NCBI GenBank assembly: GCA_011033025.1
Contig: WFMF01000006.1
Coordinates: forward strand, 930,001-994,000
Source of the DNA: Beroe forskalii
Lineage: Eukaryota > Ctenophora > Nuda > Beroida > Beroidae
Direction: 5' to 3'
DNA length: 64,000 bases
Each line of letters begins with the position of its first letter. Within the stretch, counting starts at the first letter, position 1. This document shows positions 1-64,000 of the stretch, one piece after another. Under the pieces are notes generated by a model. That model ran no database searches. It saw only the letters and a list, made by a program, of their open reading frames with translations, and was not told the DNA's origin. The position numbers were made by a program, and so were the translations under genes.

Positions 1-1850
1 TGTCTGCTCTACAAAAACAGACAAAACATCTACATGTTTGTTATTTCTGATTTTCAATTACATCTGTTTTATCTGCCTGGGCCGGCCCTGGCCCATTTTG
101 TCCACTTTCTAAAAACATTATTATTATTATTATTAAATCAAGATAATATATAACAAAATTACACATTATCAACCTCTTAATGTAGGTGTAACATACCATT
201 GTTAAAAAGCTAGTAAAATCTAGTGAATTTGATAAAGGGTCAGACTTAGAAAACTTATTATGAATGGAAGGTAAGAAAAGCAAGGTCCAACTGGGGCTTA
301 GTGAAATATGAATGGAAAGCTTCAATTGATTCTTAATACTTGACACAATTTCACCCTCAAATTCACCCTCAATAAAACAGACAATAAGGGCAAAACATAC
401 AAGTCAGAATTGTCTGCTTTTGATAGGTGGCCGGCACACAAAATGCAGGATAAACACAATGAAACAACCCTGTGTGTGGTATGGCATGAAATAAGGTTCC
501 TGTTTCTTCACTATAATTTTACAATCACATGACTATCAATATATTTAGAATGGTCAGCCTTGACACCAATCCGGTTTGACACTAGTTCACTGTTCAGTTT
601 GATACCAGTCAGCCTCGACACAAATACAGATTGACACCAGTCAGGATTAACACCAGTCAGTCTTGACTGTTGCACTATGGCATCTGTGGCTCCTAACTCA
701 AATAAGAAACTCAACTTTTGTGAAATCAATCAAAAATTGTGAGCAATGGTGCCTGTAATATCTTTGAAAGCCATAGAATTGCAAAAACTTTCAATATGAA
801 TAGTTGTGATGCCATAGTTTTCTTACTTGTGGCAGATTCAACCATGAGATAAGTCATCTTCTCCTACTTAAGTAACCTCTGGACCATACTTGCAATTTAA
901 GTAAAAATCACATTCTTAAGAACATACTTGAGTGTATTTTTTACTTAAGTTCAGCTTAAATGAAAATGAACTTAACTTTTGTGACTTGAGTATGATTTGG
1001 GATATATTTTTTACTTAAGTTTTGACCTTTTCCGATTCTAGTACCACTGATATTCAAGGATGCATCTCCTAGGATATAGCTTGTTAACAATAAGTTTTGA
1101 CTTAAATATTTCACTTAAGTTTGGGTTAAGAAAGGACGCCTAGGTTAATTTCTTATGAAGGAACATCCTTCGAAAAGTTAACATAGTAGGGTAGATTATT
1201 CCAATAATTTCAGGTCCTTTCAGGAAGGAAATGTGATCGCAGTTTGCAATTACAAAGCCAAATTGAAAATAGTCATGGTTTGATGGACAAGCAAAATCCA
1301 AATATACATAGTCATATGGTTTGATGAACATTACCCATCCATTTCTTCTGACTAGGTGACAAGATTGCGAATGTGACTGTTCGAATGTGGAATGTTGCAT
1401 GCACAGACAGGTAGGGCAATATCCTAAAACCATATGGAATATTCACCTGTTTGATACCTATTTTTCAATTGGCCCTTTTGAAACAGTGCAGGTGATCCAA
1501 CAGGGCCAAATAGGTCCCTATGGAACAGCATGTATTCAAAAAGGGCCAGCCAAAGCGGCCCTTTTGGAATAGCTTTATGTTTCATATGGGTCGAATGTAC
1601 TAAAGCAGTCCATTTATTTTTGTTTCAACAAATTTCTCACACCTTTCAAAGCGAAAAAGCACCTAAACAGAGTTATATGGACAAATACCTAAAAATTATC
1701 GAAACGAAGAACTTAACCGAATGAAAACTTGATTGCAATATGTACAATTTGTCAATTTTACCAAAATTTCATTCCAAGAAAACTTAATAAAGAAAATACC
1801 CAAAGCAACATTTACATGAACAAGGATCCTTTTCGTTTGGTTTTCCCGTT
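1..1850. other. AT-rich non-coding stretch with weak tandem repeats
   Basis: No convincing gene. Positions 541-672 carry degenerate ~21-bp repeats of the type TTGACACCAGTCAG, related in wording to the array at 11216-11410. Positions 860-1120 are studded with the palindrome ACTTAAGT and its variants. Short ORFs are present on both strands but show no codon bias, domains or splice context. Confidence 0.5.
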
Positions 1851-1854
1851 TTCA

Positions 1855-2790
1855 AACCCGCTCGCGCGCGCCTTGCTAAACAGAAAACACGTATATCCCT
1901 GTTTGGCGTATACACACCTATGAGTATGCAGGTTTAAAAAGTTGTCAGACGTTGTCTGACCCCTTCGCCTTCGGCGGGCGCGCGCGAAATAATGGTCAGA
2001 CAACGTCTGACAATTAAGAAGTACGCGCCGCGCGTTTCACTTGCCAGGCGTTGCCTGGCCCCCTGCGCGCGCGCCCCCGGCTTGAAAAATATGGGGCAGA
2101 CAACGTTTGTCAACGTTTGAATACGAGGAAGTGCGCCGCTCAACATGCAAGCAGGGGTATTCGTGTACTTGCTAAACACGTTTATCCCTGTGTGGCTCGC
2201 GCGGCGCGCTTCCGTAGGGAAGCGTGCGGCGCGTACACACACCTATGCGGGTTGTCTGGCATTGACAGACCCTCTCGAGAATCAGCGCCGCGCGCGCGGC
2301 TGGCGTCAGCGGGTCATACATCGTACAACTATGCGGGCTTAGGAATTCGTGTACAGCAACTGCGCTTGCTCTTATCAGATCTGCGTCCGTAGTTTTACGC
2401 GTACGCTACGACCCTGGTCAGGAGAAACCTATGCGCGGCCTTAAGATTTCCTGATTTTAGGTTGTCGTACGATGACAGTGAATCGGCTGGCGCTGATTCT
2501 CGAGTGTCTGTCAACGTCAGACAAATTTTTGGAAGCTTTCGTTGAAATAATGGTCAGACAACAAAAGCTGAAAAGCATCGTACTCGTAGGATTCTACCCA
2601 ACCCTTGCTCGCGCGGCGGAACGCTCAACATTTCCGCTACATCACCTTCAGCTTTGCGTCATAAGAAAGGGACGGACATCGCCCGTCGTACAAAAGCATG
2701 ATGCAGATGTATGTAACCGTCAAAACTATAAATTTGGAACATTATGCGACGCGCGCAAGGGTAGGTTGGACATCGAATTCCAAATTTGTC
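1855..2790. repeat. GC/CpG-rich palindromic repeat block
   Basis: This island contrasts sharply with its AT-rich surroundings. It has runs of CGCGCG at 1863, 1978, 2069 and 2289 and the palindrome GTCAGACGTTGTCTGAC at about 1945. An inverted relative of that palindrome lies near 1993 and another part of it at 2553. A module reading AAACACGT..ATCCCTGT..TACACACCTATG occurs twice (about 1885-1925 and 2174-2258). The 115-codon ORF at 2472-2819 has no recognisable domain and is probably repeat-derived. It may be a decayed mobile element, but no terminal repeats or transposase are visible. Confidence 0.5.
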
Positions 2791-3141
2791 ACGACTTAGA
2801 CTTAGAGATAGGACCATAAAATTTAATTCTAAACAAAAATTACAATGACATGATGATGAGAAGTTGAGCATATTTTCTTTAAATAATAAATAATAATAAT
2901 AATACTATTATTTAATCAAAATCGTATTTAACTTAAATGAGTACCGGTACACTTACAGAATAGCATTATCAAAGAACATCAATTTCAAAAGAAAATGGAT
3001 ACCCTTTTTCAAACGTCAATCATTATCGAAATTCTAATATCCGAAACGCGAGAATCGTGGCTTGATCATGATGATCATCATCAATCTACAATAACATTGA
3101 CAATTGTTATTGAGTCTTGACAATGACATATCAGGGGGATA

Positions 3142-3456
3142 GGGGCCATTCATAAAGGATGTCCGCAAAGAAGGGGGGGGGGGGGTCAGGCCAATGCGGA
3201 CATGGGAGGGAGGAGGGTGTTCAGCCAAATGCAGTCGTGATCGTCCGCAGTTTACGGAAATTTTTGTCGATTTGACGGGTGTTTCACTAGAAAATCGTGA
3301 AATTTTGTACCTAAAATTTATGAATGAAAAGATTTTTTAGGAAAAATGCGGACGTCCTGGGAGGGGTTTCTGTAATGCGGACCAGTACACGGGGGAGGGT
3401 GGAGTCTGGGGTCTAGAATGGCCGACATTTTGCGGACGTGCTTCATCGATGGCTCC
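3142..3456 (+). mobile_element. MITE, copy 1 (GGGGCCAT terminal inverted repeats)
   Basis: A ~315-bp non-coding element with imperfect terminal inverted repeats. The left end reads GGGGCCATTCATAAAGGATG. The reverse complement of the right end reads CGGAGCCATCGATGAAGCAC, followed on both sides by GTCCGCAA. TA flanks both ends, compatible with a TA target duplication. A G-run lies at 3173-3185. A second copy is at 21323-21632. No transposase is encoded, so the superfamily is not assigned. Confidence 0.6.
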
Positions 3457-6400
3457 GTATTAATTTTACGCTTCTATTTATAGTTATAGTATTATGTGAT
3501 ATCAAATCTAACAGCCTAACGCCAGGATAAAACTGAAAGTAAAACAGGTCAAGACTCAGCTTCAAGGGTCTTGACCTTTTAGAATTCAAGCGAGGCGTAC
3601 TTTTTTGCCGTGCCAGCGCCCAAATGTATCAGTAATATGTTTTGAAATTGAAGTATTTCAAGTACATATTCTGTATAGATTGAAAAATGTACTTTAAGAC
3701 TAATGACTTAAAGATAAAGATGATTTACATTTGCAGCTTGAAATCTAAAAGTTCACCTTTAACTTCAAGGCACTAAAAAATTTTAATATGAATTTTTTAT
3801 GCAGAATCTTAATTGTAGGTACTGGTAATCCTCTCCTAAAGCAAGTTTTAACTTTGCGCGTTTTTAAAGGCAGCTCTAAGTCTAATTACAGTCTAAGTTA
3901 TATCAAATTTATAATTCCGGTCAACAAATAGCCAAGGGTATGTCTACCCTTACGGCAGTCCAAATAGCAGAAAGTGAAAAAATGGCAGGTATCAATGAGG
4001 CAATGACTACTGCGATTCATTTCAAACCCTGGATAGACTTGCTAGTGCCTCTGCCAAGTGATAGATTGTCTGGTACCGTGCGAAGTGATAGTCTGGTATC
4101 CAGGTGTTGTGCCAACGCCCAACATTCCAGAGATTTCAGAGGCACTGAACCCGGAACCACATCCTGACACAGGTCTACTTCAAAATCTCCGTCTAGTTCC
4201 AATGCGTCGTGCAGTGACGCTTTGCCTCAGTGTCACAACCCCTGCAAGAGTAAGGTATTTAGTTTCAAGATCAAGCCAATGAGTTAACTTGCTAAAGTCG
4301 TTAATTTGAATCCATTTAACCTGCCTGAAATTCAGGCATGAAATCTCTGTCATTATGAAAAATGAAATAAAGCTTTTATTTATAACCCCCATCGGGGGGG
4401 TATCGGTGATTTCGGGGCCAATTAAAGGGCAAGAAATTATCGAGTGATGAGCAAAATAACCGTTTTTATTAACGGTTGCTGCAGAATTTAAGTTGGGTGT
4501 AGCGTCATGGTGCATTTATAGCACACACCAATTAGACACACTGCTCATATACGCGACTGTGTAATACTACATTTACGTAAGAGTCGTGGAGTGAACCGTT
4601 ACTTGCGCCTGACACTTGCCCAAAGAAGGTATGATGGGAGTTCTCGGTGTCAACTTCGAGAGGCGGGGGCGGGGAGATAATTCAATATATATATTAATAT
4701 TATAACTCCCTTCAGCCATTTTCCAGAGTCCTTAACTCTCTCTCTCTCCCTCACTCAACCTCTCTTACTCCCGTACTCTAGTCTCTAACTCTAACCCTCT
4801 CTCTCTCACCGTTCTGTGGCGGTGGTGGGCGTCCGAAACCATGGTTAAAATGCCCTTATATGGGTGTGTTTCAATGCTTCATCGCTGACGCTGGAATAGC
4901 AGCGTGGGTCCGTTAAATGTCTCAGATCCTTATTTGAACAAATCATCGCAGAAACCACGACGTATTAATATATTTTGTATGTTTTTAAGCCACTGCAGAT
5001 ACCCTCAAATCTCACTTTGCTATTTCGTTATAAGTTGAGTGCAAGCTTCTTTGATTTAGTTCGATTTTAATTTTTAATCTGAGCAAGCGGTTAACTAAGT
5101 TTATAAATTTAAGTTTACATATTATTTGCTTATGCTTCTATTTTTATGCTTTAACTTCACGTGAATGAGCGCAACCAAGCTAAAAGAGGGGGGTCACGCC
5201 TGATACTTTGGCGAACACGAACTCGGTATACGATTTGGCCTTGATGAAACCATGTACCCGCAAATTGGCGTTAATAACTCCCGGACTCTGCTGCTCGGGA
5301 GGAGTTTTATACTGGCAGTGACTCCAGGTGAACCCTCCTCTGTCGAGGGTAACGACCACTCATTGCACTGACACGGTCAGCGGATATTGCACCGAAATAG
5401 GTTCATGAATTCAAAAAGTGCACCTATTCATGATTCAACTTCACGTTAATAAGGATTAAGTTGAAGGATATTTTCATGGTTTTGGGATATGAGTTGGCCA
5501 GGCTTCTGGGTGGCCATGACATGTACCAGAAATGATTGGGGGCGGTTGAGTCCATGCTCGCAATATGATTATGCTCACACGAGGTTTGGAGCAAAGAGAA
5601 ACGGGCCCACATACAAAATCTTTAAATTTTTATTCCATTCGATTTTTTGACGAGTCATCACTTATGTGATATTTTTGTCAAAATCAAATGAAAATTACCG
5701 AGTTATGGCCATGTGAAGCGCGCAACAATGTTGCAGCCAAACCATTTTGGCTCAAAAGAAGGCCATTCTGGCCAAATGTTGACTTTGAGATATGGGCTTC
5801 AAACTTGTTCCACCAATCAATAAATTTTGTCACCCATGGTAATCGGCTAACTACATTTTAAGTGAATTATCGGATTTAATTCAAACTCAGCCCATTAAAT
5901 CTAAAGACATAAAAAAACATGAAATTGACCATATTTCAAAATTCGATTCCAATATTCTATATTCCAAGTTGGCATTCTATCTTATAACGTCGGTCAGGAA
6001 CTCAGGTATCATACTTTTACAAGCTAGACCCAGAAGGGGAAATCCTCAGATACAAATGAACATTTTTGATTCTTAAGGCTCCAAATGTTTTTTGGCCCAT
6101 TGGCGCCAATTTTGGCAGAAAAGCCACTTGCAGTTTTTTCAATAGCACTCGTATCTCACTATAGTGCAGGCAGTGCCACATCACTGGCAGTGCAGTCGTT
6201 GCGTAACTCATAAATCTGCAGTTGTCGAGTCATCTTTGAAATAGATCGCAGATTGTATAGTCTTAGAATGATCTTAATTAATATTAGAGAGTCCAAAAAT
6301 AACTGGCAATTGGAATTGGCATGTTACTATTTAAGACCTGTCCTAAACTTGATGTGAAGTGTTACGTACTCGAGTACTAACTGAATAGTTGTGACGTGAT

Positions 6401-9400
6401 GCGAGACGCAAATTCATTGTCTAATGTCGATTTAGCTCTGAAATGTATGAACCAAATCAGCTTTTTACATTCCAGAAGAAAGTTAACTCGACTGTGCAAT
6501 CTAAACGATGTGCGCGCAAATAGAATGTTAGACAATAGGCGTCAGTCGTCACAATGTAAACGTTCTCGGAGAAGTCTCGAGTCACTTGATTGTTGTAACT
6601 ATAATCGTGAATTGACGCGTCAGGTTACAATTAATTTTATTATTGACAGCGTTTTAGTCACCACTTACCAGTACCTACTGATCCATTGGACATTGACCAA
6701 TCAGTGCATGAGTTTGCTTGCAACTCGCTCGCTGATTGGTCAAACTCGATGTCGCTACATTTTCAGGATTTTACAGGTAAGCCGAGACACCACCGATGCA
6801 AGTTGCAGCCTTGAGGTGATGCATGACGTGACAGGTGACGTGTCAAGCGTCAATTCCTGTCGGGTCATGATGTTGATTAATTGGGGCTATAAGTGGCTGT
6901 CGCTTCGTCCTGGATATTTCCCTCCTATGCCACAAAATCACGATAGTACATAGTAATAGTACCATGACGTTGTGATAAAAGTTGTGACAAATCTTAGAGC
7001 GATACGTCAGTGCTACCATGAAATCTAAGGCGCGAGGGAAGTGACTTAAATTCCTCCAATCTATCAAATCAATTCCGCTTTTCTCCAGTACCAGAAGCCA
7101 TGCCACGGCAGACAAGCTCGCGTCTGAGACCTACGTCACCACCATGCGATAAATAACGAATTGGTGGCGTCAAGCACCCCATTTTTAGAGTGCAGCGTGA
7201 CTGAGATCGCAATTGTCATGATCGCAGAGAGAGGAAGTATTTAACTCCAATTCAAGTGACGTGAACGCCGCGTAGCACCACCAGTAGCCCAGTAGAACAC
7301 CGAAATACGATTAATATTTTTTGAATTTATGCGCGTATGTGTCATTTTTAGATTCGAATTTTGTAGTCTATACTGATTAATAAACGGCCGGCTTTGCAGC
7401 CTTTAAATTGTTTCACATACATGGAATGCCCATATTTCGTTTAATATACAGTTGATTGTATAAAATATAAACGCTTGTATTACGGCGCATAAAGGTACTG
7501 TTGATCTAACTGCACGAGGAAAAGCCGAGTGCAAATTAAATGCAGAAGCCGAGTATTGATAAGCAGTAAGTACACTAATTAGCACGAGGCGTCAGGCGAT
7601 TGCATATCATAAACACAGTACTACTTTTGTGGCGTTACATAAGCGCAATGTACCACGACCAGTTGTTCTCTACGTCTAATACTGTACAGTACGTATATAA
7701 ACGGGAGTGGAAGGTACTGCAGTATATTTTTCATTCCCATTTTGAGAGCCACCCACTCGTATTGCGTGGGGTAGCGTACTCTGAGGATCTATCTTATGAG
7801 AGCAACGCTACAAAACGAAGTCATTTTGTGTTGTTCTGTGTCGTGATAAGATGGAACCAGTTTTAACTTTTACCTCGATTTGAATTTAAGTTTGGGATAT
7901 CCATGAATAGGACCTATACATAAAACTTCCGCCATCACAATCGTAGACGTCTACTATATCACTTAGGCGCAGAGTCAGTGTCAGGCTTAGGGTTGGGATA
8001 AGGGTTTGGGACTTGGGTTATGGACACATGTTAAATAATAGACGGACCCATTATCGAGATAGTTGAAGTCTACTAAGTGTGCCTGAAAACTAGTGTCACT
8101 GCAGGTTTTGTTTTGTTGCTATGGGTTTTTCAAACCTTGATCCCATTATTTTAATGTTTAATCCGCGATCTTTTCCATTCGCGACTTCAGAAACTGTCGG
8201 CTCGATTCTCTAATAAAAAACTTTTGCTCTTACAATGCGATGTTATAATACTAAGTAAGTAGGTGGAGTAATTACTCAGCATATTGTAACACTTTCAAAG
8301 TTCCAACATTTTAACAGGAATACTGATAAAGTTAAACCCATGTAAGGAATGATCTGAGAACTTTCGTGTTAGGACATATTAAATATATATACTGGCCTCG
8401 AACTCTTCAGTAAAGTACATACCTATAATATCCTCTAGTGCAGCTCCAATAATTCACTGTTCAACTTCCAGACAGCACCGCGGGGAGTAAAACCTGCGAC
8501 ATTTAATGCTTTAATGGATTTAACCAGATTTATAATACATTTTACAGATCCCTCCTACACCCTCGAGAACTGACAATTTGACAGGTCGAACTCAGCCTTA
8601 TACATACGTATATATTTAATGCACCAAGCTTCGAATATAGTATAATTATAGCTGCAGGACACGCCCAATATAGCAGACTCAGTGTGTGAGTGTCTACTGC
8701 CATGGTTCGTGTGTGTCTACACGCCCGTGAAACCGAGGGCATCGTAATATGTCGGGGCGATATGTCTGTGGCTGATACTCTCGACGTTATGCTGTGATAT
8801 TTGTACCCGAATTATGAGTTTTTGCCATTGGTCTGTGCGTGTTGCTGCACGTTTTGCCACTGCTCGATGCACTTCAGTTTGAACCTATATATGGCCCCTC
8901 ACTCTCTCTCTCCACCCTAGATCGTAGAGGAAGTGTTTATGTTGGGCTGTCATTGCGCATGTCAATATACCATGGGTGGTAGCTGCACCACCCTATATTA
9001 TGATGTAGCGTCCAGCAAGAGAGACAGAGAGTATTATTTAACCACCTCCTAGTGCACGCTCTTACTCAGCAGTAGGGAACCACGCCCCTGTGCAGGATTT
9101 CATTACCATCTATTACAGGAGAACTTGAATTGCAATTGCTTTGTGACCTGCCACTCTTCTGTGTTTGATGGTTTACCTGACAGTGATTATCGTTTGCGAT
9201 TGTAGAATGCGTAAATATAGGAGATTAGGTGACATGTTCCAAATAGGCATGTCAAATGATTATATGTCACTCCCTCAATCCCTTATTTTAAGGTTACTTG
9301 TGCAGTTTGATGAAGGCATTTATGAAAATATATATATACCCGCGCCAATCGGGTACATTTTTGGCGTAGCCCAAAAAGTGTATCCAGTTTCTGTTTAGAC

Positions 9401-9823
9401 TGCAGCCCGTAGGGTGAAGGTCTAAACCAAAATGCGAAGGGTCTATCTATTGATTTAGACATCGAGAAAATCGTCAGAAGTTTCGGTAATGTGGCAAGGA
9501 CCTAGACACAACAGGTCACAGCCATATGATGGACGTTGGTGTTGACTATAACATTTGGATATAGTTCTATCAGTCGCAATTGTTCGTTTTGTGAATTTTG
9601 TGCACTTGTTGGATCCGGTTCGATCACTATATGAACCATTTTCGATTTTTTAAAAAATAATATCAACCCATATCTTCCAGATCAAATCTCAATACCAGTT
9701 CCTCGAGTCTTATTAACAAAACCTTATTAACAAAACTGATGAAATGAACCTAATAACCTAAATAGAATATACCTTCATTACCGCAATAAGACCTCTCATT
9801 CCCAACTTCATAGATCAATATTT
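3457..9823. other. Long stretch without recognised genes
   Basis: Contains a CT-rich microsatellite (about 4735-4805), an inverted CCAAT pair (6693-6743), a degenerate TTAGGG-like stretch (about 7985-8030) and a second CT run near 8900. The 185-codon ORF at 6396-6953 has no domain or splice support. Unrecognised first exons or the promoter of the RGS-PX gene could lie between about 8.5 and 9.8 kb. Confidence 0.4.
6693..6743. promoter_or_regulatory. Inverted pair of CCAAT boxes
   Basis: TTGACCAATCAG at 6693-6704 is followed after 27 bases by its perfect inverted copy CTGATTGGTCAA at 6732-6743. Each arm carries a consensus NF-Y-type CCAAT core. A regulatory role is inference; the same arrangement recurs at 23549-23587. 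Confidence 0.4.
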
Positions 9824-9958
9824 ATGAACCAGAACATATCGTTGGAGAGCCTAAATCTGGAATACAGAAGACCGCCCCTCAGCCAAAGTATTGGTTCGCC
9901 TAAGAAGACCTCCAAATCTTGTAAAAGACGTTGTCCCACAGGATACACTGAGAAACAG
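9824..9958 (+). CDS. RGS-PX gene, exon 1 (first recognised)
   Basis: 45 codons from ATG 9824 to CAG before the donor gttagt. The product is rich in Ser, Lys and Arg (SIGSPKKTSKSCKRR). It ends in phase 0, matching the next exon. An AG at 9812-9813 could be an acceptor, in which case this ATG is internal. Confidence 0.6.
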
Positions 9959-12900
9959 GTTAGTGAGCTCACTAAATGATCCAAAACAGTATAACTATAA
10001 GTACCCTGGTATACCGGTATTCGGTAATCACAGCATAATATTTATCAATTTAATATTTGCTGATATCTGGCCTCTCGGATACTAAATTCCTTGAAAATTT
10101 ATGATATCACTCTTGAGTCTTGATGGTATTCATGTCAATAAATCATAATTTGAGTGAATTTGTATAATCGATTTCGTTAAACTTCAGAGCAGCGAAGAAA
10201 GTGACGACTTTAGTCAGATGCGGCGCGGTGTCAGCAGATATGGGAGAGTCAGCTACCGCGCAGGATATGATTCCGGTGGGTGCGTATCGTACGATAAGTG
10301 TAGTAATATTGTGAGTAATAATATCGAGCCCCGAAGGGACGAGCCATTATTACAAACTGTATTACGTACTAATACTGCAACCACTATAGTGTCGAACATA
10401 TTTTGATAAGATTTTTCTGATAAGATTTTTTTATCCAAATACATAGCAGTTGCACAGTATTACATCGTTTATTATATCCATTGAAATAAAACTTATCTGT
10501 TACCATAGCAATCCTAGCTACTATAGCAACCTTGGTTACCATGGCAACTGTTGTTACCATAGTAAGAGCTGTAGTTACCATTGTAATTCTAGTAACTAGA
10601 GCAACTGTTGTTACCGTAGCAAAAATGGTTACCATGGCAACTAAGCTTATCATTTTAATTCAAGTTACCACAGCAACGTAGAAATTGTAGCAACTCATAG
10701 GTCTGTAACCATGATACGACATATTATGTGACATTCCGGATGGCTCTTATCAAATAGTTGACTGTTGCAGCAATTAATACACCATGATGCTAAAGACTAC
10801 CTTGCTATGATTCATTCATCGCAGAATTGTACCGAAACAAAATTTTTCAGGTGCTGTCTAGAAAATCGGATCTGAATGCACTCTATTTGAAAGCATTTTC
10901 TTTGTAATAATACTTTCTTTGTTCCCAAGTTACGTATTATATTGTTAGGACGCAACGATTTATGACGTATGCTGGGTATATAAGAGCACTAAAACGCTAA
11001 CGGTGACGCAATAGTTGACGCACGATTTTTTTTAAGCTTTTATACAACTCGCTAGATAATGTAGTTTTGAAATTCGAATGTTCAGAACTCAAACTCTTCT
11101 CTTAAGGCACAATAATACAATAGTCCGCAATGTTGATTGCAATGCTTAGCTGCTTGAAAATCTGCTGAATTTCCGAAATCGGCTTATTTTATCAAACAGT
11201 GCTGATTAGATAATGTTTATTTGATAGTAGTTGTAGCCTTGAAACCAGCAGTAACCTTGACATTAGCAGTAACCTTGACACCACTGGTAGCATTGACACC
11301 AGCAGTAACCTTGACACCATGCTGGTAGCCTTGACACCAGCAGTCACCATGACACCACTACTAGCATCCACTGCTACTTCCACACCAAAATTTACTTTCA
11401 CACCATGAAGTCAGCATCAGAAAGGATATATCTACCTGTGCTCAGTTTCCATGACACCGGTATTAACCATGACATGTCCACTAGGTTTTGATGACATCCA
11501 TATTAACCATGACAACATGTACAGGTTTTGATGACACCCGTATTAACCTTGGCAGCATGTCCAGGTTTTGATGACACGAGTATTAACCATGACAACATGT
11601 CCAGGTTTTGATAACTTGATAACACCTGTATTAACCATGACAACATGTCCAGGTTTTGATGATCGGAGCAGTGTGAGCAGCAAGTGGGCCTCCACATCTT
11701 GGATGGGAACTGAGAAGAGTGCGAGTAGCCTACAGTCCTCCAGTTACACTCACAGGTTAGAACTGAGTACATAGACTGATTAAGTTCTTCCAACATGCTG
11801 CTATTCTAGGTGACGTATAAGATTATCGGCTTAGAGAGCAAGTTGAAAGTTGAAACGGCTTATCCGTAGGATCCAAGAATCGTCATGACAAGGACCAATC
11901 CGAACACGATTTTACGGTCACCTCGCGCGCCGGATTGACCAATGTCAAATTGACCTGTACGCCGCCGATGTTAGTTCCTTCTCACGAGTTCTTGATTGGG
12001 TGTTTACGACTTGTTGTCCGCTATACAAATTGTCAATATAAGTCTTTGTCCTGTATGACTGGTTGTATGACTGGTTGTATACGAGTTGTTAAGTGTATTA
12101 CTGGTTGTATTACTAGTTGTATGACTGTTTAGTGTTTGTAATTAAAGACTTTTTGTATGACTGGTTGTAAGACTAGTTGTATGACTAGTTGTAAGACTGG
12201 TTGTATGACTGGTCATATACTGTTATGACTGGTTACATGACTGTTTAGTGTTTGTAATTAAAGACTGGTTGTATGACTGGTTGTATACGACTATTAACTG
12301 TCGTATTCTCAGCACGGACACCCTTGATTCCAGAACGACCAGTTCGGCCAGTGTCCGGAGGCCCTACAACAGAGCGTACCTGCACCAGAAAACAGTACAT
12401 TCCGACTACACTTCTTATTCTTCCTGTTCGACTCTCAACAAGAGCTTTTCTGAGGTAAACCGGTAGAAAACCAGTTAGAATATCAGTTTAAATATCAGCT
12501 AGGATAAAAATTAAAACTAGAACTTAGAATACCGTATCATTGAGTTCTAAAGTTCAATGTGAAATTGCATACTCGCTAAGTCTTTGTATTTTAAAATAGC
12601 TAAATACCAATTTTATCATTTAAATCTTTGAATCAAATATATAATATTTCATTTTAGCACTTTCTAGCAATATTTTTAGATGAAAAATTTTAATAGAAAA
12701 ATATGGAATCACCAATTAAGGTATTGAGTCAAGTTTAAATAGATCCATGCATCTAATGGACCGTTAAAATTTTTAAATCATATCACATGCTTCGGTGACT
12801 AATGGTTATGTTTAGTTTTTAAAACATATTCAAGCTATTAATATCAACTTTTATAATATCAACTTAAGTAGTTAAACTATTGTACTTGAAGCCATCATTG

Positions 12901-15900
12901 AATTGGTATACTAACCACAAAATACAAAAATTAATTGATCAGCCAAAGGGAAGGCGGATAGGCAGTTGAATATGTAATCAAAATCTTCAGTTTTCGAGAC
13001 ATTTCCAAAAATGGTATAAAGTGTCGAATTTTTCCACAAAATTTTCAAAAAATCGACATTTGAATCAGATTTTAGTGGAATTTTCTTCCGATGGATGGAA
13101 TATGATGCAGGTGGTTACTGCTTGACTATTGACGGATAGCCATAGGAAACATAAGGCAGAAAACATAAGCCACAGTAACGCATGTAACCATAGCAGCTGC
13201 CAGCTGTAGAGGCATGCGTAGTTCGCAACCATAGTAACTCTAGTGACTAAATAATATATGGCACAAGTAAACATAAAAACACCCGGAAAACCGCCACGTA
13301 ACCATGGCAATACATATAACGCTTCCATGTAACCAGTGCAACATACAGTTGGGACACGCCTACACCGCCCGAAGCATGGAACACATCAAGGACGTTATCA
13401 GATACGGGAAACTGCAGTACAACCGCCAGTACGCCTCGATGGGTGAGTATTGGATACATCGTCAATTATTTATTAAGTTTATTTATTATTTTCAGTTATT
13501 TGATAAAACTCTGGATTTAATGAAGTATTTAACCATTCCCCCGACCGAAGTACACACCGGAAAAATCTTGTGGTTTTGGTTCATCTACGCATTTGGCTCA
13601 TGGTTAATTTCTTAATTTATAGTGTATATTGACCGAAGTTATGCATCAATCGTGTCCATTAACAAATCGGCCTCATACACTCCGGACTTATCTTGTATTG
13701 CTGATAAATGATTCTGATTATGATAGGGTCCTCACAATATTTCTATAATCAACGTCGTAATGGCATGAAGTATTTTGGATGATACGAGAATTCAGAGGTT
13801 GAGTAGTCTGAAGCTCTTTGAATTCCATGAATCATGAATAATTAATGACTTTGAAATGGAATATTGAAAATTGTTGCCTGAATGCCATAAGATTCACAGT
13901 TTAGTTTCCATGTATTTCATAGGCTTACTTAATCAAGATTAAACTTCAGATCATAAAATTTCAATCCATAAGAGCATCAGGATCAAATTCATTTTGATAT
14001 CAAATTTGGCAATTGCTTGGGCTTATTTATTTCTGGCAGTTTCGAGTTGTCAGTAAAGTATGACTATAAAAGTACTCAAAATTGGAGCTATGGAGCTGAG
14101 ATATAAATAAATCATAGCTCAACTCAGATTCAAAGGAGATCTCAATCAGTCATATTTTGTCAGCTAAGCTTGAAATAGCAACAATACCGCTTCCATGAAT
14201 TTCGGTATATAGGTATCGCTCATAAAGTGAGAAAATATTTCTTAAAATGGTAATGTTCACAGCTTTACAATTCAACCTTTTAGCCGCTACTGTTTTAATA
14301 AATTCGAATTCTGAACTGAGTAACTTTTAATAAAACTTTTTAAAGTTCTAAGTGCAACTGCCTGCGTATTATAGAAAAATACCCGAAACATCAGCTTATT
14401 AGGTAGAAATAGTCCCATAAATTTGAAATTAAATTGAAATATTTGAATTGAACAATTGGAACTTGCCGTTACAGTAACGAGTCAGGCAGCCACGTTTTTC
14501 ACTTACAGTCAGAAACAATCACAGTCAGACAGAAAGCAAGGGGGACAGGACCCTAGATTTTAAAGGACTTTTTTTTAACAGACGTGATCCAAGGGACAGG
14601 ATTTAAGACTCAATGACTTAAGGGACAGGATGTGTTAAAGGACAGGAATTTATAGCTTCTAGGACTTAAGGGACCGCTATTCATGCGGGATGATTATACT
14701 AAACTAAGACAGTCACATTCTGAGGTTCCATTCCACTGTATGCAGTACGGGATTCCTATTAAACTATTCGAGTAGGCTGGTATTTAATAGATTCTCTGGG
14801 ATCGACAAGCTTTCCCCATCAAATTTATAATATGATGTGATGGCAGAATTGAATTTGACGTTATTGACTACCTGCGTGCGTCGGGCCCTGAGATATAAAT
14901 GGATTACATTGCTGCCACGCCAAACGTTGAGCAATCTTTGGATTACGCAATTTACGTCGGGGATTTACATGATATACTAAATGGATATCAGTCTGATGAA
15001 TTCCAGTTTAATATCAATGTCGTTTGCTGAAATTTACGAATAAATTTTGTGACTGTAATGATTCATTAGATAACTGCTTCTGAGTTGTGGGTGCGGCATC
15101 ATTTTTCTAGGAAAAGCACCTAATATAGAGATCTTATTGACTACATAATGATTGCTAAAGCACAAAATCAGAATTACTGGAGAGAAATCGTTAATGAATT
15201 ATCAAATTTAGTACGGGTAGTACGCAACAAAGCGTAGAATTCCTCTGATTCCAATGATTTAACAATAACTCGATCGCATTTGCAGGACAAATAGCGCAGC
15301 GAGAAGACGGTGACACTATCGAAGACTCCCCGGAGGCTGAACAGAGCAAACCGACCCGACTCAGCAACCTCAGTTTCGACAGACTATTTTCCCACCTTTC
15401 CGGAACCAAACGGAAAGCTAAACGCGAACAAAAAGACTTCCGACGGCAGCGAGATAACCTGAGCGGGGTATCGCTGATCGGGTTCCAAGTGATGTGTCCC
15501 ACGCCCCGGGCCATCACACCCCGCTCCACCCCCGTCCCCACATCCCCTGCCAAGGAGGATCCCGGGATCGGGGACCGGACTATCACTCTCATCGAGATCT
15601 CCCAGAACGAGAAAGCCATGGAACAGTTTGTGCAGTACTGCATCAAGTCGTCCTTCATCAACGAACTTCTGTTTTGGCTGAACGTTGAGTACTCGATCAA
15701 AGTGGACCCAATGTCACGAAGTTTCCAGTTTCGGAACGTGAACATTCTCACCAAATACCTCGATACGAACACTGAGTATCACGTACAGATCCCCTCCAAA
15801 GCCCTGCCCAAGGCCTTCTTCAAGCAGCTAGACCGAAGAAGGAGATCTCGAAGGAAGTGCTGGCTTCAGCCCACGATTACGTGGAGAAGTACATTGACGA

Positions 15901-16354
15901 GCAGGTGGTTCCGCTGTTCGTGAAGAGCAAGTACGTGGAATGTCTCAAGGATAAGCCGCCGTTCCTACGACAGAACGTGTGTATTGACGTACGGATCAGT
16001 GGGTTTAAGAAGTGCTACGAAGAAACGGAGAAGTACTACACGTATGAGGTGGAGTGCCAGATCGAGTGCCAGGAAAAGTTCCTGATCTACAAGAAACTGG
16101 ACGATTTCGTGGAAAATCACCGGATTTTGTGCAATCGCTTTCCGAAGGAAAAGTTCCCGTGCTTGCCGTCCAGGACTATGTTACGACAGGAGAACAAGCG
16201 GAACGCCAAGAAAAGAATGAAGGACCTTTCCATATACCTGGAGAGTCTGTTGGAAATGCCAGCTCACGTGCTGCAGTCCAACGAAATGCGGCTGTTCCTG
16301 GACTTTGGGGCAGAAATGCCGGAGCCACCTGGCTCACCAAAATCAATTGGATGA
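9824..16354 (+). CDS. RGS domain plus PX-like domain protein (six exons, frameshifted)
   Basis: Exons: 9824-9958, 10188-10275, 11653-11755, 12313-12454, 13337-13442, 15286-16354. All five junctions are GT-AG and agree in phase. With one base restored in the last exon the total is 548 codons including the stop. Exons 1-5 encode a Ser/Arg-rich, probably disordered N-terminus. The last exon holds an RGS domain (residues ~265-380; ELLFWLNVEY core), which in this family accelerates GTP hydrolysis by G-alpha subunits. A PX-like domain follows (~390-530), typically phosphoinositide-binding. The architecture recalls sorting nexins with RGS and PX, but no PXA or nexin-C domain is visible. The ATG at 9824 lies 10 bases after a possible acceptor (9813), so further upstream exons are possible. 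Domains are seen from family motifs; membrane targeting is inference. Confidence 0.8.
10188..10275 (+). CDS. RGS-PX gene, exon 2
   Basis: Acceptor ttcag before AGC AGC, donor gtgggt. It starts in phase 0 and ends one base into a Gly codon. The product begins SSEESDDFSQMRRGVSRYGR. The Ser/Arg-rich composition continues from exon 1. Confidence 0.65.
10485..10680. repeat. Intronic array of X-box-like motifs
   Basis: Lies in intron 2 of the RGS-PX gene. Perfect GTTACCATGGCAAC occurs at 10535-10548 and 10628-10641. Diverged copies (GTTACCATAGCAAT, GTTACCATAGTAAG, GTTACCATTGTAAT, GTTACCGTAGCAAA) lie between. This matches the consensus X-box bound by RFX factors. Function is inference; it may simply be a minisatellite. 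Confidence 0.6.
11216..11410. repeat. ~21-bp minisatellite (CCTTGACACCAGCAGTAA)
   Basis: About nine degenerate units of the type CCTTGACACCAGCAGTAA within intron 2 of the RGS-PX gene. Open translations of the array are repeat artefacts. Confidence 0.75.
11440..11665 (+). repeat. 40-bp minisatellite that includes an exon acceptor
   Basis: Units of 40 bp carry ACATGTCCAGGTTTTGATGA. Copies are at about 11472, 11519, 11559, 11599 (with a short insertion after it) and 11650. The last copy is the 3' splice site and first codons of exon 3 (ccag, then gttttgatgat). Earlier units therefore carry look-alike acceptors. Because 40 is not a multiple of 3, their use would shift frame. Confidence 0.75.
11653..11755 (+). 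CDS. RGS-PX gene, exon 3
   Basis: Begins two bases into a Gly codon, completing the phase left by exon 2. It encodes GFDDRSSVSSKW onwards and ends two bases into a Ser codon before the donor gttaga. Its acceptor lies in the last unit of the 40-bp minisatellite, so the exact boundary is supported mainly by phase. Confidence 0.65.
12055..12290. repeat. 12-bp minisatellite (GACTGGTTGTAT)
   Basis: Degenerate units GACTGGTTGTAT/GACTAGTTGTAA fill the end of intron 3 up to about 20 bases before the exon-4 acceptor. A block including TGTTTAGTGTTTGTAATTAA is duplicated (about 12126 and 12242). Confidence 0.8.
12313..12454 (+). CDS. RGS-PX gene, exon 4
   Basis: Acceptor tattctcag, donor gtaaac. One base completes the Ser codon from exon 3; the exon ends in phase 0. 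It encodes a Ser/Thr/Tyr-rich segment (TDTLDSRTTSSASVRRPYNR onwards). No domain is recognised. Confidence 0.65.
13105..13340. repeat. Second cluster of X-box-like motifs
   Basis: GTAACCATAGCAGC, GCAACCATAGTAAC and GTAACCATGGCAAT lie just before exon 5. The acceptor itself reads GTAACCAG then TGCAAC, so the splice site sits inside one more motif-like copy. Related in sequence to the array at 10485-10680. Confidence 0.5.
13337..13442 (+). CDS. RGS-PX gene, exon 5
   Basis: Starts in phase 0 at TGC after aaccag and ends one base into a Gly codon before the strong donor gtgagt. The product begins CNIQLGHAYTARSMEHIKDV. The one-base phase matches the two-base start of the last exon exactly. Confidence 0.7.
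14515..14690. repeat. GGGACAGGA-rich short repeat
   Basis: Degenerate direct repeats of AAGGGACAGGATTTAAGACT in intron 5 of the RGS-PX gene. Confidence 0.5.
15286..16354 (+). CDS. RGS-PX gene, last exon with RGS and PX-like domains
   Basis: Acceptor ttgcag. The first part is read from 15288 in one frame up to FFKQL (15830). The rest continues in another frame from CCG at 15833 (PKKEISKEVLASAHDY). One base is missing between these points, splitting the RGS domain. The PX-like part has CQEKFLIYKKLDDF where the family normally has an Arg-Arg-Tyr motif. It continues with FPKEKFPCLPSR and a basic helix (NKRNAKKRMKDL). The end of the protein (PPGSPKSIG, stop 16352-16354) is encoded by the first unit of the 37-bp minisatellite. 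Confidence 0.85.
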
Positions 16355-18330
16355 GTATATCATTCCCTGGCTCACTCAAATCACAGAGATGAGCATTAAT
16401 TCTCTGGCTTACCCAAATCACTGGGCTGATCATTAATTCCCTGGCACACCCAAATCACTGGGCTGATCATTAATTCCCTGGCACACCCAAATCACTGGGC
16501 TGAGCATTAATTCCCTGGCACACCCAAATCACTGGGTTGAGTATTAATTCTCTGGCTCACCCAAATCACTGGGCTGAGCATTAATTGATAATTCCCTGGC
16601 ACACCCAAATCACTGGGCTGATCATTAATTCCCTGGCACACCCAAATCACTGGGCTAAGCATTAATTCCCTGGCACACCCAAATCACTGGGCTGAGCATT
16701 AATTCCCTGGCTCACCCGAATCAATGGGCCGAGCGTTAATTCCCTGGTTCACCCAAATCAATGGGCCGAGCGTTAATTCCCTGGCACACCCAAATCACTG
16801 AGATGAGCATTAATTCCCTGGCACACCCAAATCACTGGGCTGAGCATTAATTCCCTGGCTCACTCAAATCACTGGGCTGAGCATTAATTCCCTGGCTCAC
16901 TCAAATCACTGGGCTAAGCATTAATTCACTGGCTCACTCAAATCACTGGGCTGAGCATTAATTCACTGGCTCACTCAAATCACTGGGCTGAGCATTAATT
17001 CACTGGCTCACCCAAATCAATAGGCTGAGTATTAGTTCCCTGGCTCACCCAAATCAATAGGCTGAGTATATCATACCCTGGCTCACCCAAATCACTGAGA
17101 TGAGCATTAATTCCCTGGCTCACCCAAATCAATAGGCTGAGTATTAGTTCCCTGGCTCACCCAAATCACTGGGCTGAGTATATCATTTCCTGGTTCACCC
17201 AAATCACTTAGCAGAGCATCAATTCCCTGGCCCACTCAAATCACTTAGCTGAGTATTAATTCCCTGGCTCACCCAAATCACTGGGCTGAGTATTAGTTCC
17301 CTGGCTCACCCAAATCACTGGGCTGGGTATTAATTCCCTGGCTCACCCAAATCACTGGGCTGAGTATTAATTCCCTGGCTCACTCAAATCACTTAGCTGA
17401 GCATTAATTCCCTGGCTCACCCAAATCACTGGGCTGAGTATTAGTTCCCTGGCTCACCCAAATCACTGGGCTGAGTATTAGTTCCCTGGTTCACCCAAAT
17501 CACTGGGCTGAGTATTAATTCCCTGGCTCACCCAAATCACTGGGCTGAGTAATAATTCTCTGGCTCACCCAAATCACTGGGCTGAGTAATAATTCCCTGG
17601 TTCACCCAAATCACTGGGCTGAGTATTAGTTCCCTGGTTCACCCAAATCACTGGGCTGAGTATTAATTCCCTGGCTCACCCAAATCACTGGGCTGAGTAA
17701 TAATTCTCTGGCTCACCCAAATCACTGGGCTGAGTAATAATTCCCTGGTTCACCCAAATCACTGGGCTGAGTAATAATTCCCTGACTCACCCAAATCACT
17801 GGGCTTAGCATTAATTCCTTGACTCACCCAAATAATTGGGCTGAGTAATAATTCCCTGGTTCACCCATTCACCCAAATCACTGGGCTGAGTATTAGTTCC
17901 CTGGTTCACCCAAATCACTGGGCTGAGTAATAATTCCCTGACTCACCCAAATCACTGGGCTTAGCATTAATTCCTTGACTCACCCAAATAATTGGGCTGA
18001 GTAATAATTCCCTGGTTCACCCATTCACCCAAATCACTGGGCTGAGTATTAGTTCCTGGTTCACCCAAATCACTGGGCTGAGTAATAATTCCTGACTCAC
18101 CCAAATCACTGGGCTTAGCATTAATTCCTTGACTCACCCAAATAATTGGGCTGAGTAATAATTCCCTGGTTCACCCATTCACCCAAATCACTGGGCTGAG
18201 TATTAATTCTCTGGCACACTCAAATTACTGGGCTGAGCATTAATTGATAATTCCCTGGCACACCTAATTCATTGAGCTGAGTATATTATGATTCCCTGGC
18301 ACACCTAATTACTAAGCTGAGCATTTAAAA
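16325..18330. repeat. 37-bp minisatellite, ~2 kb, with higher-order structure
   Basis: Roughly 50 units of the type CCCTGGCTCACCCAAATCAC then TGGGCTGAGTATTAATT. The first unit is coding and holds the stop codon of the RGS-PX gene. Variants form patches (CACACCC early, CTCACTC, then CTCACCC). Between about 17785 and 18200 a ~156-bp higher-order unit, marked by the insert CCCATTCACCC, is repeated three times. Confidence 0.95.
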
Positions 18331-19610
18331 TTCCACTTTTTTACGAATTAGCTCGATCTACCAACAGTCCACGGTTGGTCCACTTAAAATGGGAGTTTAA
18401 AGGGCAGGGTTAAAGTGGGGTTAAGCAGTTGTGGCTCTTATGTGTCTGTGTGCCACTTCGCATGGCACTTCAGTCTAGGAACTCAAATTACCATGACGTA
18501 AAGGTACTCATGAAATTCCCTTATTCGGACGTATATTTGATTTCATATATTAGATTCATTAACTACTGCTCACTCCCATCTTAATTATTTTAAATCGTGG
18601 TAGACTCCCATTGCATTATACGAATATTATGACATACAGAAATTCTCAGGGTTTTGGGGATTTATTTATTTTCCGTGATTGACCTATCTTATATAAATTC
18701 ACCTGTCAGTATGCAGTTGTTATAATGACATGTTTTATTGTTGTTCTTGTAAGATGTATATGAATATTTAATATTGTGATTATTATTTTATTGCAATCCG
18801 AACAATGTTATATTTCTTAACGATATAAAGACTTATTATGAGTCAGAAAGTGTCAGTAATTTCTTAACGATATAAGGACTTATTTTGAGTCAGAAAGTGT
18901 CAGTAATTTAGGGTTTCATAACACAATTCTTTGATTGGGGAGTGGAGCGCACATCGGGAATGAAATGTCGTTGCAACACCGTCCGATAATTGGGGTAATC
19001 TTATTTCGCATCAGAAATCTTAAAAAATAAATAAACGTGTCGTCAAACAGCTTTGTAAGCCGTTATTGTATAACGGTTATACGGTTCGTTTGATGTGAAA
19101 ACTTCAAGGTACACCATACAAGGTGTTATATGGTTATATCTTAGTTTTAAAGTTGGAATATTTAAATTTATCACCAGATATGTCAGGTTGATTGTATTGC
19201 GAACTATGATTATTGATATATTTAATATTTATATTTTATTAACGCAATCAAAAACATTGAGTTTGTTTATGTCTCCACTTATTTTTCAAATCTAAGGTCT
19301 CTTGTTAGAATTCTGCATTTTCGAAAGTTCAAAGAACACAGCGTAATTGCTCCGGCCCCTGCTGAATATATCTGTCTTCTAACCGAAATGTGCTGAAACC
19401 ACCGAATAGAAAAGTTCGGAAAATGGACATATCCAAGCGCCCTAAAAGTTGATTATTCTGGTACGTCTCGACGACACGAACTCATTGATACCATTCTTTA
19501 AGTATGAGCGCACATGATAAGAGCGCAGAGCTATAATCTTTCATCAGCAATGATGATCTATTTCAGTAAAAAATGTAGGAATTCAATCTTAAAATGAAGT
19601 TTGAACTCAC

Positions 19611-19699
19611 GTCTTAACGCCACTTGGAGGAAGCTTGCGGAGTTGCAGGAATGCAGTCCGGCACACTGGGCAAAAGGAACACTTCCGTTCTTCTTCCAG
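19611..19699 (-). CDS. Possible isolated minus-strand exon (weak)
   Basis: The minus strand reads LEEERKCSFCPVCRTAFLQL and onwards to a good donor (gtgagttc). The Cys pattern could be part of a small zinc-binding motif. The frame is closed by TAA just upstream, after the best acceptor (tttttcag). It would need the poorer acceptor taaag. No partner exons were recognised. It may be chance. Confidence 0.2.
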
Positions 19700-21322
19700 C
19701 TTTACTTACCCTGAAAAATAAACTAATTTAGTGAAATCACCGTTTTTAGTGGTCCCCCTAAGAACAGTTGAAAATATTCTTGTTTGGAATTTGGATACTC
19801 AAGGATAGCGGACTGAAGATAATGGATGCTTTTATTAAGTGACTGATCCATAGTGGAAAACGTTCTGTCTCACATCACCGTGAAGTAAGTAACGCGCAAG
19901 ACGTGAGTCACATTCGGGCACTGACAATCTTCTATGAAGTACTCTGTACTATAGTCTAGTTGACGAAGTTGAGACAAATTAGGGTTTCCACAATGGATAT
20001 TCACTAAATGAATAGCTTACAACATCCTCAGTCCGTCATCCATAAGAGGATATTTCAAGCCAGCTAGGACTATTGTTGATAGTATCATAAGATTCGTGAA
20101 TCATACCCAATGGATCTGTTGGTTATCGTATCCATTGGATCCACTCAGATGGATCCATTAGAACATTCATCGGAAGCATTGTGCTATACAGGACAGTGCT
20201 TCCTTCCCATGATCCGATGCATGGCCGAGCCAGATAAGAAGATTACAGGGCTTCTGTACTGCGGATTGAAACAAATCCAACCATAGTCCAACCATAGTCA
20301 ACAGAACTACTGGAGATATCGGGAAATCTCTGGCATTTCCATGGCAACCGTTCCCAGGTAACAGGTAATTGAAATGTGTAATAAATTACTGTGTCAAGAC
20401 ATTAAACTTTAATGCGTTATGATGTTGACCATTACTAAATGTCAGTGTAGTCCATAAGTGTACACAATGTCACATTGAATTTGTGCACTTTCACCATTAG
20501 CAGCAACTAAACCCAACTAACAAGTGGTTTGAGAGTGACGTCATTATCAGCGTTTAAACAGGAGAATTGACGGCATGGAAGAGTCTATTTTCCCGCAAGC
20601 ACCATGGTGCACATTGCACTGCTATTATTACTGAACACTTCTTGATTACGACCAACATGCGTCTGCCTGGGGCTTTAGAGTGTTGTTGTTGCTATAATAA
20701 CCCATAGAAATCAAGTGTTATTGCTACTTCAATGCTCCTGATAGAGTAGATGCGTATATTGCTCTTTATTTTTAGTCAATATATCGTTATTAATGACTGT
20801 TATAGTTTGAAGTTCTTCGTGCACAACAAGGTCCAGGGGGTCGTTAACTAAGAGGGGGTTGGCGACTGTATGATATCGATTGCCGTGTTACTTTGTCGTC
20901 TTAGAGCGCAAAAAGTGAATTTATATGAATCATATAAATATGATCATAAAGTGGATGCCTGGCGAATCAATAATTTGCCTAATATAATTTGCCACTTGAC
21001 TCACTGACTGCAGTTTGTAAGATTGTTTCATTTATAAGATTATTCAGTAAATGATCCATAATCATTATCATGAATGCCATATTCGATATCAAATATCAAC
21101 TGGGCTTCGATAAAAAAAACCACCAGGGGGCCGCTAATGGCTCTGAAAGAAAATAGTGAATTTAATACCAAGTATCTTAGTACTAGAGTCTACCAGTTTC
21201 ACTTGCAATTGATAGAACCATTGGTTTATGAATATTGTGCCATTATTTAGTTTTGAATATACACCATCTGAACAATCTCATAATGAAATCTTCAAGTTTC
21301 CTAGAATAATCTAATGAGAAAA

Positions 21323-21632
21323 GGAGCCATCAGCTATGAAGGACGTCCGTGAAAATTTGGCAATTTCAGATCCCTCCCCCCTGATCCGCAAAAGTCTAGA
21401 TTCCAAAAACCCCTTCCTACCCCCGGACGTCTTCATTTTTCTTTAAAATTGCTGGCCTGTCATTTCGGGCCCGATATATGACAATTTTCTTGTGACCAAC
21501 GCAAAATGAATTAAAATTTCCATAAACAACAGGCGTCCGCATTTGGCAAAACAGCTTCCTCTTCCCTATTTCTACAAACGTTCGCATTGTCCTGACTCCC
21601 CCCTCATTGCAGACGTCCTTTGTGCTTGGTCC
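21323..21632 (-). mobile_element. MITE, copy 2
   Basis: A ~310-bp relative of the element at 3142-3456. It begins GGAGCCATCAGCTATGAAGG then ACGTCCG. It ends with GCAGACGTCCTTTGTGCTTG then GTCC. Internal C-rich runs mirror the G-runs of copy 1, so the orientation is opposite. It is more decayed at the right end. Confidence 0.5.
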
Positions 21633-23548
21633 AAACTGACGAATAGAAAAGTTTCATGTGAGCTCAGTTTTACGCCATTACCATTTTACCACAGTTGAAA
21701 ATGAAAATTGATGACGTATCACGTAGATCAGATTTCCCCGAGAGTGTGCGATTATTGCTCGGTGTCACTCCCCTTCACACATCACACATAAGCATATACT
21801 GTCACTCTCTCCCAAGTCATGTGATGCGGTTATTACACTCAATGAGTCAAATATACGGCATCCTTCCCTGTAGACTGTTCTACAGTGACATTGTATGTGA
21901 GCTGGGATATAATATGAGAATTTATTACCATAACGTACTCCAGTATTGCATTGTCTTAAACATTGATGGTGAATTTCGAAATTTCGGATATCTTCGTTTT
22001 ACCGTGTACCCCGTTATACCGCGTACCCGTTTTACCGTGTACCCCGTTTTACTGCGAAATGCGTACCATTTCCCTAGGTATTTCAACCGAATCCCCAGAA
22101 TTAGAACAAGGTAACGATTTTGCTTTCTTTAGTTCTTTAACTACCGTAAAATTTAAAAAATCGTAGAAATTAGCACTTAAGCGAACAATTTAAACCTGTC
22201 ACCAAGTTAAGGATTTAAAAGGACAATAATTTTAGCCAGACGATTCCTGAAGTATGATGTGACCAGATAATCTAGAAATAATGCAAGGAGACCGTATTAA
22301 AAACCGTTTTCTAGTTTTAGTCATTTAATGCGGACATTTATAGTTTCTTTTTGGTCGCTTCACTTGTCATCCAGTATAAGAAAATACCTACAGCGCTTGA
22401 TAAAGAATAAATATTTTCTAAACTTGATTTCATTTTGCTTCAATATAGGTCAATATTTCGGAAGGGTTTGTTTCAATTCACGTAGGTTGTTAGGTTATGA
22501 TTCCTTCAACAAGAAATTTGCAACACTCAATTTAAAGTAATTAATTTTCGAACACAAAAGCGTTCAGAATAAGCAAATTATTAGTCTCGTATCTTTGAGA
22601 ATCAAGAGTTGCTTTAACACTTGAACAGAGTAAAGAAATTATGAGCCTCGTATATATCTTTTATTATATCGGTTGATATTTTCGTATCATATTATCATCT
22701 TTAGATTAAATTGCTTGATCTTTGCACCAAGTCTACAGAGCCACGTTTCAGTCTTGTAAGCTAGTAGAACTTATTTCGAGATTGATGTCTGCCAGTGACA
22801 TCTATTATTGAACTTTAATACGTGCCAAGTTCTCAAAATCCGATCAACTTTAGATAATGGAACTCGCATCCCCTATAATATACTTTTAGCTAATATAACT
22901 GAAGCATGATATTAAAAGAATAATAATTCATCACGCCGTTTGCTCGATAATAATTTTAGGATTAAATTTGCAGGGTTGTCCTCACATTAATGGCAAGAAC
23001 TGATATGCTCGCAAAATGAATAGGCGGTTAAGACATCGTCATTTCCACAGCGCAATGTAGTAAATCGACGGGGTTGAACTTGAATCGCATATTTTTCGCG
23101 CGTGGGGTTTAGGAGGGGCAGTATTAACCATTGGCAATATACCCTATTATTGTAAGTGACTAATGTCAAGATAAATTTAATTTCATGAAATAATATGTTC
23201 GTATGCTTCATACGTAATTCAAAATGAGAATGTCTTTAAATGATAACTACTTATCTAAAGTATGCTTTTATGTCGGAACTATTGCAACACTAATTTTATC
23301 TTTACGAGAATCTTACTCTTGATTTAATGATTAATTGAGCTAAGAAAGATTATAATTTGAATACTACATCAGCAATTTGGTCCAATGCTGATATGTCAGT
23401 GCTACTGGTTGCATTTTTATTAGTGACGTATTTGTTCACCCCTAGGAACCCAAAACAATAATAGCAGATTCATGATGCATTTGCATTAGTGACGTATTCG
23501 TTCACCCCCAGGAACCCAAAACAATAATAGCAGGTTCATGATCATTGA

Positions 23549-23587
23549 CCAATCAGCTTTCCCACTTTGAGCTCACAAGCTGATTGG
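23549..23587. promoter_or_regulatory. Second inverted CCAAT pair
   Basis: CCAATCAGCTT (23549-23559) and its perfect inverse AAGCTGATTGG (23577-23587), separated by 17 bases. About 800 bases further on, a CTGATTGG ... CCAATCAG pair is arranged the other way (about 24370-24422). Confidence 0.35.
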
Positions 23588-24053
23588 CTAATTTTTCATC
23601 ACTCCGTACAAGACAATTTTTGAATCTCGGAGACAGCGTACCTACTCCATAGTCCATATTATGATTAGTTGGTCCATAGTTATGAAGATATGATTAGTTA
23701 GCAGCAAAAAAGTCACACACTTTGGTAGATGATCTTATGTGAATAGAGCCATTTATCCTTTCACAAGGTGCATCGATCATAATGAGCTTGCCTCTTGATC
23801 GTAATGAACGTTTCTTTTCATTTTTCGTTGAGATTCTGAAATCTGCACAACGTGTCTGAACCACCTACACAACATCCGGAAGGCGACAGGGCGTGGGTTC
23901 AAGCCCTGCCCCACGCAGCGAAATTCCTTTGATTATCTCATAGATACAATTATATTATTCGCATTATGGTCGTTCAAATATAATCAGGAAATGACCACCC
24001 AACAGCAATTCACGTGTAATAACCAAGTCCCCATTTAAGGTTATTATATGCAG

Positions 24054-24175
24054 AGCGAGGAAGACGTGATGAAGAAGGGGCTGGGGCGACGCCTCTCCTT
24101 CCAAGGGAAGATCAAGTGGAAAGCAATCCTGGCTGTGAAGAAGTTTATTACTAAAGTCAAGATCGCCGCTGAGAG
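24054..24175 (+). CDS. Candidate N-terminal exon of the CNG channel gene (basic helix)
   Basis: After the acceptor atatgcag the open frame reads SEEDVMKKGLGRRLSFQGKI then KWKAILAVKKFITKVKIAAE. The last part is a strongly cationic amphipathic helix of the kind that binds calmodulin or acidic lipid. With the donor at 24176 (gttgga) it ends two bases into an Arg codon and joins the 25140 exon in phase. Read through, it instead ends LDKLK and stop at 24192-24194, giving a 48-residue ORF from ATG 24048. Membership in the channel gene is inference from order, strand and phase. Confidence 0.35.
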
Positions 24176-25139
24176 GTTGGATAAACTCAAATAGAGTGGC
24201 AGATCTGTGATGTGATTCTTGTAAATTAATGTCAAAATCGCGTGCTAAGGTTCAACAAATTTCAATGGAAGAACTTAACCAGTACTCCGTAGATTTAGAC
24301 ATTAGTTTACCCATATCAGATCATTACAGATCTTCCAATAAGAGCTCAGCATAATGTAAGTCTTGCACTGATTGGCCAAGTCTCATCTTGCTATGGGTAA
24401 ACCAACACGGTGCACCAATCAGCTATGAAACACTAACCGGTGACTTCGTACATTGACACAAAAACCTTCATCCTTTACATTTGACAGCAGCTTCACAATA
24501 TTTCAAGTAACGGAGTTCTAGGGCCTTCCTTTTGCCAGATATCCGTTAGTCTCATAGCACCAGTAAAAATGTCTTTATGTAATTGCTGCAATGACTCCAC
24601 TTATTAAATTTTCCTCCTCTGTTGTCATGCGAGGTGAGAGGTTCCAATAAAGGCTCCATCACGTTTTGCAGAATAGAGCTCCATTTTATATCATTTTTAA
24701 AGTTTTCGGTAGGTTTAACAAGTTGCGTGGAATACATATTCTTCCTATTGGTTCTATGGTTCATCTGCTTGTTTATTTTGTGCGTAAGATGAAAAATATT
24801 ACGCTAGGTCATAGGTACCTTAGATCATTAGACCAATAACTATAAATTAACAATTTTACATTTCATTATTTTTCTGGGTATTAATTTGAGATAAATTTTT
24901 CAGCAAAAAGGCAATGAATAACCCGTTTTCTTGTGAGGAAGATGATTTTCTGATGCGGCAATTTGGCGAAGAGAAAAAGTTTGTCATACGCTATTTTAAT
25001 TTTTGATGGTTGATCATATTGTTAAAATTTGATGTCTGATGAATATATATTCGAAATTGAGTTGAATTTAATAACAATTTTACAGCAGAATTGAAGTTCA
25101 GAAAATATGAAATAAAAGTACCCTTTTTTTCCTCACCAG

Positions 25140-25179
25140 GAACGCGCAGCAGAAGAAAAAAGAAACAGCGGAGAAAGAG
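25140..25179 (+). CDS. Candidate 40-bp N-terminal exon (Lys/Glu-rich)
   Basis: Acceptor tttcctcaccag; encodes NAQQKKKETAEKE before gtttgc. The single leading base completes an Arg codon from the 24054 exon, and the exon ends in phase 0. Lys/Glu-rich stretches are usual in the N-terminal region of CNG channel alpha subunits. Short and therefore uncertain. Confidence 0.3.
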
Positions 25180-26701
25180 GTTTGCTTTCATTCCAGGTAG
25201 TCAAAATGTTTTATTTTCCGGCCGTTTCATAGTTTATGTCAAAAATAGGGTGGTATTTTCTTCTTTCAAGTCAATTAATTTACAAGAAACTCGCATGAAG
25301 AAAAGAAGTCCACCTTATCAATAAACCAATAATCCATGGCAAGCTGACTTAATTAATCATAGACGATGAAATTACTGAGAAAGCTTCAGATATGGAAAGT
25401 TAGGTTTATGTATAGGATTGTGGCATTCTTCCAGCAAAATTTTCAGTTTATTTCTCTTTCATGACATTGTTCAAACCATGTCGTGTGCTGAATTTCTCAG
25501 AAATTCTGCCAAAAGATTACTGACCTATTCGTCATTTCTTCTGACTTTAGTATATGAGATGATATATAAATCATATTTGCTATATCCTGCACGTGCATAT
25601 CTGCGACCATTGCATGATTATCAAAACGAATATACATACCTTTCTATCACTAATTAGCTTTTCATTGCAACAATTCGCAATATATATGTACTACAACTAT
25701 CTGAGCTATTCGTCTTGCTTATTGCAATAATAATTTTAATAAAAGATTTGATAACGCTCGCGAAAGAGATAACGTTATTGGCTCCGGGCCGTTGATCAAC
25801 TTGGTTTGTCCAATGGCTACTGTTCATCATTCACTTGACCAGCATGCTCAGATACATATCATTTGACACCTATCTGATACGCGTATTATTGACTTGAGAT
25901 TGCGTACGTTGTTCTAGGTGTCGTTTTTGACGTTTTTTGTATCTAATCTAGAATCGATTTCTTCAAGAATCGATAACTCGATAAGACCTATAAAGACTTT
26001 AACACATGTTTAAACATGTCGACAAAGTTCTGGGGGAGAGATCTAGTATAATCTAGTATTCGACCTTGGCGATTAATAACATAACGACAGTATATGAATT
26101 TTACATGGTATAATCCATATTTTGTGCCACAATCCAAACCGACAAATCAAGACGTTTGTCATCCACACATAAGATGAATTTCAATAAGACGCTGAGCATC
26201 CACCTGAGTTTGAGACCAGAGCACAGATAAACACCATTTTCTGAGTACTCTATGATATCATATTATTTGCTTTACACTTTTCCTACAACTGTTCACAGTT
26301 ATTAATTGCTCGACTTGACTTACGGTATACTAAAGCACCATGTAAAAGCTATCTCCCTCTTTATAATCATATTTCCAACACATTTTATGCAAAACAACTA
26401 CATAATGAAAAGTCAGGCTAGCTCAGGTCGACCAAAAATAAGGTGCAGGCTCCTCAGTCGTGATCTATCTATTTTTATTATCCGTGCATATGTTTTATAT
26501 ACTTCATGATATTTCAGTAGTCTATAGATCATATTAACTTTTTTATTTTTATACAACATGTTGGATGTAACGCTGCCGCCGCAAATATATTTTCTAGATA
26601 TGATTGAAAATTTTGTTTGCTGAATCGTACATCTATATATCTCGACTCACCCGGGCTAGGAGAAGGACTTTAGAGTCTAGGAGCACTGCTAGAGTGCTAG
26701 G

Positions 26702-26869
26702 ATGGTTCTTAAGGAGGAGTTGAAGAAGCTGATGCAGCGCACCAAGTCTACCACCAGGAAGGGAAGTGGAGGGCTGGTGTGGAGTGGCTCTGTGGTCCTG
26801 TCCACAGCGGGCTCTGTGGCGTCCTCAATCGCAGAGAACATGAGCTGGAGGGGCGTCATGAAGTGCGTA
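26702..26869 (+). CDS. Candidate first or early exon of the CNG channel gene
   Basis: From ATG 26702 the frame MVLKEELKKLMQRTKSTTRK continues through a GC-richer, exon-like stretch to WRGVMKC. A possible phase-0 donor (gtaaat) follows at 26870, compatible with the next exon at 27245. The composition differs from the AT-rich flanks. No domain is recognised. It could be an alternative 5' exon with its own start. Confidence 0.4.
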
Positions 26870-27244
26870 AATGTGGGAGTCAAGAACGGCGAGATCCTCA
26901 TCAACAGACCTGTGAATAATATTGTGATTATGTGTTTGGGTGGAACTGGGGAAATGTTTGTCATTTTCATTTGAGCGCCATAAGTCTGTGAATCATTGAA
27001 GGAGAGTAGACATGGGATAATTCGAGGGAGAGTTTCAAATATCAGAAACACTCGAATATAATCACGTGTCAGCCATATTACTATATAAGCGTATAAATAT
27101 CCGAATCGTGATTTTACGGACGGCATCAGTTCGTTTAATAGAAGAGAGGCGCGAGAAAAGTGATAAATTTATTCCCCTTCGACTCTATTGGACTGGTACA
27201 TCAGAGAATCACCAAATAATGACGTCACAGAATCCTCATCCCAG

Positions 27245-27415
27245 GAACGGGGGGAGGTAGGCAGCAGGGTCACGGGTGAGGAAGTGTGTAAGAGTGGAGT
27301 GGTAGAGGATAACTTCTACAACGAGGAGGAGGAGGATATTGCAGAGGAGCTGCTCAATCACACCTTCTCAGATTTCGTGGTGGACCCCACCGGGGATCTC
27401 TACTACTCCTGGCAG
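27245..27415 (+). CDS. CNG channel, pre-S1 exon
   Basis: Acidic N-terminal stretch (EEEEDIAEELL) followed by the family signature DFVVDPTGDLYYSWQ, then donor gtggga in phase 0. The 3' end is firm. The 5' boundary (after cccag at 27244) was chosen because it is phase 0, but the frame stays open upstream to 27188. Confidence 0.7.
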
Positions 27416-30400
27416 GTGGGAGGGTTCAAACACAAGGAAATGTTTTTCTGCCAGTCAATTTATTCAATTAATCGCCGACAATAAGAGAAGCTATGCAGTC
27501 AGATTTTTGCTAGAGATCAACAAATTGTCGAAACTCGAAAGTTCCTTCAATGTGAGACTTGATTAAAAGAAGTCACACTGACAGTTCGGACATGAAACTT
27601 TTTCAGGGAATTGTGGGGGTCTCGGTATTCTACAACATCATCTTCACTATTCTGAGGATTGCATTCGAACAGCTTGTAACGGTGAGGGGCGTTCTTTCTT
27701 TGTTTAAAACATCAAGTTGACTTTTATCTCATGAACTTCAGAAAATGATCATATAAAAACGCTTAGGTCATTTCAAAGCAATAACACATATTCCTAACTT
27801 TCCAGTATCGAGGTGTGTTCTGGATAGCAGACATTCTGACAGATATAATCTATGCAACTGATATGCTGGTACAAATGAACATATCCTACATTGATGATGG
27901 GATTTATGTGAGTACTTATCATCAAACACTTTCAAAAATTCCAGATTTCTATTCAGAAACCCCGAGCCCAATCTAAATAATTGAAAATTGCTTTTCACTT
28001 TTGATTCATAAATTGAACGAATAATATTCACCCAAAAGAAATTAAAACTGTCTATTCTCCTCCTGCACAGGTGACGGACAAGCAGCAACTGAGAGACAAC
28101 TACCTGCGAACGAAGCGCTTCACGTACGACGCTATCGCAATCCTACCACTCCCCTACCTCCTAGTCATGATGCGATTCTTTTACTGGGTGGTGGTCAACT
28201 TCATGGGTAGGTGAACTCGTGTAATATCCTTGACAAACCCCGATCAAAACCCACATGTACTCAAAAACACATATTTCCATTTTCGACAAAAACCAATCCA
28301 TAGTCGAGTGTTTCTGCCATTATTGATTGATGATTATCTCTCGCCAGAATCCTAAACATTCCTTTTCAAGTTTTTTCCAGTTTTAAAAACCCTACCGCAG
28401 GTCTACGAGATTTGGGTTTGGTATTCCCAGCATCGGAGATGACGCTCCTGGGTTTCTGCAGACTCCCACGCCTTATCAAATACAGGGCGCTCTCGGAGTT
28501 CTTCTCTAGCATGGAAAGGTACTTTCTAGCATCACGCTAATACAGCAATGCCATGAAAGGTTGGGCCAGTTTATTTAAGATCGAAAGAAACGAATAATTC
28601 AGACGACTCTGCCACCATTAATTACGACCATGATTATTGTACCAGTTCATAACAAACAAGTTATAGCCCCATGCTTCGCTCCCCTCGCAGCCGGACGAAT
28701 GCCCCTGACACGTTCCGAGCATTTAACCTGATCGTGTACCTCCTGCTGATCATCCACTGGATAACCTGTATCTACTACTGCATCTCCTGGTATGAAGGAT
28801 TCGGTATGAACACCTGGGTATACCCGGCTACCGAGGAGGGAGACGATGACCACAGGTTCTCAAGGTCAGTTGAACAAATTATCAGACAGTTAAAGCTGAT
28901 GTTTCATGTCATCATAACCATCCCTTAAATATTTTTGGTATGCCATTATTCTTCCTCGACAAAGACATTACACCTTTCATTATTCCCATCCCCCACCACC
29001 CCAGAAAGTACACGATGTGTTTCTACTGGTCCTTCCTGACTCTCACCACCATCGGCGGCAGCTCGGACCCTGAAACAAACCTGGAGTACCTGTTCACTGG
29101 TCTGACATTCTTCAACGGAGTGTTTGTCTTTGCCGCAGTGGTGGGAAACGTGGGTGATGTGATCAGTAACATGAACGCAGCCAGAACCGAGTTCCAGGCG
29201 AAAGTAGACGATATTAAGAGGTACAATTACATGATTATTGTGATTTTAGGGATTATCATGACTTTGTGCATTGGATTATCATTTTATTATTGTTTATGAA
29301 TGTTACTAATAATAGTAATGTAGGTTCCTAGGATAGGTTACTAGGATAGGTTACTAGGATAGGTTACTAGGATAGGTTACTGGGATCGGTTACTAGGATA
29401 GGTTACTAGGATAGGTTACTAGGATAGGTTACTAGGATAGGTTACTAGGATATGTTACTAGGATCGGTTATTGGGATAGGTTACTAGGATAGGTTACTAG
29501 GATATGTTACTAGGATATGTTACTAGGATAGGTTACTACTTACTAGGATAGGTTACTAGGATAGGTTACAAGGATAGGTTACTAGGATAGGTTACTAGGA
29601 TAGGTTACTTGGATAGGTTATTAGGATAGGTTACTAGGATAGGTAACTAGCATAGGTTACTAGGATAGGTTACTAGGATAGGTTACTAGGATAGGTTACT
29701 AGGATAGGTTAGTAGGATAGGTTACTAGGATAGGTTATTAGGATAGGTTACTAGGATAGGTTACTAGGATAGGTTACTAGGATAGGTTACTAGGACTAGC
29801 AGAACCCATGGCCTCCGGCCATCGTTCACAATTTTTTCGCTTCAGCAATTGGTACAGTATAATGCAGTACTGTAGTTCTTATCAGTGATGAGGTCATATT
29901 TTAATCGGGTGTGCCTACTCCTCTATGCGATGTCTATATGTCAGGTGGTGTCAAACGTCACTGGTACTCTGGTATGAACATTCCGATCATCGGCAATCGG
30001 CATGCTTGATTGGGTACTGAGTGGTGTCAGAAAAATCTGTGGCTATATATAACCCACCGGGCAGACAGAAATCATAAACCGGACAGACAGATATATATTT
30101 ATTTATTTATTTATTTATATATGAGGAAGAATTATAAGTAGTAAGATAGGTTAGTAGGATAGGTTACTAGGATAGGTTACTCCGCTCTCCACCTAAGGAA
30201 ATAGGTGAAGTCGAGGGAACATGCTCTCACCTCAGGGAGGAAGAGGTGGGTTCGGAAATTATTCAGGGTTCACAGCGATAGTTTTATGTGTCTTCCGCAA
30301 CTTTTTTAAAATAAATTTTTGAGCCGTCCATGTGTAAAAAAAGAAATTCATTTTTTGAAATAAATAAAGATTAATTTAATCCCGTTATTTACAATATATA

Positions 30401-33400
30401 ATAAAACACTGTAATTGCCAAGTTCCATTCAAAAATCAAAATAAATAAAAATGCAGCGAAAAGATGAAAGGCAAAAAAAGAACAGAAACCGTATAGTCCA
30501 TAACACCCTTACGACCAGCCTCAAATCTTTCAACAATTACTACTCTTCCAACAGCAGCAAATGACTTATACCATACCCTTAGTCCAAGGGTGGATCTACA
30601 TCCAATCCGGACCCTTACAGTTCCTTTTCAGGACATAAATTATCATGGAAAACACCGCAAAACCTACAACAGCGAATCCCGCTCCTATAACGTAAGCACT
30701 CGTCGTGTTGACCCCCTGGAGGGCCCTCTCCTCTGTCAGCCTGACAGCAGAGCACGGCTTGGGTCGAATCCCTTTAGCGCACTTCACATCTTGGTGTGTC
30801 GTATAGTTCCTGAACCTCACACCAAATCCCGGTTTACACCGAACAGTTACGAAGCTCCCGGGTAAGAAAAATGGCACCTTTTCGGGATTAACTATGTTGC
30901 CGTTTTTAACCCAAAACTGGGCCAAGGGACAGGAAGAGTCCACTGGTGGGGTAAGAAATCGAAGGGCCGTTAGGTACCTGTCCGACAATGTATGGGTTAC
31001 AACAACAGACATTGAAAGATAGTAGTCATTCCCGTAAAGGGGAGCAGTGACTTCGTACATACACGTTGAGGTTAGAAATGTGCTACTCCCTTCTGTAACA
31101 CGGAATCCTGTGAAATGGTCGGTAAAATTTCTTTTTTCTTTCACGAAGATAGCTGCATTCCCCTCCACGATATCCCATTCTAATCTCCACTGAGAATTGA
31201 ACTTGGATATCTCAATAAGCGAGTTTGACTCGGCTTGAGATCCCCCTACCCACTTGAATTCCCACGTATCAGCAATCTGGCATGGTCTCCAGGCTAGACG
31301 ATAACCGTACTTTGCGGCATTATTCGTCATGAAATCGTCAGTGGCCGTGAGACACCTGGTCCCATTGCTATCTCCCTTGATCAGTATGCCTGTTCTACTC
31401 TCTTCCACCACCCGATCTACGCTTCCCAAACACTGCAGACAGGCCATTTCACCCACCATCACAACTGGACTGGTATTCATACGTAGCTGCTGTTTATCAA
31501 AATAACCGTCATACTCAAGCGAACAAAACCCCGACACTAAGTGGAATTTGAAGTATTGGCACTGCCTCTTGTACCTACAGTAATTGTAGCAGGACTTCAG
31601 ACTGCCCGCCCTGAAGTGCTCTAAGACTATAGAGACGTTCAGAGTACCGGCAGTGCTGACACATTGATCATAATTGACTGGCATTCCGACATGATTCGTG
31701 GTGATGGCAGCTTTTGTAACCCATGTTCCATCTTGAGTTGCAGGCATTGCGTCATGGACACGATGATCATCCCCAATCCGATTAGGGGAACCCAATTCCG
31801 ATAAGGGTCCGGCAGGCCTATCGAGACCATCATCGGCACCATAAACTCGAAAGAAACTAAAAGGCACGAGAATAGTCAGAAGCAACATCTTTGGAACTTT
31901 CTTCTATTCAGTGAGCAGCTTTCCTCTTCTTGATAATATAAAATTTCCAACCTACAAAAGGAAATTAAATAAAAAATTTGATGGTCAGGCTATATTAGGA
32001 CAGAATTAATCAAGCAGAGCGCCCCCATCATCAGAAAGATTCGCTTGATTGTGGGCATGAACAACGCATCTTGAGCTCATAGATGAGGCTTAGAGAATTG
32101 AGCTTTCCGGGCGAAACAATTGCAATCGAAGCAACGCTTTTGTAGAAGAAGTTGAATTATTAAAATCGGAGTATTATAATTGTGTAGGTGAGTAATGAAC
32201 GAATCAAAATATTAATGCTATCTACATGATAGAACTGATCCAGTGCTCAAGATTCGTAAACTTTTATACCGAACGTAGCAATGAAAAATAGAAATAGAAT
32301 ATAAAGTCAAATAACAACATTTAATGTCTCTGAAACTAAGCCTCTTATTGTTTATAAAGGGGTTAGCAACCTCAAGACTTTGTCGCAACCTCATACACAA
32401 AAAACTTCGAACAATGAGATATGAAAAGCTTGGCAGCAAAGTTCAAGTTGTGCAATAAGCTCGGATCTGCAATTTAATGTTCGTTGGGTTAGTTCCTCCC
32501 TGAACGGGCTGGTCATTATCTAATATGTGATGAAACATCACCGACTTCAAGATGCTTATGTTTCATTCATTCATAAAGATATTTATGCCAAAAACTAATG
32601 CCCTCATTCAGCTGGTCCTGTGGACAAAAATCGAATCATTTTTGAACCAATTTAACCGGCCCCTTGAACAAAAAGTTTTCGAGCAGTTGCCAAACCAAAA
32701 AAAATTTGCAAAAAACAGCCACAATAACATCTCATACATAGTGATCGAAAATATCCCGGGTTCGATTTCTTGCCATTCCCAATGAGCTACGGGTGAAAGA
32801 TACCTAGGTATCTCAAGCCTATGCCTATCCCTCCTGAGGATATCCTCAAGAAAATGGCTCAACGTGCCAGGCGGAAGCAGAATCCTCGCACCAGAGCACC
32901 TCCAACCCTTGCTGACCTCCACCTTTTCCCTTGAACCTGAATACTGCCACACCCTCAGACAAGCGGACATGATCCTCCATGCTTCTTATGAGGGGAGGGT
33001 GATCAACTACCAGTGCCCAGTGGTCCAGTGACATGTGATTAGTTAAGCTTGATGACTGGGATAAGTAATTAGCTGCTGCCGACCACGCGTCCACCCTGTG
33101 GGGATTTGCCAACCTTACGTCCACCCTGGTTTTCCGTCGCCGACCTCGCGTCTACCGACCCCGTGTCCCACGACCCCGTGTCCAGTTCCCGTTTCGCACG
33201 GGAAAACACTCTAACCCGCACTTTTATTGGAATTTGAAACAAGCGTAAATAAGCGTCGCATGGTATTACCCGCATCGAAGGGTATTGGCACCTTGCAACT
33301 GTAATAAATTGTCGGATCAAGAATAATCCCCGAGACCCAGGATAAATAAATGGTGGAATAAAATGGCAAAGAGTAGGGCCACTTCAATTAGGATGACGTA

Positions 33401-34541
33401 TTGGCATGAATTTGTAAACTCGCAGTCCTTGAAAAGCTTTTTTGTCCATTTTGCGACACTTTCTATAGCTATTGTATTAATGTCCTCGGCTGACGGTCCA
33501 GCTGACCGAGTATATGGTATAATGATGCCCATTCTGCTAATCCCTTTGTCAACCCCTTCCCAGTTTTGAGCAATATCCACCCACCACCTTACTTCCCACC
33601 CAACGTGAAGTAGTGGCAACTAGGGGACCCCAACTATTATTCATAGCGAAGTGCTTCGAAACAAGTTAACGATTCAATTCTATTCTCAAGAAATTATGCG
33701 TATTTCACAGATAAATGTCCCTTGATCGAGACACATGGTTGATGGTTACCTGATCTCTCTTTGAAGGTATATCAAGGTTTCCATTTAAGGTACATGGTAC
33801 GCCAAATCTTCCTTTCAAGGCACATGGTACACCTAATTTCCCTTTGAAGGTACATGGTACGCCATATCCCTCTTTATTAAGGTACATGGTAATCTAGGGT
33901 TGTGTTGAGAAACACACTTAGTATATACCAACATCTGACACCATAGCTGTTCGTACTGAACGGAACCTCTCAGCTTCAGTTCCTTGTTTAACATGCCGTT
34001 CAGCAAGGACACCCACTAAGCTCGCCAGGCTAGGCCATATACGAAAAACCATAGGGACAGAAGTTGGTTTTATACCTTAAGGATCTTGAAGACACTTCCT
34101 TGTGTTTGAAATCACATCTCTCTTTCAAAGTACATGGTACATCACATCTCTCTTTCAAGGTACATGGTACATCACATCTCTCTTTTAAGGTACATGGTAC
34201 ATCACCTCTCCCTTTTAAGGTACATGGTACATCACATCCCTCTTTTAAGGTACATGGTACATCACATCTCTCTTTCAAGGTACATGGTACATCACATCTC
34301 CCTTTTAAGATACATAGTACATCACATCTCTCTTTCAAGGTACATGGTACATCACCTCTCTATTTCAAGGTACATGGTACATCACCGGGTACCGGATCCC
34401 CTCCAGAGGAGGGTTAAGAAGTGGTTTGACTACTCGTGGGCCAGGACCCATGGTGTGGATGAGACTTCCCTACTCGAGACACTACCAGATAGACTGAGAG
34501 CAAGGATACAGGTCCAGATACATCTCAAAACACTCAAAAAG
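27245..34541 (+). CDS. Cyclic-nucleotide-gated ion channel subunit (partial; pre-S1 to C-linker)
   Basis: Exons: 27245-27415, 27607-27681, 27806-27907, 28071-28206, 28401-28518, 28691-28864, 29005-29220, 34370-34541. All junctions are GT-AG and agree in phase. The translation follows CNG channels in order: VDPTGDLYYSW before S1, S1-S3, a short Arg/Lys S4, S5 with HWITCIYY and GFGMNTWVYP, the pore helix and filter (TLTTIGG), and S6 (VVGNVGDVISNMNA). TEFQAKVDDIKRYM and VKKWFDYSW follow in the C-linker. Such plasma-membrane cation channels are opened by cGMP or cAMP in sensory cells. The filter Gly replaces the Glu of typical alpha subunits, as in beta subunits, while S6 and the C-linker are alpha-like. 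The cyclic-nucleotide-binding domain was not found, so the gene is either incomplete here or interrupted by the satellite DNA. Confidence 0.9.
27607..27681 (+). CDS. CNG channel, S1 exon
   Basis: 25 codons, phase 0 at both ends, acceptor ttttttcag and donor gtgagg. The product GIVGVSVFYNIIFTILRIAF is transmembrane segment S1. Confidence 0.85.
27806..27907 (+). CDS. CNG channel, S2 exon
   Basis: 34 codons between ttccag and gtgagt, phase 0 at both ends. FWIADILTDIIYATDMLVQM is the conserved S2 region, with the acidic residues typical of the family. Confidence 0.85.
28071..28206 (+). CDS. CNG channel, S3 exon
   Basis: Begins VTDKQQLRDNYLRTKRFTYD, the conserved loop before S3. It ends one base into a Gly codon at gtaggt. 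Confidence 0.9.
28401..28518 (+). CDS. CNG channel, S4 exon
   Basis: Contains FCRLPRLIKYRALSEFF, the S4 voltage-sensor-like segment with the LPRL motif of this family. It ends two bases into a codon before gtactt. Confidence 0.85.
28691..28864 (+). CDS. CNG channel, S5 and turret exon
   Basis: TFRAFNLIVYLLLIIHWITC (S5) followed by IYYCISWYEGFGMNTWVYP. Both are close to the conserved sequence of animal CNG channels. Phase 2 at both ends. Confidence 0.92.
29005..29220 (+). CDS. CNG channel, pore and S6 exon
   Basis: YWSFLTLTTIGGSSDPE is the pore helix and selectivity filter. FVFAAVVGNVGDVISNMNAA is S6 and TEFQAKVDDIKR starts the C-linker. The filter carries Gly at the position of the alpha-subunit pore Glu. 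Donor gtacaa, phase 2. Confidence 0.95.
29320..29795. repeat. 13-bp minisatellite (TAGGATAGGTTAC)
   Basis: About 35 units in the channel intron, starting 100 bases after the pore exon. A few stray units lie at about 30140-30181. Confidence 0.95.
29796..30595. other. Intronic DNA downstream of the antisense gene
   Basis: Contains an ATTT microsatellite (about 30092-30118). No clear minus-strand polyadenylation signal was recognised. Nothing else can be supported. Confidence 0.4.
30596..31888 (-). CDS. Apple/PAN-like single-pass membrane protein, nested in the channel intron
   Basis: An uninterrupted 430-codon ORF. Residues 1-18 are a signal peptide (MLLLTILVPFSFFRVYGA). Residues ~76-153 form a Cys-rich apple/PAN-like module (CYNYCRYKRQCQYFKFHLVS, GFCSLEYDGYF, CLQC). 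Residues ~165-260 look like a beta-trefoil or other beta-rich lectin-like region (RLAWRPC, TWEFKWVGG). A partial sushi-like stretch follows (PGSFVTVRCKPGFGV). A transmembrane helix lies at ~399-420, then a short basic tail (KRNCKGPDWM). There are several N-glycosylation sequons. It is likely a cell-surface receptor or adhesion protein; the ligand is unknown. A strong acceptor lies upstream on this strand (ttccttttgtag, exon from about 31952), suggesting an untranslated first exon. It lies wholly within an intron of the oppositely oriented channel gene. Confidence 0.85.
   Translation of the reverse strand: MLLLTILVPFSFFRVYGADDGLDRPAGPLSELGSPNRIGDDHRVHDAMPATQDGTWVTKAAITTNHVGMPVNYDQCVSTAGTLNVSIVLEHFRAGSLKSCYNYCRYKRQCQYFKFHLVSGFCSLEYDGYFDKQQLRMNTSPVVMVGEMACLQCLGSVDRVVEESRTGILIKGDSNGTRCLTATDDFMTNNAAKYGYRLAWRPCQIADTWEFKWVGGSQAESNSLIEISKFNSQWRLEWDIVEGNAAIFVKEKRNFTDHFTGFRVTEGSSTFLTSTCMYEVTAPLYGNDYYLSMSVVVTHTLSDRYLTALRFLTPPVDSSCPLAQFWVKNGNIVNPEKVPFFLPGSFVTVRCKPGFGVRFRNYTTHQDVKCAKGIRPKPCSAVRLTEERALQGVNTTSAYVIGAGFAVVGFAVFSMIIYVLKRNCKGPDWM
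31889..33764. other. Intronic DNA, no gene recognised
   Basis: Holds the presumed 5' region of the antisense gene. ORFs of 100-120 codons on the minus strand (32608-32970, 33317-33619) have no domain or splice support. Positions 33080-33185 repeat CCGACC..CGTCTACCG-type words. Confidence 0.35.
33765..33893 (+). repeat. Older outlying copies of the 30-bp acceptor repeat
   Basis: Four diverged units of 30-33 bp with TTTAAGGTACATGGTACGCC and similar. They resemble the main array 34111-34385, separated from it by about 210 bases of unrelated DNA. Confidence 0.7.
34111..34385 (+). repeat. 30-bp tandem array of splice-acceptor units
   Basis: Nine units, each exactly 30 bp: ATCACATCTCTCTTTCAAG then GTACATGGTAC. 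Each has a pyrimidine tract, AG and the codons for Arg-Tyr-Met-Val-His. The last unit (34351-34380) supplies the real acceptor and first codons of the channel C-linker exon. As 30 is a multiple of 3, the array is open in the channel frame from 34134 onwards. Use of an upstream AG would add multiples of ten residues (YMVHHISLSR-like). Confidence 0.9.
34370..34541 (+). CDS. CNG channel, C-linker exon
   Basis: The leading G completes the Arg codon from the pore exon. YMVHHRVPDPLQRRVKKWFD then YSW follows, matching the family pattern YM..R.V...L..RV..WFDY.W. The exon continues to RARIQVQIHLKTLKK and the donor gtagga (phase 0). Starting the exon at the last array unit, rather than at ctccag 34406, is supported by the Tyr-Met match, the length and the phase. 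Confidence 0.85.
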
Positions 34542-34835
34542 GTAGGAGAATTCGGCTAATGATCTAATGCTCCAATGCCAAAAAAACAAAGATTAATAAT
34601 GTCAGAATCAGGAATTATCGAAGTTTGAACTATTCATGGGACCTCCTATATAACTTAGTTACAAAGACAAAAAACTCCCTTTAGACAGTGCAATGTTGGG
34701 GGGGGGGGGGTCCACCAGCCAACGGCCGTCAGCCAATTGGAAATTTTATAGACGGTTGGCCGTTTTTTATTTTTGATATTTATCGCCCTTAGGGGGGGGG
34801 GGGTCCAATCAAAAAACTCCCAGAGAGAAAGTTGC

Positions 34836-34904
34836 TTGCAATAATTCTAAGAACACATTTGAGTACATTAAATGTACTCAAATGTGTTCTTAGAATTATT
34901 GCAA
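34836..34904. repeat. Perfect palindrome 1 (34-nt arms)
   Basis: Arms 34836-34869 and 34871-34904 are exact inverse copies around a single central base. The arm includes GAACACATTTGAGTACATT. A transcript would form a long perfect hairpin. Confidence 0.9.
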
Positions 34905-34950
34905 TTTCGATATTAGTGTCTTCAAATTTTGAAGACACTAATATCGAAAT
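34904..34950. repeat. Perfect palindrome 2 (23-nt arms)
   Basis: Arms 34904-34926 and 34928-34950 around one base, sharing its first base with palindrome 1. The arm includes CGATATTAGTGTCTTCAAA. Confidence 0.9.
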
Positions 34951-35974
34951 CACAAAAAAATGTATATATAAGATATTTTAACTCATTTTCTTACAGTCTG
35001 GTACTTTTAGCAACCATAGACCAGGATCATCCTACTGTTAACATCTCAATAGGTTCACCAAGAGGTATTGAATATGTTCCAGTGGCCAGGAAAGTATTGG
35101 AGTGCTTGAAAGGAAAATATCCTTGCATGAGGGCTCCTCAGTTCTGTTAAAAGAGCTTGCAAATTAAGACAGCGGCACAGAGTCCTGTAAGGAATCACAC
35201 GCCCTGACATCGGATTATTGGAACCAAAGGAGGCTTCCTAGTAAAATCCACTCCTGCTCGCACTACTGGGGACTTTCCACTGGACTTATATCAACTTTCA
35301 ATAACTTCTATTACCTCCTCAGCCCTGTCTCGCCTTAAAAACTGCCTTTTTTCCATGGACGACCTATGGAAGACATACCATACTTCAGAATCCCGAAATC
35401 AGCCCTTTTCTGTCTGTTATGGGGGGTTAGAATCGCGTTTTTCGGCTTAAAAACTGCCTTTTTTCGCCCCTTATTGGGCGTAGATGTCTCATGGGTGGTC
35501 AAATAGAAGTGTATCTGCTCATAAATTATGCGCCTGTAACCACTGAACCAATGATATTCGCCAGTTTTCCTTTGTTTTCCTGTAAAATCCAAAAAACCCT
35601 ATTTTTACCTCTCAAAACAGTCATGATCCAGGACGTTCTTCATTTCTGAGGCACCCAAGATCCAAAATCAAAAAGCTTTGGCCGATTGAGCTGAAAATTT
35701 GCACGCCATCCATGGACGACCTAAGGAAGACATACCATACTTCAGAATTCCGAAATCAGCCATTTTCTGTCTGTTATGGGGGGGTTAAAATCGCGTTTTT
35801 CGGCTTAAAAATACCTTTTTTTCGCCCTTATTGGGCGTAGATGTCTCATGGTGGTCAAATAGAAGAGTATCTGGTCATAAATTATGCGCCTGAAACCACT
35901 GAACCAATGATATTCGCCAGTTTTCCTTTGTTTTCCTGTAAAATCCAAAAAACCCTATTTTTTCCTGTTCCCAA

Positions 35975-36180
35975 TCGCGTTTTTGTTTTACAAAAAGTCA
36001 TTGAGAAAAGGTTAGCAGAGATCGTGTATTTTGGGGGTTGTGTGTATACTACCTTTACGCGTACTGTTAAATCTGAAATAGCGCGTGCGACCGTATGTCG
36101 TTGTTGGTGGTGGTGGTGGTTGGTGGTACACTTTCAAGCATCCAACTGCTCCTTTATAATATCACTCGCGTCAGAGCAGC
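35975..36180 (-). mobile_element. Dispersed element E, partial copy
   Basis: Begins with a TTTTTGTTTTACAAAAAG hairpin and GGTTAGCAGAGATCGTG and ends near CTCCTTTATAATATCACTCG, as in the fuller minus-strand copy at 50655. It is inserted in satellite A. Confidence 0.5.
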
Positions 36181-37139
36181 TTGGTGTAGTGGCATCCTTT
36201 GCAGCTAGCTATTACAGCGTTGTAAATATTTGAGTTCAATGCTCTGCTCTGTTCATTCTGATGTTGAAATTAATTCTCTCTCAAAAATTTAACAATTCTT
36301 TAATCATGAAATCAAATTTTCACGGAATCAATCTAATAATTGATTGGTTTCAATCACATATCATTTGGCTTCCTTTAGAAGCGGGCAATTCGGGCAATTT
36401 ACAATGGGCAGTATTAGTGCAATCAGTTATGAATGATCTTAAGAATTGACGAGAGGAAAGAAAGACATGAGAGTTTGTCTCGGTTCATTATTGATAATAA
36501 AGATATATCTGAATCTTTTATCTTAATCTTGTTCAGTAAATATTATATTGTGGTCTCAATCTTGAAAAACAATTAAGGCGGCTAAAACGATAACGAACAT
36601 TGCATCTTTTTTGTTTTCCTGTAAACCAAAAAACCCTATTTTTAACGCGTAAACAGAATCCAGGATCGTAATATTGAAACTCTGAACGGCGCGCTGAACG
36701 AATCTTCAAAGAGTTCTACGAAATGGCGGGAACGCGCGCGCGAACCTTTGGCACGTGAAACGAAATCGCCCACGTGATATTTTATCAAATCCGTCAATTT
36801 AGCACAATCATAACAACAAAATTGCGTGGGGACACAATTATTGTTGTTCGGCTTAAATGCTGCCTTTTTCCCTCCTTATGGTGCTTGATGTAACCTTAGC
36901 ATCATAATAAGATAATAAAAAACGCAGTCATTATAAATTAATAAGAATGCCTAAATATTGTTCCGAACCAATGATACCGAGCCAGTTGGCCTTTGCCATT
37001 TCTTCTAAAAAAAACCCGCGCGTTCGATGTTCAAACAGTGAGTTCGTTCTAGATTTCGCATTTTGTTGAACACCCAAGTTCCGAAATCAAATTGTGTCAC
37101 CGTTTCTTGCGACCTAAGGATGTATTTTCTTGAATGTTT

Positions 37140-37760
37140 ATACTAAGTTGATATCACTTTTTTATCTGATTTCAAATTTCATGCTTTTGTTTCTGTTTCA
37201 AATGCTGTCTCTTGGCTTAAAAGCAATATTCGTCTTTCACAGCGAATAGTATTTCTCAAACTTAGTCAGGTCAGCAGAAAGTCTAATAGTTAGCAGTTTG
37301 GTACCTAAACTATGCCCGCCATGAAACCTTTCATCCAAATCCTCGCCAGCTCACCTAAGATTTTAACTTTTTAGACTAGATTCTTCAACAGCCTAAGTAA
37401 ATTGAAAACTTATCATAATCTAGGAGTTTCGAGCATGCGGCACAAGATCCGAAATCGAAACCTATAAGATTTATGAAACTTTTGACAACCGACAGCTGGA
37501 GGACCTAAGAAATTCGTTATTTTGAAGATTTATGTGATATGGGGACGGAGGGACGGACGGACGGAGGGACGGAGGGACATTTTTGCGACTGATATTATAA
37601 AGGAGCAATCATTGGGCCTTTCAGAAATGTACAGTAGTTGGTATTGCAAAACTGTATCTGGTCATAAATTATTCTATTTCTAACCTCCCAGACCACGATA
37701 TTCGCCCCTCTCATTTGCCTTTTGTATTCACAAAAAGGCCAACAAGAGGGAAAAATAAAT
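37140..37760 (+). mobile_element. Dispersed element E, long copy
   Basis: About 600 bp related, in opposite orientation, to 50655-51300. Shared landmarks are GATATCACTTTTTTATCTGA, AAGACGAAT/ATTCGTCTTTCACAGCGAA, a GGAC-repeat tract (37544-37575), AAGGAGCAATC and a terminal hairpin CCTTTTTG..CAAAAAGG. No coding capacity, so a non-autonomous transposon is likely. Confidence 0.6.
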
Positions 37761-40700
37761 ATTATATACATAACACTTCACGTGAAATATAATTCCCAAA
37801 AGAAAAGAATAAATAAATAAAATCCTATAAAACCTTTGGCCGATTGAGTATCCAACATATTTTTTAAAAAAATAGTCATAGAATGATATGAAAATATGTC
37901 TCACAATGAATCAAAATCATTGTAAAAACCATGATATCTGTCTGTTATTATTGTCAATCATGTTTATGGTTTGTGTCGCCTTTTTCCGCCCCTGTTTTAT
38001 GAAAGCCCGGCGGATCCCTCATGGGCCTCTCAAAGATTCTAGTACAGTCCGTCAGCGTGAAGCGTAATGAAACCACTGAACCAATAACAGTGTGATATTT
38101 CCTTTGTTTTCCTATAAGTCGAAAAAACCTTATGAAATTGGTTGCCTCTTTGCCCCAACCTCCTGTGGTTGAAAATACAAGTGGGGTGAGGGTACCATGT
38201 TCCACATTCAGGACTCGATCATTGTACTCGCGTCAATTCAAACTTTTAGGAGAGGGAAATATAAAGCGCTTGCATAACAACGAAGATTTATAAAATTGAT
38301 TCAATGATGTTAGTATTCTGTTGTGGGGGTAATTGATAGCGTTTTCGCGATTGTATCATGATTTGGATGGTCACTTTATGCTTTATCGTCAACTAATCAT
38401 GTCAAAAATAAGTCGGACAACGATTGTCGATCAAATGACGGCGTGTTTTAATACCAGCTCCAGGGAACAGGAAATTAAGCGCCTGCATACGGGAACAACG
38501 GGCACAAGAAATAAGCCTGCAGGCGCATTTCTTGTTACCTCTCAAAACAGTGATCCAGGACGTTCCTCATTTCTGAGGCACCCAAGATCCGAAATCAAAA
38601 AGCTTTGGCCGATTGAGCTGAAAATTTGCAAGCCATCCATGGACGACCAAAGGAAGACATACCATACTTCAGAATCCCGAAATCAGCCATTTTCTGTCTG
38701 TTATGGGGGGTTAGAATCAAGTTTTTCGGCTTAAAAACTGCCTTTTTCGCCCCTTATTGGGCGTAGATGTCTCATGGGTGGTCAAATAGAAGTGTATCTG
38801 GTCATAAATTATGCGCCTGAAACCACTGAACCAATGATATTCGCCAGTTTTCCTTTGTTTTCCTGTAAAATCCAAAAAAACCCTATTTGTACCTCTCAAA
38901 ACAGTGATCCAGGACTTTCTTCAATTCTGAGGCACCCAAGATCCGAAATCGAAAAGGTTTGGCCGATTGAGCTGAAAATTTGCACTCCATCCATCGACGA
39001 CCTAAGAAAGACATACCATACTTCAGAATCCCGAAATCAGCCATTTTCTGTCTGTTATGGAGGGTTAAAATCGCGTTTTTCGGCTTAAAAACTGCTTTTT
39101 TTCGCCCCTTATTGGGCGTAGATGTCTCATGGGTGGTCAAATAGAAGTGTATCTGGTCATAAATTATGCGCCTGAAACCACTGAACCAATGATATTCGCC
39201 AGTTTTCCTTTGTTTTCCTGTAAAATCCAAAAACCCTATTTTTACCTCTCAAAACAGTGATCCAGGACGTTCTTCATTTCTGAGGCACCCAAGATCCAAA
39301 ATCGAAAAGCTTTGGCCGATTGAGCTGAAAATTTGCACGCCATCCATGGACGACCTAAGAAAGACATACCATACTTCAGAATCCCGAAATCAGCCATTTT
39401 CTGTCTGTTATGGGGGTTAAAATCAAGTTTTTCGGCTTAAAACTGCCTTTTTCGCCCCTTATTGGGCGTAGATGTCTCATGGGTGGTCAAATAGAAGGGT
39501 ATCTGGTCATAAATTATGCCTGAAACCACTGAACCAATGATATTCGCCAGTTTTCCTTTGTTTTCCTGTAAAATCAAAAACCCTATTTTACCTCTCAAAA
39601 CAGTGATCCAGGACGTTTTTCATTTCTGAGGCACCCAAGATCCGAAATCAAAAAGCTTCGGCCGATTGAGCTGAAAATTTGCACGCCATCCATGGACGAC
39701 CTAAGGATGACATACCATACTTCAGAATCCCAAAAACAGCCTTTTTCTGTCTGTTATGGAGGGTTAGAATCGCGTTTTTCGGCTTAAAAACTGCCTTTAT
39801 TCGCCCCTTATTGGGCGTAGATGTCTCATGGGTGGTCAAATAGAAGTGTATCTGGTCATAAATTATGCGCCTGAAACCACTGAACCAATGATATTCGCCA
39901 GTTTTCCTTTGTTTTCCTGTAAAAATCAAAAAAACCCTATTTTGTACCCTCTCAAAACAGTGATCCAGGACGTTCTTCATTTCTGAGGCACCCAAGATCC
40001 GAAATCGAAAAGCTTTTGGCCGATTGAGCTGAAAATTTGCACGCCATCCATGGACGACCTAAGAAAAACATACCATACTTCAGAATCCCGAAATCAGCCA
40101 TTTTCTGTCTGTTTGGGGGTTAAATCGTGTTTTTCGGCTTAAAACTGCCTTTTTCGCCGCTTATTGGGCGTAGATGTCTCATGGGTGGTCAAATAGAAGT
40201 GTATCTGGTCATAAATTATGTGCCTGAAACCACTGAACCAATGATATTCGCCAGTTTTCCTTTGTTTTCCTGTAAAATCCAAAAAACCCTATTTGTACCT
40301 CTCAAAACAGTGATCCAGGACGTTCTTCATTTCTGAGGCACCCAAGATCCAAAATCGAAAAGCTTTGGCCGATTGAGCTGAAAATTTGCACGCCATCCAT
40401 GGACGACCTCAGAAAAACATATACCATACTTCAGAATCCCGAAATCAGCCATTTTCTGTCTGTTATGGGGGGGGGGGTTAAAATCGCGTTTTCGGCTTAA
40501 AAACTGCCTTTTTTCGCCGCTTATTGGGCGTAGATGTCTCATGGGTGGTCAAATAGAAGTGTATCTGGTCATAAATTATGCGCTTGAAACCACTGAACCA
40601 ATGATATTCGCCAGTTTTCCTTTGTTTTCCTGTAAAATCCAAAAAACCCTATTTTACCTCTCAAAACAGTGATCCAGGACGTTCTTCATTTCTGAGGCAC

Positions 40701-41269
40701 CCAAGATCCGAAATCAAAAAGCTTTGGCCGATTGAGCTGAAAATTTGCACGCCATCCATCGACGACCTAAGGAAGACATACCATACTTCAGAATCCCGAA
40801 ATCAGCCATTTTCTGTCTGTTATGGGGGGTTAGAATCGCGTTTTTCGGCTTAAAAACTGCCTTTTTTCGCCCCTTATTGGGCGTAGATGTCTCATGGGTG
40901 GTCAAATAGAAGTGTATCTGGTCATAAATTATGCGCCTGAAACCACTGAAACCAATGATATTCGCCAGTTTTCCTTTGTTTTCCTGTAAAATCCAAAAAA
41001 CCCTATTTTTACCTCTCAAAACAGTGATCCAGGACGTTCTTCATTTCTGAGGCACCCGAGATCCGAAATGGAAAAGCTTTGGCCGATTGAGCTGAAAATT
41101 TGCACGCCATCCATGGACGACCTAAGGAAGACATACCATACTTCAGAATCCCGAAATCAGCCATTTTCTGTCTGTTATGGGGGGTTAAAATCGCGTTTTT
41201 CGGCTTCAAAACTGCCTTTTTTCGCCCCTTATTGGGCGTAGATGTCTCATGGAGGCCTCCTGACACACG

Positions 41270-41778
41270 GTACCCCGTCAAAACCTGTCTCAATTGAGTT
41301 GAAAACGGTCCTAAACCCGTCTAAAACCGTCACAAACCTGTCCAAAACCTATTGAGAACCCGTCCCAATCTCTAATAAGTATCTGGTCATAAAATCGAAA
41401 TCCCACTGAACCGTTCCAAGACCTGTCAATAACCTGGCCTAAAACCTGTCGAGAACCTGCCCGTAAAATTTTCTTTATCTGTCACGAACCCGTTCTGGCC
41501 TGTCACAAACTGTCTGTTATGGGGAAATCTTTGTCAAAACCTGTTTTTAATGTCCCAGTTATGAACCTGTCAAAAAACCCGTCATGAACCTGTTTAAAAC
41601 CCGTCGAAAACCCGTCATGAACCTGTTAAAAACCCGTCCAAAACCCGTCCAAAACTTGTCCGAAACCCGTTCAAAACCCGTCCAAAAACAGTCCAAAACC
41701 CGTCATCAACCCGTCCAAAACTTGTCCAAAAAACCCGTCAAAGCCCGTCCAAAGCCCGTCCAAAACCCGTCAAATTTC
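41270..41778. repeat. AAAACCCGTC-type minisatellite, copy 1
   Basis: Degenerate 10-14-bp units (CCGTCCAAAACC, CTGTCAAAAACC) directly after satellite A block 1. The same minisatellite precedes block 2 at 48363-48640. Confidence 0.85.
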
Positions 41779-42029
41779 ATTGAATAATATGCTAATAATA
41801 TGCTAATATTGGTAAAGACTGTAGAATTATTAAAAACAAAGATGTTTATAATACAGTATCTCTAATATAATTTCGCATTCTCTGCCACGTTTTTAGTCCT
41901 TTTGTGGACACATTTTAGGGCGCGCGCGTGCAGTTTTGGTATAGACGCGCGCGTTGCCATGGTTACATATTGCGCGCGCGCGTTCATTTCTGTTTAATGA
42001 TGTTTTGAATACGTTGCTTCGCGTAACTT

Positions 42030-42133
42030 TTGAACGGAATGGTGTTTTTTCAGTTGATTTGAAATTTGCGAACGAGGTGCTGCGTAGCAGCGCCGAGTGA
42101 GCTGTGTATTAGCAGGCCCAACGGGCCTGCTAG
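42030..42133 (+). mobile_element. Helitron-like 3' end
   Basis: GCGAACGAGGTGCTGCG..TAGCAGCGCC forms one hairpin. About 30 bases later AGCAGGCCC AA CGGGCCTGCT forms a second, overlapping the terminal CTAG (42130-42133), which is followed by T. A terminal hairpin with CTAG before T is the Helitron signature. Related ends: 42852, 56694-56760 and 63779. Confidence 0.55.
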
Positions 42134-42852
42134 TCTTTAATATAAAATTCACACGTGAATAATGTTTGTGCCGCCGTATACAATTAAATTTGAGCTTGCC
42201 AAGTAGATATCAAGAGAAACAAAGGCTACGCTGGGCTAAGTCGCGCCGTTGCTATGGATACAGATATTCTGCACGTGCAGATTATGATCAGTTCTATGCG
42301 AGTGCTTTCTGATACGTTGTTGATTGCTGCGTTTTAGCGTTTGAAAGAACGAATTGTTTACTGTTTTCATTTGAAATTCAAGATCTGGAAATAGAGAACG
42401 GGTATGGCTGGCATCGTGGAGGCTATTTCCGTTAGCATCTCTTCATAAATCAATGACAGACGTTGGTCGATTTAAATCAATTCTGAGTTGATGGTTAACG
42501 GAAAAATGTGAATTTACAGCAATTTAAGATTGAACAAAATCAAAATCAAATTGAATCGAATTTGGGCATAGCACATTGCGCTTTTGTAATACTGCTCTTG
42601 GCGTAAATCAATGCTTTGATTCAACGTTCAGTATGAGTACTCGGTTTTAATTTTCAGATTCAAGTTCATCATACAAGAGCAAATTATAATGATCAAAACT
42701 TGCACGGTCCAGCACCACTAAAAGTAACTAAAGAATAATGGTCAAGTTTTTTTTTCTTTTATATTACATGGTCAAGTTTGCTCCTTTATAAACTTTTTGA
42801 GAGCTTATCATTTGGTCCTGTATTATCTAGCAGGCCCAACGGGCCTTTCTAG
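42134..42852 (+). mobile_element. Adjacent second copy of the Helitron-like element
   Basis: Positions ~42149-42460 match 56159-56480 (ACACGTGAATAATG, TTGAGCTTGCCAAG, ATCAAGAGAAAC, TTCTATGCGAGT). The element ends at GGCCCAACGGGCC then TTCTAG (42852) followed by T. The end-to-start arrangement with the previous copy suggests tandem units. Confidence 0.45.
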
Positions 42853-43189
42853 TATGCTTATAAATTTATATTAGATGAGATCAATGATCTTCTTTTACTT
42901 GCCTTAAAATTCAAAACTTATCTATAGTATTCATTTTTGCTAAACGAAAGTATTCATTATTGCTAAACGAAAAAATAAAAAGTGTATGTGCTGATATAGA
43001 AATTCCCGCCCTGGTCATTCCCCGCATAAAAAATAGAATCCGTATAGAAGAAGTTACTGGCCATAGGGTACACGCGATAGAATGTCAAGGGCTAAAATAT
43101 TATTGTATTATTTTGATAGTAAATCATACGATAGGCGCTTCATACTACGTATATAGGTATAAATGATAGCTTAAAGTGGGTAAATCGTG

Positions 43190-45362
43190 GCCGATCAGGG
43201 CTGATCAGCGCCGATCGGAAATTTAAAAATTCTCATCGGCGGTCATAGGCGCTGATCAGCGCTGATGGCCTAAAATCAGCGCTGATCAGCGCCGACCAAA
43301 ACACCTGCATAAGAGCCTTTGTAACCGCCATTTTCCCTCATCGGCGCCGATCAGCGCTGATCGCTAACTTGTTAAATTTGAACTGATATGGGCATTTGGA
43401 CGTGTTTCCCTTAAAAATATAATTCCTGCTGGCCGTGCAGGTGTATTTTACGGCAATTCCTCGCACAGGGCTGTAACATTAACCCTTGACAGCATCAACA
43501 ATCACATCAACAACAACATGAACCAGTTTTACGATACAGTAATGCATTGACGTGACAGTAGAACGTTACAACACAGTTTCATTTCTAGGACACAGTAAAG
43601 CAGTAACACCATTACGACACAGTAGGACCGTTACGATACAGTAACACCTTAACGACACAGTAACACCGTTACCACACAGTAACACCGTTAATACGACACA
43701 GTAACACCTTAACAGCACAGTAACGTCGTTACGACACAATAACACCGTTACGACACAGTTACGCAGTTACTACACAGTAACGCAGTTACGACGAAGTCAC
43801 GCAGTTACGATACAGTAACGCCGTTACAACACAGTACAGTAAGGACGATACCACGTTACACCATTACGACGCAGTCAAGCAGTTACAACACAGTCTGCAC
43901 GCAGTTACAACACAGTAACGCAGTTACGACACAGTCACGCAGTTACGACACAGTTTCATTGTTACGTCACAGTAAAACCGTCACAACACAGTAAGGCAGT
44001 AAAACACAGTACGGCCGTCAAACGACACATTCAGGCCGTAATAAACAGTGCTAAAGAAGCGCTGTTACGACATTGCAAGTGTAATGCCGTTACGACAAAG
44101 TAACACTGTTAGTGTTACGGCACAGTTACGTTGCTTCCCCAGAGTAACGCAGTTACGATACAATAACACTGTAACAACACAGTAACACCTTTAAAATACA
44201 GTAATTGTAAGGACGTTAGGACACAGTAACACTGTTACGACATGCAGTTACGACGCATGTAACGTTGTTACCCCAGAGTAACGCAGTTACAATACAAGTA
44301 TACAATAACACTGTTACGACTAGCAAACGACCGGTTAAACCATATCTCAATAATTCCGGTCACGGAATTTCGGTTGGCTGAAAACGCCCGTCGCCCAGTC
44401 AACCGATATTTCTGTTCTGTAGTTCTGTTAACCGTCTGTTATAACCTAATCCGACTGTTATAACCTAATCCGAAACCGTTAATTGCGAGATCAAAATATT
44501 CGGTTACGGTTTCGGTTGGCTAAAACACTTGGTTAACCGGTATTCGGTTTCTGTTCGGTTAACCAGTCCTATCCTAGTCACGCTGTCATGACACTATGAC
44601 AGTTACAAAGGCACAGTAATAACAGCGTTACGTCGTTGTATGACTATGATATCTTACCCTCGTGCGCGCACCGCAACGTTTCATAGCTTGAACTCAGAAT
44701 TGCTGACAGGGACGGGTCGGACATCGCCCGTCGACTTCGTAACTGTGTCGTAACTGCGGAACTGCGTTGTAGCGGTGTTGCTGTATCGTAACTGCGTGAC
44801 TGTGTCGTAATGATGTTATTGTGTCGTAACGACGTCACTGTGTCGTTATAACGGTTCTACTGTGTCATAACGGTGTCACTGTGCCGTAGAAATGAAACTG
44901 TGTTGTAACGGTTCTATTGTCACGTGAAGGCATTACTGCATCTTAAAACCGTTTCATGTTGTTGTTGATTATGATTGTTGATGCTGTTTAGTGTTAATTT
45001 GACATACCTATGCGAGGAATTACCGTAAAATATCACCTGCACGGCCAGCAGGAATTATATTTTTAAAGGAAACACGTCCAAATGCCCATATCAGTTCAAA
45101 TTTAACAAGTTAGCGATCAGCGCTGATCGGCGCCGATGAGGGAAAATGGCGTTTTTTACAAAGGCTCTTATTCAGGTGTTTTGGTTGGCGCTGATTTAAG
45201 GCCATCAGTGCTGATCGGCGCCGACGGCCACCGATGAGAATTTGAAAATTTCCGATCGGCGCTGATCAGTGCTGATCGGGGGTGTGAGGTGTCGCTGATC
45301 ATTTGATCAGCGCCTATCGGCGGTGAATCGGCGCTGATCAGCGCCGATTGCAAATTCAACAT
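43190..45362. mobile_element. 2.2-kb foldback element
   Basis: The left arm (about 43190-43525) and right arm (about 44938-45300) are near-identical inverse copies of over 300 bp. Landmarks: GATCAGCGCTGATC words, CCATTTTCCCTCATCGGCGC, GGGCATTTGGACGTGTTTCC, CCTGCTGGCCGTGCAGGTG and CATCAACAACAACATGAA. Between them lies a GTTACGACACAGTAACRCC minisatellite (43535-44300). It is followed, after a unique centre with AACCG-rich DNA, by its inverse (about 44725-44930). No transposase. Confidence 0.8.
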
Positions 45363-46161
45363 CTGCCGAAAAATGAAGATACTATATTTTCTGCTTCGTT
45401 TTCAAAGCTTAATTATAATTGGACCTAGCAACTTCATATTCACTGAACAGATTGATTCATCACAGTTCACACGTCGTTCAACTGTCAAGTAATTGAACCT
45501 CAGTTATACCTTATGATTATAAGCAGTAAAGAAGTGAAGCAATGAGTTGCTGTTAAGATTTTGTACTTCGTTAAGACAAGACGTTTTGATCATTCTAAAC
45601 AATAAATAATGATAAAAAATACTTAGTACCAAGTAAATAGGTATTGCTCTAGTAAAGCAAGGAACTGATATAAGTAAATAATTATAAAAAAGATCGGCGA
45701 ATTATAATTCGTCCCTGCTTCCTTGGCTTGGCATCATTCCAAATTATCATTAAGTGATTCCAAAGTGTTAAAAATGTGTCCCAGGGGCCGACAATCCGAC
45801 ATAGCACATGCAATTCAAATTCAGTGACTTCACATTCATCTATAAGATTATAAGAGGACGTCTGAATAAGTAAATGGTGTTGGAAACGTGGAACTGTTCA
45901 AAGTAGCTCTCGAGTTTTGAAGTAAATAAGTAGGTATTGACCCGACAGTTACTCGAAAAGTAAACAATTAGTTTGTAAACTCATGAAGGGACGAAGGGTA
46001 CCGCGGAGGGCTTCTAAACAAAATATAATAATTAATGAACTAGTTACGAGAATAATAAAACCTAAAATTTGCAATTCCCAAACCGCAACATATGACCCGA
46101 ACAATAGAGTGAATTTCTGACATAAATAACTTAAGTTCTCCATACTCTCAGGAGGTTGAAG

Positions 46162-46595
46162 TACCTTATCGGACATAATTATCACGGACTTAAGTTTCAC
46201 GGACCTAAAATTTCACGGACATTAATATTCACGCTCGATCCTGCCACTTCAAATTTCAAGAAAATCTCGAAATTTTGGTTTCGATTTTTTCCACGATTTG
46301 AATACTTGATTTCAAGATTTTTTCAATATATTTCGTTAATTAATATGATTAATTTCTATATTTCACGTTCTCAGCATAAAAAAGAAGTATAATTTCCTTA
46401 AAAATTTTATTATTGCGTTTAAAGAGATAAAGTCAGAAATTTTGCGTCTCTACCCTAGAAATTTTTAGAGGAAATACCGGACTTAATTTTCACGTACCTG
46501 AAAATCACGGACAAAATTTCCACAGACATTTTAATATTCACGCTGATGTGCTCAGCGTGAGTTCAATTTCCGTGATAATTTTGTCCGATCAGGTA
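46162..46595. mobile_element. MITE with TCGGACA termini
   Basis: The left end TACCTTATCGGACATAATTA and the inverted right end TACCTGATCGGACAAAATTA both continue TCACGGA. Internal repeats of CACGGAC are seen near both ends. About 430 bp, non-coding. Confidence 0.6.
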
Positions 46596-46719
46596 TGGAT
46601 CCAGCCCACAATTTTTGGGGGCGTGCAAATTTAAGGTCACTTGGTGTCACCTCGCGGCGCCTCATCCGCAAAAAGGACGTTTTTTGAATATAAATGTAAT
46701 TTAATTATGTATTAGTAAT

Positions 46720-47200
46720 GGCAGAGGTCTGGGGGCGGCAGCCCCCAGAAGCCAGAGGTCTGGTGTTTTAAGAAATGTCAACGCAATAGAATTTTTGCAT
46801 TGCTTTCATGTCAACAGATCCACCATTGTTGTCGTGCACAATTTTACTAAATATATTAAAAATGGAAAGAAAGAACAGCAGGGGTCTGGGGGCGGCAGCC
46901 CCCAGATGCCAGAGCTCTGGAGCTAAAAGAAATGTCAACTCAATAGAATTTTTGCATTGTTTTCAAGTCAACAGATCCACCATTGTTGTCGTGCACAATT
47001 TTACTAAATAAATAAACAATCAAAAGGAATAAAGAAGAGCAGGGGTCTGGGGCGGCAGCCCCCAGATGCCAGAGCTAAAAGAAATGTCAATAGAGTTTTT
47101 GCATTGTTTTCATGTCAACAGCTCCATCATTGTTGTACACAATTTCACTAAATATATTAACAAGAATTGCGCCTGCCGACAAAATTATTGTTGTTTGTCC
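46720..47200. repeat. Three ~158-bp tandem units with a G/C hairpin
   Basis: Each unit holds CTGGGGGCGGCAGCCCCCAG (a 20-base near-perfect hairpin; one base shorter in the third), then AAATGTCAA, TTTTTGCATTG and CAACAGATCCACCATTGTTG. Copies start near 46728, 46884 and 47045. Confidence 0.85.
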
Positions 47201-47501
47201 GTTGTTTCCGTAGGCCGTTTGCAGGCGCTTAATTTCCCTCCCCCGTGATGCTTGATGTCTTGAAACTCAAAATTTTGGAAATAATAGTTTAAACGACCTG
47301 GGCAGTGGACAACATGCTAATTTTAGTATCGTGCCATCGTGTATTTCGAAATCTAACTGCTGAATTGAACTTATTACTGAAAATTTTCTGTGACATGATT
47401 TAAAATCTTTCTGATGAACTGATTGGGCTGTAGGATCACTTTTTGCTATCAGAAAACTGAAGATAAGCTCAGAAATTAAAAATTTGAAATCTGACTATAG
47501 T

Positions 47502-47575
47502 GGGGCCAGAACCCGTGACCTCCAGCGTGACAGCACTGCCAATTTCGACACGTTAGCCGATTGCGCTACGAAGTC
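47502..47575 (-). pseudogene. tRNA-like sequence (decayed tRNA or SINE head)
   Basis: The minus strand reads GACTTCG TA GCGCAATCGGCTAAC with a good A-box. After a 30-base middle it reads CACGGGTTCTGGCCC, resembling a B-box but lacking the conserved A58. Only four acceptor pairs form (GACT/AGTC) and the T stem is mispaired. A functional tRNA is unlikely. Confidence 0.4.
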
Positions 47576-47819
47576 ATGACTCATGATGTGTCATGTTAAT
47601 TATGTGTGACGATATGTGTAAAATTTCAGTGTCTTATTGTGATATTGATTCAATTTTCCACATCAATTCTCAAAGGATAGTCAAATTTGGCAAGCCTTCT
47701 TCACATTTCCTCGGTCAATATCTTTTTTGAAGGAAAAAATTGTGTTTTAGTATTTGAAATGAAGATCAATTTCCAGGACATTAGTCGATATGAAAACTTT
47801 AAGACCTGGGAATGTGGCA

Positions 47820-48130
47820 CGGATGGGCCTGGTCAACGTATAAGATTAAAATTTTTGACAACCGAAAGCTCCAAGAATTAAGAAATTCGTGATTTTGAAT
47901 TGAAGATTTGTGATAAGGGGACGGACGGAAGGACGGAAGGAGGGACATTTTCGCGAATGATATTATAAAGGAGCAATCCGGACACTTTCAAGAAATTACA
48001 GTAGTTGTATTGTAAACCTGGACCTGATATACACATATCCTATTTCTCACCTTCCTAAACCACGATCTCTGCCAACCCTCCTCTGCATTGCCTTTTTGTA
48101 TACACAAAAAGGCCAATGGGGAGAGAAAAA
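47820..48130 (+). mobile_element. Dispersed element E, partial copy
   Basis: Shares TTTTTGACAACCGAAAGCTC, the GGAC tract, GATATTATAAAGGAGCAATC, CACGATCTCTGCCAACCCTC and the terminal CCTTTTTGTATACACAAAAAGG hairpin region with the copies at 37140 and 50655. Confidence 0.6.
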
Positions 48131-48362
48131 AATCATCTTCAGATCGTCTCCATTTTCTTCCCGTATATTATAACTTTATAATATGTAGGTAGATATGTCC
48201 TGTCTTCCTGTTCTTTCGCATTATTGCTTGTTGTCGTGGAATGAAAAGACTTCAAAATCTCCTGTACAGCTCCACAGGATTGAAGAAAAATAGCTCGCGC
48301 ATGGAGAATGTAACTCGAGTGTGTAACAAAATTAATATAATTACATTCAATTAATATTACAT

Positions 48363-48640
48363 CAAATGAACCAAAACCCGTCCAAAATCTGTTCAAAACC
48401 TGACCAAACTTGTTCAAAACTTGTCAAAAAACTGTCTTAAATCTTTCCAAAACCCGTCCAAAACCCGTCCAAACTTGCATAAATACCCGTCCAAAACCCG
48501 TCTAGAATTTCTTTAAAATCTATCTAGAACCCGTCCAAATCCTGTCGAGAACCTGTCAAAAACCCGTCAAGAACCTGTCTAAATCCTGTCCAAAACCCGT
48601 CAAGAACCCGTCAAGAACCCGTCGGAAATTTCTTTTTAAA
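48363..48640. repeat. AAAACCCGTC-type minisatellite, copy 2
   Basis: Same unit and strand as 41270-41778, immediately before satellite A block 2. Confidence 0.8.
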
Positions 48641-48729
48641 ATGTTGAAACCTGTTTTAATTCAGATCAGAACCTGTACCTGACCTGTCTGCGAACCTGGC
48701 ATTCGCCTGTCAACAACCTGTCCATCAAA

Positions 48730-51700
48730 ATAGAAGGATATCTGATCATAAATAATGGGCCTGAAACCACTGAACCAATGATATTCGCCAGTTTTCCTTT
48801 GTTTTCCTGTAAAATCCAAAAACCCTATTTTTACCTCTCAAAACAGTGATACAGGACGTTCTTCGTTTCTGAGGCACCCAAGTTCAGAAAACAAAAAGCT
48901 TTGGGCTGAGGATGACGAGAAAAAATCAGCTGAAAATTTGCACGCCATCCATGGACGACCTGAGGAAGACATACCACTACCAATGATATTCGCCAGAATT
49001 TGTCCCGAAATCAGCCATTTTCTGTCTTTGTTATGGGGTTAAAATCGCGTTTTTCGGCTTAAAACTGCCTTTTTTCGCCCCTTATTGGGCGTAGATGTCT
49101 CATGGGTGGTCAAATAGAAGTGTATCTGGTCATAAATTATGCGCCTGAAACCACTGAACCAATGATATTCGCCAGTTTTCCTTTGTTTTCCTGTAAAATC
49201 CAAAAACCCTATTTGTACCTCTCAAAACAGTGATCCAGGACGTTCTTCATTTCTGAGGCACCCAAGATCCGAAATCGAAAAGCTTTGGCCGATTGAGCTG
49301 AAAATTGTGTTTTGCATAAAAACGCCATCCATGGACGACCTCAGTGGAAAAACATATACCATACTTCAGAATCCCGAAATCAGCCATTTTCTGTCTGTTA
49401 TGGGGGGGCACCAAAGATCAAAATCGCGTTTTTGGCTTAAAACTGCCATTTTTTCGCCGCTTATTGAATCCTGTAGATGTCTCATGGGTGGTCAAATAGA
49501 AGTGTATCTGGTCATAAATTATGCGCTTGAAACCACTGAACCAATGATATTCGCCAGTTTTCCTTTGTTTTCCTGTAAAATCCAAAAAACCCTATTTGTA
49601 CCCTCTCAAAACAGTGATCCAGGACGTTCTTCATTTCTGAGGCACCCAAGATCCGAAATCGAAAAGCTTTGGCCGATTGAGCTGAAAATTTGCACGCCAT
49701 CCATCGACGACCTAAGAAAGACATACCATACTTCAGAATCCCGAAATCAGCCATTTTCTGTCTGTTATGGGGGGTTAAAATCGCGTTTTTCGGCTTAAAA
49801 CTGCCTTTTTCGCCCCTTATTGGGCGTAGATGTCTCATGGGTGGTCAAATAGAAGTGTATCTGGTCATAAATTATGCGCCTGAAACCACTGGAACCAATG
49901 ATATTCGCCAGTTTTCCTTTCTTTTCCTGTAAAACCAAAAACCCTATTTTTTACCTCTCAAAACAGTGATCCAGGACGTTCTTCATTTCTGAGGCACCCG
50001 AGATCCGAAATGGAAAAGCTTTGGCCGATTGAGCTGAAAATTTGCACGCCATCCATGGACGACCTAAGGAAGACATACCATACTTCCAGAATCCCGAAAT
50101 CAGCCATTTTCTGTCTGTTATGGGGTTAAAATCGCGTTTTTCGGCTTCAAAACTGCCTTTTTTCGCCCCTTATTGGGCGTAGATGTCTCATGGGTGGTCA
50201 AATAGAAGGATATCTGATCATAAATAATGGGCCTGAAACCACTGAACCAATGATATTCGCCAGTTTTCCTTTGTTTTCCTGTAAAATCCAAAAAACCCTA
50301 TTTTTACCTCTCAAAACAGTGATACAGGACGTTCTTCGTTTCTGAGGCACCCAAGTTCAGAAAACAAAAAGCTTTGGCCGATTGAGCTGAAAATTTGCAC
50401 GCCATCCATGGACGACCTGAGGAAGACATACCATACTTCAGAATCCCGAAATCAGCCATTTTCTGTCTGTTATGGGGGGTTAAAATCGCGTTTTTCGGCT
50501 TAAAAACTGCCTTTTTTCGCCCCTTATTGGGCGTAGATGTCTCATGGCTGGTCAAATGGAAATGTATCTGGTCATAAATTATGCGCCTGAAACCACTGAA
50601 CCAATGATATTCGCCAGTTTTCCTTTGTTTTCCTGTAAAATCAAAAAACCCTATTTTTTCCCTCCCCATTGGCCTTTTTGTAAAACAAAAAGGCAAATAG
50701 GAGGGTTGGCAGAGATCGTGGTCTGGGAGGGTGAGAAATGGAATATGTGTATATCAGGTCCAGTTTTGCAATACAACTACTGTAATTTCTGGAAAGTGCC
50801 CGGATTGCTCCTTTATAATATCAGTCGCGAAAATGTCCCTCCGTCCGTCCCTCCGTCTGTCCCCATATCTCATAAATATTCAAAATAAAGAATTTCTTGA
50901 TTCATGGAGCTATCGGTTTTTAAATCTTATAGGTTGATCTGGCCCAACCGTGCCGCATGCTCGAACTCCTAAATTATGATAAGTTCTAAATTTAATTAGG
51001 CTGTTGAATAATTCGTGTCTTAGAAAGTCAAAATCTTAGTTATGAGTTGGGCGGTGGATTGGAGGTGAAGGCTTCGTTTTGTAACAATTAGTTTTAGTAC
51101 CAAACTGCATAACTATTAGACTTTGCTGAATTCGACTAATTTTTGACAAATACTGTTCGCTGTGAAAGACGAATATTGCTATTTGGAACAAGAGACAGCA
51201 TTGAAACAGAAAAACAAAAAGCACGAAATTTGAAAATCAGATGAAAATAAGTGATATCAAATAGTTTAATTGATCTGAAAAATCCATGGCCTGCATGAAT
51301 AAACATACAATTTGATTCAGAAATAAACCATTTCTGGGTTATGGAATTTAAAAGACTGAATCCTCCTGTTTTGCCCATTGCGTAGATGTCATGGGTGGAA
51401 ATAAGTGGCTGGTCATATGCGCCTGAAACCACTGAACCAATGATATTCGCCAGTTTTCCTGTTTTCCCCAATATTTTACCTCTAAACAGTGATCCAGACG
51501 TTCTTCATTTCTGAGGCACCCAAGATCCGAAATCGAAAAGCTTTGGCCGATTGAGCTGAAAATTTGCACGCCATCCATGGACGACCTAAGAAAGACATAC
51601 CATACTTCAGAATCCCGAAATCAGCCATTTTCTGTCTGTTAAGGGGGTTAAAACCGCGTTTTTCGGCTTAAAAAGTGCCCTTTTCGCCCCTTTTTGGGCG

Positions 51701-52174
51701 TAGATGTCTCATGGGTGGTCAAATAGAAGTGTATCTGGTCATAAATTATGCGCCTGAAACCACTGAAACAATGATATTCGCCAGTTTTCCTTTGTTTCCT
51801 GTAAAACAAAAACCCTATTTTTACCTCTCAAAACAGTGATCCAGACGTTCTTCATTTCTGAGGCACCCAAGATCCGAAATCGAAAAGCTTTGGCCGATTG
51901 AGCTGAAAATTTGCACGCCATCCATGGACGACCTAAAGAAAGACATACCATACTTCAGAATCCCGAAATCAGCCATTTTCTGTCTGTTATGGGGGTTAAA
52001 ATCGCGTTTCGGCTTAAAACTGCCTTTTTCGCCTTAGGGCGTGATCTCATGGGTGGTCAAATAGAAGTGTATCTGGCATAAACATGTGCCTGAAACCACT
52101 GAACCAATGATATTCGCTAAGTTTTCCTTTGTTTTCCTGTAAAATCCAAAAACCCTATTTTTACCTTCAAAACA
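48730..52174. repeat. Satellite A, block 2
   Basis: The same ~354-bp unit and orientation as block 1. It is interrupted by element E (50655-51300) and ends at the assembly gap. Units near 51.4-52.1 kb carry many small deletions. Confidence 0.95.
50655..51300 (-). mobile_element. Dispersed element E inserted in satellite A
   Basis: Satellite sequence breaks off after CCCTATTTTTTCCC at about 50660 and resumes near 51365. The insert is the reverse of 37140-37760, beginning with the GGCCTTTTTGTAAAACAAAA hairpin. Confidence 0.65.
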
Positions 52175-52274
52175 NNNNNNNNNNNNNNNNNNNNNNNNNN
52201 NNNNNNNNNNNNNNNNNNNNNNNNNNNNNNNNNNNNNNNNNNNNNNNNNNNNNNNNNNNNNNNNNNNNNNNNNN
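52175..52274. other. Assembly gap (100 N)
   Basis: Exactly 100 unknown bases, the conventional placeholder for a gap of unknown size. Satellite A lies on its left and satellite B on its right. Confidence 1.
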
Positions 52275-52283
52275 TTTGGCAAT

Positions 52284-53215
52284 GTCATCTCCTCATGCCT
52301 CTACAACCCTGAACCGGTTTTGGAGTCATTTACCTTAAACCCCTTCAAAATCCCTAACACGGTTCTCATTTGGTTCTCATCCTTTCCATTTTGAAAATCT
52401 ATTATGGAGGCCCCATTGTAGCTGCTCTGAGGACCATCGGGCCAAAAATTGGTATGACAATTTAGACTATATAAACACGTTCCAACTGGTTTTTGAGTCA
52501 TTTTACGCAATTTTAAAATTTTGATTTTTGACGAAAGGGCGTGGCCTGGCGTCCCTGAAAGTCCAGTTTCAAAAATTTGCACAAGTCATCTCCTCAATTC
52601 CCTACAACCTGAACTTGTTTTGAGTCATTTACCACCTTTGCTCAAAATCCCTTTCTTACTTGGTTCTCTATCCTTTCCATTTTGAAATCTACTATGGAAA
52701 GGCCTCACAGGCTGCTCTGAGTGACCAATCGGGCCAAAATTTATGACACCTTAGGACTATAAACATGTTCCAACCGGTTTTGAGTCATTTACGCAATTTT
52801 AAAATTTTCTGCTTTTAGACGAAAAGGCGTGGCCTGGCGTCCTGAAAGTCCAAAGTCGCCAAAATTTGCATGTCATCTCCTCAATGTTCCTACAACCCTG
52901 AACTGGTTTGGAGTCATTTACACCTTTGAAACCCTTCAAAACTCTTTGTTCTCATTTGGTTTCTCATCCTTTCCATTTTGAAAATCTACTTCATGGAGGC
53001 CCTTATTGTGGCTGTTCTGAGACTAATCACAAAATTGGTATGGAATTCTAGGACTATATAAACACGTCCAAACTATTTTATTTTACGCATTTAAAATTTT
53101 CGATTTTGTGACGAAAGGGCGTGGCCATGTCCCTTGAAAAAGTCCGAAGTCGCCAAAATTTGCACAAGTCATCTCCTCAATGCCCCACAACCCTGAACTG
53201 GTTTCGGCCACTATA
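52284..53215. repeat. Satellite B (~295-bp unit, three copies)
   Basis: GTCATCTCCTCA recurs at 52284, 52585, 52872 and 53168. Units share CATCCTTTCCATTTTGAAA, GGACTATATAAACACGT and GAAAGGGCGTGGCCTGGCG. The left end is cut by the gap. Confidence 0.9.
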
Positions 53216-56200
53216 GCTACATTTTTTCTCAAAAATTTTTCCGTTTTTTAATTTTTCCGTCAACCTTTTTTTTCAAAATTCTTAAAATTATTATTTTGAG
53301 AAAATACGCGTATTCATTGAAAATTCTCATTGTAGTTGTGCAGACATGTCAATTTCTATTCTGATTGATACAGATGATTTACAAATTGAAAACTACGCTC
53401 TGCATTACCAATACCAAAGTAATGAAATAAAATTCTACAGTTGCACAGCTCACAACAGTGGCTCCGTATAAATCATATCGATAAAAACTAAAAGCTTCAT
53501 GATTTTGAGACGACGATAGCAATTTAATTTGCAGGTTCTTAGCTGTCTCATATACTCACAAGAAGCTAGAACATGCTCTGAGATTCAAGACAAATGAAAT
53601 ACAGAACATAACGCCCGTATGGATGTATTTCAAATTACCCAGAGACTGAACAGCTAAAGCAATCATTTGAGATACAAGAGGTAACAATTTACAAAAAGTC
53701 ATCAGAACACAGAACCTTTTGTCATCACATATATAAAGTCAAATTACTCTTGATAATCCCGACCATGGCCCATCAAGCCTAATTGATTAGTGGTAACGGT
53801 GATTCATTGCTTCATTGCTATAATTTGACTGCATAATCACTTGATGAGAAGATATGCCATTAAATGCAAAATTCTTGGCGGTTGCTTTGAATGGACTTAA
53901 TGCCATGATTACCTATGGAATATGATAAGAAGTGGATGGTGGCCGTGGAGTTTCGGTGGGATGAAGTTTTAAGGCTCCAAAGGGGAAGTTGCGATGGAGG
54001 ACAGTCAGTGCCAACGAGATATTGAACAAGGCAAGTGTGTTGAGGTTCCACAGAGGATGGGGTGCCTGCTTGTCCGATTGTATCAAGTCTCAATGAAGCA
54101 CCGAGTGGGTGTGGCCTGGTTTCGATCCTGCGTCTCTGGAGTACTGCCAGATTTGATGCACAAGGTAGTGGAATTAGTCTATCATAAGCTGCTCGGCGCC
54201 CTCCATACAAGTAAATATTCCAATATTTTCTGTGACCAGTGGGGCAAATCTACGGGAGTCACAAACTGCTGCAGCTTGTTACCGATGGATTATTGCTCAA
54301 TGAAATCGATCAATCTAAAATGGTTTGAAATGTTAAACCATTGTGTGCTTTGCTAAAGTAAATTGCAAAGCGCGATCCAGCTCAAGCCCAAAATAGATCA
54401 TCGAAAGGAAATGGATCACATTCTGAACCTGCCGTCTGTCCGAACTCCGACTGAAACAGGATCACTCTTCTTTCCACAGGATCAACACAATCATCTGAGA
54501 GGAACTTATATCAATATTATTCAAACAGCTGCAGCTTAACAGAGCAACAGGAAATAACTTATCATAATAAAGTAATTATAATTTCGGTATTCAACTGATT
54601 TTTAGAACAAAGTAGCGAGCATGACATATATAATACCTTATGACTCTTGTCCACATTCTAGCACAATTTTAGGAAAAAGCAAATACCCAGATTGATTTCA
54701 AATTCAAGTTCGATTCTGTGTTTCATGACGTTATAAATATTGACGTTCCGGAAATTGAATTGGGGTATAAATTCTAGATTTTCTTGGCAGTAGGTTTTTA
54801 CTTTTACTCTCTTGAGAAAAATTTGCCATTGCTGATTTCATCGAATCAAGTTTAAGATTTATCACTTCCAGCCTGCACTTTATATTCGGACGCTCATTTC
54901 TTCTAGTGGGATTTAGGTCGAAAAGTTTTAGACATAATGATACCCCTGCTGACACTAGCTGGGACAGTAGGCATGCCAGCTCTAAAAGTCTAAAATCAGA
55001 TCCAGGGAGATGAGATTTTATATTCAACTTGACTCTAACTGGGCCATTACATCGGAATAGCCGTACTATCCTGATAACAGGGGAGCCTCAGCCCTCATCT
55101 ACCTGAGAATCACAGATACTATGAATGGGGAACGGACATCAATTCTCACGACGCTTCATCTCAAGACACTTAATCTCGAAATATGTCAACTCTACGCAAG
55201 GGTTAGGGTATGGGTTAGAGTAAGTGTTCTGGTTACGGTTAGGGTTATGGTTAGGGTCAGGACAGGGAGATGAAGTGTCCTGAGATGAAATGTCGTGGGA
55301 TGAAATGTCGTACACCCCTTTTACTTCCCCTTTTAACTACCCTATTGACGAGGTAGGGTAGTAAATAGTGTGGTAAAAAGGGAGTTTAAAAGAGAATAAA
55401 CCCCGGAATCATGATTTAAGACTCTATTATTAGACTCGAAATAGATAACACTCGAAATAGATAACAAACAGATTTCCTGATGTAAAAAACTGTCTAAGGT
55501 TTGCATCACAACCCTTTTTACTACCCTATTGACGAGGTCCTATTGACTGATGAGCACACGCCACACATGCGTGTTACACATGATTCAATCTGAGTTCTTG
55601 CTATTTCAAAAAATTGCTGCCATTTAGAACTTTAGAATGTGAAAACGAGTTTTTGTTACCTGTGCAATGTTGTCAGTCAATACAAGCATTTGGAATATCA
55701 TTACTTCATTACAAGTTATGAAGCGATTCAAAATGGTGAGGTTTGTGAAACAAAACTTCAAAATTTTACTCACGTTTGAAACGGAGGCGTTTATGAAATC
55801 ACGAATTCAGGGAGAGAGGTTTGGTGTAAGCGTCAGATCTGGAGATAACTTCTCTATTTCTATTCTCTAGTGTAACGAATGAAAAGGATGCTCCACTGTC
55901 ACTTCTGAAGTTCGGAGCTCGTCTGCAATGATAAAAATTGAATCAAACTACGAGATAAGAGTATGCAGTTTGGGTAATAGATATCATGTTATATTACAAA
56001 TTAAACTATTATATCAGCATAATGGTTTGGGCAATTCAATGAGAAAAATCAAATTTTCAACTTTAAAATGTTAGGTGTATTACATGGTCAGTCACATAAA
56101 AGTTTCGCATCAGTTTTTAAACAATCGTTCAATTATACTGATCCTTTATAAATTAAATTGACACGTGAATAATGGTTGTTTGTGCGGGCGCACACCATTA

Positions 56201-59200
56201 ATTTGAGCTTGCCAAGAAAATATCAAGAGAAACGGAATACGCAAAAAGGAGAAAAGATGCATCGTTGCTTGTGCTATGGAAACCAGTTTTTGTGCACAAG
56301 GGTTCTAATCGGTTCTATGCGAGTACCAGTCTATTACGTTACTACTGTTGAATTAAGTGTGTAGTTTTTGAAAATTTGACGTTACATTTCCTTTAAATTC
56401 AAGATCTTAAGATGGACATAAAACTTGAATAACGGAGGATATTTCAGATGGATTGTTTTCATAAAAACTGTGGCAGAGGTCGGTCGATAATCACTGCTGA
56501 GTCGGTGACAACTGTAGTAACTAAAGTTTTGGAATTGACTGCTATTTGCTAAGTTTACAAAAGTGTACAATTCAATCGAGTCTAACAAATGTGTAGCAGA
56601 TTACGAAGATAGTTCCTGGCCTGGATCAATTTGAACAAAACAAAATTGTCCAATGTCAGTTAAGTATCCGATCAATTTGAATGGTAGTGTTGAAAATTTG
56701 CGAACGAGGCGCTGCTTAGCAGCGCCGAGTTTAACCAGTTTAACCAGCCTTTTTTTAACCGGCCTTTCGACAAAATGAGGTATTCACCAAATCTAGTATC
56801 GCATTGTTCTCGATTGCACCAGATAGTCCAGAATTCAGGAATGAGTAAGTGACTCACTAGAGCAATAGGTAGCGACTCAATTCCAGCTAAAAATTTAGTA
56901 AAGGTGCAGTTGAAATTTATTGAATTTAGTTCTATTTTTGAATTCTATTATTTTATTAACTAATATTTTAAAATCAAAATTATTTCTCCGACAATTCTAA
57001 AAATAAAGAACTCATAACAAAAAACGTATTATTCTAAGAGTATCAATAATTAAGATTTTGTAGTCAAAGATTTCTAAAATAAATAAAATTTACAAATATT
57101 TGGTAAGAAGCTCACATTTTAAATGCATTTTTTGTCCTCATGACTAAATTTGATTTTCAAAAATTCATAATTAATTCCAAGAACAACCAAAAAATACAGT
57201 TTCACTGTCAAAAATTCTTAATTCTTACAAGTAGATAAAATAATCATTGAAAGAAGGCTCGTTTGGAATTTAATTTTTCATGGAAAAAATTTTTCAATTT
57301 TCATTCAAAAATTCCGTAGTCATTTTTTTCGCCAATAATTTTTTTTAATTTTTAAAATTTTGGCTATTAAAAAATATTGTGAGCAAAGAATTTCAAATAA
57401 AAAATCAATAATTCCAAGACTAGATAAAATAAGAATTTTTTTCCTCATGACAAATTGAAAAATTTTCAAACTTCAAAATACATTTCTTTCAATTTTCGAA
57501 AAATTCATTTTCATAGCATTTCAATTTTCGAAAAATCATTATTAATTGTAGGAGCGACCAAAAATAACATTTCTACCAACAATTTTAAACGATATTTCTG
57601 CCAATAATTTTTACGAATTTTTAGAAATTTTTGGCTATAAAACTGTATTTATTGCTCGGCAAAACTTTCATGAATGGAATGATATAAGAAGGGAATCTGT
57701 TGGTAATTCATGAAAATAATCAATGAAAAGAATTTTTGATGCGAGTGGCACAGAGTTGAATACTTTGACGTTTAGTATCAAACTTAAGTCGGTGTGTAAC
57801 AGTCATTACAAATACAGTTTATGGTGCAAGATCTAAGAACCCTGATGTTCTCAGCACAATTTTGTCCTTCCAGAAATTGCATGAAATTATTTTAAAATTA
57901 TTGAGCTTAACAATAAACAATTTAAGTATATTGAGCCATCACCCCCTTCAATAATGCCATTTAAAACAACTCACGTACCATTTATTGTCAACAGAAAATT
58001 GACTGAACAGAAGCGAGGGCGAATAAGAAATCAAAAGAAGCTGACGTAGGATTCCATCAAGAAAACATTGTCAATTGAGTCGTACTATTCTTCAAGTCAC
58101 GTTATAAAGGCCGATTATCTGAACACATCATTTTTATCAATACCTCATAATAATCTCATTAAAAAAATACCTAGTAAATCATAGTGACACATCAACTTGA
58201 CTATAATTGCACAGCTGTGCCACCAAAACATTGGAATCAATAAATGCTTAGACAGAGCACCAACACAACATAAAAATGATAAATAATTTCAACATTTTAA
58301 AGTTTTCATCGCTAAGTGCTATAGCCTCAATTCAGTTCCAATAACATTAATTTTCAATGGATCAGTATTGATGATCATTATCTTATCATTGTACTATCAT
58401 TGTACTATTTATTATTATATTATTAAAATACTCTGCATTTTTCAATTTTCTGGTTAGAGTACGAACAAATGAACGTTTTTATAATTTGTTTTTGTTGCCT
58501 CACAAACTTTTTGTAAACAAATATTCGACCAGAACTTTTATTGCTCTCAACTTTTATTGCTTCAATTTAATCGACATGATTAATCATTTTTATAACATCC
58601 AACCCCATAAGCACATAACACATAATTTTAATGGATTAAAGATAACAAAGTACCTTCAAGTCACGTTATAATATATTGGTAATATCGTCAATCCAATGCT
58701 CTGCTGTTTCCGGCGTGAAATCCAGAAAGTAGTCAGCAATCCACGGGCCCATGCCTCAAATTTGATTGTAAAAAGTTGAAATATGCCTTAGAATTCAGAA
58801 TAAAGTCAATTTTTCAAAATGGTCAACTTATATCTGCAATGTACAAAATAGATAAGTAGTAAATATGAAATAACTGGGCTTAATAAGAAATATTTTACAA
58901 TCCTGCAATCTTCATATTTACATAATTATAATCCAGAAGGAAGTGGATCATGAAATCGACAATCAAATGGCATCAGGAAACGAGACGATATATGCAACGA
59001 ATGTTAGGCAAAGTGTCAGATAGCGACAGTGATTAACATTGATTGACATTCATAGGCGACACTCACTGTCTACAATATAAATCATGATCTCCTAGCGCCC
59101 TTGAAGATCGCCAAACACCCATAGAAGGTAATGGTGATTGACTATCACCAATTTCGACGATGATACACTACATTCACTGTCGCCACTGTCCGCAATGAAT

Positions 59201-60160
59201 ACGTGAATTTCCATAATCAGCGATGGATTTGCTGCATATCACAGTCGACTATGAACCCTAATCCAAACTCTAACCCTCACCATACCATTACCAAAACCTG
59301 TGCTATGGCTCAAAGAGGTTGAAATTTAAACGTTATAACTCATGAACGATAGTGTTATCATCTGATGCTTTCGAAAATCATGTGATTATCATCCACAGCT
59401 ACATTGGCAGGCTACAAGTGAGGTTTAGTTAGGGTATGGATTATTCATTAGGATTCATTGGCGACTGTGGCGATACATTTGGGCAGATATTAAAAGAGCA
59501 GAATTATAAGTAATATTATAGAAGAGGTAATATTATGGAGATAAGTAAAATCTGGAATCAGATGGTCTCAAGGGGCAATATTAAGGAAATCGCCACAGAG
59601 ACCTACAAGGAATGCCCCATACCTACTGTGCCCCACTATGACTGGACGAATCTATGACCAAAACCTGACATATTTGCAACTAAAAATTCAAGTAAAGTTA
59701 AAGAAACATAATGAAATTTCAGCAAAACAAAGTTACACGTTATAGAGTAAAAAGTGAACAATACTTTGTCTAAATTGGATCTAGATTAATTTGCCATTGA
59801 AACTGATCAAATTAGTACAGAAACCAGAATCGTACTACTGTATCGAGACATTATTACTGCATTTAGGCAAGAGCCTGCCAAGTCTAATATTTCTAAATCC
59901 CCAAATCTTTACACAAATTTGTGCTGATCGTTCGATTGATATATAGGGCTCAATAGCGACATGATGCAAATTTGTATGCTTTCGATAAAAATCTATTTAG
60001 AAAGTTTCCACGTGAATAGGAAAACCATGCATCTTTTCAAGTCCTCCGGTAATTGAATGATCTGCACACATAAAGATGCATTTGGCTCTTTTAGACCCCT
60101 TATTAGAATGTTTAATTCTTTGTTGTCTTTCAGGGCGCTCCTCCGTTCCCCCTTAATGGG
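53216..60160. other. Repeat-poor but gene-poor stretch
   Basis: A somewhat GC-richer island at 53940-54210 has overlapping ORFs of about 120 codons on opposite strands, with no domain recognised. Positions 55200-55262 hold degenerate TTAGGG-like words. Positions 55320-55390 form an inverted repeat (CTACCCTATT..AGGGTAGTAA). Positions 56950-57620 are very AT-rich with repeated TTTTCGAAAAATTC words. No gene can be supported. Confidence 0.4.
56159..56760 (+). mobile_element. Helitron-like element, diverged copy
   Basis: Begins ACACGTGAATAATGG, matching 42149 onwards. At 56694 it carries GCGAACGAGGCGCTGC, then TTAGCAGCGCCGAG, the same subterminal hairpin as at 42068. The terminal GGCCCAACGGGCC-CTAG end is not intact. 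Confidence 0.45.
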
Positions 60161-60164
60161 GGGA

Positions 60165-60680
60165 GTGTCACTGTCCCAATTGTCCCTGTCCCAATTTACT
60201 TTTTTTTGAGTTTGGGACTGGTTTTTGGGACAATTGGGACATCTGGGACAATTGGGACAAACAAAAAGTTGAAAAAAAATCAGTCATTTATCATTTTTAC
60301 ATTGATCCAAGTTTTTCTATCATTGAAATGAAAGTTATATTCCTACTACTATACTAAGTACGTATTTTGGTTGTGTTTGTTTGCAAAACAAAATCATTTG
60401 AGCCCCAGTTGTCTCTGTCCCTTTTGTCCCATTTGTCCCAAATGTCCCATTTGTCCCAGTGCGTTTTCACGTTTTTGAGTCCCATTTTGTCCATTTTCTC
60501 TGTCACATTTGTCCCAATTGTCCCAAATGTCCCAATTGTCCCAGTCGGCATTCACTGTTTTGAGTCCCATCTATTCCATTTTCACTGTCCCATTTGTCCC
60601 AAATGTCCCATTTGTCCCAATCCCATTTTGTCCCAAAATACCCTGTTTCAATCCAATTTTTCTTGAGTTTGGGATCAAAT
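60165..60680. repeat. GTCCCAAWT-type minisatellite with an inverted part
   Basis: Units TTGTCCCAAATGTCCCA fill 60410-60640. An inverse-oriented stretch (GGGACAATTGGGACATCTGG) lies at 60225-60262. A ~130-bp sub-block (GTTTTGAGTCCCAT..) is duplicated. Confidence 0.8.
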
Positions 60681-60794
60681 GGGACATGAATAATTTAAAC
60701 CCCCACTTTAATGGAATGAAATCAATGGAATGGTCATAGTCTGGAGTTAAAAGTGGACAACACTAACAGTTTGTATAAAATAGACACATCGGTA

Positions 60795-61418
60795 AAAGGG
60801 TCACAAGAGTTTTGAATTTTGTCCAATGGATGCATTGGATCCATCATGTCCAATGGACGTCCATTGGACATCCATTGAACATTATGTCCAATGGATCCGA
60901 TAGATCCATTGGGTCCATTTTTTGATGATCAATGGACATGTTCAATGCAATCGAATTGACACAATCACCAAACATGGTTTGGTAGATGGGCATCAGTCTG
61001 GTATTTTTGTTCAATGGATCCATTGTGTCCATTGAACACCATTGGACGTGTCCATTGGATCCATTGCACATTGTGCCCATTGGATCCAATGTGCAATGTA
61101 TCCAATGAAGATGTCCAATAGTGTTCGATGGACACAATGAATCCATTGGACGCAATGGATCCATTGAACAAAAATACCAGACTGATGCCCATCTACCAAA
61201 CCATGTTTGGTGATTGTGTCCATTCGATCATTGAACATGTCCATTGAACATCAAAAATGGATCCTAGGTTCATAGGATCCTTTGAAACCATTGGACAATT
61301 TTACCGATGGACATCATGTTCGATGGATGTCCATTGGATGTCCAATGGACATCCATTCACCATTGGACATGATGGATCCAATGGATCCATTGTACAAAAT
61401 TCGCAACTCTTGTGACAT
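60795..61418. mobile_element. 620-bp foldback element built of TCCATTGGA words
   Basis: The outer arm TCACAAGAGTTTTGAATTTT is inverted at 61395-61415. The inner arm CACCAAACATGGTTTGGTAG (60966) is inverted at about 61193-61212. The centre is near 61090-61108. Arms pair with small indels throughout, so one strand could fold into a single ~300-bp stem. No coding region. Confidence 0.8.
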
Positions 61419-61429
61419 ATCAATTGAAA

Positions 61430-62500
61430 CCAAAAACTATTGGTCTGGAGTCAAAAGTTGATCTTTATTTTGCCTCAAAATTCAAATAGACACATCAAGA
61501 GGCACCAGAAACTAAGTAAAATTTATTGTCAAAGAGCAAAGAAAGCTCACAATGAAAGGAATTAAATATTACATAAATCCAGGTGGACCATCTTGCCTCA
61601 AATAGGCATGCCAAGTGGCACCTAAGTAAACTTTTCAGTGAAAATTTATAGTAGACTAAATTGATTCAATTCAATTCATGAAAATGACATAAAATGTCAT
61701 GAAAATGACATAAAATAAATGTTTATATTGGGTAAAAAAATTGGGCAATGCATAGGCACTGAATACATGTTTAAAATTGTGGAGTATAAAGTGGGCAATA
61801 TTTTGCCTCAAATAGACAACAAAAACTTGATGAAATTTCTAGCAAAGCTTACAATAAACTTACAAGACTTCATAGGAAAATTACAATTTACTTGATAGGA
61901 AAATACAGAAGACACAAGCTAATATTGTGAGATTGTGCAGAATAAAGAGTGTTATATTTTGACTGGCAAAGTTTTACCACAGGAACATGACCAAGATTAG
62001 CCTCCATTAGCCTCCATAGTGGAGGCTATTTGGCTATTTTTCAAAAAATTAGCTTATTGCATAAGCCTCCATGGATACTAATTCTTGACATTAGCCTCCA
62101 CTCAGCCTCCATGGAGGCTAATGGATCAAGCTTATTTTGGTCCATGCATGTATTCCTGTGGTAAAACTTTGCCTTTTGACTCAGACAAAAATTAAATAAA
62201 ATTGCCAGTGAAAGTTCACAATATGCAGTTTGAAAACAGCAAAAATAGTTGTTCATATCGGGGGATATAAATTAGGTGATTTTTTGTCTCAACAGTGAAC
62301 AAATACTAGATGAAATTTGCATTAAAATTTGTCTGTGAAAATAAATTGTTTGTTTGTAAACCCACGGTGGGGCTGGCAATGTGCCAAAATATTAATAATA
62401 ATATACATCAACAATTACAGGAGTAAAAATACATAACTTAAAGCAAAAATGTAAATCAATGTGCTGATCACCCTATTGGAATAAATTGAAGGGCTATATA
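61430..62500. other. Degenerate repeats, including a TTAGCCTCC palindromic patch
   Basis: Loosely repeated phrases such as TTTTGCCTCAAATAGAC, TAAATTTATTG and AAAGCTCACAATG recur every 100-200 bp. Positions 62005-62125 contain several TTAGCCTCCA words and their inverses (CCATGGAGGCTAATGG). Confidence 0.4.
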
Positions 62501-62514
62501 CTGGGTGAACTGCA

Positions 62515-62800
62515 GTTCATATGAAGTCGCCGCGCACTTCATATGAATTCATATGAATTCATATGAGTTCATATGAATGCGTTTACCAGTTCAATAAATT
62601 TTTATATGAATGAACTTCATATGAACTTCATATGAATTCATATGAACTTCATATGAACTCCACCAAGTTCATATGAACTTCATATGAATTCATATGAATT
62701 CATTAAACACGGATGAACTAGTTCACCAAAATTTAGTGAACTGAGATGCATATGAATTCATATGAACTCATATGCATTCCAGTTCGCCTTGAATTCATAT
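62515..62800. repeat. Palindromic TTCATATGAA array
   Basis: Dense repeats of the perfect 10-base palindrome TTCATATGAA and AATTCATATGAATT. A non-palindromic run AGTTCAACGCAGTTCAACGG follows at 62826-62920. Confidence 0.9.
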
Positions 62801-62964
62801 GAACTAGGAAGTTCATCTCGCGGACTCCAGTTCAACGGAGTTCAACGCAGTTCAACGCAGTTCAACGCAGTTCAACGGAGTTCAACGCAGTTCAACGGAG
62901 TTCAACGAATTCATCTCGAAGTTCATCTAGAAGGTCAAAAATGATAACTTAACTACTTAACATA

Positions 62965-63285
62965 TATTTCGGGCATGGATCAAAACATGGAACAGCGACG
63001 CCACGAGGGCGGCACCGCAGTGCCGCGGTGACGCCAGGGCAGTGCCATGGTGAAGCCACGAGGACGCCACTACTGGGCAACGATGAAGCCACGAGGGCGC
63101 CCACGGTGACATCATGGCAGTCAGCAGTGCCACTGTGAAGCCATGGCGTCTTCATGGATTCGTCGTGGGCGCCGAGTGGCGCCCTCGTGGCTTACACCAT
63201 AGCACTGCCCTGGCGTCAACGTGGCGCTACCAATACCATGGGGCCCTTGTGGCGTTGCTGCTCTGATCTATGCCCGATAAGTCTC
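62965..63285. mobile_element. GC-rich foldback element
   Basis: The left end TTTCGGGCATGGATCAAAAC is matched by the inverse of the right end (TTATCGGGCATAGATCAGAG). Inside, GACGCCAGGGCAGTGCCATG with GTGAAGCCACGAGG is mirrored by CCTCGTGGCTTACACCATAG with CACTGCCCTGGCGTC. Much richer in GC than its surroundings. Confidence 0.7.
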
Positions 63286-63589
63286 TATCTGCCGTGACTG
63301 CTGAGTGACGTCACCTGTTGAAAGGCTTTTTTCAATCTTAAAGAGGCGGTTAAACTTCACCAAATTAGCTGCATCTTGATCCATTTCACTAAAAGGGGCT
63401 TCCAAAATCAAATATTGGTCATTAAATTTAAACCCCTCTTTAAATAGTTAAATCAGACTCAAGTCTTGAGCTCTTCCATAATAACGGTTTTTCGTATTCT
63501 TGTTAAGTGTACAGTCACGTGACAACTAAAAATTTCACTTTTTTACGTCATGAATTAACTCGAGTCACTCTACAGCAGTTTACGACGAC

Positions 63590-64000
63590 TCAAATCAACT
63601 CGATGACTCAACTCGACGACTCGATTTGACGACTGTCTGACTTGTCTCGACGACTGGCACAACCACTGCCTCGAAGACCAACGAATAATGTAAATTCTGC
63701 TCCTTCATAAACTTTTTTGATGATTATTATTTGACTATTATCCTTGAAGACCGGACTCGACGACTGCTGATATAAAGACTAGACGACCCGTTGGGCCTTC
63801 AAATACAACTCGACGCTGTTACGCAGCACCTCGTTCGCTATTTTTACGACCATGTTAAATTCATATTGATTGAATACCATTTACCGCATCAAAAATTCAA
63901 TCAGATCCAAAAAGTCGGTGGACTCGTCGAGTCGACCGAAGTCGCCGAGTCGTCAAGTCGCCGAGTCCGCTGGTGGACTCCACCTGTGGATCTGCTGGTG
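63590..64000. repeat. GACTCGACGACT-type repeats, with a Helitron-like end
   Basis: Short GACTCGACGACT words at 63590-63665 and 63915-63975. Between them, on the minus strand, is a third Helitron-like 3' end: GCGAACGAGGTGCTGCGTAA, then GGCCCAACGGGTCGTCTAG ending at 63779 with T beyond it. Confidence 0.5.

Follow-up and report, generated by a model that had tools for sequence, protein, structure and literature searches.

The channel gene and the array at its C-linker exon

The window, the whole 64-kb stretch of DNA analysed here, has a GC content of 39%, is rich in repeats and carries seven exons (A to G) of an ion channel gene on its forward strand. The spliced exons A-G matched CNGA3 at 2e-76 in the PDB search and the Pfam family Ion_trans at 7.9e-22. 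Exons A-F were placed by eye from AG and GT signals together with homology. The reading frame is continuous through all seven exons, with exon E ending at 28864, and the six introns between them are all GT-AG. Sequence searches against the PDB place the pore and S6 exons 5' of a 30-bp tandem array and the C-linker exon 3' of it. The best PDB match of the latter exon is CNGA3 (E 5.6e-13), in agreement with the original prediction, which had read it as a CNG channel C-linker. The features of this region, in which a slash marks a splice boundary, are as follows.

29005-29220, + strand: exon F, preceding the array (pore, S6, ending ...FQAKVDDIK), with the phase 2 donor AGAG/GTACAA
29221-34369, + strand: intron holding the array, 5149 bases, from its length, boundaries and the alignment
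about 33771-33891, + strand: about four older, degenerate units of the array minisatellite (TRF row 33779-33891, 3.7 copies)
34111-34380, + strand: nine 30-bp units (TRF and unit table)
34129-34130, + strand: AG of unit 1, shifted by one base; its use is predicted to cause a frameshift leading to a stop
34351-34386, + strand: terminal unit, with AG at 34368-34369 and an exonic part that runs on into the exon; probable authentic acceptor
34370-34541, + strand: exon G, the CNG C-linker (YMVHHRVPDPLQRRVKKWFDY...TLKK), from PDB matches, gapless alignment and the donor GT at 34542

Over the junction 29220/34370, the alignment of the joined sequence FQAKVDDIK-RYMVHHRVPDPLQRRVKKWFDY with CNGA3 contained no gaps. 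With the terminal unit as the acceptor, the score against CNGA3 was 260.5 bits. Addition of one unit lowered it to 245.9 bits, a loss of about 15 bits, and opened a 10-residue gap at the junction. The gapless match and the loss caused by the added unit point to the terminal unit as the authentic acceptor, so that, as far as homology can tell, the authentic boundary would be the edge of the array. The same unit had been proposed as the functional acceptor by phase and by family match. Another candidate acceptor, at 34406, was rejected: manual reading puts it out of frame with the phase 2 donor at 29220. On a splice-site matrix it scored 7.6, close to the 8.6 of the terminal unit.

Two observations concern the rest of the channel. 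The pore segment in exon F (29005-29220) has the sequence TTIGGSSDPE, opposite TTIGETPPPV in CNGA3. It thus lacks the filter glutamate, as do beta-type subunits, despite a similarity that is highest to alpha subunits. Downstream of the C-linker, no convincing match to a cyclic nucleotide-binding domain was obtained (PDB to 41000; Pfam on the + strand to 64000; tblastn). The best tblastn row for this domain covered 21 residues at 34574-34636 with an E value of 0.11 and was taken as chance. Thus no convincing exon for the domain lies in the 29 kb of 34542-64000, though the introns between exons A-F are short (124-194 bases), and the exons in question may lie beyond the window end.

Anatomy and coding capacity of the nine units

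The array occupies 34111-34385 with a period of 30, 9.2 copies and 92% matches (TRF). The consensus unit consists of a branch-point-like TCAC, a pyrimidine tract, the acceptor AAG/G and the first bases of the exon, corresponding to the codons RYMVHH. The original prediction described nine exact units, in each of which a pyrimidine tract and an AG precede the first codons of the exon. The number and the content hold, whereas the exactness does not: with the nine units in register, 13 of 270 bases differ from the consensus, and only units 2, 6 and 8 (3/9) equal it throughout. An AG is present in all nine units and occupies the same place in eight of them; the exception is unit 1, in which a single change shifts the AG by one base, to 34129-34130. 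The tract at -15 to -4 contains 10-12 pyrimidines out of 12 bases in every unit. In the exon frame each unit encodes Tyr-Met-Val-His-His after Arg, except that unit 1 has Lys for Arg and unit 7 has Ile for Met. Unit 7 also contains an extra, weak TAG at 34316-34317, out of frame on manual reading. The acceptor triplet is AAG in all nine units of the array and CAG in all six upstream exons A-F. Each unit has one TNAY site, the TCAC, located 15 bases before the G of the AG (16 in unit 1), and the full YTNAY occurs nowhere in the stretch scanned for branch points. The branch-point-like sites neither single out nor exclude the terminal unit as the acceptor.

A second block, absent from the original prediction, lies upstream at about 33771-33891. 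Its units differ from the consensus at 5-8 of 30 positions and are 73-82% identical to it by blastn. Outside the array and this decayed block, the consensus unit was found nowhere else in the 64-kb window (three rotations, both strands, up to 8 mismatches of 30), and a dispersed minisatellite or mobile element was rejected on this ground. The RNA of 34080-34430 showed no unusual folding, with a z value of 0.39 and 68 of 100 shuffles folding equally well or better; Rfam at gathering thresholds and ARAGORN gave no matches within the 64-kb window.

The exon frame is open from after the TGA at 34107-34109 to 34541, so the claim of an open frame through the array is borne out. It had further been claimed that any upstream AG would give an in-frame protein longer by a multiple of 10 residues. 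This applies to eight of the nine units: splicing to unit 2 is predicted to add 70 residues in frame, with 10 fewer for each later unit until unit 8 adds 10, and use of unit 1, because of its shifted AG, to cause a frameshift to a premature stop. How much weight does the open frame carry? In 20000 trials that applied one and the same permutation of letters to every unit, the exon frame was free of stops in 48% and at least one frame in 93%. Periods divisible by three are also common in the window (22 of 56 hand-listed representative repeat periods). The differences among the units comprise 10 nonsynonymous and 3 synonymous changes, close to the proportions of 0.72-0.74 and 0.21-0.26, respectively, expected in the absence of constraint; there is no sign of coding constraint among the units. 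A comparison of the unit core with the spacer gave no significant indication of selection, either in differences (3/126 versus 10/144, Fisher p 0.09) or in distinct columns (3/14 versus 5/16, p 0.69). With chance sufficient to account for the open frame and no coding constraint apparent, the in-frame property is no evidence of function.

Splicing and origin of the array

On the splice-site matrix, the acceptors of units 2-8 scored 6.2-9.9, the terminal unit 8.6 and the six other acceptors of the gene 2.8-12.2. A difference in acceptor strength therefore cannot by itself keep the upstream copies silent, and the sequence gives no reason why the last unit should win. These scores, the eight units in frame and a branch-point-like TCAC at a fixed distance in nearly every unit would suit a spliceosome that chooses among units 2-9, producing isoforms that gain 10 residues, or a multiple of 10, at the join of S6 and the C-linker, with unit-number polymorphism altering the set. 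Repeats that supply alternative splice sites exist. Turri, Cuin and Porter reportedly described in 1995 an interferon-induced transcript, that of the IFI6 gene, in which a minisatellite supplies several splice donors; it too would provide repeated splice sites, donors there and acceptors here. The intronic VNTR of ABCA7 is built of 25-bp units that each begin with a donor, and a single unit can be kept in the mRNA; it differs in being on the donor side, with an out-of-frame unit and RNA evidence. The human exon-intron boundary repeats considered below are a further case. Against isoform production stand the lack of coding constraint together with the chance expectation of an open frame, the interruption of an otherwise gapless conserved stretch by one added unit, and the lancelet arrays described below, which are reported to leave splicing undisturbed. 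We consider isoform production from the array unlikely. Slightly less likely still is a full ladder of in-frame acceptors, in which from none to seven additional blocks of 10 residues would be inserted between S6 and the C-linker in a graded series of channels, over a range set by the repeat number of the individual or cell.

The join of S6 and the C-linker is important for gating, and isoform production, if real, would be notable because the insert falls there. Were the upstream copies used, repeat-number variation would directly alter the gating region of an ion channel. The array offers a compact natural test of how the spliceosome chooses among eight nearly identical in-frame acceptors, and likewise of the ways in which minisatellites at exon boundaries can make proteins longer or become introns.

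In seven of the nine units the AAG is followed immediately by GT (GTACAT), giving a juxtaposed AG/GT; the arrangement is changed in units 1 and 7. Such units could act as ratchet points of recursive splicing, in which an upstream unit is used first, regenerates the donor AAG/GTACAT and is removed in a second step. The regenerated donor scored 5.6 on the splice-site matrix, within the 3.9-9.6 of the seven donors of the gene and above the 3.9 of the exon F donor. On the other hand, GTACAT departs from the usual donor consensus, and the intron measures 5149 bases, whereas the ratchet points of flies are placed in long introns by the literature. Recursive splicing is very improbable here. A further idea, that the intron was born from an AGGT duplication in which its own start was copied from that of the exon, was rejected, as the resemblance between the two starts was equalled or exceeded at 4 of the 41 remaining AGGTA sites and 13 of the 186 remaining AGGT sites and is not significant.

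Tandem repeats cover 12934 of 64000 bases (20.2%) of the window. Random placement of 51 intervals was repeated 5000 times; in 69% of these trials at least one interval crossed an exon boundary of A-G (14 in all), a figure that ignores purifying selection. In so repeat-rich a window it is no surprise that a repeat should meet an exon edge, and an ordinary intronic minisatellite might have reached the exon by chance and partly overwritten it, with no duplication of the boundary. The array itself is not chance. Furthermore, its unit contains Tyr-Met in the right phase, and CNGA3 has the same two residues at the same place; the exon edge is therefore more simply the source of the unit than its product, and an overwritten exon seems hardly credible.

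Tandem duplications of exon-intron boundaries, called mirages, have been reported for the lancelet genes BflGb6, BflGb9, Adh3, TnC and PGBD5. According to the lancelet globin paper, BflGb6 has 6 and 3 units in two haplotypes, so that length varies between them. Adh3 data and RT-PCR suggest in the same paper that regular splicing is undisturbed, though many units keep AG and GT. The authors remark that these dinucleotides could serve as cryptic sites, and they propose that mirages become new introns whose repeats then degenerate. In a second report, the splice sites of lancelet PGBD5 carry repeats of 60 and 108 bp, and the mirages of Adh and TnC are cited as giving no aberrant mRNAs (PMC3902484). 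The likeness to the present array is close: tandem units lie over an intron-exon boundary with splice signals in many of them, and in BflGb6 they run from the last part of an intron into the first part of an exon, as is the case here. The differences are the gene, a CNG channel, and the unit length, 30 bp as compared with 150-160 bp in BflGb6 and 10-72 bp in Adh3. In our array the units span the intron-exon boundary, the AG is found in 9/9 units and in frame in 8/9, and the juxtaposed AG/GT is kept in 7/9; by anatomy alone, the array would belong to the lancelet phenomenon. The decayed upstream units fit the published idea of repeats degrading inside introns.

We therefore favor, as the probable reading, a mirage-type minisatellite whose terminal acceptor is mainly used and whose upstream copies are mostly spliced out as intron. 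Under such a mechanism, the 3' end of the intron and the adjoining 5' end of the exon would have been duplicated locally in tandem, and the duplicated boundary unit would have expanded and been homogenised, presumably by slippage or unequal exchange. The spliceosome would mainly join the end of exon F at 29220 to the terminal copy at 34370, probably as the dominant event. The upstream copies would mostly leave with the intron, with low and noisy use at most, and the copy number of the units is expected to vary. Some points count against this mirage-type reading. The upstream in-frame units 2-8 score like the terminal unit. Human boundary repeats often give alternative transcripts that retain the repeat: variable repeats at exon-intron boundaries of segmentally duplicated human genes can turn into new introns, and a repeat-keeping transcript also exists for 66% of these modifications (PMC2812944). 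Finally, in one gene model of lancelet PGBD5 two of the repeats form an exon and so count as coding; the authors discount this model for lack of mRNA support (PMC3902484).

The human boundary repeats resemble the array in having units of about 30 bp on average but arise within exons and are tied to intron formation, whereas most of the present units fall within an intron under the gene structure deduced here. NAGNAG and other tandem alternative splice sites share adjacent acceptors and small in-frame length changes; those covered by TassDB2 are 2-12 bases apart, as compared with 30 bases and nine copies here, a spacing outside the NAGNAG range. Intron gain by tandem duplication is reported in flies (PMC2891723), and the regulatory minisatellites in worm introns differ in anatomy from a boundary array. 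The original prediction knew of no described case of its kind. For boundary minisatellites this does not hold, as the lancelet mirages are in print; for the splicing ladder, none proven by RNA was announced in the titles and abstract openings among the matches listed in the literature on acceptor arrays and mirages. The boundary minisatellite is, judged by anatomy, a kind already known, to which the array would add one gene, a channel, with a short unit.

Other repeats and open reading frames in the window

The intron that holds the 30-bp array also holds a 13-bp array of 37 copies (29321-29795), which starts 100 bases past the exon F donor, and a nested, single-exon ORF of 430 aa on the minus strand (30596-31888). 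The ORF has no Pfam match; by eye, its N terminus resembles a signal peptide and its C-terminal part includes a hydrophobic stretch. Two overlapping palindromes lie back to back at 34836-34958, with arms of 34 nt (100%) and 31 nt (90%) and a 1-nt spacer each, just downstream of runs of 13 G at 34698 and 12 G at 34792. A satellite of about 350 bp forms three arrays (38535-41252, 49003-50658 and 51474-52174), with related pieces near 35540-35940.

Upstream of the channel gene, an RGS-like ORF (under the Pfam cut-off) and a PX-like ORF adjoin in different frames at 15489-16354 with no visible intron, an arrangement that might reflect a sorting-nexin-like gene copied without its introns or disrupted by a frameshift. 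About 52 units of 37 bp form an array (16328-18290) that begins inside the coding end of the PX-domain ORF and is possibly a second array of the boundary type. An in-frame stop ahead of the sole nearby GT, found by manual reading, counts against a splice donor there. GAGT is kept in 28 of the 52 units, and GAGC is present in 16.
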